A stretch of DNA of 64,000 bases from Entophlyctis helioformis (taxonomy: Eukaryota; Chytridiomycota; Chytridiomycetes; Chytridiales; Chytriomycetaceae). The stretch lies in NCBI GenBank assembly GCA_025526915.1, contig JAHLKH010000035.1, positions 1-64,000 on the forward strand, in the 5' to 3' direction. Position 1 is the stretch's first letter. Every line of letters starts with the position of its first letter. Positions 1-64,000 of the stretch are shown here, piece by piece. The position numbers and the translations under genes were made by a program. The notes under the pieces are model-generated. The model saw only the letters and a program-made list of their open reading frames with translations. It searched no databases and was not told the DNA's origin.

Positions 1-738
1 ACGATCATGACACACACACACACAGATCTACCGCTGCAATGAGAACCTGACCAGCCAGATGTGCCCACAGTGTAAGCAGCGGATCCCATACAAGAACCGC
101 ACCAACCTGCGACGCTACGAGTGCATACCATGCGAGACCGTCTACCACCGTGATGTGCTTGGAGCCACCAACATCGGGATGGTCGCCTGTGGCATCTGCT
201 CTTTGGACACCGGCCACTCTACTTGACGCACACGCCAGCCTGTGACGATCCAGCCACGCCAGAGTACCTTGCAGGCATTGCAAGAATGCAGGCGGACATC
301 CAGGAGCGTGCAAGTCGTGCTCCATTTCCCTTCAAGTCGCATGTGGCCTCATGGGACCAGATCATGCTGCCGTCCTGTGGTATTCAAGACGTGCTGTACA
401 GCAGCGTTCAAGACACGGTCCATCCGTCATCCAGCAGGACCAGCATGCAGACAGCCTGCCCTCAAGTCACTTGACTGCATCCCACACAGTGACTTGTTTG
501 ACTACCAACACTTTGAATCAGGGCACCTCCTGATCGACCAATAGGGTCACTTATCACATCATTATTTCAATAATAATGAAAGGTAAGACCCTCATGCTTG
601 TTGGATGTGCCTCGCCTGTCTGTCTTCGCATGCTCGTTGCTGACTCGAACCTTGCATCGTGTGATATGCTTGTTGCATTCGACGCTTCTCGGGTCAATCC
701 AATTCCAAAACGCTTGGCAATTGGATGAATGTCGGGCC
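1..738 (+). mobile_element. 3' end of a Fanzor-bearing element, cut by the window edge
   Basis: This stretch matches the reverse complement of about 26,807-27,570, covering both the zinc-ribbon coding exon and the noncoding tail. Shared noncoding landmarks are TCACTTATCAC at 547-557, the AT-rich stem CATTATT...AATAATG just after it, a GGTAAG stretch, and the terminus ending ATGAATGTCGGGCC at 738. After 738 the sequence no longer matches the other copy, so 738 is taken as the element end. The 5' part, including the other terminus, lies outside the window. It is oriented opposite to the complete copy at 26,807-35,969. The match was read by eye and not scored by alignment. Confidence 0.8.
26..226 (+). 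pseudogene. Fanzor C-terminal fragment (zinc ribbon and RuvC-III), frameshifted
   Basis: The exon starts after an intron end ...CACACACAG at 25. It encodes CNENLTSQMCPQC, then YEC..C and YHRDVLGATNIG. These are the C-terminal four-Cys ribbon and the RuvC-III aspartate of the TnpB/Fanzor family. The complete copy continues in frame after NIGMVA. Here one base is missing near 187-190, so the frame ends at TGA 224-226, and the remaining ~80 residues seen in the other copy (equivalent DNA to about 474) are out of frame. The known catalytic and zinc residues lie before the shift, so the fragment could be active if the rest of the gene is intact. More likely it is decaying. Confidence 0.75.
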
Positions 739-909
739 ATTTGCCGGCGGTTTGCCGGCATTTCCTCGCCCTATTGCCCACCCCTCAGTCGCAGTCGCCG
801 TCTGGTCGGTAGATGCCCGCGAGTGCCCGCTGGTGCCCGCTGGTGCCCTCTGCCCGCCTGCCCGCCATCCTATGCAGCCTGCTGACTGCTGACTGCCCGC
901 AGGCCCAGA

Positions 910-2234
910 ATGCAAGCCACCGCCGCCGCCGCTGCCAGAACAGCCACCGCAGCCAGGGCCGTCGGCGAGCTGCTGTGCCAGAAGGACGCCTACGCCCGCT
1001 CGCTCGACACGCTGGTGGTCTCGTGCGTGGCTGCCCCTGCCCCTGCCCCTGCGGCCCCTGCGGCCTCGCCTGCCGCTTCCTTCCACGTCGTCCTCGCCGA
1101 CACGCTGCTCTTTCCCACCGGAGGCGGCCAGCCGCACGACACGGGCTCCATCGCAGGCTTTCCCGTGCTCGAAGTGTTCCGCCGCGGCCTCGACTGCGTG
1201 CACACCGTCGCCATGGCCGAGCCGTTTGCCCACGGCCAGCCCGTCCGGGTGCTCCTGGACTGGGACCGGCGCTTCGACCACATGCAGCAGGTGCGTCCGG
1301 CGGCCGTCCATCCTCGCCCGATCTGTGCGGCTCACTCCTGCATTGCCGATCTGCCGTCGCATCTGCGCAGCACTCTGGCCAGCATCTCTTGTCCGCCATT
1401 GCTGCGAGCGAGTTCAACCTGCAGACCTACGGCTGGGGCCTGGGCAAGGACAAGAGCTTCTTTGAGCTGACGGCCGAGCCCAAGGACGGCGTCCTGCTGG
1501 CCCTCGAGCAGCGCGTCAATGACATCATCCGCCAGCGTCTGCCAGTCAGCGTCGAGGCGCATGACGGCGCGCAGGAGCACGAGCGCCAGACTCGTTACCC
1601 GACGATCTGACCAGCGGCGTCGTGCGCTACATCTCGATTGGCGATCTGGACCGCAATGCGTGTGTGGAACGCACGTCAGCAACACAGCCGACATCCAGGC
1701 CGTCAAGATCCTGCACAGGAGCGCGTCAGAGGCGGCAACTGCCGCGTGTTCTTTGCTGCCGGCAACAGAGTCTTTAAGCTCTTCCAGACCTCTCTGGACC
1801 GCGATCGCCAACTCACTGCTGTTCTCAGCACCGGGTGCGTGCCTGATGGCTGTCGTGGCATGGTTGCGTCTCCCGACATCTGCTGACGCCCATGCTTGGA
1901 CACGTCGACAGGTGCAGAGACGTTTGTGGACCGCGTCGAAGGGCTCAAGCGTCAGATCAAGGATCTGATGAAGACGGCCAAGAAGCAGACCAAGGAGATC
2001 AAGGACCTGCAGGCCGCTGCTGCAAGCGCTGGCGCTGCCAATTCAGCCGCGACTGATGGCACCAAGCCAGAGCCCAGCAAGGCTGCCGCCAAGGCCGACC
2101 AGGCCAACACCCGCGGCGGCCGCGGACAGCGGCCAGAGACTGGCAAGGCGTCCGCCGTCAAGGGCTCGCAGGGCCAGGCCACGAGCGAGGCTGCCAAGGA
2201 GAATACGGCGCAGGCAGCCGAGCCCTCTGCGTAG
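910..2234 (+). CDS. AARSD1: AlaX-like alanyl-tRNA editing protein (AARSD1 type), with apparent frame breaks
   Basis: Probable role: trans-editing of Ser- or Gly-mischarged tRNA-Ala in the cytosol. The N-terminal exon reads LLCQKDAYARSLDTLVVSC ... LADTLLFPTGGGQPHDTG ... LLDWDRRFDHMQQ. A GTGCGT...CAG intron follows, then HSGQHLLSAI, the zinc-binding HxxxH of this family. Next come LPDDLTSGVVRYISIGDLD, CGTHVSNTADIQAVKIL and GGNCRVFFAAGNRVFK, all recognisable AARSD1 blocks but in three different frames. Single-base shifts are needed near 1,594, 1,655 and 1,718, and the intron at about 1,837 needs one base fewer in a GGG run. The last exon (1,912-2,234) begins GAETFVDRVEGLKRQIKDL and then runs into an Ala/Lys-rich tail, lacking the family's usual C-terminal domain. 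It is either miscalled sequence or a decaying gene. Confidence 0.75.
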
Positions 2235-2300
2235 ATGAATGAACTGCGTTTGCCGCTGTTCTTGGCGTTGTTCTTGGCATCGAGTCGATCTGCTGGAACG

Positions 2301-3440
2301 ATGATTCGGACGTGTGCGGGGCAGACCGTCCGACCGCCGGCTCTGCTTGGCAGCACGAGGCTGGCCTCGAGTCCGTCAGTCGCCGCCTCTGCGGCTGCGT
2401 CAGCGAGGGCCAAGACCAAGACGCTGGCCAAGACTGCCAAGGCAGCTACTGCAGCTACTGCAGCCAAGAGGGCCGCACCGCCTGAAACGAGCACCACGTC
2501 CGTCTGTTGCTTTGGTGTGTGTGAACGGGCCGGACGTTGCGGCTGACGAGCCTCGACGGCGGCTTGAACGACAGGCTGGACAGGCTGGCCAGGCTGGCCA
2601 GGCTCAAGAACGACGAGCTCAAGGGCATATGCAAGTCGTTTGGCCTGCCGTCGAGCGGCGTCAAGGCGGACCTGGCCGGCCGCCTGCAGTCGCATCTGCA
2701 CCAGGCGAGCACAAGCAGGCCGACGGCTTCGCTTCTTGCAGTCGACATTGGCACCAGCAATCTGGGGTTTGTGCGGCTGCGGTGCCGGCCACAAGAGATC
2801 AGCCAGCAGCAGCAGCAGCAGCAGCATGCACCAGCCGCCTGAGCTCCTAGAGCCGCCAACCATCACCGACTGGGGGTTGCTCGAGCCGGACCTGCCCAAG
2901 TCGTTTGATCCGTTAGCATACGCACAAGAGATCTCGCGGCTGCTGGACACGAGGCTCTACGATGATGCGCTGGACACGGTGGTGATTGAGCGGCAGTCGT
3001 GGCGGCCACTGGGCGTGCGCATGTCGGTGCCGCACGCCATCCTGCGCACAACGGCGTTTGAAGCGATGCTGACGGGCATGCTGGCCGAGCGCGGCAAACG
3101 CCAGGATCTGCGCATCTATTCCGTGCTGCCTGCCGCGGTGGCCGAGACGCTCGACTTGGCGGCATCAAGTGGATCGCCGTCATCTTCTACAGATCCCGGC
3201 GTGCGGCCGACGGCAAGTGTTGCACAGCGGTACAAGGCCAAGAAGAACGCGAGCGTGGCCATGGTGCGGGGATGGCTGGAGGACGGCGGCCGCGTCGTGT
3301 GCCCGGCCCAGCTGCGGGCCATGTTCGAGGGATCGCGCAAGAAGGACGACCTGAGCGACTGCCTGCTGCTGGCCATGGCGCACTTGACCTGGCAGCGCAA
3401 CGCTCGGCTGTTTGCTGCTCGCTCGCCGAGCTGTGCTTGA
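2301..3440 (+). CDS. CCE1: Mitochondrial Holliday-junction resolvase, SAP domain plus Ydc2/CCE1 nuclease
   Basis: The family cleaves four-way DNA junctions in mitochondria. A SAP motif reads LKNDELKGICKSFGLPS (from about 2,603), followed by LLAVDIGTSNLGF, the first acidic motif of the RNase H-like fold. A phase-0 intron from about 2,770 (GTGCGG) to 2,833 (CAG) then carries a run of CAG triplets. The next exon has VVIERQSWRPLG, IPHAILRTT-like VPHAILRTTAFEAML and KKDDLSDCLLLAMAHL, the downstream Ydc2 motifs with acidic residues E and DD. The start is uncertain: ATG 2301 (or 2235) gives an Ala/Arg-rich presequence-like leader, but joining it to the SAP exon needs a small intron near 2,510-2,550. 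No later in-frame ATG precedes the SAP domain. Confidence 0.75.
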
Positions 3441-3489
3441 TGCGGATATCCCGACTTGCCGTCCAATTCACCAACGCAACAAAAACACG

Positions 3490-5170
3490 ATGGCCGACCA
3501 GCACAACAGAACGCCCGGCAGCTCGTGGCGGCCCGTGACGCAGGCCGAGCTGCTGCAGTGGTCGGTGCTCAACACGGCGACCGCCGGCGAGGACACCACC
3601 GCCGCCACTGAGCCTGCCCAGCGTGAACCCATTGTAGGCGTTGCGGCGTCTTGCCACGAATGCTTCCTCGGCTGGTCTGCCGTCCAACCCACTCACCCTG
3701 TTCACTACAACTGCTACTGCTGCTGCTACTACTGCTGCTCCAACATACCACAATACACCACACCGTACTACACCGTACCACACCACAACGCTGCATGCCA
3801 TTGCGGCGCATCGCAGGATCCCAAGTGGGTCGATGTGCTTCTCGGCAAGGGCGATGCATTGCGCATGAAGGGTGCGTCCATGGCCCAGACTCTTCCAGAC
3901 GCTTCCAGACGCTTCCGGCACCTTCTCGAACATATCCGATTGAGCGACTCACATCCATCTTCCTGCATGCCCATACGACAGAATGCGTAGAGACGGTTGC
4001 GAACACCGACCTGAGTGTCGACGAGCGCATCGAGGCGTTTGACGAGCTTGAGCTGGTAAGCCTTCTCGGGTCGCTGTGCTGACTGGCCTGGATACTCATC
4101 GTCGTTCCCGTGGCGGCTCCTTGGGCGGATGCACCGTCGCTCAGCTGGTCGAGTCGCTTGACAATGCCAACGGTACGCAGCCCTGCCATGCATGCCATAG
4201 CATGCCCGTATCCACCCAACTGACAGGCAAGCACGACAGATCTGCGTTCGCTCAAGCTGTGGGCACCCATCATCGCCCAGCTCTCGTCTGATATCGCGCG
4301 TCTGCGCATGTACGCGCCTGGGTTCTTGGCACGGCTGTCCAGAACAACCCCGCATCGCAGACAGACGTACGTGGATCAGGCTCCTTGCTTGCACTTGCCA
4401 GCATCTGGTCTGACTCTGAGCACTGCATTCGTTGCAGTTTCTGAATGCCGGTGGTCTGGAGCCTGTGCTCCGTCTGCTCGAACAAGACGAAGACGCCGAG
4501 GTGCGTGCCAAGGCCCTCTACTGCATCTCCGGTGAGTCTATTCGCTGCCGTGATCACCACCACACCGCACGATGCCCTTGCTGTCGTGCTGACCCACGTC
4601 CCAATGTCGGTAGGTGCTATCCGACACAACGCGCCAGTGTTCAAGGCATTCTATGCGGTCAACGGCCTGCGCGCCATCGTCACGGCGCTGCAAAACGCCG
4701 AGCCATCGCTCCTGCGCCGCGCCGTCTTTTTCTGGAAGTCCATTCTGATCGACCAGGACGCAGAGGTGTCGCAACTGTCTGCATCCGCTGCCGCCGAGCA
4801 CGGCTTGCCCAGCATGGTGCTCAACCTCGTGGATTCGGCCGAAGCGTCCGACGTGGACCTCATGGAAAAGTGTCTCGAGCTGCTGCTCACGCTGCTGACA
4901 GAGTATCCGAGTGCGGTGGATGCGGACACGACGCTGGCGGTCGTCAACAGCCTCAAGCCGGCCATGGAGGCCAAGATGCGCGACATGGCGGCCAGCGGCG
5001 ACGATGCCAACACGGTCGAGCTGCGTGGCTTGCTGGACCAGCTTGTGGCTCGTGCCAAGGCTGTGTTGAATGGCGCCGGATCGACGCGTGCCGCCCCCTG
5101 CCCTGCCCTGCCTCTGCCTCTGGACGTCCTGCCGCTGCACTCATGCTGGGTGCACCGCCCTCTACACTGA
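3490..5170 (+). CDS. FES1: Hsp70 nucleotide exchange factor FES1/HSPBP1, armadillo type
   Basis: Releases ADP from cytosolic Hsp70. The first exon starts MADQHNRTPGSSWRPVTQAE and contains LLQWSVLNTA, the typical Fes1 N-terminus. It is followed by about seven short introns. Recognisable exons are ERIEAFDELEL, VESLDNAN, DLRSLKLWAPIIAQL, AVQNNPASQTD and FLNAGGLEPVLRLLEQD. The last is a long exon from about 4,614 with GAIRHNAPVFKAFYAVNGLR and RAVFFWKSILIDQD. These are the armadillo repeats that wrap Hsp70 lobe II. The C-terminus ends in a Pro/Leu-rich stretch with no family match. The gene is in line with CCE1, with only 49 bp between stop and start. Confidence 0.85.
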
Positions 5171-5324
5171 CATAAAACTTTCATGTATTGCAGCAAAGCT
5201 TGAGCATTATTCAAGCACCAGTAAATGAGAGAGCAGTGTCGGGTGGATTCGGCCGAGGCGGGCTGCTGGGAGAGGAACCGTCTCCAGAAAAGAGGGCGAG
5301 CGGAGCATGCAAGCGGCGCACTGA

Positions 5325-7757
5325 TCATAGAGGCGTGTCGGTTCGCAGCACAGGCGTCGATGGATTGGTCGAGGGGACAGGCACGGCGGCAGCCATCATG
5401 GTCGCCATGTTGGGCGAGATGGCCGAGTTGGGCGACGTCGCGCCGCCGTACGCGTTGCTGCCACCGCTGCTGCTGTTGTTGTTGATGATGTTGTTGTTGG
5501 GCGAGGCAAGGGTCGAGGAGGCCGGATCCATGGGCGACCCGGCCGTTGTAGCGGGCGATCCAGAGCCAGGACCTTCACCGACCGTCGACAGCCCGGCGGC
5601 ACCCTGCTGTCTGGCACGGAACCGTTCCTGCAACTGCGCCAGCGGCACATCCGAGTTGGCGCTCGACACAAACGGCGACTGGTTGTGCGCCGACGGAGGG
5701 CTGAGCGGCGACCGATCGCGCTGCACGCTACCGCTGCCCGCGATGCCGTTGAGGGGCAGCTGCATGTTGATGAGCGCGCTGTTGGGTCGCAGCGGCCGGA
5801 TCTGCGGAAACACCTGCTCGCTGTTAATGTACTGCGCAGCACCCACACGCGTGTAGAACATGGTGCGCTTGAGACGCAGCGACTCCATGTACAGATCCTC
5901 GGGGCGGCGTGTCGAAAACAGGCCCTGGCGGACGTGGCGGACAAAGGCGTAAAAGTCGCAGGCGGCCACCAGGCGGTCGCGGCAGTTGAGGCAGATCGGG
6001 TACCATGTCTCGTCGGACACGTCGGTGATCTTGAAGTGGAAGCGGTACTCTTCGTCGCGGCCGCAGGTGGAGCAGCCGGCAGCGACCGCAGCAAGCGCGT
6101 CGTTTGATCCGAGCGACGCCAGGTTGGCGTTGGCAAGCGCATTGGTCAGGCGCTCGAGGACAGTCTTGTTGAACAGCGACGACTTGGTGGACGACTTGTC
6201 GGCCTGGGCAGCGCCGGCAGCACTTGCAGCTGCATTGTAAGCTGCCGACAGACCGGTGCGGCTTGGGCTGGTGTGCAGGCTTGGGGCGTGGCTCGAGGCA
6301 TCCTGGCCGTGGGCCGCCGCACGCTCAGCCGCATGCTGGGCAGCACGCTCGTCGCGGAGCTTGAGCTCCTTGATCTCGTCAGGCGACATCTCCTCGACAA
6401 AACAGGTATGTGCAATGATGGCATCGATAAACTTCTTGGTCGACGTCCGCGGGTTGCCGCCAAAGCGCAGACACGGCGTGACATCGTCTTCGAGAGCGTT
6501 GCGCATAAAGATGAGCGCGTGCAGCTTGTTGACCTTGACCGTCGGCGCTGCTTGCAAAAACTCTGCAAAGTGCGCAAACTGCTGCGGGTCAATGAGCTCC
6601 TCCACGGGCACGTTTCCAGCCGACGCACGCTCCTCGTCCGTGTGCACGCGCAGTGACGAGTTGAGCGCGCTTGGCTTGTGGCGCAGCATCTGCCGGCCCT
6701 GCTCCGTCTCGATCAGCAGCTTCTCGTTCTGATCCTCGAGCAGTCCGACGCGGCTTCTAAGCTCGTGTGCCTGCGCCTGCTCCTTTTGCAGCTGCAGTCT
6801 CATGAGTTCAATCTCCTTGGCCAGCGACTCGGAGCGCTTCTGGTACTCGTCCAGCTGGCGACTGCGGTCGGCGACCATGGTGTTGGCCTCTGTAAAGAGC
6901 GACGCCGTCAGCTCCTCGAGATCGTCCTGGATGGTTTCCTTGGAGTGCTGGATCTCGGCACGCTTCTCGATCTCATCAATGAGCTTGTCACTGATCATCT
7001 CAAAGTCTCGCTTCATCTGCTCGAGCTCGTACTGCTTGAGGTCGAGGATCTCCTCGATCTTTTCGTTGCGCTGGCGCAGCTTGCCCATCTCGACCGTGGC
7101 CTCTTCCTCGCGGCTGCGGGCGGCCTCGAGCTTCTTGCGGAGGATCTCCTGCTGGTGCTCGAGGATCAGTTTGTCGTTGGCCAGCCGGGCAATGGGGCGG
7201 ATGCCGCCGCCACACTTGATGCAGCGACGGACGTCTGCATGGCTGATGATGGAGTTGCAGGGGCATGCCGGATCGGTCTCGGGCAGCGGCGGCTGCTGGG
7301 GCATGCTCGCCGCGGCCTCGGCCAGCGACGGGTGCAGCGAATCATCCGACGCTATCGAGTGCAGCGACGAGTTGGACATGTTGGCCGAGCGGGTGCCCGA
7401 GAAGCTCGACGGCAGGCCGCCCAGGATGCGGGACGTGAGGCTGGGCCTGGGCGGTGCTGCCGGCTGCTGGTTTGCGTGCAGGTCGTCCAGCGACGCCGAC
7501 GGGGGCGGCAGCGGCAGCGACTTTGTGGAAGCGTCTGGCAGGGACGCACCACCACCACCACCACCACCACCCGCAGCAGCCGCACTTGAACCGCCGGTGC
7601 CGGCGGGCGTAGAGGGGCCGGACAGCGGCGACGCCGACGACGAGGGGGACGTGGGCGATTGCTTGTTCTGCACGGCCGCCAGCCGCTGCTTGAGGGCCGC
7701 CAGCCGCTCCTCGGATGAGCTCGTTGCCGACGCTGTTTTGGACGACGGGTCGGCCAT
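5325..7757 (-). CDS. SEC2: Sec2/Rabin8-type Rab GTPase exchange factor
   Basis: Probably activates a Sec4/Rab8-type GTPase for polarised exocytosis. One intronless frame of about 810 residues starts MADPSSKTASATSSSEERLA at 7,757; the frame extends further upstream but this ATG is the first that fits. The N-terminal ~200 residues are Ser/Pro-rich with a Gly run. A CxC...RRCIKCGG cysteine pair comes next, then a long coiled coil holding the diagnostic Sec2 GEF motif DDLEELTASLFTEANTMVA. The C-terminal part has a conserved-looking region (FAHFAEFLQAAPTVKVNKLH and CSTCGRDEEYRFHFKITDVS) and a disordered Ser/Asn-rich tail. The coiled-coil GEF core is a firm match; the C-terminal domain resembles GRAB/Rabin C-termini. 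Confidence 0.85.
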   Translation of the reverse strand: MADPSSKTASATSSSEERLAALKQRLAAVQNKQSPTSPSSSASPLSGPSTPAGTGGSSAAAAGGGGGGGGASLPDASTKSLPLPPPSASLDDLHANQQPAAPPRPSLTSRILGGLPSSFSGTRSANMSNSSLHSIASDDSLHPSLAEAAASMPQQPPLPETDPACPCNSIISHADVRRCIKCGGGIRPIARLANDKLILEHQQEILRKKLEAARSREEEATVEMGKLRQRNEKIEEILDLKQYELEQMKRDFEMISDKLIDEIEKRAEIQHSKETIQDDLEELTASLFTEANTMVADRSRQLDEYQKRSESLAKEIELMRLQLQKEQAQAHELRSRVGLLEDQNEKLLIETEQGRQMLRHKPSALNSSLRVHTDEERASAGNVPVEELIDPQQFAHFAEFLQAAPTVKVNKLHALIFMRNALEDDVTPCLRFGGNPRTSTKKFIDAIIAHTCFVEEMSPDEIKELKLRDERAAQHAAERAAAHGQDASSHAPSLHTSPSRTGLSAAYNAAASAAGAAQADKSSTKSSLFNKTVLERLTNALANANLASLGSNDALAAVAAGCSTCGRDEEYRFHFKITDVSDETWYPICLNCRDRLVAACDFYAFVRHVRQGLFSTRRPEDLYMESLRLKRTMFYTRVGAAQYINSEQVFPQIRPLRPNSALINMQLPLNGIAGSGSVQRDRSPLSPPSAHNQSPFVSSANSDVPLAQLQERFRARQQGAAGLSTVGEGPGSGSPATTAGSPMDPASSTLASPNNNIINNNSSSGGSNAYGGATSPNSAISPNMATMMAAAVPVPSTNPSTPVLRTDTPL

Positions 7758-7904
7758 GTTGGGTTGTCGAACAACGTGGAAACGGCCATTGGCGCGCATG
7801 TGCACCTGTACAACAAGGGCTGCAATGGTGTGGCTGCACAACAAGGACTGCTCAACAACGACGGCACAACACGACGGCAGTGGTGGCATGGCCGTGCTGC
7901 AGGT

Positions 7905-10900
7905 TCATTGCGCTCGTCGTGCCCGTGCAAATGCCTCGATGCGTGCAAGATCCGCCAGCGTCGTCGATTGTGGCTTCCACCAGCCAGCTGGCGCTGCAGA
8001 TGTGCGAGCGGCTGCAGACATCAGCGGGCCGCGGACTGCGCCTGCCAGCGCCTGGCGAACGTGCGTGCCTGTGATCGCCGTCGCGCCGTCCATCGACTCG
8101 CGCAGCGCACAGATGCCCGCCTCGCTGTCCAGACCATGGCGCCGTTTTAGCATGCCGTTGGCGATGCAGCGAGACTGGAAGAGGACTCACCGGAGCAGCA
8201 CTTCCAGGTCGGCACCCGTGAAGCCAACCGTCTCTCTGGCAAAGCTCTCAAACTCGCCATCCCTCAGATCCAGTGCAACGCCCGAGCGTGCATACGCGCG
8301 CAGAATCTCTTGCCTCTCCGACTCGCTCGGCAGCCCCACATGCACGTGGCAATCCAGTCGTCCTGTCAAAGCAAGTGCCTTTCAGCCGGTCGCACAGCCA
8401 AAGACATGCACGCATCGGTGCAAGGGCCGCGTGCGTACCTGGCCGGAGCAGTGCATCGTCGAGTTTCTCGGGCCGGTTGGTGCACGCCATGACCACAACC
8501 CCCTGCCGCTCCTGGACGCCATCCATCTCATTGAGCAGCGTCGACAGCACACGCTCATTGACACCACCAGAGCCGTCCTCGGTCCACTCGCGACGCGACG
8601 CTATCGCATCCAGCTCGTCAATAAACACTATGCACGGCGTCAACTGTCGGGCTGCTGCAAACAGAGCCCGGATGTTGGCTTCTGACTCGCCGAGGTACTT
8701 GGAGAAGATCTCATTGCTGCAGCCACTCGCATCAGTCGCTTGTCCAGCCATGCAATGACTGGCATGCGCGCATACCTTCTGGCCATCACAAAGTTCATGT
8801 TGGAATTCGCTTGCAGTCGCATGAACCAGCATCGTTTTGCCACATCCTGTGAGCGTTCGTGTCAGTCGCGAGCAGCGTTTGGCACTGCCGGCATGCATCT
8901 CTTGCTGCGCAGACCTGTTGGGCCGTACAGCAGGATGCCTGCGGCTGGCTTGACTCCAAGACGGGCAAACACGTCTGGATGCTGGTGTGGCCAGGACACC
9001 AGCTGCGAGAGTTTTGCCTTGATCTTGGCGTATCCGCCCAGCCGAGACCAAGGCACCGAGCGACGCGTCGTGTCAAACCCAATGCTGGCAGCCTGTGATG
9101 GCGGGATGTGCTTGAGCCAGAGTTCAAGATCATGCCACTCCAGGCGAACAGGCAGGTGCGGCAGTTGAGACGCTGCAGACTGTGATTGACTTTGAAGGGA
9201 CACCGACTGCAGCTGGTGTGCCAAGTCATCCACGGAGCCATCCGCGCCAGTCAAGGTCTTGTTTCTCATGCTGTCGTGACCAGCACTGGCCCCTGTGCTG
9301 TTTCTTGGCGCTGGTGCATAGACGGCGCGTGTGATGAGCACCGTGAGGTCACGAACCACAAACCCTGCTGTTTGCTGCTGGACATGCGTCAGTCACCAAC
9401 CTCTGGATAAAGGACGTGAAGGCACGCACTGGCACCCACCTGTGCAAGGCGCTCGGCGAGACTAGCCAAGTGGTCCTGATCAGCTGCCACAGCTCCCAGC
9501 GACACCATGCGCTGAAAGCACGCCTTGGCAAGATCGCGACGCTGCTGTGAACTCGGAATGTGCACTTGAACCACGCGCGTGAACAGCTTGCCTACATCCG
9601 CGCCAGGCCGCAACGAGTCTGGCAGTTTGGCGGGATCCATGACAGGTGCAACAATGCAGACCGCACTGCTGGCAAGAGACAGAAGCAGCTTGCGGATATG
9701 CCCCGCGATGTCGAAGCGGTCGACATCAGCAAATGCCATGTCTGTCATGAGAATGGCTGGTGTCAATGGCTCGGTTGATTGTCCAAGAGCAGATAGGATG
9801 GCGTACCAGCGTTCAGCAAGTCAAGGCCATCAACGACCAGAACCGATGGCGCCGTCATGCGCGCCTTCCAGATGGCCTTGTACAGCGGCGTGAGTGCAGA
9901 CGTCTTGGATCCCCCTCGCCTCAAACTCTGCAGTTCCTCGGACAGATGCACGTAAACGAGCGGGCACTTAACCAGACTGCATACCGCGTGCCTGTTGGCC
10001 AGTGGGAGGCAGCATTAGTGCAATCGCATGGCATGACCTGATCTGGCGGACACATGCGACATACATTATCAGGCTCTCTTTGCCAACACCGCGTGGGCCG
10101 GCCACATACATGGCGCGAGACGGTGCGATTCCGAGCATCTCATGCAGACTGCGACGATGGAGCGAGGCCTCTGTGCGGCATAGACGATGCCGACGTTGCG
10201 ATGAGCAGTGCGAGCGACATGTGCAAACAACACCGCCCAATGCACAAACAAAACTTACCAAGAATAGCTTGCAGTTCCTTGGCGTGCTGATTGTATGCTG
10301 CGAGTGGATACGTCAAGATCGACGCGTGGTGGTATGTCGGAGCGAGTGCGAGTGCAGGAAGGAACTCGAGCTGGCACGAGTCGTCAAAGTCGACTTGTGT
10401 AATGACTGACGCCTCAGCCGGCCCAGCGGATGGTTCAGATGGAGAAGAGCGCGAGATGCCAGCCACAAGAAAGACGGCTGGACGGCTGTTGCGGGGCAGC
10501 ATGACGAGCGTGTCTGTACAGATCAGCCTGCCAGCCAGATGCGATCTGACGTTGGCAGACCAGTCCTGAGCGCTTTTGACCAAGGCATCATCGCGTGGAT
10601 CGACAGCCTTGGACGCGGCCGCCAGATCCGATGTTGACGACCGAATGCCATGCGAAGTTGGTGTCCATGGAGTGGTTGAGATGCGGGCCAAGCAGACGAC
10701 GGACGATGATTGCCCTGCACTGCTGCTCTGGACAGCGGCTGGAGGATCTGGCTGATCAGCCGTTGCAGGTTCACGAGCAACTCCAGGCGTGGCAGACGAC
10801 CGCAGGACTTTGCATTCCACTTGCAGGTCAGTGGAGGAAGGATCCGCAGCTGCCCAGCCAAGGACGTCGCCACGAGTCCACCAGTTGAACAGCCAGCGAG

Positions 10901-11204
10901 GAATGCCAACGAACGGACTGGAGCTGGTGCTGTCGTTGTCACTGGTGTCGTCGTCACTGTCGAAAACGACACGAAGCACACACGGCTTGCAAGCAGCCTG
11001 AGCAGCGGCTGGCGCTGGGCCTGCGGCGGATGGCGGGGTGCGTGGCTGCGGTACAGACGACGGAAGCACGACAAGTGTGTCGCCATGAAGCCATCCGCAG
11101 GCAGATGCTGTCCGGCTGGAAACGTCAAGAGTATCGGCCGGTCCGCCGACAGCTCCAGGTCTGGCTCGGAGTTTCATGGCAGAGTGGAAACCCATGCAGA
11201 TCAA
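7905..11204 (-). CDS. Two-domain AAA+ ATPase, AFG2/SPATA5L1-like (PEX1/PEX6 possible)
   Basis: The N-terminal exon is about 350 residues with no clear domain. The first AAA domain has Walker A GPRGVGKESL, but its Walker B is VLVVDGLDLL, with Gly where the catalytic Glu should be, so it probably binds but does not hydrolyse ATP. The second domain is complete: LGGYAKIKAKLSQLVSWP, LLYGPTG joined by an intron to CGKTMLVHA, IVFIDELDAIASRR, the sensor ACTNRPEKLDDALLRPG, and GFTGADLEVLLREAGICALR across an intron at about 8,125-8,190. The NERVLSTLLNEMDGV block resembles AFG2B/SPATA5L1 (ribosome-associated unfoldase), while the degenerate first domain with a DxLDLL motif recalls PEX1. Several short introns. 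The start may be 11,204 or 11,177. Confidence 0.65.
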
Positions 11205-11327
11205 GATCGAGTAAAGCAGACCCTCGTCTCGTGACGTGAAGGAAGTACGCTGGAAATACCGTTGCTATCAACTGCTTGCGTAGTCTAAGGAAACAACAAT
11301 GCTTTTTATTCAATGCATGCGCATGCT

Positions 11328-12515
11328 TCAGACACCGGCGGCCTTGCTCTTGAAACTGTTGCTGACCGGCGTGTACAGCTGGCGCAAGCGTGTGCTCGAT
11401 CTGCGCGACGATGAAGATGAAGGCGTTGGGGTAACGTCCAGCCAGCTCTCCATCTCCAGACGCTCCTTTTTCAAACGCTCCACCGATTCGTACTTGCCCA
11501 GCGACTCCATTGCGCGGATAGCCACATCCATGCCATGCAGGGCCTCCTCGACTGACGGCGGTGTCGGCACGGACTCCTGGTCATCCTCGTTTGCCGCCTG
11601 TGGCATCGCCGCGCCGGTCTTCTGGCGACTCTGGTGAGAAGCATGGCCCTTTGTCCTGAGCTTGATGCCGTTTTCAAGGGTCACGACTTTGGGCTCGATC
11701 GGTTCAAGGGGGGCACGATCTTCGGCTGGCGCAGATGCACGATTGCTGCAACGCTCCTTGAAGCCATACAGCCAGCCATTACCGAGCTTTAACTTCTTCA
11801 ACACGTTGCGCTCCTTGGGCGAAAGGATGTGGTTGCCGGAGCTCTCGTCGAGGAGCTTGTCCTTGATGGCGATTGCCAGCTCGAGGAGCTTTCTTTCCGT
11901 GACCGTCTCGCCTGCATTGCGCAAGTCGTCCACTGCGTCGATGAGCATATTCTCGAAGGATGGGGCACGAACTGTCGGTTTGCGCACAATGCAGCTGGCA
12001 CCCTTGGTATGGATGTTCTTGATCGTCAACAGGCTCCTCTGGTACTTCTCGGCCAGTCGCTTCATCACGCCCGGCAGCTGCTCCTCGGGCGTCTTTTCGA
12101 GGACACTCAGGATCTCGCGCTTGTCCTGCTCGCTCAACTGCTTCCTGTGCGTAGTGCCACTGGCACCGCTGCCACGACCGCCGTTTGCACCGCTGTCACG
12201 GCCGACACTGGCGCTGCTGTCACGACCGCCGAGGCGACCTTGAGCTCGAGGAAGGTAATACATGCTGCGCCCGTAGGACAACGGCCGCTTGTACTCTGTG
12301 CCCTTGATGGCAGCCTGGGCAGTAAAGCCTTCGGACACATTGAAAGTCTCTGCACGAAAGCTCGGAGTGAGTTGCTCGCTTGCCGACAGAGTGACCGGCG
12401 CTGCCGGCTCAGACGCTTGCAGAGCTGTTTCTGCCTCGAGAGACGCTCGCGCTGCCGCCGCCTCTTCCAGGGTTCTGCACACGCTCAGACGGCCTCTGGC
12501 GGACGCCCCAGCCAT
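11328..12515 (-). CDS. HTH protein with a CENP-B/Tc5-like motif, function unknown
   Basis: A single open frame of about 395 residues. The start is either MAGASARGRLS at 12,515 or MLKCRWRVL at 12,713; the frame stays open further but then runs antisense into the next gene. A Gly/Ser/Arg repeat (GRDSSASVGRDSGANGGRGS) is followed by a charged region with KREILSVLEKTPEEQLPGV. Then comes VLKKLKLGNGWLYGFKERCS, which looks like the second helix-turn-helix of Tc5/CENP-B DNA-binding domains. No DDE transposase core follows, so it could be a domesticated remnant or a transcription factor. The C-terminus is Ser-rich. I do not recognise the family firmly. Confidence 0.6.
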   Translation of the reverse strand: MAGASARGRLSVCRTLEEAAAARASLEAETALQASEPAAPVTLSASEQLTPSFRAETFNVSEGFTAQAAIKGTEYKRPLSYGRSMYYLPRAQGRLGGRDSSASVGRDSGANGGRGSGASGTTHRKQLSEQDKREILSVLEKTPEEQLPGVMKRLAEKYQRSLLTIKNIHTKGASCIVRKPTVRAPSFENMLIDAVDDLRNAGETVTERKLLELAIAIKDKLLDESSGNHILSPKERNVLKKLKLGNGWLYGFKERCSNRASAPAEDRAPLEPIEPKVVTLENGIKLRTKGHASHQSRQKTGAAMPQAANEDDQESVPTPPSVEEALHGMDVAIRAMESLGKYESVERLKKERLEMESWLDVTPTPSSSSSRRSSTRLRQLYTPVSNSFKSKAAGV

Positions 12516-12783
12516 CGTTAGGGCAGATTGAGCGTTTCCGGACAACCCGTGCACGCGCGCAGCTTCCTTGAAAAGTGAGCGCTTCTCATGGGGCCGGGCA
12601 TGGCATCCAAAGGCTGACTCGGACCCCACGAAGCCCGAACTGCATGTTCGACATCGCGGGGCATACGAGATGCACTCTCTTTCGCGCAGCACTCGCCAGC
12701 GACATTTGAGCATGGACTGCAGCAACAGCATTTGAATCGTATTAATCCAAACAATCACCAACAACAACAACATCAACATCAGC

Positions 12784-13171
12784 ATGCCACTGCTCGCATC
12801 CCAAAAGGCGGCCGACATGGCCCACAAGGCCGTTGGCGGCGTGCTCATTGCGTTCTCGGCGTTTGGAGCGTTCAACGTGGTCAACATGGTCATCTTCAAG
12901 GTGCGCCAGGCCCGCAAGGCCGACCGCCTGCTCGAGGCCGAGACTTCGGTGAGCATGAGTTGACCCTTGCCTATGCCATGCTTGTGATGTGTTCTCTTGC
13001 TCACTCACCACCATTCGCCTGGCTGCCTGTCTGGCTGTCTGCCTGTCTGGCTGTCTGGCTGTCTGGCTGCCTGCCTGCCTGCCTGTCTGCCTGCCTGCCT
13101 GCCTGCCTGCCTCTCAGCTCGACTTTGCCGCAGCATCAGCAGGGACATCATTGCAACAGGGCCAGCAATAG
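12784..13171 (+). CDS. Small single-pass membrane protein, possibly COX14-like
   Basis: Exon 1 encodes MPLLASQKAADMAHKAVGG, then a hydrophobic segment (VLIAFSAFGAFNVVNMVIF) and a basic stretch KVRQARKADRLLEAE. A GTGAGC...CAG intron of about 160 bases follows, and a short second exon ends at 13,171. Length, one membrane span and a basic matrix-side tail resemble COX14-type cytochrome oxidase assembly factors, but no diagnostic residue confirms it. It lies head-to-head with the HTH gene. Confidence 0.55.
13017..13116. repeat. CTGT/CTGC/CTGG microsatellite in an intron
   Basis: About 100 bases of imperfect 4-base units (CTGT, CTGC, CTGG) fill the intron of the small membrane-protein gene and end near its acceptor CTCTCAG. 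A similar (GCTT)n tract lies at about 13,364-13,392. Confidence 0.9.
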
Positions 13172-13498
13172 CTCACAGGATGCAAGCTGCCTCGGCACCA
13201 TGCACAACCGGATCAAACGACCACTGCAGGAACAACCCTGAATGACAACCACTTTCAAGCATGAGCGCTGCCACTCTTCTCCAAGCTACAACGCTGGCAG
13301 GCAACCAGTCAGATGAGACCATGAGATTCATTGCAGGGATTCCAACAGCAGCCAAGACAGTTCTGCTTGCTTGCTTGCTTGCTTGCATGCTAGCTTGCTT
13401 AGTGGTGGCCACCGTGGCCAGAGCTGTTTGTTCCGCGATCAAGAGTCGGTTAGACAGACAGCCAGATGGACAGATAGACAGCCAGACAACCAGAGCCC

Positions 13499-14324
13499 TT
13501 ACCCCTCAATGTTGTAGCCAATGATCGAGCCACGGCCGACCATCTCGCCGACGAGGAAGAAGCCGTAGATCTTGGCACCCTCGGCCGCAAACGTGAGCGA
13601 CTGGCGCACCGTGACCTTCTTCCACTCGCCGTTCTGGAGAGCCTTGATGAAGTTGGCCATGCCCTGCTGCGCCTCGCCAATGTTGGGGAACGACGTCAGG
13701 CGCTGGTGCGAGGCCACCTGCGACACAAACTCCACGCCGACGCGGCCGTAGTAGATGAGCGGCGAAGCGAAGCCTGTTGGGTTGCGCCAGCCATGGCACA
13801 CGTTGGGTCAGCAAGTCGCCTCGCGGCATGCCATTGCCGTCCATCCCTCTCGCTGGCTCTCTCGCACGCAGGTGAACAGGCAGACGGCGTGCTGGCTGGC
13901 TGGTTGCTGGCTGGCTGTTGCTGCTGGATGGTTGCTGCTGTGTTGGCCACCGACTCCTTGTCCTCAAAGTTGCAGCTGTTGGTTGCTGTTGGTTGCCGTC
14001 GCCGTCGCCGCCGTCAAACGGATCTCTGTGCAGCCAGCGAGCCAGCCAGCGAGCCAGCCAGCGCTGATTGCCATCATCACGAACGAGCGACCGAGCGAGC
14101 GACAAAAGAGCGGCCAGCCGCAGCGGCAGCCAGAGGGACGGTGTGCGGACAGGCACGGGTCGGGGCTGCTACTGCAGCCACGGCAGACACAGGCTGGGCA
14201 GGGGCGTACCCTGCAGGCGAGCGCCAATCGACGAGGCGGCCGCCTTGGCCTTGGCGGCTGCGTCACCAGACGTCGTGGACGCAAAGCGGCGGAAGGGAAT
14301 CATGCTGCGCTTGAGGAACGACAT
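13499..14324 (-). CDS. ATP20: Mitochondrial F1Fo ATP synthase subunit g
   Basis: Membrane subunit of the Fo sector that supports ATP synthase dimers and cristae shape. Exon 1 starts MSFLKRSMIPFRRFASTTSG at 14,324, a good mitochondrial presequence, and ends near GARLQ. A long repeat-rich intron (about 13,800-14,200) follows. The final exon has FASPLIYYGRVGVEFVSQVA and VRQSLTFAAEGAKIYGFFLV-GEMVGRGSIIGY, the conserved C-terminal helix with its GxxxG-type glycines. The start codon is only 35 bp downstream of the CLASP stop on the same strand. Confidence 0.85.
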
Positions 14325-14359
14325 TTGGTTTTTGGTTGCAGGCAAAACACTTCACAAAT

Positions 14360-17300
14360 TCAATTTTTGGACATGAGTTTTCTGAGAATGGTCTCGCGCG
14401 GCACGCCAAACTTGGTGCGCACGGCTGCGTACAGCCGCTCGATCCAGTCGGATCCTGCTGGGAGGCTCGCTGAAATGGCCGCTGCGCACTCAAACGCCGG
14501 CTTCCGGACCAGACTCGGCAGCTTGGAGTCCAGTCCCTGAGAGATCCGTGCCAGTTCGTGCCATGAACACGGCCAGTCAGCACCAATACACAAAAGCAAC
14601 AGTGCGATCCATGGACAAGAAACACACCTTGGCAACAAGGTCGACCAGCACATCGTCGTCTTCGCGAATAACATCCCCGTGGCTGCCAACGTGGCGGGAT
14701 ATCAGATCGTAGCAGATCTGCATGCCCAGTCCGCGGTCAAGTGCTGCAAGCGCACTCGCAACAACCACCGCGGGCGGCAGCGACTGCTCAAACGCGCTCA
14801 CAAGGCTGGCAGTCTCGTAGTCGACATCAAGAACGTCGTCCGGCAGAGTCTACAACAACGCAGCACGCACAAGCCAGATGCCATCAGATCACGTCAGCCC
14901 TCGCCACCAGCCTGCAAGCAGCTCTGATCGTCTCACCTTGGGGTCCATGCGGCACTCGAGCACAGCCATCAGGATCGAGCTCGCACGCGCCGCAATCCAC
15001 TGCGTATGGTGCGTGATAAGCGAGCGCAGCACAACCAGGCAGCTCTTGATGCCACGCGGCCGGCGGCGGAGATCAAGCAGCCCGGTGAGTGCCGTCTCGA
15101 GGATGGAGCTCACCTGGCTCTCGCCGAGCGTCGACTCTGGCCTTTCGAGTGCCCGCACAACTGCCATGAGCTGGCGCGACCGGTTCTCAAACACCGACCC
15201 TTCCTCGTTGATGGTCGACTTGACCAGTGCCTCCAGGTCGTCGAGCTCCGTGCGGTCTTTGGACACGAGTGCATGGCGCAGCTTGGTGACGTCGGCCACA
15301 TCGTCGTCTGTAAACGTCAGTGGCTCGGCCGGCTTGGTGGGCTTGAATGGGCTGCTGCTCGCACTGGCACTGGCAGTGGGACCGGCACTCGTGTTGCCGT
15401 TACGCTCGATACTGTCTGCATCACTGCCAGTTGATAGACGCGACGGCCCGAGGTTCAGTCCGCCGAGGCTCAGTGATCGCTTGGCATGCAGCGGTGGGCC
15501 GGTCAGCGATATGGAACGCGACGGCAGCTGCTCGTGCGTGACAAGGCCGCCGACCATGTTTTCGCCCGCATAGTCCACGGCGTCCCCAGTGCTGTTGCGG
15601 AACGCCGTGTTGGGGACAGTGGCGGCGCGATCTATGGTGCGTCTGGCCGTGGGAGTGGCAGACGAGGCGCCGTCAGCACTGCCGTCGTCTTGTGCACTGC
15701 TCGCTGAAACAGCAGCGAATGCAGCCATCAGGTTGTTCGTGTTGCGCGGCGTCGGCGTCCGTCTTGCGGCATGGTCTTCTGCCATGACAACCGATGGGAT
15801 GGGCGTGCTGCTCGCGCTGATCACTCGGTTGGAATCGGCGTGGTCGTCAGACTGAGACCAGACTGCCGACCGTGGAAGCGTGCTGTCAGACAGGCTCGAC
15901 GTCGGGTAGTGGCTGTCCTGCACGCCAACCGCAGATGCGCGGCGTGACGACACGGCTGAGCTGGTCTCGAAATCCGTCTCAGTGTCCACATCTGTGTGGT
16001 CCTCCCCATACTGCGACGCATTGTCTTCAAGCTCGTCGGCGCTCTGTGTTCATGCATAAGCTGGTAAGCATCACAGAAGATGGCAAGTTGGACAGTGCCA
16101 CTGCTGGCGTACCTTGAAAAAGGAGGATCGAGACGACGACGTTGACAAGCGCGGCTTGCGGGCCGAGACTTTGGGCGACACGTGATCGTAGTTGATGCGA
16201 GGACTGCCCTTTCCAGACAGGGAAGGCGATCCAGGATGAGCCGTGCGCGAGACCTGTTATTGTGGCAACAGAGCCCAACATCGGGGTAAGCGGCCGCGAC
16301 ACTCGGACTAGGAACAGGCCAGCCCACCAGATATGCATACCATGGGACTGCGTATCAGGACGCTCTTGTCGGCCTCAATGTCCTTGCCAAACACCATGTT
16401 GAGCAGACGCTTGTCATTGGAGCGAAGACTGGCCATCGCCGACGTGAACGCATCGCTGTTGGCTTCGTACATGGTCTGCAGCACAAACCGCATGCTCTTG
16501 TTGACAAACGCATCCTGCTCATTGCCAATCGGTGCAAGTCGCGTCAGCATGATCTTGGAGTCTGCCATACAAACGTGTGTGCGGTTAGCATCCTGGACAC
16601 CATACAAACCAGATGCTCTGGATAGCAGAAAAGGGAGCAAAAAACAACATACGGCCAGGCTTGGAGAGGTACTGCTCCCAGTGTTTCGCAGACAGGTCCG
16701 CAAGGAACCCAATGCATCCGACGCGGACCTTGAGGGCATGATCGGTGGATCCAAGTGCCTGCGCCATGACGCTGCAGAGCACATCGCCACCGTACATTTC
16801 GCGCAGCAAGTCCACAAGCGTCTCGGTGACTTGCCCAACGCCATGCTTGCTGCGCTGGATGGGGCTGTAGTGGACACTGGCGACCTTGGGAAGCAGCTGT
16901 TCAAGCACAGCGACCGGCAGATTGGGCATCTGGATGACTTCCAGCACGGTTTGGAGCGCAACATGGATGACCCGATAGTGCGCATCGCCCAGACCGGCCA
17001 CAACAATCTCGAGTATCTTGCCGCCCGTCTTGGACCGCAAATCAAACGACGAGGTTTCCGATGCACGCTGGCGGCTCAGGTGCGCCGTGATGGTTTGGAG
17101 GACAGACGAGCGCGTCGACCATTCACTGCTCTTGATGTCCACGCGGAGCTTGTTCACGTCAAGAGGCGAGTCGTCAAGGCCGTGATTGGATGAAAAGGAC
17201 GCTGCTGATTCGGGCCGCACCATGCCTCCAGCTGGATTATGGCTGCTAATGCTGCTGCTGCTGCCGACGCTGCCAATGCTGGATGAAGACGTGCGGTTGG

Positions 17301-19164
17301 GCTCGCTTGTGCGTGGCAGCGATGTCTGCGAGCGACGGACACCAAAAGACGACGACGACGACGCGTCAGCAGCTGTTTTGGAGTTAATGCTGCTGCCAGA
17401 CACAGGCTGAGAGGATGTGGGCTGCGACGGCGGACGACCAGCGTCAGTCGTGCTGCTGGGCCCATAGGACCGAACCGACGAAGGTGCGGATGGAAGACGA
17501 GCAGGGCGTTGGAACTTGCTCTTGTCTCCGAGAACGGTTGCGGCACCGGCCAACGTCCCGGGAGCAGACGAAAAGGGCACCGACGCAGATGCAGTGTTTG
17601 CAGGCAGGACAACAACAGCAGCAGCAGCAGCAGAAACACCGAGTCCAGCCGGTTTGTCTGTGCGAACCACGCGCTGCGCACCACCCAGATGCTCGGTCAG
17701 GTGCGTGACTCTGTTCTGAGCAGGGCGGTTCGCATCAGACTGATCGGGCTGCTGCCGCACCACACGAGCAGGCTCGCCAAGTGTGCGGCGGCCGAGAGTC
17801 GCAAAAGCCGACGACGCGCCGGCCGTCGCAGATCCAAGAGCCGGCTGTGTCTGCAAAGGCAGGCGTGCAGCCAAAGTGCCCCTGTGGGATGGTTCCGAGA
17901 CGGTCTGGTCGATAGAGTGCGAGGATGGTAGATTAGCAGATCCGCTTGCAGTTCCGCTTGCAGATGCAGACATGTGCTGGACAGGCAGGTCGTCCGACGA
18001 TCGCACAGACTCGCGGCTGGGCATGCGCACAGTCGTCTTGGTCTTGGCGACTGCACGCGGCAGCACCTTCTTGTCGACGCGAATGTACTTGCGGGCCGTA
18101 TCGGGCAGCTTGTCGACAAACCTGACCAAAACGGCCGGTGCACGCGCGGCAGAGTCAGTGGCGCGTTGTGTGCAAGCACCACGACACACAGCGGCGATGC
18201 CAGCAGGTACCTTGCCACACGATCGGGGAACACGGCTGCGTACGACTCGAACGCCGAGCGAGCCAGATCACGGACCTCGACCGTCGAGTCCAGCACACTG
18301 CAGGCCAAGATGGACTCGACCAGATCGGCCGCGCCAGTCAGCCGCTCAACCGAGTTGGAGTCGAGCACGCACTTGAAGGATTCCATGGCAGCGATGCGCA
18401 TCGTCTTGCTCTGGTTCTTGCCTGCTTCGGCCAGGTGCGGCATGAACGAGACGAGCCCGGCAGACGAGATGCAGACCCTGAGCGCAGCCGAGGCGGAGCC
18501 GACGTAGACCTTGTTGGCACGGGCCGTGAGCTTGAGCACCGTCGGCAGGAACGTGTCCGAGAGCAGCTCAAAGCGGTCTCGCAGGGTGCGTGCCAGCGCC
18601 TCGATGAGCACCAGCGATGTGCGGGCCAGCCGAGTGCGCTCTGTCAGCAGCTGCACGTGCAGACAGCGGGGTGTCAGTCGGCGGCGTTCAGGCGATGCGC
18701 AGCGTTGTGTTGCAATGCGATGCACACGGAGGCGGCTGCGGCACCGCTTGAACAGCGACAACGTACGCAGTTGTTGATGGGCGTCTTGAGGCGGGTCTTG
18801 ATGGCCAGCGGCAGCGCCTGCAGCACGGCCGCAGCGCCCGGCGCCGACGAGCCTGCCGGCCCGCAGCCCTGCACAATGGCCGTCAGCCGCACGAGCAGGT
18901 CCTCCATCTTGGTCCAGTTCTCCTCCGTCTCCCGCTGGTTGGCCTCGAAGAACGCTGCGATGCCCCGTATCTCATGGTCCAGGGCCGCCACGTCGGCCAG
19001 CTGTGCGTCGCCGTAGACGCAGTGCGTGCTGTGCGTCAGTGTCTCGCTGCTCTGCCTCTTCCACAGCTGCGGCAACGGCAACAGCAACGGCTGCAACAGC
19101 AACTGCTGGTGTGTGTGCACACTAGCTTCGTTCTGCTGACCTCAATGGGCTTCGATTTTGACAT
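14360..19164 (-). CDS. CLASP: CLASP-family microtubule-stabilising protein with TOG domains
   Basis: Binds microtubule plus ends and promotes rescue. The first exon starts MSKSKPIE at 19,164. The next exons (about 18,190-19,000) carry a CLASP_N TOG array: EENWTKMEDLLVRLTAIV, LLTERTRLARTSLVLIEALA and STVEVRDLARSAFESYAAVF. A long Ser/Arg-rich linker (17,200-18,100) includes SSSSIGSVGSSSSISS, a likely EB-binding region. A second TOG follows (DVNKLRVDIKSSEWSTRSS to LKVRVGCIGFLADLSAKHW). The C-terminal domain (about 14,360-15,300) has EDLEALVKSTINEEGS-like and LRRRPRGIKSCLVVLRSLI motifs. Several introns interrupt it. Fungal relatives are Stu1/Cls1. Confidence 0.8.
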
Positions 19165-19207
19165 GGCGAAAGATTGATATTGAGGCAAAAATGTTAGACA
19201 GAGCCGT

Positions 19208-22200
19208 TTATTGCGGGACTCCCATCATTCCACGGCCCATCTTGCGGGCATGTGCGTCGCGGTGAGCTCCCCGTCCACGGCCGCCTCTGCCACCACCCCG
19301 CCCGCCGCGATCGCCGCCTGGGCTGCCAGCACTCGCGCCGCGTCCGCCCTGTCCGCCAGCTGCATGGCCGCCTGTCCGATTGCCGGTCTGTGGCGATCCA
19401 GGTCTGGCCGGCCCACCGCCACGGCCGCCACGGCCATCGCCAAAGCCACCGCGTCTGTCCGCACCGCCGCGACTGCCGCCCCGTCCACGATCGCCGCGGT
19501 CGCCGCGGTCAAACAATCCGCCTTGGTCGCTGTCTGAGCCTGTTTCTGCACTGTCGGTGCGCTCGCGCTCACGACCAGACGCACGATTGGGGTTGGGTGT
19601 GAGCGCACTCTCGTGGTTGCCGCGCCACTCGTACTTTTCCAGAACCCGGCCCTTGCGTGGCTACAACCAAGACAATCATTCATGTGAGTGGCATGCCAAA
19701 CACAAGCGAGCAAACAACCAGCACCAGCACCAGCATGCCCAACCACAGCCACTCACGTTACGCTCGAGCATCTTGAACCAGCCCTCGATCTGCTCGTCGC
19801 TCATGCCCGTCATCTGCCGCATCTGTGCACGCTTGGCAGACTTGCGTTGCGACTGCTGGAACACGCTTGGATCGCTCGTGTACATGGACACCAGGAACGC
19901 TTCAAAGCTAAGCGTTGGGTCAGACGAGTCTTGGTTGTTCGCATCTGCCATGCGCTGCTTGCGGTCAAGCACGGCCGTCTCGTTCTCATCGCCCATGTGC
20001 AGCTCAACGGTGCCCGCAAGGCGAATGTCGGTCGAGTCGTACGTGTCGTCATACTCGTCGTCGTACTCGTCGTACTGAGACTCGAGAATGACCGACTTCA
20101 CGTCCTGCACAAACTGCGTTCGCTCCTGCTCAATGAGATGCGCGCGTCTGTGTCCAGTCGCTGTCAGCCACGGTGTCTGCACCACAGAGGCACGAGAGAC
20201 GATTGCAGTCAAGCACTCACTCGGTCTTGCCCTGCGTGATCTTGGTGCGATCGACAGTGTTTCCTCGAGAGAACACGTCAAGCTCATCGCCATCATAGAC
20301 GTTGCGGCGATTGGCCAGCAAGTCGTCAACGTCGCGCTCAACAGGCGTTGCGTCTCCCGATTCAGCCCATACAACAGATTCGCGCAACGAATGGGGGATG
20401 ACGTCCAGCGACGATGATTGCGGCATGGGTGGCGGTCGTGGTGAAGTCCTGTTCACATTCAAGCAAGCAAGCAGGCAAGCAGTCGACCGTTAGCAGTTTG
20501 AAGTTGGGATAAAGACAAGAACGGCAATGCCGCCGGCAATGAGGCTTACCGAGGCATGCTGCGATCCAGACGCTTGATGTAGTCGGGCAGATCGTCTTCG
20601 ATGATCTTCATAATCACAGCCTCCTGGTCGTCGTTCATGGCAACCAGACACGCCTCAATGAACCCATCGCCCAGATCGGGGAAAAGATCGTGCACAGACG
20701 AGATGAGCAGCGTGCGCTTGATGTACTCGTCATGTGCAGCGCTGGAGTATGCTCCGCCAGGGGGCGGGGCAGAGGCTGTGCCACGGTTTGCAGTCGAGCC
20801 ATGCTGAGATGGGCCAGCCGCAAGCTCTTCCTTGGCGCGAGCAACAACGCGGCGAGTGTCTGCATTGCCACTGAACGCGAGCATCTGCTCCAGCGACAGA
20901 ATGACATAGTCGATGCGTGTCGAGTCCAGTCCCTCGTCAGTCTCGGCATCAGGCACCGATCCTTCTGCCGGCACGGAAGCCGACTGAAGGCGCAGAATGT
21001 CGCGGAGCTCGTCGCCTAGACTGTACTCAATCTCAAAGTCGAGAAAGAGCGGGGCATTGCGCAGATAGACGCTAGGGCCGTCGATGGCGCACAGCTCAAA
21101 CAGGCTCAGCGCAATGTCGCACAGACCGCCAAGGAGCCGCTCGAGCTCCGAAAGGTTTTGAATGGACTCGCGCGCTGGGTCAATGAATAGTGTGTGAATC
21201 AGACGATCGAGCAGAGCGAGAATGGATCGTTTGAGTTGGCGGCAAAGCCGTGCGGTTGAGTTGGTCTCGGCATCGCGGTCCTCGAAGATGGCGCGGACGT
21301 CAACTGGGCCGGATGCCGATCCGTGCCGCAGCGGTGGCAGGCTGGTCGTTGCTTCGTACTGCATGGCCGCGAGGTCGTACACGCTAATGAGACTCTTGAG
21401 CATGCGAGGATCGTTCAACAGGAGCAGCGCCACGGCGGGGCCGCCAGCGGTTACGCCAGAAGCCAGATCGTGCATGACGTCCAGCAAGAACGATGCCTCT
21501 TGCTCTATCTCGTCTGTGCTGGCAGTCGCAACTCGGGGAGATGCGGCATCTGCAGCTGATCCGTGGTCTGGCTCGGGATCTGCTGCAGCCTTGCCCTTGC
21601 CTTTGCCTTTACCCTTGGCGCTGCCGGTAACCTGGTCGCGTGCACGGTGATCGTCGTTGTCGACGTTGTCCTCTGTCGGGCCAGCAGCCATCTTGCCCTT
21701 TCCGCTCCCCTTTCCTTTGCCCTTGGCATCAGGCGAGGGGGCAGCATCAACGCGCTGTAAGCCCACAGCCTTTTGCCGCTTGCGCTGGATGACGTGGACC
21801 GCGTCGAGCACCGTTGTGACGGCGTCTTGGAGCTCGTCGGCAATGGCGGGAGCATTCTCAAAGACGAACGAGACGAGCGGCCGCAGGATGGCAGCATTGC
21901 CGTCCGAGTACAGCCTGCACACCTGCAAGATGCGCTCGCAGCAAATGATGCCGCGATCGGTGAGGCTCTTGAGCCAGGCGTCGTCGGTCCAGACCTGCAC
22001 CGAGCTGTCGGCCGAGCCGCCGTGCAGCTGGATCAGCATGGCTGCTGATGACTCGTGTGACTCGTGTGCAGGTGCGGCGCTCGAGATGGACGGCGGCGTG
22101 AGCAGACGGACGCAGACACGGAACATGGCGTAGTCCAGACGGGCCTCGAGGTCCGCACAGGGGTCGATCGGCGGCAGCGACTCGAGCTGCGGCTGCGTTG

Positions 22201-22591
22201 CTGCCGCCACAGCCCTGCTGCGCACAAAGTCGATGCGCTTGGCCAGATACGAGTCGAGGAAAGGCAGCAGCGAGTCGTGGGGCGTGGCAGCAGCATCAGC
22301 GGTGGAAGCATCGCCGTGGCCGTCGGATGCCCGCACAGGCCAGAGCACGGTGCTCCAAAAGGCAGCGTCGGGCAGTCGCAGCAGGCGGGCAAGGTCGCTG
22401 AGCGTGATGCCCAGCAGCTGCTGCCGAAGGTCGTTCAACTCGCTGTGGAGCTCTGCACTGGCTGCATCTGCGTCGTCGGCTGTTGCTGGAGCGGCGGCAT
22501 CGGGCACGGCGCGAGTCGGCGGCAGCACGTACTCCAAGAACTGGAACGGCTGTGCCTGAGATGGCTGCACCGTCACGGCCGGGTCGTTCAT
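19208..22591 (-). CDS. ASCC2: ASCC2/Cue3-like ribosome-quality-control trigger subunit with CUE domain
   Basis: In the RQT/ASC-1 complex this protein binds K63-linked ubiquitin on stalled ribosomes. The first exon starts MNDPAVTVQPSQAQPFQFLE at 22,591 and runs about 680 residues; the first part (LEARLDYAMFRVCVRLLT) matches the conserved ASCC2 helical region. Basic Lys/Gly blocks (KGKGKGSGKGK, KGKGKGKGK) interrupt the middle. The CUE domain reads LLISSVHDLFPDLGDGFIEA...AVIMKIIEDDLPDYI. After an intron at about 20,460-20,550 come VVWAESGDATPVERDVDDLL and NVYDGDELDVFSRG, typical ASCC2 C-terminal motifs, then an acidic DDEYDD stretch. The last exon is an RGG-box tail (DRGGRGGGRGGRGRG). Confidence 0.85.
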
Positions 22592-22634
22592 GCTGCAGTG
22601 TCGAGGTCGTTGCTGGTTTGCTTTGAGTTCACCA
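22592..22634. promoter_or_regulatory. 43-bp divergent promoter between ASCC2 and TAF13
   Basis: The two start codons face away from each other with only 43 bases between them, so both genes must initiate from overlapping core sequence or within each other's 5' ends. No TATA box is visible. Confidence 0.6.
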
Positions 22635-23069
22635 ATGAAGCGAAAACGGGTTTTTGTAAAGGAAGTGCGCAACCTGCTGTACGGCTTTGGCGATGTGCCC
22701 AATCCGCTGCCCGAGACTGCAGAGGCCCTGGACGAGCTGCTCGAGTGGTACATTACGGATCTTGTGCGTTCGCTCGCTTGCCCTCGCCCGTTGGCCTCGC
22801 CTCTCATACCTCACCCCGCCTGGCCTTGCACAACGAAGCGCACTGACTGACTTGCACGGGCTGGACAGTGCGACATGGCCATGAGCAGGGCAACGGGCAA
22901 GCTCAAGACATCCGACTTTCTGGGTGCGCTCGCCAAGGACCCCAAGAAGCTGGCTCGTGCGCACGAGCTGCTCAAGCTGGAGAAGGAGCTCAAGAATGCC
23001 CGTGCAGCCTTTGATGTGCAGGAGATTGCCGGCGTGCCCCTCAAGGCGGCCAAGCGCGACAATGTCTAG
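22635..23069 (+). CDS. TAF13: TFIID subunit TAF13 (histone fold)
   Basis: Pairs with TAF11 in TFIID. Exon 1 encodes MKRKRVFVKEVRNLLYGFGD and ETAEALDELLEWYITDL. A GTGCGT...CAG intron of about 100 bases follows, and exon 2 carries the rest of the histone fold, RATGKLKTSDFLGALAKDPK and KLARAHELLKLEKELKNAR. Length (about 110 residues) and motif order fit fungal TAF13. Confidence 0.9.
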
Positions 23070-23353
23070 CTTGCCGTGGCGCTTGCTGCACGACGGTGGC
23101 ACTGGGATGCGGGTTGTATTGAGACAGATGGCTCGGTGGCAAGGGATGGCGAGTGGTGTGCAGTGGTGTGCGGTGGTGTGCAGTGCGGTGCGGTGCTGCG
23201 ACATAGGCAGCGGAGGCGATCATGAAGGGCGGACGCGCACACTATCCGCGAAGGCGAGCTGCATTCAGCCACGCAACGGGCAAGAGCGTCAGTCTGGCTG
23301 GCATCACATGCACAGACGCAATGAACAAAAAGGTTGCAACTCATGGAGCAGCC

Positions 23354-26300
23354 CTACACACCCTGGATCGCGTAGACCTCGGCCTCCAGCTCGGCAATCT
23401 CCTCGGCAGACGCCTTGGCATTTGGGCCGGCAGCACGCTCGTGATCAAGCACGGCAGCAACCTCGGCAATGCGGTGCTCCCAGCCGCTCTCCTTGAGCTC
23501 GTCCGCACCCATGCTCGCCGTCTCGCGGCGCAGGAGATCCAGCAGCGATCCCAGACTCTCGCGGCTCAGACGCGGGCCCTGGGCCTTGCCTTCGCTCAGG
23601 TCCTTGATCTTGCGCTCAAGCGACAGGTTGCGCTCCTTGAGCGTCTGGATGAACTCGTGCTGCTCGTCAATGAGCTTGCCCATCTCCAGATGGTCGCTCT
23701 CGTTAAACTCAATGACTTCGGTCAGTTCGTCGGTGCGCTTCCGCAGCATCTCTATCTGATGCGCCTGCTCCTGCATCACAATCTCGAGCTCCTGGTTGGT
23801 CTGCTGCAGCTTGGCCGCATCGTCTGCGCTGCCGGGCGGCGATGCCGATCCTGGCGAGCCAAGGTCGAGCTTGGTAAACTCGCCCGTGAAGATGACGCTG
23901 TACGTCTTTTCAAACTCGGTGATGAGGTGGCGCACGCCGACATCCTGCGTCGTGGTCTTGATGTCGCTGATGAGCGTGTCGAGTTGTGCAATGCGCTCGT
24001 CGCGGCGGTCAATCTCCTCAATGTGCTTCTGGATGAACGCGCGATCGCTGACCATGCGGCCCATCTGGCGGTTGCTGCTCGAGGGGCTGCCTGCTCCGCC
24101 GGTTGCACGATGGCCGCCACTTGGCGTCATGGTCGAAGGGATGCGAGAGTTGCGGCCAGTGCGCGCATCAAACATCATGCTTGCACGAGCGACAGGGTCT
24201 GCCGGCGGCAATAGACCCTCGGCGAGCATCACAGACGAGCGAGTGCCCTGTGTTGAACATCGCCTTGTTAGTCGTGCAGTCATCACGCGATGGGCACGAG
24301 AAATGCATGTACCTTGGCGCTTCCTCCGTTCATGCTCCAGTCCAGAATAGGCTTGGCCGAGATGGTCGACGAAGTCAGAATCAGACGAGTCAGGTGGTCG
24401 ATGCGCTCCTTGAGTGCCGTGCGCGACTGTCATTGGCCACGAGGGTCAGTCTTGATCCAGCAGCACATGCTGTAAAGGCAAGCAGGGCATCTAAACCCAC
24501 CAGACGGGCTTCAAGCAACTGCTCCTCATACAGCTGACGCTCAGCATCGCTCAGACCATTAGAGGACGACGACAACGACAAAGACTGCTGGCGCTCCTTT
24601 TCAAGCGCAAGGCTTGTTTCTTCGAGCTTGGCGCGCAGCTCCTCAATCTCGCGACGGTACTTTTGGATGAGCGCCTTGTCGTCGAGAATGAACGTGTACT
24701 CGGGTTTGGGTACAATGCGCTTGATGCGTGCAGCAAACTTGAGCGTGTTGAGCGACTCCTCGAGGTTTTTCGCAGTGGGGCTGTTTGGCAGGTTGGTGTT
24801 AGCATGGTGCACAGAGTGCAATCGGCAAGCCATTGGATGTGTCATGCGAACAACGTGCCTGACCGTTGCAATGACGGCAATGCGCGACTGGCCAGAGAGA
24901 GACGACTGAAGAATGCGCGTGAGCTTGGAGTCACGGTATGGGATATGGCCGCTGCACAGGACAGAGTCAGCCGGTCGTGGCAGCCTATCAGCAGCCGTCG
25001 ATGGATGTCAAACATACGGAGTGCCTTCGGTGATGCGCGAGATCACCGTGCCCAGATTGAGCAGCGACTTGTTGATGTAGCTTCCCTCCTTGCGACGCTC
25101 GGGGTCGTCTGTTGCCTTTTCAGAGCCTGCCAGATCGATGAGGTTCTACAGACAAGCGATGTTAGCGGCAGTGATCTGTGACAATGGCTGCTGGCCAATC
25201 GCCAACCAAACCCCTGACCCACCAGCTGCGACAGTGTGACGCTCGAGGCAGACGCCTTGGACATTGGCGCAGGCGATGCCTGGTCGCCCTGCTGGTCCTG
25301 ATCTTGGCTGCGCGGACGACTCTCGATGGTCAGCGAGAGGATGGCATGCGAGCGCGAAGAGTGCTCGTTAAAGTCGGTGGCGCCGACAGAGCGGTTGGAC
25401 TCGCCGCGCGCAACAATCTTCATGAGCTGCTTGGGCGTGGTGACAATCTCCTCCTTGAGAGATGACACAAAGACGCCTCGCTTGATGCCAGAAACAAGGC
25501 GTCAGTTCAAGAGCCCAATGCACGCTGGCGAGCTCACATACCTTGCGATCCTCGTGAATGCGCAGATCGGTTTGGCTGGGGTTGAGCAGGTCGCGAATGG
25601 TCTCGTTGTAGATCTCCATGTATGAGACGCGCAACAGGTACTCGCGTTCCTCGGCATTCTTGATGGGCGGCTGTTCATGGCCAGGCATTGGCAGATGTGT
25701 CAGCCAGACATACCTCGCACTGGCAAACGCATGTCAGCACTGCTTACGTTGCGAATGTACGAAAAGACTTCGTCAACAGCCTGCGGGATAACACCCGGCT
25801 GCTCTTCGAAACCCATCATGGAGTATGTCTTGCCCGACGCAGTCTGGCCGTATGCAAACACGGTGGCATTGATGCCGTCCATTGCAGATGCAACCGCCTG
25901 TCTGACCGCAGTGTGGTACAGGTGCTCGTTGTCGCTTCCATACATTGCCGAGTCTGCGACACGCCGATTAGCGAGCTGCCAGCGCAACGCAGGTGCACGA
26001 AAGCTGGAGCATGCGCTTACCAAAGAGGAACTCGTCGATGCGGCGACGGCCCGACTGGATGATGAACTCTTCAGACAGCGTGATCTTGCCCTCACGCTCG
26101 TCGACAACCCAGATGTTCTTGCGATCGTCCTCTTCATCGGCTGGCGGGCTGCAGTGCCATTTATCCACGCCAGGTCAGTTGATAGCCAAGTGGCGTTGAT
26201 AGCGTTCAAGGGGGGAGCAGCAGGCCAACGGCAAGCCAGCAGCAAGTTGGCAGTCGCTTGCAGTCGCTTGCAGGTGCCCCGCAGGAAACTGCCGGCCGTT

Positions 26301-26759
26301 GATGGCCTGCAGGATGGACGATCAAGGGCAGCCGCTGTCTGCGGCAAGGTGGCAGCGTAACGCCACAAGGCACACCATGGACAGGTGGCGATACACACAC
26401 GGGGGCAGATGGATTGGGTCGATGGATGGCAGTGACACTCACCGCACTCGCACCGCAACATGGCACATGTGGCCTCGCTTGGACGGGCGGCGGCTGGAGA
26501 CGGACGAGCCGGCCTCTGACGGCGTAGGCGTGGGCGACGGCGACGGCGATGGATGGCCAGGCACCGACACAGCAGATGAGATGCTGCCTCTGTGTGCACC
26601 AGCGCCGGCGGCGTATGGCGAGGCGGCCAGCGAGCCGGACGAAGACGCAGCCGAGGGCTGTGGCAGGCTGGAGCCTGGAGTGGGCGATTGTGGGCGGGAC
26701 AGCGTCGACGGCGTCCTCAGGCGCACGGCAGGCGACGCTGCAGGCTTCTTGGCCGACAT
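23354..26759 (-). CDS. Kinesin-7 (Kip2/Tea2/CENP-E type) N-terminal motor protein
   Basis: Plus-end-directed microtubule motor. It starts MSAKKPAASPAVRLRTPSTL at 26,759 with the Ser/Pro-rich N-terminal extension usual in fungal kinesin-7; another in-frame ATG is at 26,795. Motor motifs follow across many short introns: P-loop GQTASGKTYSMMG, switch I NEHSSRSHAILSL, switch II NLIDLAGSE, NKSLLNLGTVISRI, IPYRDSKLTRILQSSLSG, and the neck signature NLEESLNTLKFAARIKRIVP. The C-terminal ~550 residues are coiled coil (RYREEIEEL-like RRYREIEELRAKLEE onward) with a final EEIAELEAEVYAIQGV. A mobile element now lies 40 bp upstream of the start codon. Confidence 0.85.
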
Positions 26760-26798
26760 CGCTAAAGGTGTTGACTTGCGAGGTTTGTGAGGCAAACA

Positions 26799-26806
26799 GC
26801 AACCTT
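26799..26806. repeat. Left candidate target-site duplication, GCAACCTT
   Basis: Eight bases directly outside the left terminus. The right flank at 35,970-35,977 reads GCAACGTT in the same orientation, seven of eight identical. Confidence 0.65.
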
Positions 26807-26829
26807 GGCCCGATATTCATACAATTACC
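26807..26829 (+). repeat. Left terminal inverted repeat
   Basis: Begins GGCCCG and ends TCATACAATTACC. Against the inverted right end it matches 20 of 23 bases; the mismatches are confined to positions 7, 9 and 10. The matching terminus of the other copy ends at 738. Confidence 0.75.
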
Positions 26830-27075
26830 AAGAAGTATTGAATTAAGTTCGATCCGAGAGGCGTCGAATGCAAACCCATATATCACACGATGGAAGGTTC
26901 AAGTCAGCAACGAGCATGCGACGACAGGCAGGCGAGGCACATCCACATGCATGAGCGGCTTACCTTTCATTATTATTGAAATAATGATGTGATAAGTGAC
27001 CCGTTAGGTCGATCGGGAGGTGCCCCGATTCCAAAAGTTGCTGGTGGTGCTGGAAGTCAGAGCGCCAAAGGCTTG
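26807..27075 (-). ncRNA. Candidate guide-RNA (omega-RNA) region at the 3' end of the Fanzor element
   Basis: In TnpB and Fanzor systems the guide scaffold lies at the 3' end of the element and the guide is read from the flanking DNA. This noncoding region follows the Fanzor stop, ends at the terminus, and is conserved in the second copy (about 475-738). It contains an AT-rich inverted repeat (CATTATTATTG ... AATAATG near 26,968-26,988) able to form a hairpin. The role is inferred from position and conservation only. Confidence 0.4.
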
Positions 27076-30000
27076 TCACGTGGAGTGGCACGTGACTTGC
27101 TGGCACGCTGTGACTTGCTGACACGCTGACTGTGTTGGACGCAGCTTGTCGACACGTCTTGCACGATCCTGGACGACAGGCCGATCGGGTGGTGTTGGAG
27201 GCTGCTGGATGACGGGCGGATCGGGTGGTGCCAGAGGCTGCTGGTCGACAGGCGGAGCACGTATTGCACGCAGCTGGATGGAGATATGCATTGCCGCGAT
27301 GCTGTTGAGGTGCGTTTGCGTGGCTGGATTGCTGTCGGCTTTGGTGTGCGTCAAGTAGAGCGGCCGGTGTCCAAAGAGCAGATGCCACAGTGCAACCATC
27401 CCGATGTTGGTGGCTCCAAGCACGTCTCGGTGGTAGAGGGTCTTGCAGTCTGTGCACTCGTAGCGTCGCAGGTTGGTGCGGTTCTTGTCTGGGATCCGCT
27501 GCTTGCACTGCGGGCACATCTGGCTGGTCAGGTTCTCGTTGCAGCGGTAGATCTGTGTGTGTGTGTGTGTGTGTGTGTGTGCATGATCGTGTGTCAGTTG
27601 GTGCACAGATGGATGGATGGACAGCGTGGCATCAGACGCACATAGGCATATCCAGACGACCGCAGATGCCTGATGAGAAACTTCTCAAACACAGCGTGCC
27701 GGCCACCTTGGCCTGTAAAGTCGATGCCAAATGCCCACACAACGGGAATGTCCTTCTCTGGGTTGCTGACAGGGAGGCCTTGAGACGCACGAGATGCGCG
27801 CTTGCCAGTCGTTGATCCTGCCAGCTTCATGATGCCCTCAAGAGCGTTTCCGCGATCAGACGTGCGGTTGCTGCACATGGTGAACCGCTTGGCCTTGACC
27901 TTCTGTGGAATGCCACGTCATGCCATGCCATCCAGTACAATCAGCAGGCGATCAAGCAGCATGGCGGTCATGTCAATGGGCATTCAGAAACAGAGAAAAC
28001 GTACCCGTGCATTCAGGAATGGCGAGCAGTACGCACGGCAGCGCAGATCCCAAAAGGCTCTCTCGCCAGGCTTGACGTTTGGATCGGCATGCTTTGCTGT
28101 CTTGAATGCAATGGCCTCGTGGACGTCGGCTGCCTTGGCATATCGATTGTTGAGCCTGGCACAAGAGGCAGGCACTGTGAGTTGATTTGGTCAAGAGTGC
28201 GCGTGGCAGAGTCATTGCATGCATACCACCGCTGAAAGATGCGCTCAGCATGTGCCATGCCAGAGGAGAGCACGTAGTTGGCCTCAAGTGTATACGAAAA
28301 GTCTCTGAGATCAACCAAGATGCTGGACGCGCCATACAGGTACCGCTGGCCCCAATCAAAGCTGACAACACGAACAGACTGGTAGCCTTGGTCAGTGAAC
28401 AGATTGTTGGCGTTGATGATGTCATGCAGTCGCTGTGAGGCGTAAAAGTTGCGCTGGGCCTGTCGTGCCATGACATGAGTGAGGAATGTGCAGTGCATGT
28501 GCACCAATGCGCGAGGTTGGCATGCAAGTGGCTTACAGGATTGGGTGCTTTTGGCTTGGTGGCTGATGGGTCGGCTGGATCGGTGGCTGTGGATGGCATG
28601 TCAGTCGGTGTGGTCAACAAGTGCGCGTCTGGATTGGCACAGCAACTCACATTCGCAATCCATGTGATCATGCCCGTCATTGGCCTCATCATCATGAGCA
28701 TCACCAGCAACCCACGGCTGCTCGCCTGAAGACATCAGATTGGAGTATGCAGAGCAAGGCAGTGGTCAGAATCAATGTGTGCACCATCGCATTCAAGTAC
28801 GCCACATACTGCGAGGCGACTCTGGACGGTCTGTGCGAAAGTCCAGAGTCAGCTGAGAGACGCTGTATCCATCAGTCTTGATGCTGCCTAGTCTGACTGC
28901 CTTGGTTGGTCGCGCTGGGGGCAGGGCTTTGATCGCAGCCTGGATGTAATCCTCGCGCTCCTTGCCATCCAGACTCTGCTTGCTGGCCTCTCGCGTCGCC
29001 TTGGCTGTGGCCGCTTTCTTTGCCTTGGCGTTGGCCGCGTCCATTTGGACCTTAGCGTCTGCAGGCGTCTGGAAGCGTCGTGTATCCGAGGCGAGTCCAG
29101 GGAGGAGGATGTCGAGAACGCAATCCTCGCGGCTTGAGCTGAAAGCGGCTTGTATGTCGTTGTTGGATGACGCAAGAGTCAAGGCTTGCGAGCCAGGCTC
29201 TTTGAGAAGAGTGGTTTGTAAGTATCAAATCATGTAAACATGGCATAACCAAGTGCGACCTACTGCTGATCGCAGCCAAGAGACGCTTTTGCAAAGCCTG
29301 CAATGCCGCGTTGTTCTTGGTTGGCTTGCGATCCTTCAGGTTCCCTATCACCGACCAAAACAGAATGGTCTCGGTGATATGAACAAACGGGTCCCGATTC
29401 GCCGCCTCAGGGCATAACTTGATCACTGTTTCGCCGGCCAGCTTGCGCAGCCGGTAGAACTTGCCTATTTCCGACAGCGACTTGTTGAGCAAGATCGCCG
29501 CAAGCCTAACCAGCTGTTGGGGGATCCCAGCAATGGCCATTCCCTCCGTGTCTGAAGGTGTGCTGGATGCCGCGTCTGTGGTGGCCTCGTCCCTCTCGCC
29601 ACATGGCTTCTTGGTCGCGGTGCAATCGGTGGGCGACGAAGAGCTAGACAGGGCCCTCTTGCGACCTGTTGCAGGAGGTGCAGCATCCAGAGTGGCTTGT
29701 GGTGCAGCGTCAAGATCGGCCGGCGATGGGGCATCCTTGGCGGCCAGTGGCATGGCGTCCTCAGCGACCTGTGGTGTGGCATCCTCAGCGACCAGTGGCG
29801 TGGCATCCTCAATGGCTTTGGTCATGGCCGCGACTGATGCCACGACCTCCTCCTTTGATGCGCCGGGCATCAGCTGGTGGGCAGCAGCAAGCACGAGCAT
29901 CGACTGGTTCGAGATGACATGCACTGCCAGCATGGTGCAGATATCTCGGGCCAAGTAGCTGTAGATGTCACTGGTCGCTCTCGAGCACAGACCAACAGCC

Positions 30001-31800
30001 AGCTTGCATGGCAGGACTGCCTTGTCCAAATCTGTCTGGATCGCGCTTGTCTGGATCGCGTCCATCTTGTCAGCATCCATCATATCCATGCCCATCATGT
30101 CAGCATCAGCCATGTCTGCACGCACCTTGCCTGCATTGGCGTGCACCATGCGCCGCGTCCAGTTACGGTGAACAATCAGTTGCATGACGGTGACTAGCCA
30201 TGCGTTGGTTGTGTCCATAGTTGATCGCGGCTTTGCCATGCGACCATTGCCAACAATCATGACAATGTGGCGTAGGAGACATGCCACAGACGTCACACCG
30301 CCGGATCTGCTGCTGGTCAGTGCTGTGAGGAGTTGATTGGCAGTTGGAATGACTGCTGCTGCTTCTGCTTCTGCTTGCTGCTCGTGCTGCTCATGCTGCT
30401 CGTCATCCTCGTAATCCTCATGATCGTCATCGTCCTCGTGGTCATCATGATCGTCATCGTCCTCGTGGTCATCATGATCATCATCATCCTCGTGGTCGCG
30501 ATCGTCCTCATGGCTGTCAGGACCGTCAGGGTCATTGGGGCCATTGGGCTGCTTGGGCTTCTTGACGCGTCCGAGCGAGCAGAGCTCAAGCACTGTGCCC
30601 TTTGAGAGGATCACAGAATCCCCATAGAAAGGGATTTTGCCCTTGCGACCATGTGGACCAACGCCGTACATAAACCGGACCATGGTGTCCTTTTCCAGCA
30701 CACAGTATCCTGCCAAGAGCGCAGCCTCCGTCTTGCGGTCAAGTTTCTCGCGATCAAGAAAGCAGTAGTTGGTCTTAATCAACGATTTTAGCTCAGGTGG
30801 AGAGGGATCAGACCGCAATAAGATAGCTTCATTCTAGGGAAAGGACGCAAGTGCCACAATGCGAAGCCACAGATCCCAGTCACGTGATCTTGGCTGCGGA
30901 ATACAACGAGAAGCGTTGATATCTTTCCATCACGGGTCCACTTGAAAACGCGATAATCGAGTGGCAGCGGCTCATCTGACTCGAGCTTGAGCAGTACTTC
31001 GAGAACAGCGCCGAGCATCACAATCCCGACATGCCGAGCGCCGACGATGAACGTGTAAACCTTGGCAATGCAGGCTAGGACAACCATGGCGACGGTTTGC
31101 TCTGCTGAAAGTAGTTTGGCTGGAGGGCCCAACAACTTTGCGCTTGCTGGATTGTCTGAAACCATCTCCTGCACACCTGTCAGCACACACAAAGCCGAGC
31201 ATGCAGAGCAGCATCGCGATCAACTCCCATACCTTCAGATCCACGATCATATTGGGGCGTTGTTGCTGCGTGTTTGTCTGAGCCTTTGGTGCTTTGGGAT
31301 GCTGCTGTGCCTCCTGCTGGCGCTCGTCCTCCTCCTTCTCCTTGTCTTTCTCTGTGCCCTCCTCTGTTGGTGCTTTGAAATTGGCGGCTGCAGGAAGAGT
31401 CTGGCAGGCCCCTTGTTGGAAGTCGCCCATCCGGACAAGCTCATTGTGCCAGGCGCGTCGATCATGCAATGTGTATCTGCCAGCAGAATGCATGTCAGCA
31501 AGCACAATCAAGGCACGCGACATGCAATATGCCACTCACGTGCCCGTCTTGTCTCCAGTTTTGTCCTTTCGGGCATCCAGACCTCCCTCCTTCTTGTTCT
31601 CCTTGACGATCTCATCTGCCTTGGCCTTCTCTGCACGCTCTGCCCTCTCCTTCTCACGTGCAGCCAGCATGGCCGGCGTGCAATGGCGTGGCTCCTGCCG
31701 CGGTTGGATCCAGTATCAGGTGTCCATTCTGCGTGCACAAGATGCTCACAATCACAAGCCTGCTGTTCAACTCACAGTTGTCTTTGTGTCATCAAACACA
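27076..31800 (-). CDS. Fanzor, eukaryotic TnpB-like RNA-guided nuclease
   Basis: The C-terminal exons are clear. RuvC-I is VRVVSFDWGQRYLYG (Asp at about 28,355). The RuvC-II region is VVWAFGIDFTGQGG (about 27,700), without the usual Glu; CNENLTSQMC offers an alternative Glu at about 27,537, as reported for Fanzors. The four-Cys ribbon reads CPQC...YECTDC, and RuvC-III is YHRDVLGATNIG (Asp at about 27,424). Before RuvC comes KTDGYSVSQLTLDFR. Upstream exons (29,270-30,838 and 30,890-31,470) form a long N-terminal part with an Asp/His-rich acidic run and repeated AEDATP units. Donors GTATGT, GTAAGC and GTGCGT fit the joins, for example a phase-0 join at TATGCCTAT|GTGCGT to CACAG|ATCTAC. The start is unresolved, and exons seem to continue upstream into the nuclease described next. 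Confidence 0.75.
27553..27584. repeat. TG dinucleotide repeat in a Fanzor intron
   Basis: About 30 bases of alternating TG/CA sit at the 3' end of the intron before the zinc-ribbon exon. The first copy has a shorter CA run at the same place (9-24). Confidence 0.9.
30390..30510 (-). repeat. Acidic Asp/Glu/His microsatellite in the Fanzor coding region
   Basis: Imperfect GATGACGATCATGAC-type units encode EDDDDHDDHEDDDDHDDHE, followed by Gln/Glu/His repeats. It lies in a long exon and is probably a disordered linker. Confidence 0.8.
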
Positions 31801-32257
31801 CCAAGAGGGAATCTCTTAAGGCATGCTTGGTTGGTGCGATTGTTCTCAGATGACCTGGGCAGCTTTTCTGGCGGTGGAGGAGGGCCAGCCTGTCAAGCAA
31901 AAGGATGAGCAATCGTGCCAAATCACTGCAGGCACACACAGACAGTGGAAGATGAGACGCACTGCAGCTTGCTCAATGACTTTCTGCAGCAGAGTAATGG
32001 CCTTTAGACGCTGATTGACGAGTGTGATTGAATTGCCCCTGCCCTTGCCCTTGCCCATGCTGATGCGCCGATTCTTGAGGCCGTTCAGGGCGTCCAGCAG
32101 GTCTGTGGCCTCCGCATGGATAACTTCAAACGTGTCTGCCGGTGCCACTCTTGTACTGATCCGTCTGCGGTGCTTGATCGGCTGTGTGTCTTGCTGCGTT
32201 TGTGGATCTGCAATAATGCGTTCCACAATGATGGCATTGTGAGTGGATGATATCAAG

Positions 32258-34388
32258 TCATCGCAAAGCAAGCAGCACATACTGGGAGTGGATACATTGC
32301 AGAATGAGGCGCGTTTGGGATGCGCAATCTTGTGCAGCCGATCGCGCATTCTTGGAGCAACAGTCTGTGCAGGAGCAATGGATCGAGTCAGTCTTAAGAT
32401 CAACAACCACACATGGTGCAAGAGCTGCGGCATGCATCCAAGCCATGCAGCAACTTACAAAGGCGTGCAAAATGAGCTTATCTTGTTTGCTGAGACCTGC
32501 GTACTCATCCGGCTCAATAGATTGCTCCCTGACGGTCTGCAGAAGCTGGGTACTAGCCGTCCTGCAGATGGCAGAGAGGATATTACGGCATGTGACGGCA
32601 TTGTAGTTGTCGGCAAGGAGCTCAACCGCATGCCTGTTGATGGCACCCATCGCCACGCGGCATCCCTTGACTTCCCTGAATGCAGCGTCCAGTTGCCCAC
32701 TGATGACAATGGTGATGGCAAGCTGCTCAACAGCACTGCGCGTAAGATGAACAGCTGCAGGGATGGGCTCGCCATTCTTTGCCTTGGGATGATTCAAGCA
32801 GCATCCAGGCGACAAGCACCTGGAGAATGATCAGAGAATGGCATCAACACATACATGCAGTGTCAGTTTTTCCAGAAACGCCACAGATGGCATGCATGCA
32901 TACTTGGTCTCAGCTGAGGCAGCCGTGTCAACATCCATGCTGTTGGCATTGCCTGATTGATGCTCAGAACTGGCAAGGCATTCAAACGGGTCAATGCCAG
33001 TATGTCTGCAACCGCACTTAATCAAGAAGCTTGCCTGGTTGCAATCACGCCAGTTGGTGCACTGGGCTCAGTCTGGTTGACAAAGATGTCAAATGCATTC
33101 TGGAATGAGTGCACAAGGCTCCCATCACCGATCTCAGCCAACTCCTTGATGTACGCGTCCTTGACAGCGTGCATGAATATGCTGGCCTCAAATGGAGTTT
33201 GAAGGATGGCACAGAGCTCGGATTTCTCAATCCCCAGCTCGACAGCCTTGGCGTTGAACTGCGTGTTGGTGAATTCAGCGGCGGCCGCGATTCCTGGCAG
33301 GGAATGCAAGCAGAATCGTGCACAAAGACAAAGAATGGCATGAGTGATGACAGATACAACAAAACAGGCGTGGCAGCTCACCGTAGCCATGGCGGGCAAA
33401 GAAATCTGTATGAGAAAGTGAAGCAATCAGCTTGCACACACCGCAAAAATCCCACACACCAAAGGCGGATGCCATGGTGGCAATCCCACCATGGTTGTAG
33501 GATCGCATTGGTGCGATCCGCCCATGCTGCATGTGCGTCAAAATGACAGCACAGTGCCCAGCAGCATGGGCAACAAGGTCGGAGTCATTTCCAACAACAA
33601 TCATTGGCTTTGGACTGCCACTCAATGCATACTGTGAGCCATCAACTAGAACAGAAGAACGGCACGATGATCTCTTACCTTGACTTGCAAACATGGCGGG
33701 CGATGCAACAGTCTGCCTCGTAGTCACAATGGCAGACCGTGCATCCCTTCTTTTTGCCAACAAGCTCGTTGAGGGCTTCAACAATGTGCCGCTTATCCAT
33801 CTGTGTCAATGTGAAGAAGCGGCTGAGAGCGTGTTTCTCTTCCCTGATTGCCAGAAGCAGAAGATGGTTAGTAAGGCAGCCACACAAGGCAGAGCAGCGA
33901 CCTTACTTGGTCATCGACCCCGCCTGCTTGTATTCTTGACGCCGGTAGGTGTGCTGCTGGACTGTGGCGGCTGCTTCGAGCATCTTGAGTGTGCGGCTGT
34001 GGTGGACCAGCTTGACCTCCAAGTCACCAAGACGCCCGTCAACATGGAACCAGACGTTGTGGCCGTTGCCAAGCGACGCCATAAAGACCTCCAAGGCCGG
34101 CTGGATAATGGCCTTCCAGCCGGCCTTGGAGTCTGGCTGGCTGATGGCTGCTGTTGCAACCAAGGCTGAAAAGAATATGCTGAGAAAGTCGACATGTATA
34201 GTGCTGCTGATGAAGCTGCTGGCGGCTGTTGTTGTTGCGGCTGTTGCTGTTGCTGTTGTTGCGGCTTGCTGTTGCGGCAGTGTGCTATGGAGCACAACCT
34301 GCACGACCTGGCCCAGGGCCCAGGCAGCGGTGTGGACAAGGACGGCGCCGTGCATCTCGGCCACTTTCAGCAGGCCTACAAAAGTCAT
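32258..34388 (-). CDS. XPG/FEN1-like structure-specific nuclease, maybe fused to Fanzor
   Basis: The exon from 34,388 starts MTFVGLLKVAEMHGA. It then has VLVHTAAWALGQVV, where FEN1 has its first catalytic Asp (here His), and VWFHVDGRLGDLEVKLVHHS, the XPG-N VFDG-type motif with its Asp. The next exon has CTVCHCDYEADCCIARH, matching the XPG-I EAEA/EAD acidic pair. After a 33-base GTAAGA...TAG intron comes MIVVGNDSDLVAHAAG, matching the EDxD pair. A helical region follows (FTNTQFNAKAVELGIEKS-like), then Cys/His pairs KCGCRHTGIDPFEC and KCLSPGCCLNHPKAK; the latter is created exactly by an AA|GTATGC...CAG|GTGC join. Exons continue past 32,258 (TVAPRMRDRLHKIAHPKR) towards the Fanzor with no obvious stop. 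Confidence 0.65.
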
Positions 34389-34666
34389 GCTGGTGCTGCT
34401 GCTGCTGTGTGTTGTGTGTGTGGTACTGTGTGGTGCTGTGTGGTGCTGCGTACTGGTGCGTGCTGCTGCTGCGTCTGTATCTGTGTTTACGAGAAAAGAA
34501 TCGGAGCGTCTGGCGGAGTTGAACTTTCATTGCCGACACAGACAGAGAGCGAGTGGATAGAGAGCAAGCAGTCTGGCACTCGCCGCCCACTGTCCAACAG
34601 CCATAGAGGGAGCAGCGAGCACCAACAGCCAGGCGTTCAAGATGCGGTCGTGTGTTGCTGGCACAG

Positions 34667-35856
34667 TCATTGATGTGATGCCACCCAGTGTGCAGCTCGA
34701 CATGCACTGTGCAGCATCACTCTGCGTGTCATGAGCTGCATTGCAGCGAGCGTCTCTCCGAGTGTCGTCTTCTCAGTCAATGTCCCATTGCATCCAACAA
34801 TCGTCCTGATATGCATCTGCATTGTGACCCAGTGCAATGCAGTTGGTGTTGCCTGACTGGCCAGCTGGTCCATGGACAGGTTGGCTGTTGGCGCACTGCC
34901 TGCATCGCCCCTCTGCTCTGGATTGTCCTTGTCAACAAACACAGTGCATGCAAGACTTGGATCGTCAGGACCGTCGCCATCATCATCGTCGTTGTGGTTG
35001 TTGAATGGATCGAGAGTGCTTGGTCTGTCTGTCTGGCCACTCCATGTGCTGCTCAGTGGATCGCATCCAAGATGCCATCGCACCAAGTGCATTGTGGCCA
35101 GACACGCCTGCCAGCACTCGCGTCCTCCTCACCAATCTCGTCTGGATCAGTGTCTCCGAGTGTGCTGCTCATCGAGTGCGCTGCCACTGTCGAGTTTGGC
35201 ATCCAAGTCGGCATGCCAATCCAGCTATCCAGCAAGCAGTTCCTGCAGCCAACTCCAAGGATCGATCCATTGAGCACGTCTCAGTGGCTGCTCATCTGCT
35301 GCTGCTGCATCCCATGTCGCAGTCGGAAAGCACCAGGCAGCTCGGTCCTGCGATGCCAACGCTCTCGCTGTCCTCTTGAACAACACCCAGATCGCCCTGT
35401 TCACAGCCGCCTTGCCGTCGTCCCTTGCTGTTTGGAGCCATCAGACATGCACACAGTCAGTGCCAAGACCACGCAGACACGGCCGTCAGACTGCTGTGCC
35501 GTCGTCGTCAAGTGGAAATGGAGCATGCCTAGACAGACATCGAGTCAACGCACCCGCTTGCCTGTCTGCAGCCTGCCTTCTGTCCGCCCCGCCTTGTTGG
35601 GCACGCTTCTCAGACGGCCACGACCACGCTGCTCTGCTGGATAGCCTGCTGCATGGCCTGCTGCATGCCACCATGAGCAGTGAGCCTCGCCGTCTCCCCC
35701 TGAAAGGACTCGACCAGCAAGCGAGTGTTGTCCCATATCCGTGCTGTCGCCTGCGTTGCCGTCGTTGTCGTTTGGCTCGTTGTTGCTTGTGTGCAGTTGG
35801 GCGGCAAGTGCAGCAGCGTCTGGATCTGGCATGGCGCGTTGTTGCTGTGCTCGCAT
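34667..35856 (-). CDS. Unrecognised acidic coding region at the 5' end of the element
   Basis: Minus-strand segments have protein-like composition: AMPDPDAAALAAQLHTSNNE (start near 35,856), AIWVLFKRTARALASQDRAA and WIDPWSWLQELLAG at about 35,220-35,400, MSSTLGDTDPDEIGEEDASA at about 35,150, and DPFNNHNDDDDGDGPDDPSL at about 34,950. Joining them requires introns I could not place. They may be 5' exons of the nuclease gene or a separate small protein. No known domain is seen. Confidence 0.35.
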
Positions 35857-35946
35857 CGCGCAGTGTCTGCACCGTGCAAGGGCTCTCTAGATCGACCAAT
35901 CAGAGCGATTCCACCAGGATTGACCAATCAGGAATATTCCACCAGG

Positions 35947-35969
35947 GGTAATTGTATGAGAACCGGGCC
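35947..35969 (-). repeat. Right terminal inverted repeat
   Basis: Plus strand reads GGTAATTGTATGAG and ends CCGGGCC at 35,969, the inverted partner of 26,807-26,829. Two CCAAT boxes (GACCAATCAG, at about 35,894 and 35,921) lie just inside it. Confidence 0.75.
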
Positions 35970-35977
35970 GCAACGTT
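35970..35977. repeat. Right candidate target-site duplication, GCAACGTT
   Basis: Directly outside the right terminus and same orientation as GCAACCTT at 26,799-26,806. The CSL4 start codon begins four bases later. Confidence 0.65.
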
Positions 35978-35981
35978 GAAA

Positions 35982-37049
35982 ATGGCGTCGAGGGTGCTGC
36001 CAGGACAGCGGCTCGGAGCAGCCGGCGACTATGCAGGTGCGTGCATTGGCGGGCTGGCCGGCTGGATGCGGGCTGGCGGGATGCAGGCATCGTTGCAGAC
36101 GCTCTAGTAGGGCAGGCGATGGAGCAGGCAGGCTGACCGACGCACACCGACATGAACGGGGCGGCTGCCGATGGCTGTTTGTTGCTGCAACGACTCTGCT
36201 GCAACGACGACGACAACGACTCAGCTGGAAACGGAACATATGTCAGAGACGGCCACATCTACGCATCGGTTGTGGGCAACAGACAAGTAGACAAGACGGT
36301 GCCTGTGGCAGGAGCAGAAGCCACAGCAGCACCAGCAGCAGGAGGAGCAGGACCAGCAGGAGCGCCAGCACCAGCATTCACATTGTCTGTGGTTCGCGAC
36401 AAGCACGCAACAGCCGTGCCCGAGATTGGCAGCATCGTCATTGGAAAGGTCACTCGGGTCAATGCCCGCTTTGCGGCCGTCAGCATCATGGTGGTGTCGA
36501 CGACGCCCTGCACGGAGACGTTCCAGGGCATCATCCGTGTGCAGGACGTGCGTGCAACCGAGCGCGACAAGGTGCAGATCTACAGGTCGTTCCGTCCCGG
36601 CGACATTGTGCGGTGCGTCCGTCAGTCTCTTTTCATTGGCACAGGCTGTGCAGATGGATGTGCAGACAGATGTGCCGATGGATGTGCCGACTGGCCGGCT
36701 GACAATGTGTGCTGGGATCAACAGTGCGCAGGTCATCTCGCTTGGAGATGCACGATCGTATCACTTGTCAACAGCGCAGAACGAGCTTGGAGTTGTGTTT
36801 GCACAGAGCATGGCCGGTGGGTTCTGCGTGCTGCGTGTGCTGCAACTCGCAGGCTGCAGATGTGCGACTGACAAGCGAGCGGCAGGATACACAATGATTC
36901 CAATCTCATGGGAAGAGATGGTTTGCCCCAAGACCAAGGTGGGCATGATCGTCGCGCGGCTGTGTTGCCGGCCCTGCGATGCTGACCCCACGTTGCGTTC
37001 CTCGCAGGTGATTGAGTTTCGCAAGTGCGCCAAGCCGTCATCGCAATGA
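35982..37049 (+). CDS. CSL4: Exosome cap subunit CSL4/EXOSC1
   Basis: S1-domain cap protein of the RNA exosome. Exon 1 is [18 protein letters not shown], a typical Csl4 N-terminus, followed by a GTGCGT...CTCAG intron. Exon 2 has [17 protein letters not shown], then [20 protein letters not shown] and [28 protein letters not shown]. Exon 3 is [20 protein letters not shown], and later exons end [18 protein letters not shown] and [13 protein letters not shown]. All blocks align in order with EXOSC1. The 5' untranslated region is now formed by the terminus of the mobile element. Confidence 0.9.
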
Positions 37050-37414
37050 TGGTTGCGAACGTGCCTGCGATGGCTGGCTGAGCGTGCGTTTGAGCGTGCA
37101 ATGAAGAAGCGGCCCGCCAAACTCCGACTGTGTGACAGCAGGCTCCTCTGCCTGCCAAGATAACAGGGAGGAGCATGGCCAGCCAATGGCAGGCTGGCAC
37201 TGGCGCATGTGGCGGGAACGTGCGCAGCGCGTGTGGCAGCGCGTCGTGTTGAAGGCCACGATCGCCATATCCGCGGTCGCCAACGACAGCCTGCCTCAGC
37301 CAAGCATCTGGTCACGTGAGCATGAGATGGTGGTTTCGCCGAGGACAGCTCCGATGCGGACGGCGGGTCCTTGACCACCATCGCCGAAGCCCTTAAGAGT
37401 CGAGCCGGGCCAGC
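37050..37414. other. Intergenic gap between CSL4 and the PAQR gene
   Basis: No supported gene. It contains one E-box-like CACGTG at about 37,313 and a G/C-rich stretch before the next ATG. Confidence 0.5.
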
Positions 37415-39397
37415 ATGCCGTCCAAGTCCAGCCGCCTGCGCAAGCGCCAGAGCAAAGGCCAGCTGCGCCAGGACAGTCAAGGCCGCCTGCAGACCCAGAG
37501 CCACGCTCAGAGTGTGCAAGACTCGGAGCTCTCGCCAGCATCGGACGCGCGGAACAACCACAATCGCCGCAACTGGCAGGGCAGCTCACCGGCCGTCGCT
37601 GCTGCCGCTCGTGGGATTGCGGCCGCAGGCACAGCGTCCTTGCCGTCGTCGTCGTCGTCGTTGGCGTCGTCGTCTGCGTCTGGCCTTCGATCAAGGTCGT
37701 CGTCCGCTGCGTCGTCCACCTTTTCATTCCTCCCGCAGACGTCGGCCTCGTCGCCGGCCTCGACACCATCACTGCGGAATAAGTCGGCCGCACGAAACCG
37801 AATGCATCCCGTCGTCGAAACGCCCATCACCATCTCGACGGCAACGTCGTCCGACTCGAGCTCGGGCACGTTGCGCGACGACCTGCCTGGCACGATCCAT
37901 GCCGCCGACCTGATCAGCAAGAAAGTCGACGAGCACGTCGAGGCTGCCCGCCACCCGTGGTGGTCCAGGAAGCGGCTCGTGTACTACACTTTTGACGAGA
38001 GTCCGTCGTACTTGCAGGACAATGACTGCATTCACACCGGGTACGTGCCATGCCCGTTCATGGCTGCACACTGGCGACCTTGGCTGCACACTGGCGACCT
38101 TGGCTGCGCTCGCTCACCCGCACCGTCTGCCCTCGCATCTGCAGATACCGTGCGCACCAGACGTACACAGAGGCGTGGATCTCGCTCTTCCACTTCCACA
38201 ACGAGTCGGTAAGCGCTTGCCCATCTGTTCCCACATGCACGCATGGAAGCCGGCCCACTGAACCCCACGGCCGTAGTGCAACATCTGGTCGCATTTTCTG
38301 CCCTTTTTCATCTGCCTGGCGGGCATCGTCTTCCACTTCAGTGTTGGCGGTCTGCATCCAAACGCGTCCGTCGCCGACTATGCTGTCGTGGCCGTTTACC
38401 TGGGATGTGCTGCCTACACGCTCATCACATCGTCGCTCTTTCATCTGCACCTCGGTGTCTCTCGCGAGGCCTTTGTCCTCTTTGGATGTCTGGACTACTC
38501 TGGGTAAGCAGCCTCGGTTTGGCTGCTTGATCTCCCAGCATATGAATGCATGCCACCTGGCGTGTGCTGACTGGCTCGGTGGCTCGGTGGCTCGGTGGCT
38601 CGGTGGTTTGGTGGCTTGGCGCAGCATCTCGGCGTCCATCTGTGGCGGAGCGTGCTCCATCTCTTACTATGTCCTGTACTGCGACCCGAAAGCGCGTATC
38701 GGCTGGACCTCTGCGCTTCTGATTGTCAACCTCGTCGGCATCATCGGCCCTCTGTTCAAGTGCGTATGCACCCATCGATCGATCGATCCATCCATCCATG
38801 CATCGATCGCTCACTCATACCGTACCATGCCATACGAAACTGTACACTTTTACTGCCAGGTTCTGGAGCGGGCCGGCTTTCCGTACTGGCCGTGCCATGG
38901 TCTATTTAAGCAGCGGTGCGCTTAGCTGCTCGCCCATGATATACTTTATTGTCAACCACGGCGTGTCCCAGCTTCCCAGCACCAGCACCAGCTTTGCCAT
39001 GACGGGCGTGTATCTCATGATTGCGCTCTATGTCGTCGGCGCTGTCATTTACGCCAACCGCATTCCAGAATGGTGTGTGGATCGACGTGGCGTGTTTGTG
39101 GTGTCTTGCTCATCGACACCGACTGACTGGTTGCCTGCTTGCTTGCTTGCTTGCGCTGCATCGACAGCTACTTCCCGGGCAAGTTTGACTACATCCTCCA
39201 TAGCCATACAATCTGGCACATTTTTGTCGTCACTGCCATGTGGACCTTGTATGCTGGTAAGCGTGTGCAGGCCGTTGCGTGCTGTCTGCAACTCGCCCAT
39301 GGCACGGCCCTAACTCGCGCGATTGTACGTTGCAGCTGTCCTGGCGATGATGCACTGGCGACTCGACGCAGATCACACCTGCGAAGCATCCGCATAG
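37415..39397 (+). CDS. PAQR/hemolysin III family membrane protein (Izh/adiponectin-receptor type)
   Basis: Seven-span membrane protein; fungal Izh members affect zinc and sterol homeostasis. The ~190-residue N-terminus is Ser-rich and disordered. Conserved PAQR blocks follow across several introns: YYTFDESPSYLQDNDCIHTG and YTEAWISLFHFHNES, NIWSHFLPFFICLAGIV, LITSSLFHLHLGVS (the SxxxH motif), CLDYSGISASI (conserved Asp), and the final SHTIWHIFVVTAMW (HxxxH). These Ser, Asp and His residues form the metal site of the family. The stop is at 39,395-39,397 after AAVLAMMHWRLDAD. Confidence 0.85.
38044..38106. repeat. Tandem 20-bp repeat in a PAQR intron
   Basis: Copies of CTGCACACTGGCGACCTTGG follow each other in the intron after CIHTG. 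A second run, of GGCTCGGTGG units, lies at about 38,571-38,618 in a later intron. Confidence 0.8.
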
Positions 39398-39588
39398 CCC
39401 CTCGAAAGTCAATAATAGAAGCATTTGCATCCCATGGCCCGTTCTGCAGCCGTTTCAAGGCGATCGTGAACGCCAGTGTGAACGCGAGCGTGAGCAAGAG
39501 GTGCATTGATGTATTCGTGAAAATAAACGGCCGATGCACGGGGGGAGACGGATAAGTAGAGGAGCTGGCACGCGGGCGAGATAACAGA

Positions 39589-40956
39589 TTACTGCGTCTT
39601 CTTGGAGTTGTTGAGCTTGGCCTCGAGCTTGGCGCGGTCAGCGCGACGCTTGTCCTGGATAAAGAAGTTGCCGAAAAGAGCCAGCATGGTGATCATGTAA
39701 ACCATGAGCATGATGGCAAGCTGGGGCGGGTAGTTGGTGGCCTCGGGGTTGGTGGTCGGGATGTAGTAGTCGAACACGCCCTGCACAAAGAGGATGCAGA
39801 ACTGGGTCATCTGCATCGTGGTGATGTAGCGCTTGATCAGGGAGACGGACTTGAAGCCCATCGACGAGAGCAGGTAGTAGCCGTACATGACGACGTGGAT
39901 GAACGAGTTGAGGACAACGGGCAGCATGCTCTCACCGCCGGGAGCCCACATGAGGACGAGCCATCTGATCGTCGGCAGACAGGGGAACGCGGGCCACGTG
40001 ATGGGGAACGGGTCAGTCGCTATGCAGATCCGCCGACGCGGCCATTCTTTCGAACAAGAGCGGCCGAGACTTACTGGACAGCGAGGATGGAGCCGTGGTG
40101 GTACATGTGCAGGAACGAGATCTGGCGGTTGTTCTTCTTGAGCACCATGATGACCTGCATGGGATTGAGAGTGCGAGGATCAGCAGCCGTTCACACGGGT
40201 TGTCATATGGGAGGTCTCCAGACTCACAGTGTCGAGGAACTCGTAGACCTTGGAGATGTAGAACAGCCAGACGATCTTGGCCATCTGCAGGCGGGCGGAC
40301 CGACGGCACAAGGATATTGGCCGCCCAACAGAGGCCGACACGGACGACGGCCAAACAAGAAGGGCCGCAGGAAAGTGGAGAGTGGAGTGCGGCGATTAGT
40401 CAAACGCCGCACAGTGCACAGAATGAGATGGGCCATCCGATGCAAGGGATTCAGGAGTGGCACGGCCGCTGCACAGGGGCATGCATTACAAGCAACGTAC
40501 GGGGAAGCCGGCAGGGCTGTGGTCGACCGAGTTGCCGAACGAAAAGAGCGAGTATCCGGCCTGCTTGGCGTAGACGAGGGCCTTGAGCGACATGTACGCC
40601 GACAGCGCCGTGAGGAACACGTTGTGGAAGAAGGCGAACCAAGTGAGCTTGAACTTGGGCAGCGGCTTCATGACGGCGATGCCGATGAAGATGACGGTGA
40701 CGTAGGCGAGGATGGCGAACAGCACATGGACCGGGTTCATCAAGGACAGCGACTCGGTGTGCGGGCTGCGGCTGCGCACGTACCACGGCAGGAATGCAGG
40801 GACGTGCTTGTTGAGCAGCTCCGTCACCACAATCTCGGCCGGCTTGACGTGCGGCTCGAGCATGGTGCCGACGGCGCGGGACGCAGCGAGGAAGTGGTCC
40901 TCGACGTTGGGCAGCACCTCGAACACTTGGGCGAGCAGGGCAATGACAGCAGACAT
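39589..40956 (-). CDS. ELO family very-long-chain fatty acid elongase
   Basis: 3-ketoacyl-CoA synthase of the ER elongation cycle. It starts MSAVIALLAQVFEVLPNVED at 40,956. Seven hydrophobic spans are spread over four exons. The catalytic histidine box HMYHHGS follows VYEFLDTVIMVLKKNN, and MYGYYLLSSMG and QMTQFCILFVQG give the other ELO signatures. The C-terminus has a basic tail (KRRADRAKLEAKLNNSKKTQ) that may act as an ER retention signal. Introns lie at about 39,975-40,075, 40,155-40,227 and 40,285-40,498. Confidence 0.9.
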
Positions 40957-41093
40957 GGGTAGTGTTGTTGTTGACGAGTGAGGAAGGTCGGGGGCATGGC
41001 GTCGCGCCGCGTTTTAAAATGCTCAGGGCGGGCAAATTGTGGTCCCCGCACAGGCCGCTGAGCGAGTGTTTGATGTTGGTGTGGCGCATTCAA

Positions 41094-43484
41094 GGTAACT
41101 CCCGGGCCGTCAACGAAGGAGCGATGCCAAGGAAGGACGAATCTGGGCTTGTATTACAATGATCGTGCAGCTGTGACGTAGAGGCTGGGACATGGCACGG
41201 CAGCAGACGCATTCCATACGGTCTTTCTGAAAGCCGTCTGCTGCACTCGCAGGCGGCATCGGCACGCTCTGTAAAGCAACGCAACGCAAGTCGCTTGCTG
41301 TGATCATACTGCCGTCTGCGCCAGATGCAGAATGGCACGATGCGGCAAGCAGATCTGGCATCGCTTGACAAATGGCTGCCCAAGAGATGTCCAAGAGATG
41401 CCCGTTTGGACCCACCGGCACCAGCACCGCATCCACAGCAGCCAATGCAGCAGACACAGCTTGCGGCACCTGCACCTGTGCTGCACCTGTGCGGGACCTG
41501 TGCTGGACCCACAGCGTGACTGCCTCAAGCCCGGCTGTTGCTGCACTTGACGCGCCATCCGCAACAACAAACTCGCCTGTGCTGCCACACACACTGCCAC
41601 CTGCTGCCTTTGGAAGCCTTTGGAGCCTGTTCGAGTGAACCAGTCAGCTCGGCTAGACAGGCAGACAGGCAAGCAAGCAGCAATCCAGCTGTCCACATGC
41701 CAGTGTACCACTCGGCCTCTGCCTCTCTCGCCGGCATGGCCAGTTCCTGTCGTTCCTGTCGTTCTTGTCGTTCCTGGCGGCGAGTCAAGGCCAGCAGGTC
41801 AGCATCAGCAGACAACAGCAAGCAGGTGCATGGAGTGAGCCGCAGGCAGGTCGGTCCGCCAGTCAGCCAGTCAGCCTGCCTCGCTGCCCTGCGTCCCCAA
41901 GCTAAGCGACACTGTATGCCAAGTCGGCCGACTCGCCACATCCGATCTCGATCGTCCGTTGGCAGCTCGCTCGGACTGGACGCTTGTGGTGAGTGGCCAC
42001 CAGTAGCAGCGGCAGACTGCACGCCACAGGGAACCTGAACAGCTCACGGCATCGTCAACCACGCCAGCATCCGCATCGACATTGCTGTCAGTGGACCCAC
42101 GTGTGTTCAGCGTGGCGGCATCGGCAAGTCGGCGCGTCTGCCAGCCAGCCAGCCAGTCTGCATCGCACACTCCAAGCAAGAGCCAACGCAGCCTCGCCTT
42201 GTGCATCCATCCTTCGACCTTCAGTCCGCCGCGCGTAACGATGCAGCACTTGGCCAGTCTGGATCTTGCACGGACCAGCGCTGGCTGTGTATGCAGCCAA
42301 CCGCCAGCCATCAACCATCGGCAACCGCGAATGCTGCTAGGAACACGACACGTCGCGACACGACGAGTCATGCCAGCCAACTCCCACGCGCAGATCAGGC
42401 TCGGTCAGTCGTCAAGAGTATCACATGAAGCAGCGGCAATGGCAAGACTCACATGGCACCACGCACAGTCCAAGATGCAGTGCTGCCAGCCAGTCGCCGC
42501 GTATTGCGTGCACATACACGGTGTCCGCACGCTGCCATCGTGCCTGCTCGCGCATGCTCGTGCCTGGGGTGCATCGTGTCGTCAACCAGCCTGTCTTGGT
42601 AGCGTTCTGGTGCGTGGCTGCCACGGCGAGGGCAGCGGGCTTGCGTCTCGCCACCGCATGGATGCACACATCGACCGAAGCAGGCAGGCTGACGCAACTG
42701 CTGTGCTCTGATGCGCTCCACGCTGGATGGCATCGCTCGATGGCTGGCGTCGTGCGCATCGCAAGCAACAGCCGTGTGCTCGCCAGGCAACCGAGGCACC
42801 TGATAGGCTGTCTGCTTGTGCAAGTGACGCATGCGCACAGTCACCACCAACGCTTACCGTAGCCTGTCTGTCTCACGCCGTCCGCAGCCGTCTGACGCAG
42901 CGGTGCAGCAACTATTCGTGTCCTAGTAGTGCAGCCACGAGATGCAACCAAGTGCAGCCGCCTTGTCTCGAGCTGCACCTCGTTGTCTGCGCAACATGGC
43001 CTTGCACCACCAGCCTCGCTGCAGCACACTTGGACGGACGGCTGTTGGTGCAAGACCATGGTGACGCAGGGCGTGGGCGTGGGCGTGACTGCGTGTGTCT
43101 GCTTGCCACAACCGTGTTGGCATGCGCAGTCACGTCCACCTTCGCGAGCAGCGCCTATTGTCGGAATCACGCGCAAGAACACGCTCGGAACATCAGACCG
43201 GCATGCAGTCAAGGGGCAGAACGCGGGTTTCGGCGCTCGGATGTTTGGCGGCGGTCTCTTTGCCGCTGCTCGCTTTGGAGATGTTCGCCAAAACGGCAAG
43301 TCGCAAGATGACGCAAAACGGCATGCCACGTCATTCCATCCCGTGTCTTGCCGCGTTGCGCTGGCCAAGTCGCGTTCGAAGCCGTTATCTTCTGACAAGG
43401 AGGCATTGCTGTCTTGGCATCGCTCTTCTCAAGTCAGATCCAGCACCAGTACCAGCACCAACTTCAACGCCAACGCCAACGCCA
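41094..43484. other. 2.4-kb region without a recognisable gene
   Basis: Long open frames exist on both strands, but none shows a known domain and most are low-complexity. The most protein-like is on the minus strand at 41,110-41,592 (GEFVVADGASSAATAGLEAV ... DISWAAICQAMPDLL) with possible upstream exons at about 41,700-41,830 (QERQERQELAMPAREAEAEW) and 42,425-42,770. This could be an unknown minus-strand gene split by introns. The part next to 43,485 looks like a promoter. Confidence 0.3.
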
Positions 43485-44550
43485 ATGTTCTTTAGACGCA
43501 ACTACATCATCTCTCAAGGCGTGCCGGCCGCATCCAATGGCCAGAAGCGCTTCGTGTCGTTGGCTATCAGCCGCGACCAAGCCGCCTATGGCGATGCGGC
43601 CAGGTACAGTAAAAACTGTATGCCCGTGTTGAGCATCGCCCAGCACAAGGTAAGCAGAGGCATCGTCGTTATACATGCTGGCTCTGGTGCTTGCTGCTCT
43701 CTGGCTGATCGTCTCCTGCATGCCGACGACTTTCATAGGCGGCTCGCGCAGCTCACGCTGCATACGAGCAGAAGTCGGAGCCGGGGCGCCAGCTCCGCCA
43801 GCTGCTGCTGCTCAAGGCAGCTGGTGCTCATGACGCCATCCACCTTCCTGTAAGTCGTTGGCATCGCAGCTGGCTGTGGTGGATTGGCGGCTGGTCTCGG
43901 TGGCCTTTGCATGATGCCACGACTGGTATTGGCTGGCTGTGCGTCTATCTTTGCAAGGCGTTTCCGTCATGATCGTGGCAAGCTTGATCAGCTTGGGCCA
44001 TTCCTTGCCACAATTGCAATGGCAATTCTCACACACGCGCGCGCTGACTCTGACACTGGATTGTATTGCCTCACCCTGCGCTCCACAGACCTGCCCTGAC
44101 GCGCCGATGGCAAGATATACCGTCATGCGTCGTGTGAGTGCCAGCTTTGCTTGCTGTGACTGCCCTTGCCATGCATCGCGATGGTCTGGCCATGCCGGCT
44201 GACATTTCCTTCAGCCGCTCACCACTCCGCCCGCCCTTGTCGCATCGCGGCCATCGGCAGTGGCGAGCCCACTCGCATCTGCCACCCGCAAACGTCGCGA
44301 CCGTGATGACGAGGACGACGAGGACGAGCTGCTTCGCAACAAGAAGCGCGCTAGGGTCGACGATCCTGACTTGCTTCCATCAGCGTCGACATCGTCATAT
44401 CGACGCGAGCGTGTGGCTGGCCCAACGCCAATCTCCTCGCCCATCTCTACTTTACGCAAGCTTCTGCACAAGGAGGAGAGAGGTCTGCCCGAGTTGCAAC
44501 CGAATGTTAGACGCGCCAGGATCTTGCTGGCCATCAGCCGGCGCAAGTAA
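43485..44550 (+). CDS. Unknown small basic, probably nuclear protein
   Basis: Exon 1 encodes MFFRRNYIISQGVPAASNGQ and AISRDQAAYGDAARYSKN. It is followed by GTAAGC...AG, an exon with AYEQKSEPGRQLRQLLLLKA, and a short exon with APMARYTVMRR. The final exon (about 44,215-44,550) contains RKRRDRDDEDDEDELLRNKK, a bipartite nuclear-signal-like stretch, and ends ARILLAISRRK. Intron ends are clean GT-AG. I do not recognise the family. Confidence 0.5.
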
Positions 44551-44783
44551 GGCATGGCAGCAGCCACTTGCCTGCCTGCTTCTTAATACAGATTGTTTCA
44601 TAATGAATGACAATCGCATACACAGGTTCATCATGCGACAATCCATCCTATCCAAGGAGCAGCATTGGTGGCTGGCCAGACAGCGACGACCGCCTCAAAC
44701 GGTCGTCTGCGAGACATGAATGCAAGAAAGAGCAAGGACTGGAGATGCATTGTATTGTTGGTGATGCTGTGTGATGGATCAAA

Positions 44784-46821
44784 TTAAAACTCAATGATGG
44801 CCTCTGGACGAACGCCTTCGTAGCAGATGCGGTAGACAGTCGTGAACAGTGGGAACCTGGCAGATCAGCAGCACAGCGCCGGAGCATGCATATTAGTGCA
44901 AAGTCAAAGAGGATAATCGAGGCATTGGCATGCTGACGCAGTGGTGCATGTGCACGGCGGAACGTACTCTGCAACAAGCCCTCTGCCTTCCAAAATCTCG
45001 TGGATCTCCTTTGACGTCAGGCTGCCCTGCAGCTTCTGGCCGTTCAGGAGCTCAGCCTCGAGCACCTCAAACGACTTTCCGGTCAGAACACGCGCTTCTG
45101 CGATGCGACGGTTGCGACCGCCAAAGCACGTTGTGATGACGTCTGCCACACCGCAGCTTTCGAAAAAGGTCTCGTCGCGGATGCCCTCGTAGAATGTCTT
45201 TGCAAACTTTTTCATCTCCATCAGGCCGATGCGGATGATGGCTGCCTTTGTGTTATCGCCGTACCTGAATCACAGGGGCATGCATTGTGTTAGAGCGGCA
45301 AGTCGGCCGATGAGCATGAGACTGACACGAAGCAGACGGCTACGGACGTACTTGAGGCCGTCCACAAGACCAGCAGCAATAGCCACCACGTTCTTGAGTG
45401 CACCGCAGAGCTCGACTCCGGCAACGTCTTGCACCGTGTTGACGCGGAAGTAGTGCGAGTGGAAGACCTTTCTAAACGTCTCTGCGTTCTCGCGGTTCGA
45501 GTATCCGATTGTAGACTCGCAAAACTTTTCTTGGGCGACCTCTGAGGCGATGTTGGCACCCATGAGCACAGCCACGTCGATCTGCAGCGACTCCTTGATG
45601 ATGTCCGAGATGAGGTTCAGGCCCGACTGGCCGCCCGAGTCAACGCCCTGTGTTTTGGGGGATCAGCGGGTAAGCTGCCGTACATTGCAAGGACAAGGAT
45701 GAGGGCGGCGATTGCTGAGGTGGATGGCGGGAGCGGTTTGTGCATACCTTGATGAGCGAGATGGCGCGAGCGTTTGGGTGGATCTTGGACTTGAGCTGCT
45801 CGCAGACACCCTTGACAAACTGGCGAGTGGCGGATCAAGCCGTCAAGCCGTCCATGGGTCGCAGGTGACAGGTGGCAGGGCAGGGCAGGGTCAGCAACAA
45901 TGGTTTGCGCGGCCAGGCAGGGGCTTCACGTGTGGCCAAAAATTCACGATTGCGGCGCGTACTTGGCCGCAGCGGCGTAGAGCGGCGCAGACACAGACGA
46001 GCAGGCAGATGGACGGCAGGCAGACAGATGGAGGATGGCAGGCAGCCTACCTGGTGCGGAATCACAAAGACGAGCAGCGTCGCGCCCTCGACCGACTTGA
46101 GCAGCTCGGGCACGGCGACGACGTTCTCGGGCAGCTTGATGTTGGGCAGGTACTTGACGTTCTCGTGGGTGGTGTTGATGATGTCCGTCAAGCGCTGGCC
46201 CTGCACAATCTCTTCGTAGACCCACATGCGGACCTCGCTGTCAAAGTTGGGAAATGCCGCGACGTTGCGGCCGACGATCTTGGCAATCGCAGAGCCCCTG
46301 CGCATGCGCAGTCGTAGTTGTTGTTGTTGTTGTTGTTGTTGTTGTTGCCGCAGGTGTCGTTATGGCAGGTCATTGCAGGCAGAGGTTGTCGCAGGTGTTG
46401 TTGGCGCCATGGATGCGCGGTGTTGCAACAACGGAGCGAGTGGGCGAGTGCGTGGTTGAGTGCATGAGTGGGCGAGAGGGCGAGTGGTGAGTGGGCGAGT
46501 GAGTAGACGAGTCGGTGAATGGCAGGCGAGCGGGCGGTGGCAGGCGGGCGGTGGCAGGCTGGCGGGTGCTTCTGGCAGACAGCCGAGCAGACGGCCCGAC
46601 ATACACGGCCAGACACACGCACGCAGACACGCCTGGAAGTCTGTGTGTGGTTGTGTGTGTGTGTCTATGTGGTTGTGCCTGCATCTGTATCTGCATGCCT
46701 GCCGCTGCTGCCCGCTGCCTGCCCGCTGCCTGTCCCGATGGCGGCCAAAGGTGGCCAGTGGCCAATGGCGGCCGCGCACTCACCAGTTGCCCGACCCGAT
46801 CAGGCACACCTTCTCGAGCAT
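44784..46821 (-). CDS. GPD1: NAD-dependent glycerol-3-phosphate dehydrogenase
   Basis: Reduces dihydroxyacetone phosphate to glycerol-3-phosphate, for redox balance and osmolyte synthesis. The start [13 protein letters not shown] at 46,821 gives the GxGxxG NAD site, completed as [11 protein letters not shown] across the first intron. Later exons carry [70 protein letters not shown] (catalytic Lys region), [20 protein letters not shown] and [19 protein letters not shown]. It ends [13 protein letters not shown]. Length and motif order fit eukaryotic GPD1. The gene is head-to-head with CTC1, 40 bp apart. Confidence 0.92.
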
Positions 46822-46861
46822 TGCGATTGTTTGCTGTTTGTTGGGCAACTCGCGAGTACGA

Positions 46862-49800
46862 ATGCCCGTTGAAGCAGACCCAGATGTGCACGCAGATGCA
46901 GCCGCAGACGCCGCCGTGTTCTGCAGGCTGGTCGTGCTGCAGCAGGCCCTGCACATGGCGAGAACTGCGCTTGCGCCGTCCGCCGCCCCCGCCCGCTGTG
47001 CAGCCTCGTGTCCCGCCTCGACTGCACGGCCGGCAAGGCACCTGTGCTGGGAACGGCTCCCTCGCAGCCGCTGCTGGTGCTCTGCGGGCGCCTCGAGGTC
47101 GTATCCCGCCCACGCCCGCCTATGCCTACGCCCACGCCAGCGCAGGCACCTCCATCCGCACCCGCAGACGGCAGCAGTGACCCGTCGTGGTGCATCGTGT
47201 TCAGAGACACCACCGGCACGCTGCCGTGCCAGATGCTGGACTGGCGTCACAGGTCTCTTCTCGGACACGACGTGTGTCTGTGGTCCTGGCGCCTGATCTG
47301 CCCGGCATCGGCACCAACCACTGCGTCGCCGTCTCTCTTGGATGGCTGCATCGAGATCTTGGGCATTGCGCGCCGCGACGACTGCCCAACGTGGTTTGCT
47401 GCGCTGAACGAGTTCGTCTTTGCGAGGCCGCTTGCAGACTTGCGCTTGCTGCCCATCATGCACCCTCGTGCTCGCCATCGTCCAAGCCCGTCGTCGGCCA
47501 TCCAAGGATCAGATGCAGACCAGAGCCGCCTGCCCAAGGCTCCGCCAGCCAAGCCAGGCCACGTTGTCATTCGCGGTGTCCTTCTGGCCGTGTCGCCCAT
47601 CAGCTTGACTGGCTCGATCGGCCACTGCTTCCTGCGCGTCGCTTGCACACACACTGCTGCCACCAACAACGCGCTCGCATACTCGGCAGACGCCAAGCTC
47701 GTCGCGGTTCTGATGCTCAGAGACTCGCACAGGCCGCTGGTTGAACGAGTCTTGTCGCTCAGTGTGGGCCACGAGTACATGTTTGCCAACTTCAAGCCAA
47801 GAAAGCTGTCGCTCAAGGACACGGACGCCTCCTTTTACTTTCTTGCGCAAGATCCCGCAGCCTCTCTCATCCTGCCCATCGACAGCGCAGCACCAGCGTC
47901 GCCTGTACCAAATAGCCAGGAAAACAACGACGAGGCCGATGAAGACTGGCTTACTCAGACGCAGGCATCGCAAAGCAGTGCCATCTCGGACCTTGTGGCA
48001 GCTGCAGCATCGCAGCCAACTCAGCTTCGGCAGAATAAGCACAGCAGCAGCCATCCAGTACACGCCATCTTTGGCGGGCTGTGTGCCGAGCATGTCAAGA
48101 CGTGGAGCCAAGCGGTCATCTCGTACTGCGGGCAGATTACAGAGGTCCTCGACCACGACCTCTGCATCCTCAAACTCGACAATGAGTACATTCTGTCGGT
48201 GTCGCTTGGCTCGCTGTCGGTGCGCACAGAGTGTCTGCGTCCAGGCGCCACGGTCCAGCTGTCGGATGTGCACCTTGTCTTTGGGCCTCCGCCCACGCCA
48301 GTCTGCCTGGTTATGTGCGCCGCAACCACGCTTGACCTTGTCGCCTTCAGCAGCCGTCCTGTTGGCCCACACACGCTTGCTGCTTCGTCATCGTGCACAA
48401 GTGTGGCCGATATGCGTCGTCGCATCGCACGCAGCATGTGCTTCAGCGACCTGGCGCAGTTTCTTGGACTGGAGGGCATGATGTATGGCATACTAGACAC
48501 ACAGCTGCAGCCTGTGGAAACTCCAGCAATGGAGTCCGCAGCAGCGCGCACTGCACAGTCGATCCTTGCGCACTTTGGCCACACGCCACACACACCTTCG
48601 GACGCCCATGTGTTTCTGGACCACGACGTCGCATGCAAGCCGCTGGCGTTGGGTACAAGACTGCCAACGATCCTGTCCCCGCAAGACATCCAGACGCATT
48701 TCAACGAAGCTGTGGACGCGCTCGTGGCCGCATCGTCGCGCGAGCGTGGCTTGATTGTGCACCGCGAGATCCGTGCTCTGGACTTTGGTGCACAGTCTCT
48801 TGCGTGTCTAGGCAGGCTGTGTGCAGATGCGGACAGCGGACGGCTGTTCTTGGTGGATGGCACTGCTCGCGTGTGTGTGCATGTGCTGATGCCAGAAAAC
48901 GACGCGGCAATTGTCGGAGATGGGCCGACGCCAGGTGTTTGGGACGGCCTTGCTGCTGGACCATGTCGTGCTTCTGTCTGGCGCTGTGCTTGTCTGCGAG
49001 GCGGTGATGCCTCTCGCGGGCTCTTCTGCAGACAACGCCGATGCTTCCGGTAGCGCCAGCCGGACAGCCTACTGCTACATCCAGGTTGCGGCCAGCAACG
49101 GTTTGAACGTTGGTCACTTGGAATCGCATACCCCGACAGCGTCGACTGGACCATCAGCGGCTCTGCCTTCCAACTCGGCTTCTGCCACATCACCCAGCCA
49201 AGAACCTGTGACTGTGTCGCTGGTCCTGATGCCGCGCGCCAAACGTTCGCCAGTTCTTGCCTTCCAGTCCCTGCCGCAAGCACGTCTGGAGCTGGAGACC
49301 ATCGTGCAAGGCATGGTGCTTGTGCCTGGATCTCTGTCGACCCATGCCAAGCCGCACTTGCTCTCGGACGTCTTTCTGCGATTCCGTGGCGCGTCGGCTC
49401 ATTTGCCCGAGCTGCTGGTTCTTGGCAGCACATACGCCATTCAGGTCTCGGCGTCGGGATACACGGCACTCTCGACGCAAGGCGCAGTCGACTGGCAGCC
49501 GCACTGGACGATGAAACTGGACACATCCCCACAATCCTACGAGCTGCTGGCCAAGGGCGTTGAGCAACAGAACAGAACGGATGAGCAGCAGCCTGTTGCA
49601 GATACCGTGTCCATGGCCGGCATGTGGCGCGACTCGCTCATGACCATCACCTGCCGCATCCTGTCCAAGCGACTACGCTTAGATCACTCGCTGGCTGGCG
49701 TGCTCGCGGCTCCGTCCGAGCCTCAGCAGCGTGATGCTGCACGCAAGACGCCTGTTGGCTCGGCTGCTGGCGTCGCCTGCCTCCCATCTCCGGCCGACCT

Positions 49801-50970
49801 GGCCCGGCGGTGGATGGTTGGCGTTGGTCGTGCAGATGCTGTCGTTGTGATCAAGGTCTGCGACCAGAACACGGGTGACACCATGGACGTGCTTGTGGAC
49901 ACGCGCACTCGGCCGTATCCGCTGGGACTGACGCCTGGCCGCGTCGTGCGGCTGGAGAATGTGGCCGTCAAGATGGTCAAAGGCGGTCGGGACGTGCAGC
50001 TGACGATGCTGCCAGTCACACGTGTCGTGGTTGTGGATGGAGCTGCAGCCAAGGATGCCACTACAAGGACTGGATCCATCGCAGCAGCAGGCGGGCTGCC
50101 GTCCAGCACGTTTGGTGGTCGTCACGCGAATGGCAGCCCCCAGCGCACCCTTGTGCGTCTATGCACCATGGTATCGCGTCGGCTCGCACCACAGGCCGTC
50201 TACATTGATGCGCACGTGACGGCTGTGCCACGCGTCGCTGTCTCGCTTGTCTGCTCTGCGTGCAACCGGACATCCAAAGGCAGCGCCGTCTCGTGCCCAA
50301 GCGGATGCCCCGATCCGTCGTTTGTGATGCAAACAGAAGCCATTGTTTCGATCCAGGACGGCACGGCCGAAGCAACAGTCACCGTGACCACATTCGACTT
50401 GGTCGCATCGCTTCTTTGTCTGGATGTGGCGAGCGCAAGCAACTGCAGAGCCTGGCAGAGTCGTATGGCGAGGTGGCGTACGCAGCCATTGGGTTTGGCG
50501 ACAGCAGCGGCTCTGCATTCGACAGCGGCGATGGACCGGCGTCGGACGTGGGGCGTCTCAAGGGGCAGATGTGGCTCGAGAAGATGTGCAAGAATCCGCG
50601 ATGGATGCGTCGCGTGCGGATCCTTGCAGACATTCGGCCGCAGTTTGTCTCCAATGCAGCCAAGAAACTCATGGCGGCTGCATGGGCTGCATCGGCAACG
50701 GAGGCGGAGGGCTCTGGCGGTACTGGTGGCGCGAGTGATGCTTGCTTGGACCGATCGATCACGTGTGTTGCGGATGCGTTCATGGTGCGGCAGCGGACGC
50801 TCAAGCTTGGAGGATCAAAGCCGCCGATCGAGACCGTGTGCCACTGGAGAATCAAGCTTGTCGCGACTGGGTTTGTCGAGCTGGATGCGCGCGTGATGAC
50901 GCGCGATCTGCTGGCACGGTTGGAGGCTGCCGAGCCGGCGGCTGTGGTGAAGGCAGCTGCAGATGAATGA
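46862..50970 (+). CDS. CTC1: CTC1-like telomere (CST complex) protein with OB folds
   Basis: Large subunit of CST, which recruits DNA polymerase alpha-primase to telomere ends. A nearly intronless ~1,300-residue reading has repeated OB-fold segments: LLVLCGRLEVVS...WCIVFRDTTGTLPCQML, HVVIRGVLLAVSPISLTG, GRLFLVDGTARVCVHVLM and VVVIKVCDQNTGDTMDVLVD. It also has a zinc-ribbon OB fold, VSLVCSACNRTSKGSAVSC...IVSIQDGTAEATVTV, the CTC1 C-terminal signature. The C-terminus is VCHWRIKLVATGFVELDARV. Frame changes occur near 48,896 (an AAAA run) and near 50,420, and the first ~50 codons are unclear near 46,980-47,010. These may be sequencing errors. Confidence 0.7.
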
Positions 50971-50989
50971 ACAGCGTAGTATGGGGGTT

Positions 50990-52244
50990 TATTGCTGCTG
51001 GGTCTTGACCCGTTTGTGCCTGCTTTGATCGCCACATCAATGGGCAGTGACGGAGGCAGCTTTTCGTTGTACAGTGAGCAGACAAGGCCCATGACCATGT
51101 CGATCTCGTCCCACGTCGCGTCAAACACATCCCACCACGGCGGCGATGTGGGCAGCACGACGCCAGTCTCGCGCGCAGCAAGCGCGATGGATGCGGCTGC
51201 AATGACGGGAGGCTGGAACAGGACCATTGCCAATGTGTGGCCACTGGGGAAAAGTCGCTCATGGCAGCATTAGCCGGCCGTTCTGGTTGCAAATGGCCGC
51301 CAAGAGCCAACACGCAGAGTCGTGCACGCACCAGTCATTGAGAAAGTTCCATGCGTGCTGCACAAGAGCGTGGTTGCGCGCCAGATCCAGCGACTGCACA
51401 TAATTGACCATAAATCCGTGCGGATGCTGCACATGCACATTGAAGCCCAGCTTGTCCAGAATGCACATCTCGCCGCTGAACATGTCGTCGCGCAGAAGAT
51501 TGTACCGCTGTCCACCGGCATCCGCGTGTCAGCCAGCGCAGTCCATCTCAAGCATGGGACGCCGCAGCTTGGTACTTGCATGGCTGTTGAAATCCAGCAG
51601 CTTGGGAGCCCTGCCCTTGTGGCGCTCGCACAGGTAGTGAAAGACATTGACCAGATCGCGGTTCCTGCGCGGGCATTCCTCGAGCTTTGTGCTCAGAAAG
51701 AGACTTGCGAGTGCTATTTTCTGCTCGATGTTGGGGCAGCATTGGTGTCAGATCTGCGTTGGCAGGCAGATCTGGCTGTGCATGCACGCATTCATGCACT
51801 CATGCTTGTATATGCCCTGGCAGTCCAGCAGACTCACCAAGACCGAGAACTCTGCAAACGATGCACAGAAGAAGAAGCGCTGGAAGAGCACCTGTGCAGT
51901 CGACGATGCGACTTGTGGCCTGATGGACAGGTGCGTGTCAGCGGCAGCAGGCCACCACACATCTGCATGGGCACTCACAGCTTGAGCAGCACCGCTGCAG
52001 ATCGGATCAGCTCGGTGCCGGTGATGCGCAGGAACCGCTCCGTCTCTGTGCAACAACCGCGCGAGCTGCACTCTGTCAGCCAACACACACGCAGACCCAA
52101 ACAGGCCGCTCGGCAGGAACGAGCGAGGCTGCGGCTCACCGGGCGAGATGCCGTCTCGCTGCGACGGCGTCAACTCCAGCTGCCCAGCGTCGGCTGTGTG
52201 TTGAGCAGCGACAGCTTCTCGTCTTGGTCGCTCTGCTCGTCCAT
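50990..52244 (-). CDS. CCNL1: Cyclin L-type cyclin
   Basis: Partner of CDK11-type kinases in transcription and splicing. Exons contain LELTPSQRDGISP, LRITGTELIRSAAVLLKL and AQVLFQRFFF. Next is IEQKIALASLFLSTKLEECP, with NVFHYLCERHKG (the cyclin box). Then come CILDKLGFNVHVQHPHGFMV, LVQHAWNFLNDW and FQPPVIAAASIALAARETGV. This order matches cyclin L closely. The ATG at 52,244 (MDEQSDQDEKLSLLNTQ) is out of frame with LELTPSQRD, so either a small intron or a 1-base shift lies near 52,180-52,200. The C-terminal RS-rich tail of animal cyclin L is absent. The exact stop is uncertain. Confidence 0.75.
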
Positions 52245-52289
52245 GTTGCCCGAGATCTGGCAAAGCCGACGAATACCCCAACACAAGCC

Positions 52290-53996
52290 ATGCAGGCGAC
52301 GTCGCCGCTGCACAGCGTCGTCAACGCCATGGAGCGCAGCATCAGAGCCAAGGACGGCGCGGCGCTGGCGTCGCTGCTCGTGCAGGTCGAGTCGCTGTCT
52401 CCTGCCCAGCTCAAGGCTGCCGTCTCACTCGTGCAGGTGAGGCGCACGCTGCCGTGTCTCGAGCCTGCAACGCTGGAGCCATCTGACAACATGCGCGGCG
52501 CTCGTGAGATGAGCAGGGCGGACTCGAGGGCCTTTGCGACCAGCTGCCAGAGCCGTTCGACGTGTTTGTGCGAGAGTTGATCAAGCGGCTGGCGATCGGC
52601 CCGGAGACGCCGTTTGCTGAATATGCGGCCATGTTCAGGTGCGGCGTGCATCCGGCGTGCATCCAATGCGGTTGGGCTGGCTGGCACACACTGATCATCA
52701 CCGACTGCTGCAACCGCCAGCCATTTCGTTGCGCAAGTGTACACCCAGCCATGGCTTGCACCTGTGCTGCGCGTGCTTTGCTCAAGCGCCTTTCGGCGTG
52801 CTCGGAAACAGGACGACGACCTGACAGCGCGCAGATCCAAGCCCGTCCATTTATCTGTGCTCCAGTCGCATCTGGCGCGGCTGATTGCCATCATCCTGTC
52901 GGACCGGCCGCTTGCACAGCAGATCAAGGCCGGCCTGCTGATTGCCGTCAACACGGCGTTCCGCATCTACTTTGCGCTGGGCGAGATGAGCTTGTGCATC
53001 AAGATGGTCCAGCAGGTCGAGTCCAACGTGCAGGAGAGCGCGCTGCAGCTGGCCAAATACCCAAGAGGCGACCAGGTCACGCTGTACTACTTTACTGGCA
53101 AGACCAAGATGTATTCGCACGATTTTGGTCCTGTGAGAGACGGCTGTTCTGGATTCTACATGCACGATGACTGGCTCTGACCGCGTGTTTGTCCGTCAGG
53201 CGGAAAGGTATCTGTCCGACGCATTCAAGCTCTGCGCACACTATCATGGCTCTGCGAAGCGGTGCGTTTTTGCTCATCCATTTCTTTAGTGGTTATCCTG
53301 GCCAAGCCACACCAGGCTTGACCTAACCGCCACTCGAGTAGGATGATTCTTGAGCTGCTTATTCCGGCCAGGATGATCCGTGGCACAGTGCCGCATCCAT
53401 ATCTACTGCAGAAGCACGGCCTGGACGGGCATTTCGGGCGGCTTGTCCAGTGCTACAAAGTCGGCGACTACACCCACTACCTGGCTGCAATCAACCAGAA
53501 TCGCAAGTGGTTCATGAAGCGCGGATTGTTAACCGTCATGAAGGAAACCATGAAGCTCATGATGTACCGCAATCTCTTCTGCACAAGGTGGGACTCGGGA
53601 CTGGGGACTGGAGATCGTGGCTGGAGATCAGGGACTGGGGACTGACTTGATATGGCTGGCATGTGCAGTTTCAGAGCGTTGCAGTCTGAAAGTCCAGACA
53701 TTTACCGGGTGCCTCTCGACGTGTTTCTCAAGGCCGTGCAACAAAGTGGACTTGACACGGACGGCACGGCTGACTTGGACGAGGTTGAATGCATTGTTGT
53801 GTCGCTCATCGGCCAGGTGTGTGTGTGTGTTTTCTGCCATCGTCCCGGCCACGCTGGATCGTGTGGTGTGCGGCACTAACATCGCCAGCAACTTGACCGC
53901 CAGGGCTACATGCGCGGCTTCATCCAACATGCTGCGCGTGTGGCCGTGCTTGCAAAGTCCTCGCCGTTTGTCAAGCCATCACAAGTCACAAAATGA
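52290..53996 (+). CDS. PCID2: PCID2/Thp1-like PCI-domain protein of TREX-2
   Basis: mRNA-export factor that pairs with DSS1 and SAC3. Exon 1 is MQATSPLHSVVNAMERSIRA...VSLVQ. Later exons have QLPEPFDVFVRELIKRLAIG, HLARLIAIILSDRPLAQQIK, LGEMSLCIKMVQQVESN and AERYLSDAFKLCAHYHGSAK. The PCI core follows: RMILELLIPARMIRGTVPHP, CYKVGDYTHYLAAINQNRKW, KETMKLMMYRNLF, LDEVECIVVSLIGQ and GYMRGFIQHAARVAVLAKSS. It stops at 53,994-53,996. It is head-to-head with cyclin L, 45 bp apart. Confidence 0.85.
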
Positions 53997-54068
53997 ACGC
54001 GACCAACCTTCGACTTGCAACTTCAAACCCAATTGCCAGTCTGACGAACCAAGGACGTTTGTGCCAAG

Positions 54069-57000
54069 ATGGCTATGGAGTATCGCCACACGGTCCATGA
54101 CGCACATCCAAAGCCGATTCTGTGCGTCCAGTACAATCCGTTCCGTCGCGAGATCTACACGGCTGGCGAAGGTTGGTCGGCAAGGTCGCATGGCTTGGCT
54201 TGGCTTGGCTTGGCTTTGAGCGCGTCGTTTGGCAGCATTGACACCAGACTCGACGTTCAGACTCGCTCATCAAGGTGTGGGAGTCCGAGTCTGGCAAGTT
54301 TCTGACCGCATGGACGGGCCACATCGGATGGGTGACGAACCTGCTTTACTGGTGCGTTTACGTGGCACTGTCTGGCTGCACTGATTGCTCGATGCATGAC
54401 TGACCGCAGTGGCTGGGCAGCAAGGAAATCAAGGTTCTGTTCTCGTGCTCCATCGACGGCAAACTCATTGCATGGGGATCCAATGGCAAGATCCTCCAGC
54501 ACATACAGGTAAGGGCCGGCTTCCCGCTTTCCCTCTGTCTGCATTTGGATGCAACCACTCACGCTCCTTGGCTGGCTGGCTGTTGTTGTCCAACAGACTG
54601 GGTCGCCCATGTACACGCTGGCATACAACTCGCGTCGCCAGCAGATCATGGCGGGACAGAACCGCAAAGTGCGGCTGTTCCAGCTGATCAACAGCGACGA
54701 CAACCACGGCACAACCGATGTGCTCGAGCGTCGCAACGTGGCCTGCACCGAACACTCTGACGTTGTCAGCTGTATCGTGTCGTGCGAGGGCCGCTTCTAC
54801 TCTGCAGGGTGATGCCGCGCCTTGTGTGTGCGCATCACGTGGCTTGGCATCGACTATACTGACCGACTGACTGGCGGCCGCACAAACAGATACGACCGCA
54901 AGATCATTATTTATGATGTGCCGCACCATGGTGACCTCAAGCTGCGTGTGTCCAGCACCATCCGAGACGCACATGATGCCGCCATCTCGTGCATGGTGTT
55001 TGGCAAGGACGCTGACAACAGCTGGCAAGTGTGGGGATCCGTTGCCGATTCACTCTATGTCACGGTGGCTGACCCCTCGACTGGCAGGCTTATAACCGGA
55101 TCCTTTGATCGCGTCGTCAAGCTGTGGTCGCTTGATGGCAACCTCATGCAGCGGTTCGATGGATTCAAGTAAGTGTCCAAGCCAAGTGGTTTCATCATCT
55201 GGGCGATTGCTAACGCCGATGCGTGCCAGTGACACCATTTCATCGCTCTGCTATGTGGTGCCGACGCAGACGCTTTGGGTCACGGCGAGCTCAGTCACAC
55301 CCGTCGTCTATGATCCACGCAGCGGCATCAATGCAAGCACATCGGAGGACTGTGACGGATCATTCAAATGCCGGACTGACACAGCGTGTGGCGTGCCAGG
55401 TGTCTGACTTTGTGCGCACTGACGACGAGCGGTTCCATCCAGCCGGCGGCACGTTTGCATTCAAATACCTGCTGTTCATCCCCGAGACCAACGAAGTTGT
55501 GGCCGTGTCCACGCGTCGATCTGTCGTCATCTGGCGGTACAACTCGGTTGCGCCACTGACCGTTCTTCCCGGCCACGCCGACATTGTCGAATGCCTGACA
55601 TTCAGTAAGCACGTGGTTGTCCGGTTTGGGATGCCACCGCCAACCTGCTGACAGCACATGACGGTCGGCAACACAGCATCCAAGGAGCCGCTGCTCATCT
55701 TTAGTGGCGGCGACGACGGCATCATACGCAAATGGGAGCGACTGCAGCTCAACACGTTCATGTACAGCCAAGAGACGCTCACCTTGCCCAAGGAAGAGTT
55801 TATGGACGCCGCCGAAGCAGAGCCGGAGCATGATGATGCAGGCCGGCGTCAGCATGACGACCACGGGCGACGTGGGATCACCAAGATCTCGCTCAAGTCA
55901 ACCAAGGGGCCAAAGCAAGGCAGAATGGGCGGCGGCCAAGCAGCACGGCAACGGAGCAGCAAGAGGCTCGACGCGTCAAAAGGCGGTGCTCCAGGTGGAT
56001 TGGGGTCTGGTACGGAAGGCAAGAACGCCGGTGGCGCATCTGGGCAGGACGCTGCTCGATCTGGTGGTGTGCCTGGTGCACATCCCTCCACTGCAAACTC
56101 GGCCTTGTCGACGACCATGACCAAAACAGCGCGACCCGGCATCGTGTCTCTGTTCTACTACGAAGACCTCGACTATCTCATCTCTGGATACGAAGACAGC
56201 AGAATATGCAAGTATTGGTACTCGTGACCCGATCTGATCATGCCGTTGTTGTCTGGGCTGACGTTTGTGCAATGCATAGGCGTGTGGGGATACAACGAAG
56301 AGACGATCAAGTTTGAGCCAGAGATGGTGTCTGGGGACCATGATCCCAAGGATCCAACCGCTAATCCTAGTGGGAACGGGGGGAGTGGTGGCAACATGGC
56401 GGCAGTGCCACTTGGCGCAGCTCCAGCAGCGGGTCTTGCGCCTCAGATGGGCAGTGACAGCGTGTCCAACCGCGTAGCCGGCATGGCGCTCAAAGCAACG
56501 CTGCTTGACCACAAAGACGCAGTGACAGGTCTCGTCTGTTTCCAGCAGGATGGCGTGCACTGGATGGCAAGTCTGCCCGTCTCGTTGGCAGCCTGCACCA
56601 TGATCGCATGACTAACCATTCATGGTTCGTCCATGGCACGGCGGCACCAGATCAGCGCAGGCTGGGACAGGCGCATCTGTGTCTGGGATCTCAAAAACGT
56701 CAAACTGCACGACGTGTTCCGCAACAACCAGCCGCAGTTTGCCGGCACAGGACGCGAGGAGCTGGCAGCCGACGGCATCATTTTGTCGCTGGACTACAGC
56801 CCCGAGCGCAACGAGTTTGGATATGCGTCGAGCGACAAGCTGGCATACATCAGGCGATTCTCTCCAAACGGCACGGAAATGACATTGACGTCTGTGCTGC
56901 AGGGACACGAGGCCGAAGTCACGCAGGTAAGAGGATCGAAGCCCCGCCAGCGTATGCTGTGACGGCATTGGTCTGACATGGCCCGACCAGATCCAATGGC

Positions 57001-58099
57001 ACAGAAAAGAGTCGCAGTGGATCACTGGCTCTGAAGACAGGACACTGCGTATATGGGTAAGCGCACATGGGCCACTGAGCGTTTGCCATCCGCGTCCCTT
57101 ACATTGCCATCCGTGCAGCCTGCCGACGGTATCCCGTGTCTGCGCGTCATCAACAACGATGGGCCAGTCACGGCACTCTGTATCGACTCGATCAACGGCT
57201 GTCTGATCACAGGGTCGCAGGACAAGGTCATTCGCGTGTTTGACATTGACAAGAAGGACGAGATAGTGCAAAAGAACATGGGCCATTCGGACGAGATCCG
57301 CAGTCTGATTCACATTCCTGCACGCAACCAGGTTTGTTGGTTGTTGGTTGGTAGGTCTCTTGGTAGATGCAGTCGACTGACGCGTGTGTATGATGGCAGT
57401 ATGTGTCGGCGTCATGGGACAACACAGTGCGCATCTGGAATGGCAAGTGCTGCCATGCTGGATGGCTATGGAGACGCACACTGACACGCACAGACCGGTT
57501 GACTTGGCAGCGTATCTCAAGAAGGGACAGCGGCGCATCGCTGCCAAAGCCAACATGGCATTCTATGCCAATGCCCAGGAGAAGAAGAAGTCAGTGCACG
57601 GCAAGCCTGGACTGCGCACTTATGCAACGTGACTGACTGATGCTGATATGGTTGTGGTTGTGCAGCCGCAACCGACGTTCTCTGAGCTCAACCCACTCAT
57701 TGTGCCCAAACTGCTCACCAAGCCCGTGTTTGTCAAGGACTTTATCCTCGAGAAACCGCCCACCAAGGACGAAGACTACGGCACGACAGTAAGGAGTGGC
57801 TTGGGATGCGATCTACGCCTGTGCACCTTGACTGACACACGACCCAACAGGCCGAAAAGACGGCGCTGGAAGAGGAGCTTCGGCAGACATTCAACGATCT
57901 TGATGCCATGCTGAACGCCGATGTAGGTGTCTCCCCCTTGGATAGTGCCTGTGGCATGAATGCATCCATTCATGCATGGGCTGACATGGCCAATCTGATG
58001 TGCAATGCAGCACAGCGTGGACCGCACGGCCAAAAGTCTGGCGGCAAGCCACGGATCGCCAAGACGCTCCCACGTCGAAAGACGGATGGGCAGCAATGA
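54069..58099 (+). CDS. Large multi-WD40 repeat protein, function unknown
   Basis: It starts MAMEYRHTVHDAHPKPILCV. At least ten WD-type blades lie over many short introns, for example SLIKVWESESGKFLTAWTGH, YDRKIIIYDVPH, LITGSFDRVVKLWSLDGN, LIFSGGDDGIIRKWERLQLN, ISGYEDSRICVWGYNEETIK, RRICVWDLKNVKLHDVF, ITGSEDRTLRIW, LITGSQDKVIRVFDIDKKDE and YVSASWDNTVRIW. A Gly/Arg/Lys-rich insert (about 55,830-56,110) splits the repeats into two propellers. The C-terminus (KANMAFYANAQEKKK, EKTALEEELRQTFNDLDAML) is helical. Two-propeller WD proteins of this kind are common in flagellated species, but I cannot assign a family. The end depends on the acceptor used near 58,010 (stop 58,099 or about 58,122). Confidence 0.75.
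54190..54222. repeat. GGCTT pentamer repeat in an intron
   Basis: Four to five tandem TGGCTTGGCTT units in the first intron of the WD40 gene. Confidence 0.8.
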
Positions 58100-58172
58100 A
58101 GCGTGGTGTCTTGGACGCTAGCTGCCCGACCGATCCTGGTGTGAATGAAGCTGTGTGTGATAGTGCATGCGT

Positions 58173-58665
58173 TTATAGTGCAGACGATCCGACGACGATG
58201 CTGTGGATGCTGTTGAAGACGATGTGTGGAAGCTGCGTTGGCGTCGATGGTGCACTTGGAGCGCTGGGTGCCTTGGGAGGCGAGACCCGCGCTCTGCCCG
58301 CAGCCCATCGGTTGGCCGCATCGCTGAAGCCGAGGTTCGACATGTCGTCCTGCTCCATCAGACCCTTGTCCATGCGGCACTTGAGGTACAGCTGGGTGAG
58401 CTCACGGCAGTGGCGGCTCTCGCCCTTGTTGGTGCGCATGCATGCGATGTAGTCTCTGACGACGTTGGCACAGTCGCCGTGGATGTCGAGCGGGAAGGCG
58501 CCGCGCTCTGGCGGCGTAGCGTTGGAGAAGACCTGCCAGCTGGAGCCGTGCGGCGTGCAGAGTTAGTGCGTGCATTCGTGCGCACTTGAGTGTTCAGTCT
58601 TTGGTGTGGCTGCAGTGCATCAACTGGCTGCAGGCTGACCTGCTGCCCATAGACATCGTGCGGCT
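58173..58665 (-). CDS. COX19: COX19, twin CX9C copper-delivery factor for cytochrome c oxidase
   Basis: Intermembrane-space protein imported by Mia40. The exon reads PPERGAFPLDIHGDC, then CANVVRDYIAC and CRELTQLYLKC, the two CX9C motifs, and MDKGLMEQDDMSNLGFSD, matching COX19 in order. The C-terminus is longer than usual and Pro/Ser-rich (PPKAPSAPSAPSTPTQ). The first exon is not certain: a CAG acceptor precedes VFSNATPPERG at about 58,540, and the likely ATG (MSMGS) lies near 58,660, but the phase does not fit cleanly. Confidence 0.8.
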
Positions 58666-58669
58666 AGCG

Positions 58670-59799
58670 TGCCATGCCAGAACCAAAGTGTCAGCAGCTT
58701 GCATGCACAGCCAGTCCGAGACACACAGCCAGTTGCATGCCGCCTACAAGTGTGTGACTGTTTTGGTCGATCGGAAGCAGTCGATTCGGTAAATTGATGT
58801 AAAACATGGCTGGATGGAACTCGGATCACGTGGATAGCACGTGATAAGTGAACCATTATTGATATGCATTCGCTTACTCAAAGCAAGCACATACATACAC
58901 ACGCAAGCAAGTTAAGAAGAGAGCAAGCAATGCGGGACACTGCACACGCAGATCACAGCCATTCTCTTTCAATCCTTGGTCGTTGTTCATCTTGGATCGG
59001 CCATTGTTCTATTGGCCCAGCTCGATCGATGAGCTCACCCATTCGTTGGCCATCCTACGGCCGTTGTTGCTCCAGTTCGCCTCCAGCTGACTGCAAAACC
59101 TTGCGGTTCTTGGGCTCATTGACCGGGGACTGGGGGTGCCTGACGCTTGGCCTGACGCTCTTGCGAGTCGTCTCTGGCTGGTCCGTGGTGTCCTTGAACA
59201 CACTCTTGGCTCCGCGTGCGATGCCAGCCATTGAGGGTGCCGGCGGCGATCGTTTGGGCGATCCCTTGGTGCCTTTGGCTGGCTGCGCGTCGCGACTTCT
59301 TGGAATCGCCATTTGGCGATCAACGGCCGCAGGCCGTTGAGGCACTGGGCGGTACAGTGACAAGCTGGCATTCGAGCCAGAGAATTCTTGCACTAGTGCA
59401 GCGGTTGCAGGCACCAATGTCTCTGCATAGTCAGAGACCGGCAGTGAAGCTGGATGGATGTGGATCTCATTGGCTTTTATGCGGCTGCTGGCAAGACATG
59501 CCAACTGTGACAGTCAGATCACAAGGAGCACCACTGGACAATGTCCAATTGGCACTCCCCTCGATGCTTGCTGCATCAAGAGCTGCTGCAAATGCAGCAA
59601 ACGCCTCTTGAACGGCAACATTATCACAGATGTGCTGGCATGGTTGTCGGATCAGGCGAGATGGCCCGCGTTGGTTAAGAGCTTGGAGACAGCCAATCAG
59701 CGCCTGACTCTCAATCTGAGACTTGGCCAATCAGAGCCAGACTCTCAAGCGTTGTGGCTACAAAATCGATTTCATTTCGTCTTTCACTCCAACTCGACA
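58670..59799. other. 1.1-kb gap with a weak minus-strand open frame
   Basis: A CACGTG pair (about 58,825-58,845) and CCAAT-like boxes lie near 58,990-59,020. On the minus strand, frames at 59,467-59,730 (AVQEAFAAFAAALDAASIEG) and 59,055-59,504 (ARGAKSVFKDTTDQPE) are protein-like and could be two exons of an unknown basic protein, but no clean splice join or homology is seen. Confidence 0.3.
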
Positions 59800-60027
59800 A
59801 TGTCATCTCTGAGCGACACCATGCCGACTGATGTCACAGCGGCTGGAAGCGGCTCAGCCGTGATCACACCTGCTGTCCAGGAGCTGGCTGCGGCCACACC
59901 CGATGACATTGCCGAGTTTGTGCCGGCTGTTTGGTTGTCATTGACAGCCATCAGCAGCAACGCCGACAACTGGACAGACGAGGCTATCGACTCCTTCTTG
60001 GCATGAAGCTTGGTATGATGGCCTGCC

Positions 60028-62693
60028 ATGCCCACCGGCGCACATCTGGCAGCGGTCAGGGCACGCATCCGCAGCCGTGACACTGCTGCGCCCGCCATAC
60101 GCAACATCAGCGAATCGGTCGTTCAGGGTCTCAACCGACCTCTCGTTGATGCCCACCAGTGCGTTGAGTCGTTCAACAACTACATTGACGACATCAGTGA
60201 GACCTGGGCAATCCGTGGCATGCAGCACGTTGCTCCATACGGCGCAATGGTGCAGTCCAGCGGCATGGGCAAGACACGCACATGCATCGAGGTGGCCAAG
60301 CAGCGCTTCGCCATCTACACCAACCTGCGCGACCAAATGTCCACTGGCTACCCCCTCCGCAGCCTCATCGCCGACCGCTTCAAAGTGATCCCAATCAGCC
60401 AGTTCACACATTGGTCGATTGGCTTCCTGCTTGGCTGCATCAACCATCTTGCGGCATCGATTGAGAGCAACCCGGCGTTGACGCCAAGCGCATGGATCGC
60501 GTTGCAGGTTGGCCGCAAGGTCGATGTGGACCAGTTCTGGAACGACGCCTTGGTGCACATTGATAGTGCACTTGCCATGATCGAGAGCGATGGTTTCCCA
60601 AAGGATGCCCCAGCTAGTGGATCAGGCAAGCGGATGTACTGATGCGCATCTGCAGATGACTGCATTGGCATTGGCTGACTTTGGAGTTGCAGGAACTGGC
60701 CGGAAGAAGAAGGCAGAGGGTTACTTGGAGACAGCCATGGCCAACCTCCAAGCCAAGATCGAGCATTTGCAGCAGCAGCAGCAGCAGCAGCAGGAGCAGC
60801 AGCAGGAGCAGGAGCAGGAGCAGCAGCAGGAGCAGCAGCAGCAGGAGAGCAGCAGCAGCAGCAGAAGCAGAAGCAGAAACACAGACCTGGTCTGGTGTTC
60901 TTTATGGATGAGGCGTCGTCACTTGTCCATGGGAGTCCTACATCACCTGGAGCGCTTTCCATGCAGCCAACATCATTCGATTACTTCCGCGACGTACTGT
61001 CATGCCTTCCACGGAGCGACGCGCATCCCGTCACGGCCATCTTTACGGATACGAACATCAAGATAGCCAACTTCTTGCCCTCAGCCCCACCATCAAGTGT
61101 CTCGTCGCTGCGCCAGGCCGACGCCCTGACGCTCTTTAGTCCCTTCTGGCGGATCAGCTACTGGGATCTCGTGGCAAGTGAGCAGCAGCCAGTGCATCGA
61201 CTCATCCAGGCTCAGTTTGACTCGGCTCGACTGTATCCAAGACGGCCAATTGATCACGACACTCTTTTGTGCTCCATCTGGGCGACGCACAAGTTCAAGG
61301 GACGCCCGATCTGGATGGATGCCGGCAATGATCTGAGATGCGAGGCTCAGGTTGATCTGGCGAGATGCAAGATCGTCGGCGTTTCCAGCAGCGCCAATCT
61401 CGAGCTGACAAAGGCGGAGACCAACAAGCAGCCGCTCTTCGCCATGGCTACTGCCGTTCTCTGCCTGAAGACAACTGGAGCACACAAGCTTGTCATGAAC
61501 ATGACAACCAGCCACATGGCGGTCTGCTATTTGATCTCTGAGAGCCGCGATGCAATGGTCGTTGGCTATCCCTCTGATCCCATCCTTGCCGAGGGCGTGA
61601 TGACTCTTCTCCGGGAGGACACGACCAGTAGCGCTGCCGAGAAAGGCGTTGTCAAGACAAACATCTGGAAGCTGCTCATGTCCTCTCTTATTGCGGCGGT
61701 CGAGGAGGGTGCTGTTGTTGATGCTGGATTACGCGGCGAGCTGGTTGTGTGTATCCTGCTGCTGTTTGTCTTCCACGGTGTTCTACAGAAGTCGGCCACG
61801 TACCGCAGCCGCACTATGCCAATCACCGTCGGCGAGTTCTTGAATGGTCTCTTTGGCACGAACGCACTGGGTAGAGCAGCGACACAGTACCTCCAATCAA
61901 TGGGTAGGACGCATCGAACTCGCGCATCGCGCTCTGCAGGCGGTAAGCCATTTGACTCTGGCTGTTGACTCGTCTTCACGGCATTGACATGCTGCTTTAG
62001 CCACCATGGAGCCCATTGATCCAGAGTTCCTGGACGGCATTGTGGCATTCAACCACTACATGTTTGTTCGTAACGGCCAGTCGAATGACACGCTCCCAGG
62101 CGCCTTTGACCGGTTTGCTGCGATCCTGTGCAAAGTGAACCAGAAGGCGGTCGACATTGTGATCCCCGTGTATCTGCCGTCGCGCAAGTGCTTCTCGGCC
62201 ATCCTGGTGCAAGTCAAGAATCAGTCGGCAAAGGTTTCTGCTCAAGAGGCCCAGGAAATCACGGATGCGGCCGCCGACTTTTCATTTGGTAGGATACGCC
62301 CTATCTGGTGCTGTTTCTCAGCATCCACAGAGATGACCCGAGTCTCATGTTCATTCAGCAAGACGCGGAACATGCCAATGTAGGTTTGCCTATAAGGCAT
62401 GCCGGCATCCCTGCCTGTGGCTGATGTCTGACGCTCTTTGATGCATGTCTGGACAGCGGTCGATTCTCATGGCTCATGGACTGGCTGGACTCTACGACTA
62501 TGACGGTTCATTCATGGACAAGTCGATCCTGGCCGACTTGGTTTGCCTTCGCGAGTCGCCCCGCATGAAGATCCCCCTCAAGGACAAGGCCAATTGGGAC
62601 TTTTACGACCATGTCAACCCGCTCAGTCAGGTCCAGTCAGCATCTGCGGGGCTTGGAAGTGGCGCCATGGTTAGTTGGATGAACGGCGTTTGA
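60028..62693 (+). CDS. Crinkler-type P-loop NTPase with REase-fold nuclease domain
   Basis: Resembles the NTPase-nuclease C-terminal modules of Crinkler (CRN)-type proteins of oomycetes and fungi. Exon 1 (from ATG 60,028) has the nucleotide-binding motif VQSSGMGKTRTCIEVAKQR. After an intron (about 60,637-60,690) and a CAG/GAG-repeat linker comes Walker B VFFMDEASS (about 60,895). A long exon runs to 61,940. After a further intron, the exon from about 62,002 has VDIVIPVYLP and ILVQVKNQ, spaced like the D...QxK active site of PD-(D/E)XK nucleases. A frame shift seems needed near 62,290. A short open frame at 59,800-60,006 lies just upstream and could be a leader exon. No signal peptide is visible. 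Effector, toxin or selfish-element roles are all possible; the frame break may make it inactive. Confidence 0.65.
60774..60870 (+). repeat. CAG/GAG triplet tract in the NTPase linker
   Basis: About 95 bases of CAG, GAG and GCA-phase triplets. Depending on the frame it encodes poly-Gln/Glu or poly-Ala/Gly. Two of the three frames are open across it. Confidence 0.85.
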
Positions 62694-63534
62694 GATATCG
62701 CCTCTTTGTGATGGCCACTGACATGCAAGATTGTTGTGGCAGTCTGGTCCGAGTGGAGCGTCTCTGGCTGGAGCAAGCGAGGCAGGCCCAAGTTCGAGCG
62801 AAGAAGGCGTCCAGGCTGGCCAAGCGCCAATATTGCCTCGGCGTCTGGTACGTCTCGAGCGGCAAAGAGAGAGTCTCTCGCCCCAGCTCGTGTAGCAAAG
62901 CGTGGCCGTCGTTGATGGGCCTTTTGTTGCAGATGCGCGATGACAGACGTTGGCGCTCTTGCATTGCATCCCTTCCACTTGAATGAAGATCTGATTGCCA
63001 GCTTCTGTTCTCATTCGAATGGCATCTTGAGATGCGGCATTGCATGCTCTTGCTGCGTGGCCACCTGTGCACGATCAGGGTCTGCCGCCTCTTGTTGCAA
63101 CTGCCGATCTGCGTCCAGCGGCAGACTGTCCAGCAATGCCAGGCGTGCCAAGCTTGGTGGCTGTTGGGATTGTGAATTGCATTTCCACCAGACATCACAG
63201 CAGACATCACAGCAGACATCACAGAGCGTCCAGCTGCTGCTCCGTCGGCACATCCCCACCAACCCACCGCTCGTGCTCTTCTTGCCACACTCGCCACTCC
63301 GTCACGTGTCTTCTCACGTGTCTTCTCACGTGACCCAGCAGACATCCAGCCAGTTCCCACTTCAATTCATTTCATCAACGATCCTGCCGATCAACCAAGT
63401 GGGTCGCTGGCAACCGAGGTTGGTGGTGTGACGTCCTCGCAGATGTCTGTGTGTGTGCGTCGTCCACTGGCCGTCCATGCAGGCTGCTGACTCTTGGCCC
63501 ATGCATGGTACTCTGCCCGCATTGCTCCTCAAGA
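62694..63534. other. 0.8-kb gap upstream of LTO1
   Basis: No supported gene, though a plus-strand frame at 62,675-62,986 is open. It holds a tandem repeat of CAGACATCACAG at about 63,189-63,226 and three CACGTG boxes at 63,303-63,332. Confidence 0.4.
63303..63332. promoter_or_regulatory. Three evenly spaced CACGTG E-boxes
   Basis: CACGTG occurs at 63,303, 63,315 and 63,327, exactly 12 bp apart, in a tandem repeat of TCACGTGTCTTC type about 200 bp upstream of LTO1. CACGTG is bound by bHLH factors such as Cbf1 or Pho4. Confidence 0.5.
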
Positions 63535-64000
63535 ATGACGACATCCGATCCCACGGCAGGCATGGACGCCTTGCTGGACCTCGAGACCATGTGCGTCGAG
63601 CCCACAGCCATGCCGACGCTCGCATACACACTCGCATATACACACACACAACTGACAGCTACGCACACACACACACACATACGCATGCAGGTTTGAGAAC
63701 TCGGGCTGGGAAGACGGATACAGAGACGGTGTCAAGGCCGGCCTGCTGGAAGGCCAGGTGTTTGGCAGCGAGAAGGGGTTCCAGTTTGGCTTCGAGGCCG
63801 GCTTCTATGGCGGCATGGCCGAGCTCTGGCGGCTGGTTCTGTCGACCAGCAGCAGCCCTTCCACACCGTCGTCTGATCTGGGGCTGCCGTCCAAGTAAGT
63901 CGGTCCGTTGAGCTGTTTGTGCACCAGAGGATACTGAGATGGCGTTGGTGGACAGGACGCTCAAGCAGGTCGAGTTGCTGGCCGAGAGCGCGGCCAGGTT
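63535..64000 (+). CDS. LTO1: LTO1/ORAOV1 Fe-S adaptor protein, 5' part
   Basis: With Yae1 it links the cytosolic Fe-S targeting complex to the ABC protein Rli1/ABCE1. Exon 1 starts MTTSDPTAGMDALLDLETM. After a GTGCGT...GCAG intron (phase 2) comes the deca-GX3 motif: GWEDGYRDGVKAGLLEGQ, GSEKGFQFGFEAGFYGG. A second intron begins at 63,896 and the third exon (LKQVELLAESAAR) runs off the window. Confidence 0.85.

Follow-up and report, generated by a model that had tools for sequence, protein, structure and literature searches.

The role that Fanzor-type nucleases play for eukaryotic transposons is presented as an open question in the available text of PMC10432273. This question is raised anew by positions 26807-35969 of the window (the whole stretch of DNA that was analysed, 64,000 nucleotides of the chytrid Entophlyctis helioformis), where a first-pass annotation had recognised a mobile element carrying both a Fanzor and an XPG/FEN1-like nuclease. 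Is the pairing a property of the element, what does the element encode, and how might two nucleases serve its movement? A family pairing a Fanzor-type enzyme with a conserved repair-type nuclease would be a defined system in which to ask which step needs which active site, and could reveal how eukaryotic relatives of CRISPR enzymes assist DNA movement. As detailed below, the initial interpretation is partly supported.

The segment 26807-35969 belongs, as one of many copies, to a DNA transposon family of E. helioformis. As the first-pass annotation had described, it has 23-bp inverted ends and 8-bp near-identical flanks. The left terminal inverted repeat, GGCCCGATATTCATACAATTACC (26807-26829, plus strand), and the right one, GGTAATTGTATGAGAACCGGGCC (35947-35969, plus strand, differing by one base from the common form of right ends), can be paired over 20 of 23 positions (87%), and the target-site duplications GCAACCTT (26799-26806) and GCAACGTT (35970-35977) are equal at 7 of 8 bases. 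Both features by which a TIR DNA transposon is recognised, terminal inverted repeats and a target-site duplication, are therefore present. Close to the right end, a 28-bp direct repeat (repeat family D17) is found in two copies (35890-35945, plus strand), and overlapping matches to it occur at several other right ends. The element is bordered by a kinesin gene (minus strand) on one side and by an EXOSC1/CSL4 gene (plus strand) on the other.

The mobility that had been proposed from this single copy is supported by the genome. In the 29.6-Mb assembly, with up to three mismatches, the left 23-mer has 170 matches and the common right 23-mer has 86, and neither pattern has any match when read backwards. 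The two end patterns differ at four positions only, so that some three-mismatch matches are the opposite end reversed; two of the 86 right-end matches (C5:255372 and C6:124879) are left ends read backwards and were dropped, leaving 84. From 100 listed left ends of the 170 and these 84 right ends, at least 41 two-ended elements could be assembled. Thirty-eight of them measure at least 7.2 kb, 27 of which, among the matches listed, are 7.2-9.8 kb long. The remaining three (989, 1052 and 2169 bp) are deletion derivatives that have kept these ends, the 2169-bp one with a perfect duplication. Target duplications are mostly of 8 bp and once of about 11 bp. Of the 33 elements examined, 17 show agreement at 7 or all 8 bases, and 16 at fewer than 7 as printed. 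The family is of high copy, with many diverged lineages within one fungus.

Both nuclease modules are encoded on the minus strand, as first annotated, the XPG-like one lying upstream of the RuvC/zinc-ribbon protein. The proposal would have been refuted if other copies of the termini lacked the XPG-like frame, or if this frame were a unique host gene with conserved synteny, two outcomes that the first-pass annotation had itself named; neither was observed. Among the matches listed, both modules are represented in 35 of the 38 long two-ended elements and a single one in the remaining three. Of the 100 left ends listed, 78 have a RuvC match no more than 3 kb inward, and 61 of the 84 right ends used have an XPG match within 4 kb inward. 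Seen from the 150 listed RuvC-exon matches, a same-strand XPG-exon match is located upstream within 15 kb in 96 cases and at 3.5-6.5 kb in 78, downstream within 6.5 kb in none, and on the opposite strand within 6.5 kb in one; the unpaired 54 of 150 on either list carry little weight because both lists consist of 150 matches listed. The pairing is a trait of the whole family. Capture of a single host gene can be rejected, the XPG-like frame being multi-copy inside the same ends, and the four matches of the genome to XPG_I (PF00867), on contigs C1, C43 and C2, all lie away from the elements. A 7.55-kb element (C25), absent from the listed RuvC and XPG matches, was considered as the carrier of a different cargo and rejected, both of its ends and the zinc ribbon being kept. 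This element also carries a duplicated insertion.

The downstream module occupies 27076-29199 (minus strand, spliced), with a predicted C-terminal tail and stop at 27076, and its N-terminal part (29199-28806) precedes the RuvC/zinc-ribbon nuclease part. It is delineated by a match to PF07282, by motif counts and by splice junctions, several of which are the same as in the annotated proteins P0007 and P0012. The spliced window copy scores 42.4 bits against PF07282 (TNB zinc ribbon, cut-off 26.3), and the profile is matched by six of six family members. RuvC-I DWG, a displaced glutamate, a C4 zinc ribbon and RuvC-III HRD are recognised. The TnpB/Fanzor motif given in PMC3627910, D-X(125,275)-[TS][TS]XX-C4 zinc finger-X(5,50)-RD, is found in 30 of 33 spliced rows (one copy, C141 = L042, being counted twice) when the zinc-finger spacing is taken as 5-40; its spacers are 188 and 5 residues in the window copy. 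According to the available text of PMC10711439, the Fanzor fingerprint comprises a displaced RuvC-II glutamate (Ealt) six residues ahead of the zinc finger and a RuvC-I DPG that is near exclusive to Fanzors. The former (E-X6-C..C) is present in 30 of 33 automatically spliced rows, whereas the latter is replaced by DWG in all 33. Judged by its sequence, the module is a member of the TnpB/Fanzor superfamily in which half of the fingerprint is found. The initial name "Fanzor" hence holds for the zinc ribbon and the glutamate and fails for RuvC-I; because of DWG, we call the module Fanzor-like, without assignment to Fanzor1. The combination of DWG with the displaced glutamate would be a eukaryotic form beyond the published fingerprint. 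A PDB search with the RuvC profile gave no match at E ≤ 1, and a single RuvC sequence gave weak matches of the TnpB type alone (E 0.28-0.84). The median dN/dS is 0.46 over 404 of 406 pairs, from 29 rows after exclusion of those with in-frame stops or low scores.

Between the two nuclease modules, eight coding exons are predicted at 29264-33034 (minus strand), and third-position changes are in excess relative to the diverged copies C102 and C1. No Pfam family matches this middle region, the last exon of which (30833-29264) is inside an open frame of 593 aa that includes an acidic repeat. In the codon-position test, 15 of 16 exon comparisons could be aligned and position 3 was the most changed in 15 of 15, a pattern that supports predicted coding across the XPG, middle and Fanzor-like parts. 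XPG-like module, middle and RuvC/zinc ribbon would most likely make up a single protein of about 2,000 residues, encoded by a spliced gene. Two adjacent genes on the same strand might instead be envisaged. Such an arrangement would agree with the 12 annotated E. helioformis proteins returned, each of which covers one of the two parts, XPG or Fanzor-like, and in no case both, and with a whole-length protein search (about 1,080-3,420 aa, best 7,999 candidates) that returned no match, hence no annotated protein of the fused length. Internal ATGs are available in the last middle exon, and the single-gene predictor imposes one chain. However, in three copies (that of the window, C102 and C141) the join is crossed by introns with like splice sites, coding signal is found on either side of it, and the window copy has no stop between the XPG and RuvC modules. 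Two genes are a less likely, though real, alternative.

With a single minus-strand block of XPG/FEN-like, middle and RuvC parts as its recognised coding content, the element may work as follows, a joint reading whose chances we consider evenly balanced. The RuvC module would bind an RNA derived from a conserved block at the 3′ end of its own gene, and the guide part of this RNA would extend into the flank. The emptied or uninserted allele would be cut by the RuvC module, after which repair would copy the element back, while the XPG-like module would trim flaps or branched ends arising from excision and repair, a kind of flap processing that the first-pass annotation had already suggested. The candidate guide-RNA scaffold is the block 26830-27056 (minus strand), between the 3′ end of the RuvC gene and the left terminal repeat. 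Positions 26807-27056, aligned in 35 copies, have a mean column identity of 79%, and one hairpin is kept in nearly all copies; covariation in these copies is not above that of shuffles, and an Rfam search of the block returned no match. The block is located where an omega-RNA would be expected.

The enzyme in charge of strand transfer has then to be considered. No transposase domain was recognised among the Pfam matches of the element pieces scanned. The element could be non-autonomous, its termini being recognised in trans by an unrelated DDE-type transposase and the nucleases being a cargo that raises retention and is dispensable for movement. Terminal inverted repeats with 8-bp duplications are a typical product of DDE enzymes, and the ends and duplications of the family (8 bp, once about 11 bp) fit such enzymes. 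The same ends are shared by the 989-, 1052- and 2169-bp derivatives, and KDZ transposase fragments occur in the genome. MuDR-like Fanzor elements of fungi, devoid of transposase and with 9-bp duplications, are known from the available text of PMC3627910. On the other hand, all 38 long elements among the matches listed match at least one module, so that no partner with a different cargo was seen, most elements being partly read. A genome search for MULE transposases gave no match although its controls worked; a hAT search gave none with equally silent controls, which is no evidence of absence. A KDZ transposon as the trans-acting partner was rejected, matching termini being absent from the 8.5 kb around locus C334, the locus covered by this check (C271 and C396 lie outside it). 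Such movement in trans, with the nucleases as cargo, is conceivable, with something like one chance in three in our estimation.

The nature of the upstream module conditions the trimming step of the proposed mechanism. The XPG/FEN-like module spans 33082-34388 (minus strand; exons 34388-33907, 33843-33679, 33614-33382 and 33293-33082). Six motifs follow the FEN/XPG order, VD, DG, EAD, DSD, D[YF] and then a GxxAA helix-hairpin-like stretch; the correspondence was judged visually, with EXO1- and XPG-type segments of the host as reference. The ordered acidic motifs are seen in 31 of 33 rows of the spliced alignment (L038 and C141 were left out for low scores), one copy being counted twice in this set (C102 = L025). 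A scripted count on automatically spliced rows found each motif in 28 to 32 of 33 (NDSD in 32, EAD in 30); these automated models miss motifs in several rows, and that of C141 lacks all six. Could the module be a PIN-like or other fold used for binding or structure, its likeness to nucleases being partly due to chance? None of its profile matches exceeds a curated Pfam cut-off (P0001 has 15.5 bits against 24.2 for XPG_I_2), hhalign to two host XPG-family segments scores no better than the RuvC control, and the AlphaFold2 models carry no information on the fold, their mean pLDDT of 42.7 (five sequences) and 43.1 (second model) being too weak to read. A PDB search with the XPG-like profile returned unrelated matches only (best E 0.72). 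However, the acids are invariant across a seven-sequence alignment with the motifs in FEN/XPG order, sub-threshold matches recur for XPG_I_2 in six of six members (best E 0.0047) and for 5_3_exonuc_N in three of six, and dN/dS is well below 1 across lineages (median 0.28 over 419 of 435 pairs, from 30 rows after the same exclusions), synonymous sites being saturated in some. A non-nuclease role thus appears unlikely. The initial "XPG" label stands for the six ordered motifs and falls short in the profile scores; since these lie below cut-off, the module, assigned from its motifs and sub-threshold Pfam matches, is called XPG-like only.

A role of the two-nuclease protein as the transposase, its RuvC and XPG-like sites sharing the strand cuts, is improbable. 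In its favour, the XPG-middle-RuvC block is the sole recognised coding content, also in the 7.7-kb copy C141 (where about 400 bp separate the right end from the first predicted exon), and known transposase domains are absent among the Pfam matches of the pieces scanned; against it, neither fold is known for strand transfer, and the uncharacterised middle could conceal a diverged DDE domain. A bolder proposal, in which a giant XPG/FEN-like and TnpB/Fanzor-like protein would move its own transposon without a DDE enzyme, and its RuvC/zinc-ribbon half would have been swapped between deeply diverged XPG lineages, is given equally little credence. If true, this would be eukaryotic transposition machinery of a new class.

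Relatives outside E. helioformis were found neither with the XPG-like profile (best 7,999 candidates, E up to 1) nor with the RuvC profile (7,539 of 7,539 candidates scored) in protein searches. None appeared in viral contigs (two short peptide patterns served as seeds in each scan), in prokaryote genomes with the RuvC profile (scan seeded by two short peptide patterns) or in phages with P0001 as query. A literature search, mostly by titles and abstract openings, found no description of an element combining a Fanzor-type and an XPG/flap nuclease. The XPG-like module resembles XPG, FEN1 and EXO1 in the order of acidic motifs, by eye, and departs from them in its sub-cut-off Pfam scores and large C-terminal extension. 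Academ transposons carry an XPG-type nuclease. Like them, the present family is a DNA transposon of a eukaryote that has an accessory enzyme of the repair type; unlike it, Academ has a different duplication length and is not known to carry a TnpB/Fanzor module. A RecQ helicase is also described in Academ (PMC3627910).

Closer parallels are offered by the fungal Fanzor1 elements, SPu-1 of Spizellomyces punctatus and the MuDR-like ROr-4, PBl-3 and MCi-4, as far as these are described in the available text of PMC3627910 and PMC10432273. Shared features are a host among the chytrids or other fungi, terminal inverted repeats, a C-terminal RuvC and C4 zinc ribbon with equal motif spacing, a conserved stretch from the nuclease stop to the terminal repeat, short "ghost"-like copies, and the lack of a recognised transposase. 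In contrast, SPu-1 is about 2.1 kb long with one 633-aa ORF and TA duplications (PMC3627910, PMC10432273), whereas the E. helioformis family measures 7-9 kb and has mostly 8-bp duplications and many introns. It further differs from fungal Fanzor1 by DWG in place of DPG and by the added XPG-like module and large middle. Fanzor1 of Ectocarpus belongs to an IS4-type transposon, for which the available text of PMC3627910 does not mention an XPG-like nuclease; 8-bp duplications, terminal inverted repeats and a TnpB-like protein are common to that transposon and to the present family (PMC3627910).

On the minus strand of the window, a long exon chain runs across 26807-35969. The ends of this element are 23-bp inverted repeats in which 20/23 positions pair, and its 8-bp flanks match at 7/8. 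A kinesin gene lies to the left on the minus strand and an EXOSC1/CSL4 gene to the right on the plus strand, so the insertion appears to be located between two divergent host genes. Two 28-bp subterminal direct repeats are observed at the right end (35890-35945); they also occur at other right ends, e.g. C30:43842-43988 and C5:205071-205272, are apparently more numerous in some copies, and are possible binding sites.

The element belongs to a family. With up to three mismatches, the left-end pattern has 170 matches in the E. helioformis assembly (29.57 Mb, 482 contigs) and the right-end pattern 86, while the reversed patterns, used as a control under the same conditions, have 0 each. The two patterns differ at four positions, and a few matches are the opposite end read backwards. 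One hundred left ends (among the matches listed, carrying no more than two mismatches) were paired with 84/86 right ends within a span of 25 kb, which gave at least 41 two-ended elements: three short (989, 1052, and 2169 bp) and 38 long (7.2-20.6 kb), 27 of the latter measuring 7.2-9.8 kb. RuvC and XPG matches occur together in 32/38 long elements among the matches listed (150 per list), and both modules are matched in 35/38 once zinc-ribbon matches are added, at the level of exons, which does not prove intact genes. Three long elements match one module each, on C60:92223-101279 (XPG), C151 (RuvC), and C25 (zinc ribbon); the C25 element is a deletion derivative. Among the matches listed, module order and strand are the same throughout the copies.

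Some copies are rearranged. L092 (C35:164440-165530) and L093 (C436:7810-8960) are internal-deletion derivatives of 989 and 1052 bp, where the zinc ribbon is still matched, rather like 'ghost' loci. Because flanks and target duplication are shared by the two contigs, they are a segmental or assembly duplicate. L095 (C25:58000-65650) is a remnant with other coding sequence inserted, this insertion being tandemly duplicated. Two-ended elements of 13.9-15.9 kb, found on C69, C12, C2, C151, C52, C23, C39, C5 (189422-205272), and C297, presumably exceed the common size through nested insertions.

As printed, target duplications match at 7 or 8 of 8 positions in 17/33 elements, as compared with 4/380 non-cognate pairings (control within the second set). 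In the first set (n=13), four duplications are perfect and that of the window copy is 7/8; C18 reaches 7/8 by eye with the boundary shifted by one base. In the second set (n=20), seven are perfect and five are 7/8, including C67 and C297, which have common flanks and represent one event; C219 shows an 11-bp repeat by eye. The 16/33 elements below 7/8 would be older or recombined. Among four further elements, the duplication is perfect in C199, 7/8 in C35:164492 and C436 (common flanks), and absent from C25.

Several observations argue that the modules are coding and under selection. Pairwise dN/dS has a median of 0.28 in the XPG-like module, where 419/435 pairs were informative, and of 0.46 in the Fanzor-like module (404/406). 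Exons of the XPG, middle, and Fanzor-like parts could be aligned in 15/16 comparisons with two diverged copies, and the third codon position is the most changed in 15/15. The 593-residue open frame of the middle exceeds those of all 200 resampled sequences (maximum 351); an acidic tandem repeat of 9-bp period is found inside this region (30363-30533). Several splice junctions are in agreement with annotated host proteins. The two modules are likely fused in one protein, but none of the 12 annotated proteins returned for them, all from E. helioformis, covers both, and a whole-length search returned no fused-length protein (best 7,999 candidates, about 1,080-3,420 residues).

The XPG-like module (34388-33082, minus strand, four exons) keeps the ordered motifs [HL][VI]D, FH[VI]DG, EAD, NDSD, [TN]D[YF], and G[IL]xAA in an alignment of 31/33 rows, and their acidic residues are invariant among seven sequences having 44-92% identity to the window copy. 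The motif script missed all six in C141 and the second and last in L019; in our judgement, such misses mostly reflect automatic splice models ending early. In a second alignment, Pfam XPG_I_2 matches 6/6 members (best E 0.0047, below the cut-off), 5_3_exonuc_N 3/6, and NYN_YacP 1/6; in the protein P0001, the three matches are located at 207-292. Several results speak against the XPG assignment. A PDB search retrieved unrelated matches only (best E 0.72). With hhalign, comparison to two host XPG-family segments did not rise above the RuvC control, and the AlphaFold2 model was too weak for use. The annotated host protein P0006 (395 residues) begins with the module and continues with unrelated sequence, which we take to resemble a Ty1/copia polyprotein; the likely cause is either an insertion or the wrong joining of two sequences in the gene model.

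The second nuclease was examined in the window copy and 32 script-spliced rows, one copy being present twice. Its TnpB-type zinc ribbon scores above the Pfam cut-off, and the published Fanzor/TnpB motif (PMC3627910) is found in 30/33 rows. RuvC-I reads DWG in 33/33, HRD is present in 31/33, and a glutamate lies six residues ahead of the zinc finger in 30/33. According to PMC10711439, the fingerprint of Fanzors consists of DPG and a displaced glutamate, and in another clade the displaced glutamate is accompanied by a hydrophobic residue replacing the proline. By its motifs, the E. helioformis protein would fit this second clade rather than the fingerprint, hence it is named Fanzor-like and kept out of Fanzor1. 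The NCBIfam guided_TnpB match is sub-threshold (E 1.1e-6, 28.2 versus 100 bits). Among solved structures, the RuvC profile had no match at E ≤1, and a single sequence retrieved TnpB-type chains at E 0.28-0.84.

Directly past the 3′ end of the RuvC gene, a 35-copy alignment shows conservation of the left-end 250 nt, with a mean column identity of 79%, at the place matching that of the Fanzor omega-RNA in PMC10432273. One hairpin is retained by nearly all copies. Covariation does not exceed that of shuffles, and Rfam gave no match. Position and conservation suggest a candidate RNA.

Fanzor-bearing transposons are already known, some devoid of transposase and some with 8- or 9-bp duplications (PMC3627910). 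The pairing with an XPG-like module would be what is new, and it is unlikely that the novelty goes further. The literature searched yielded no publication combining 'Fanzor' and 'XPG', nor, among the publications listed, any such element. Likewise, no relatives outside E. helioformis appeared within the limits of the protein, viral-contig, prokaryote-genome (RuvC profile), and phage (P0001) searches. Pfam revealed no recognised transposase in the element pieces scanned, and no MULE was found in the genome search; a hAT search gave no match either, under conditions where the control genomes also gave none. Fragments with KDZ transposase domains are matched elsewhere in the genome (C334:6404-7253, C271:9823-10062, C396:222-449); element-like termini are absent from 8.5 kb around the C334 locus, the sole one examined. 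The mechanism considered most likely is as follows. Judging from the ends and the 8-bp duplications, insertion would be of the ordinary double-strand type. The RNA-guided RuvC module would cut the empty site and repair would restore the element, while the XPG-like module may trim flaps or branched ends during excision or repair.

Finally, the copies appear mosaic. Between the window copy and C1, dS is 2.88 for the XPG part, 1.51 for the middle, 1.13 for the Fanzor-like N-terminal part, and 0.27 for the RuvC/zinc-ribbon part; the corresponding values with C102 are 0.94, 1.04, 0.73, and 0.21. The RuvC end is much more alike between copies than the remaining regions. The simplest reading of these three full copies is that the guide-nuclease end would have been exchanged or converted between old XPG lineages.
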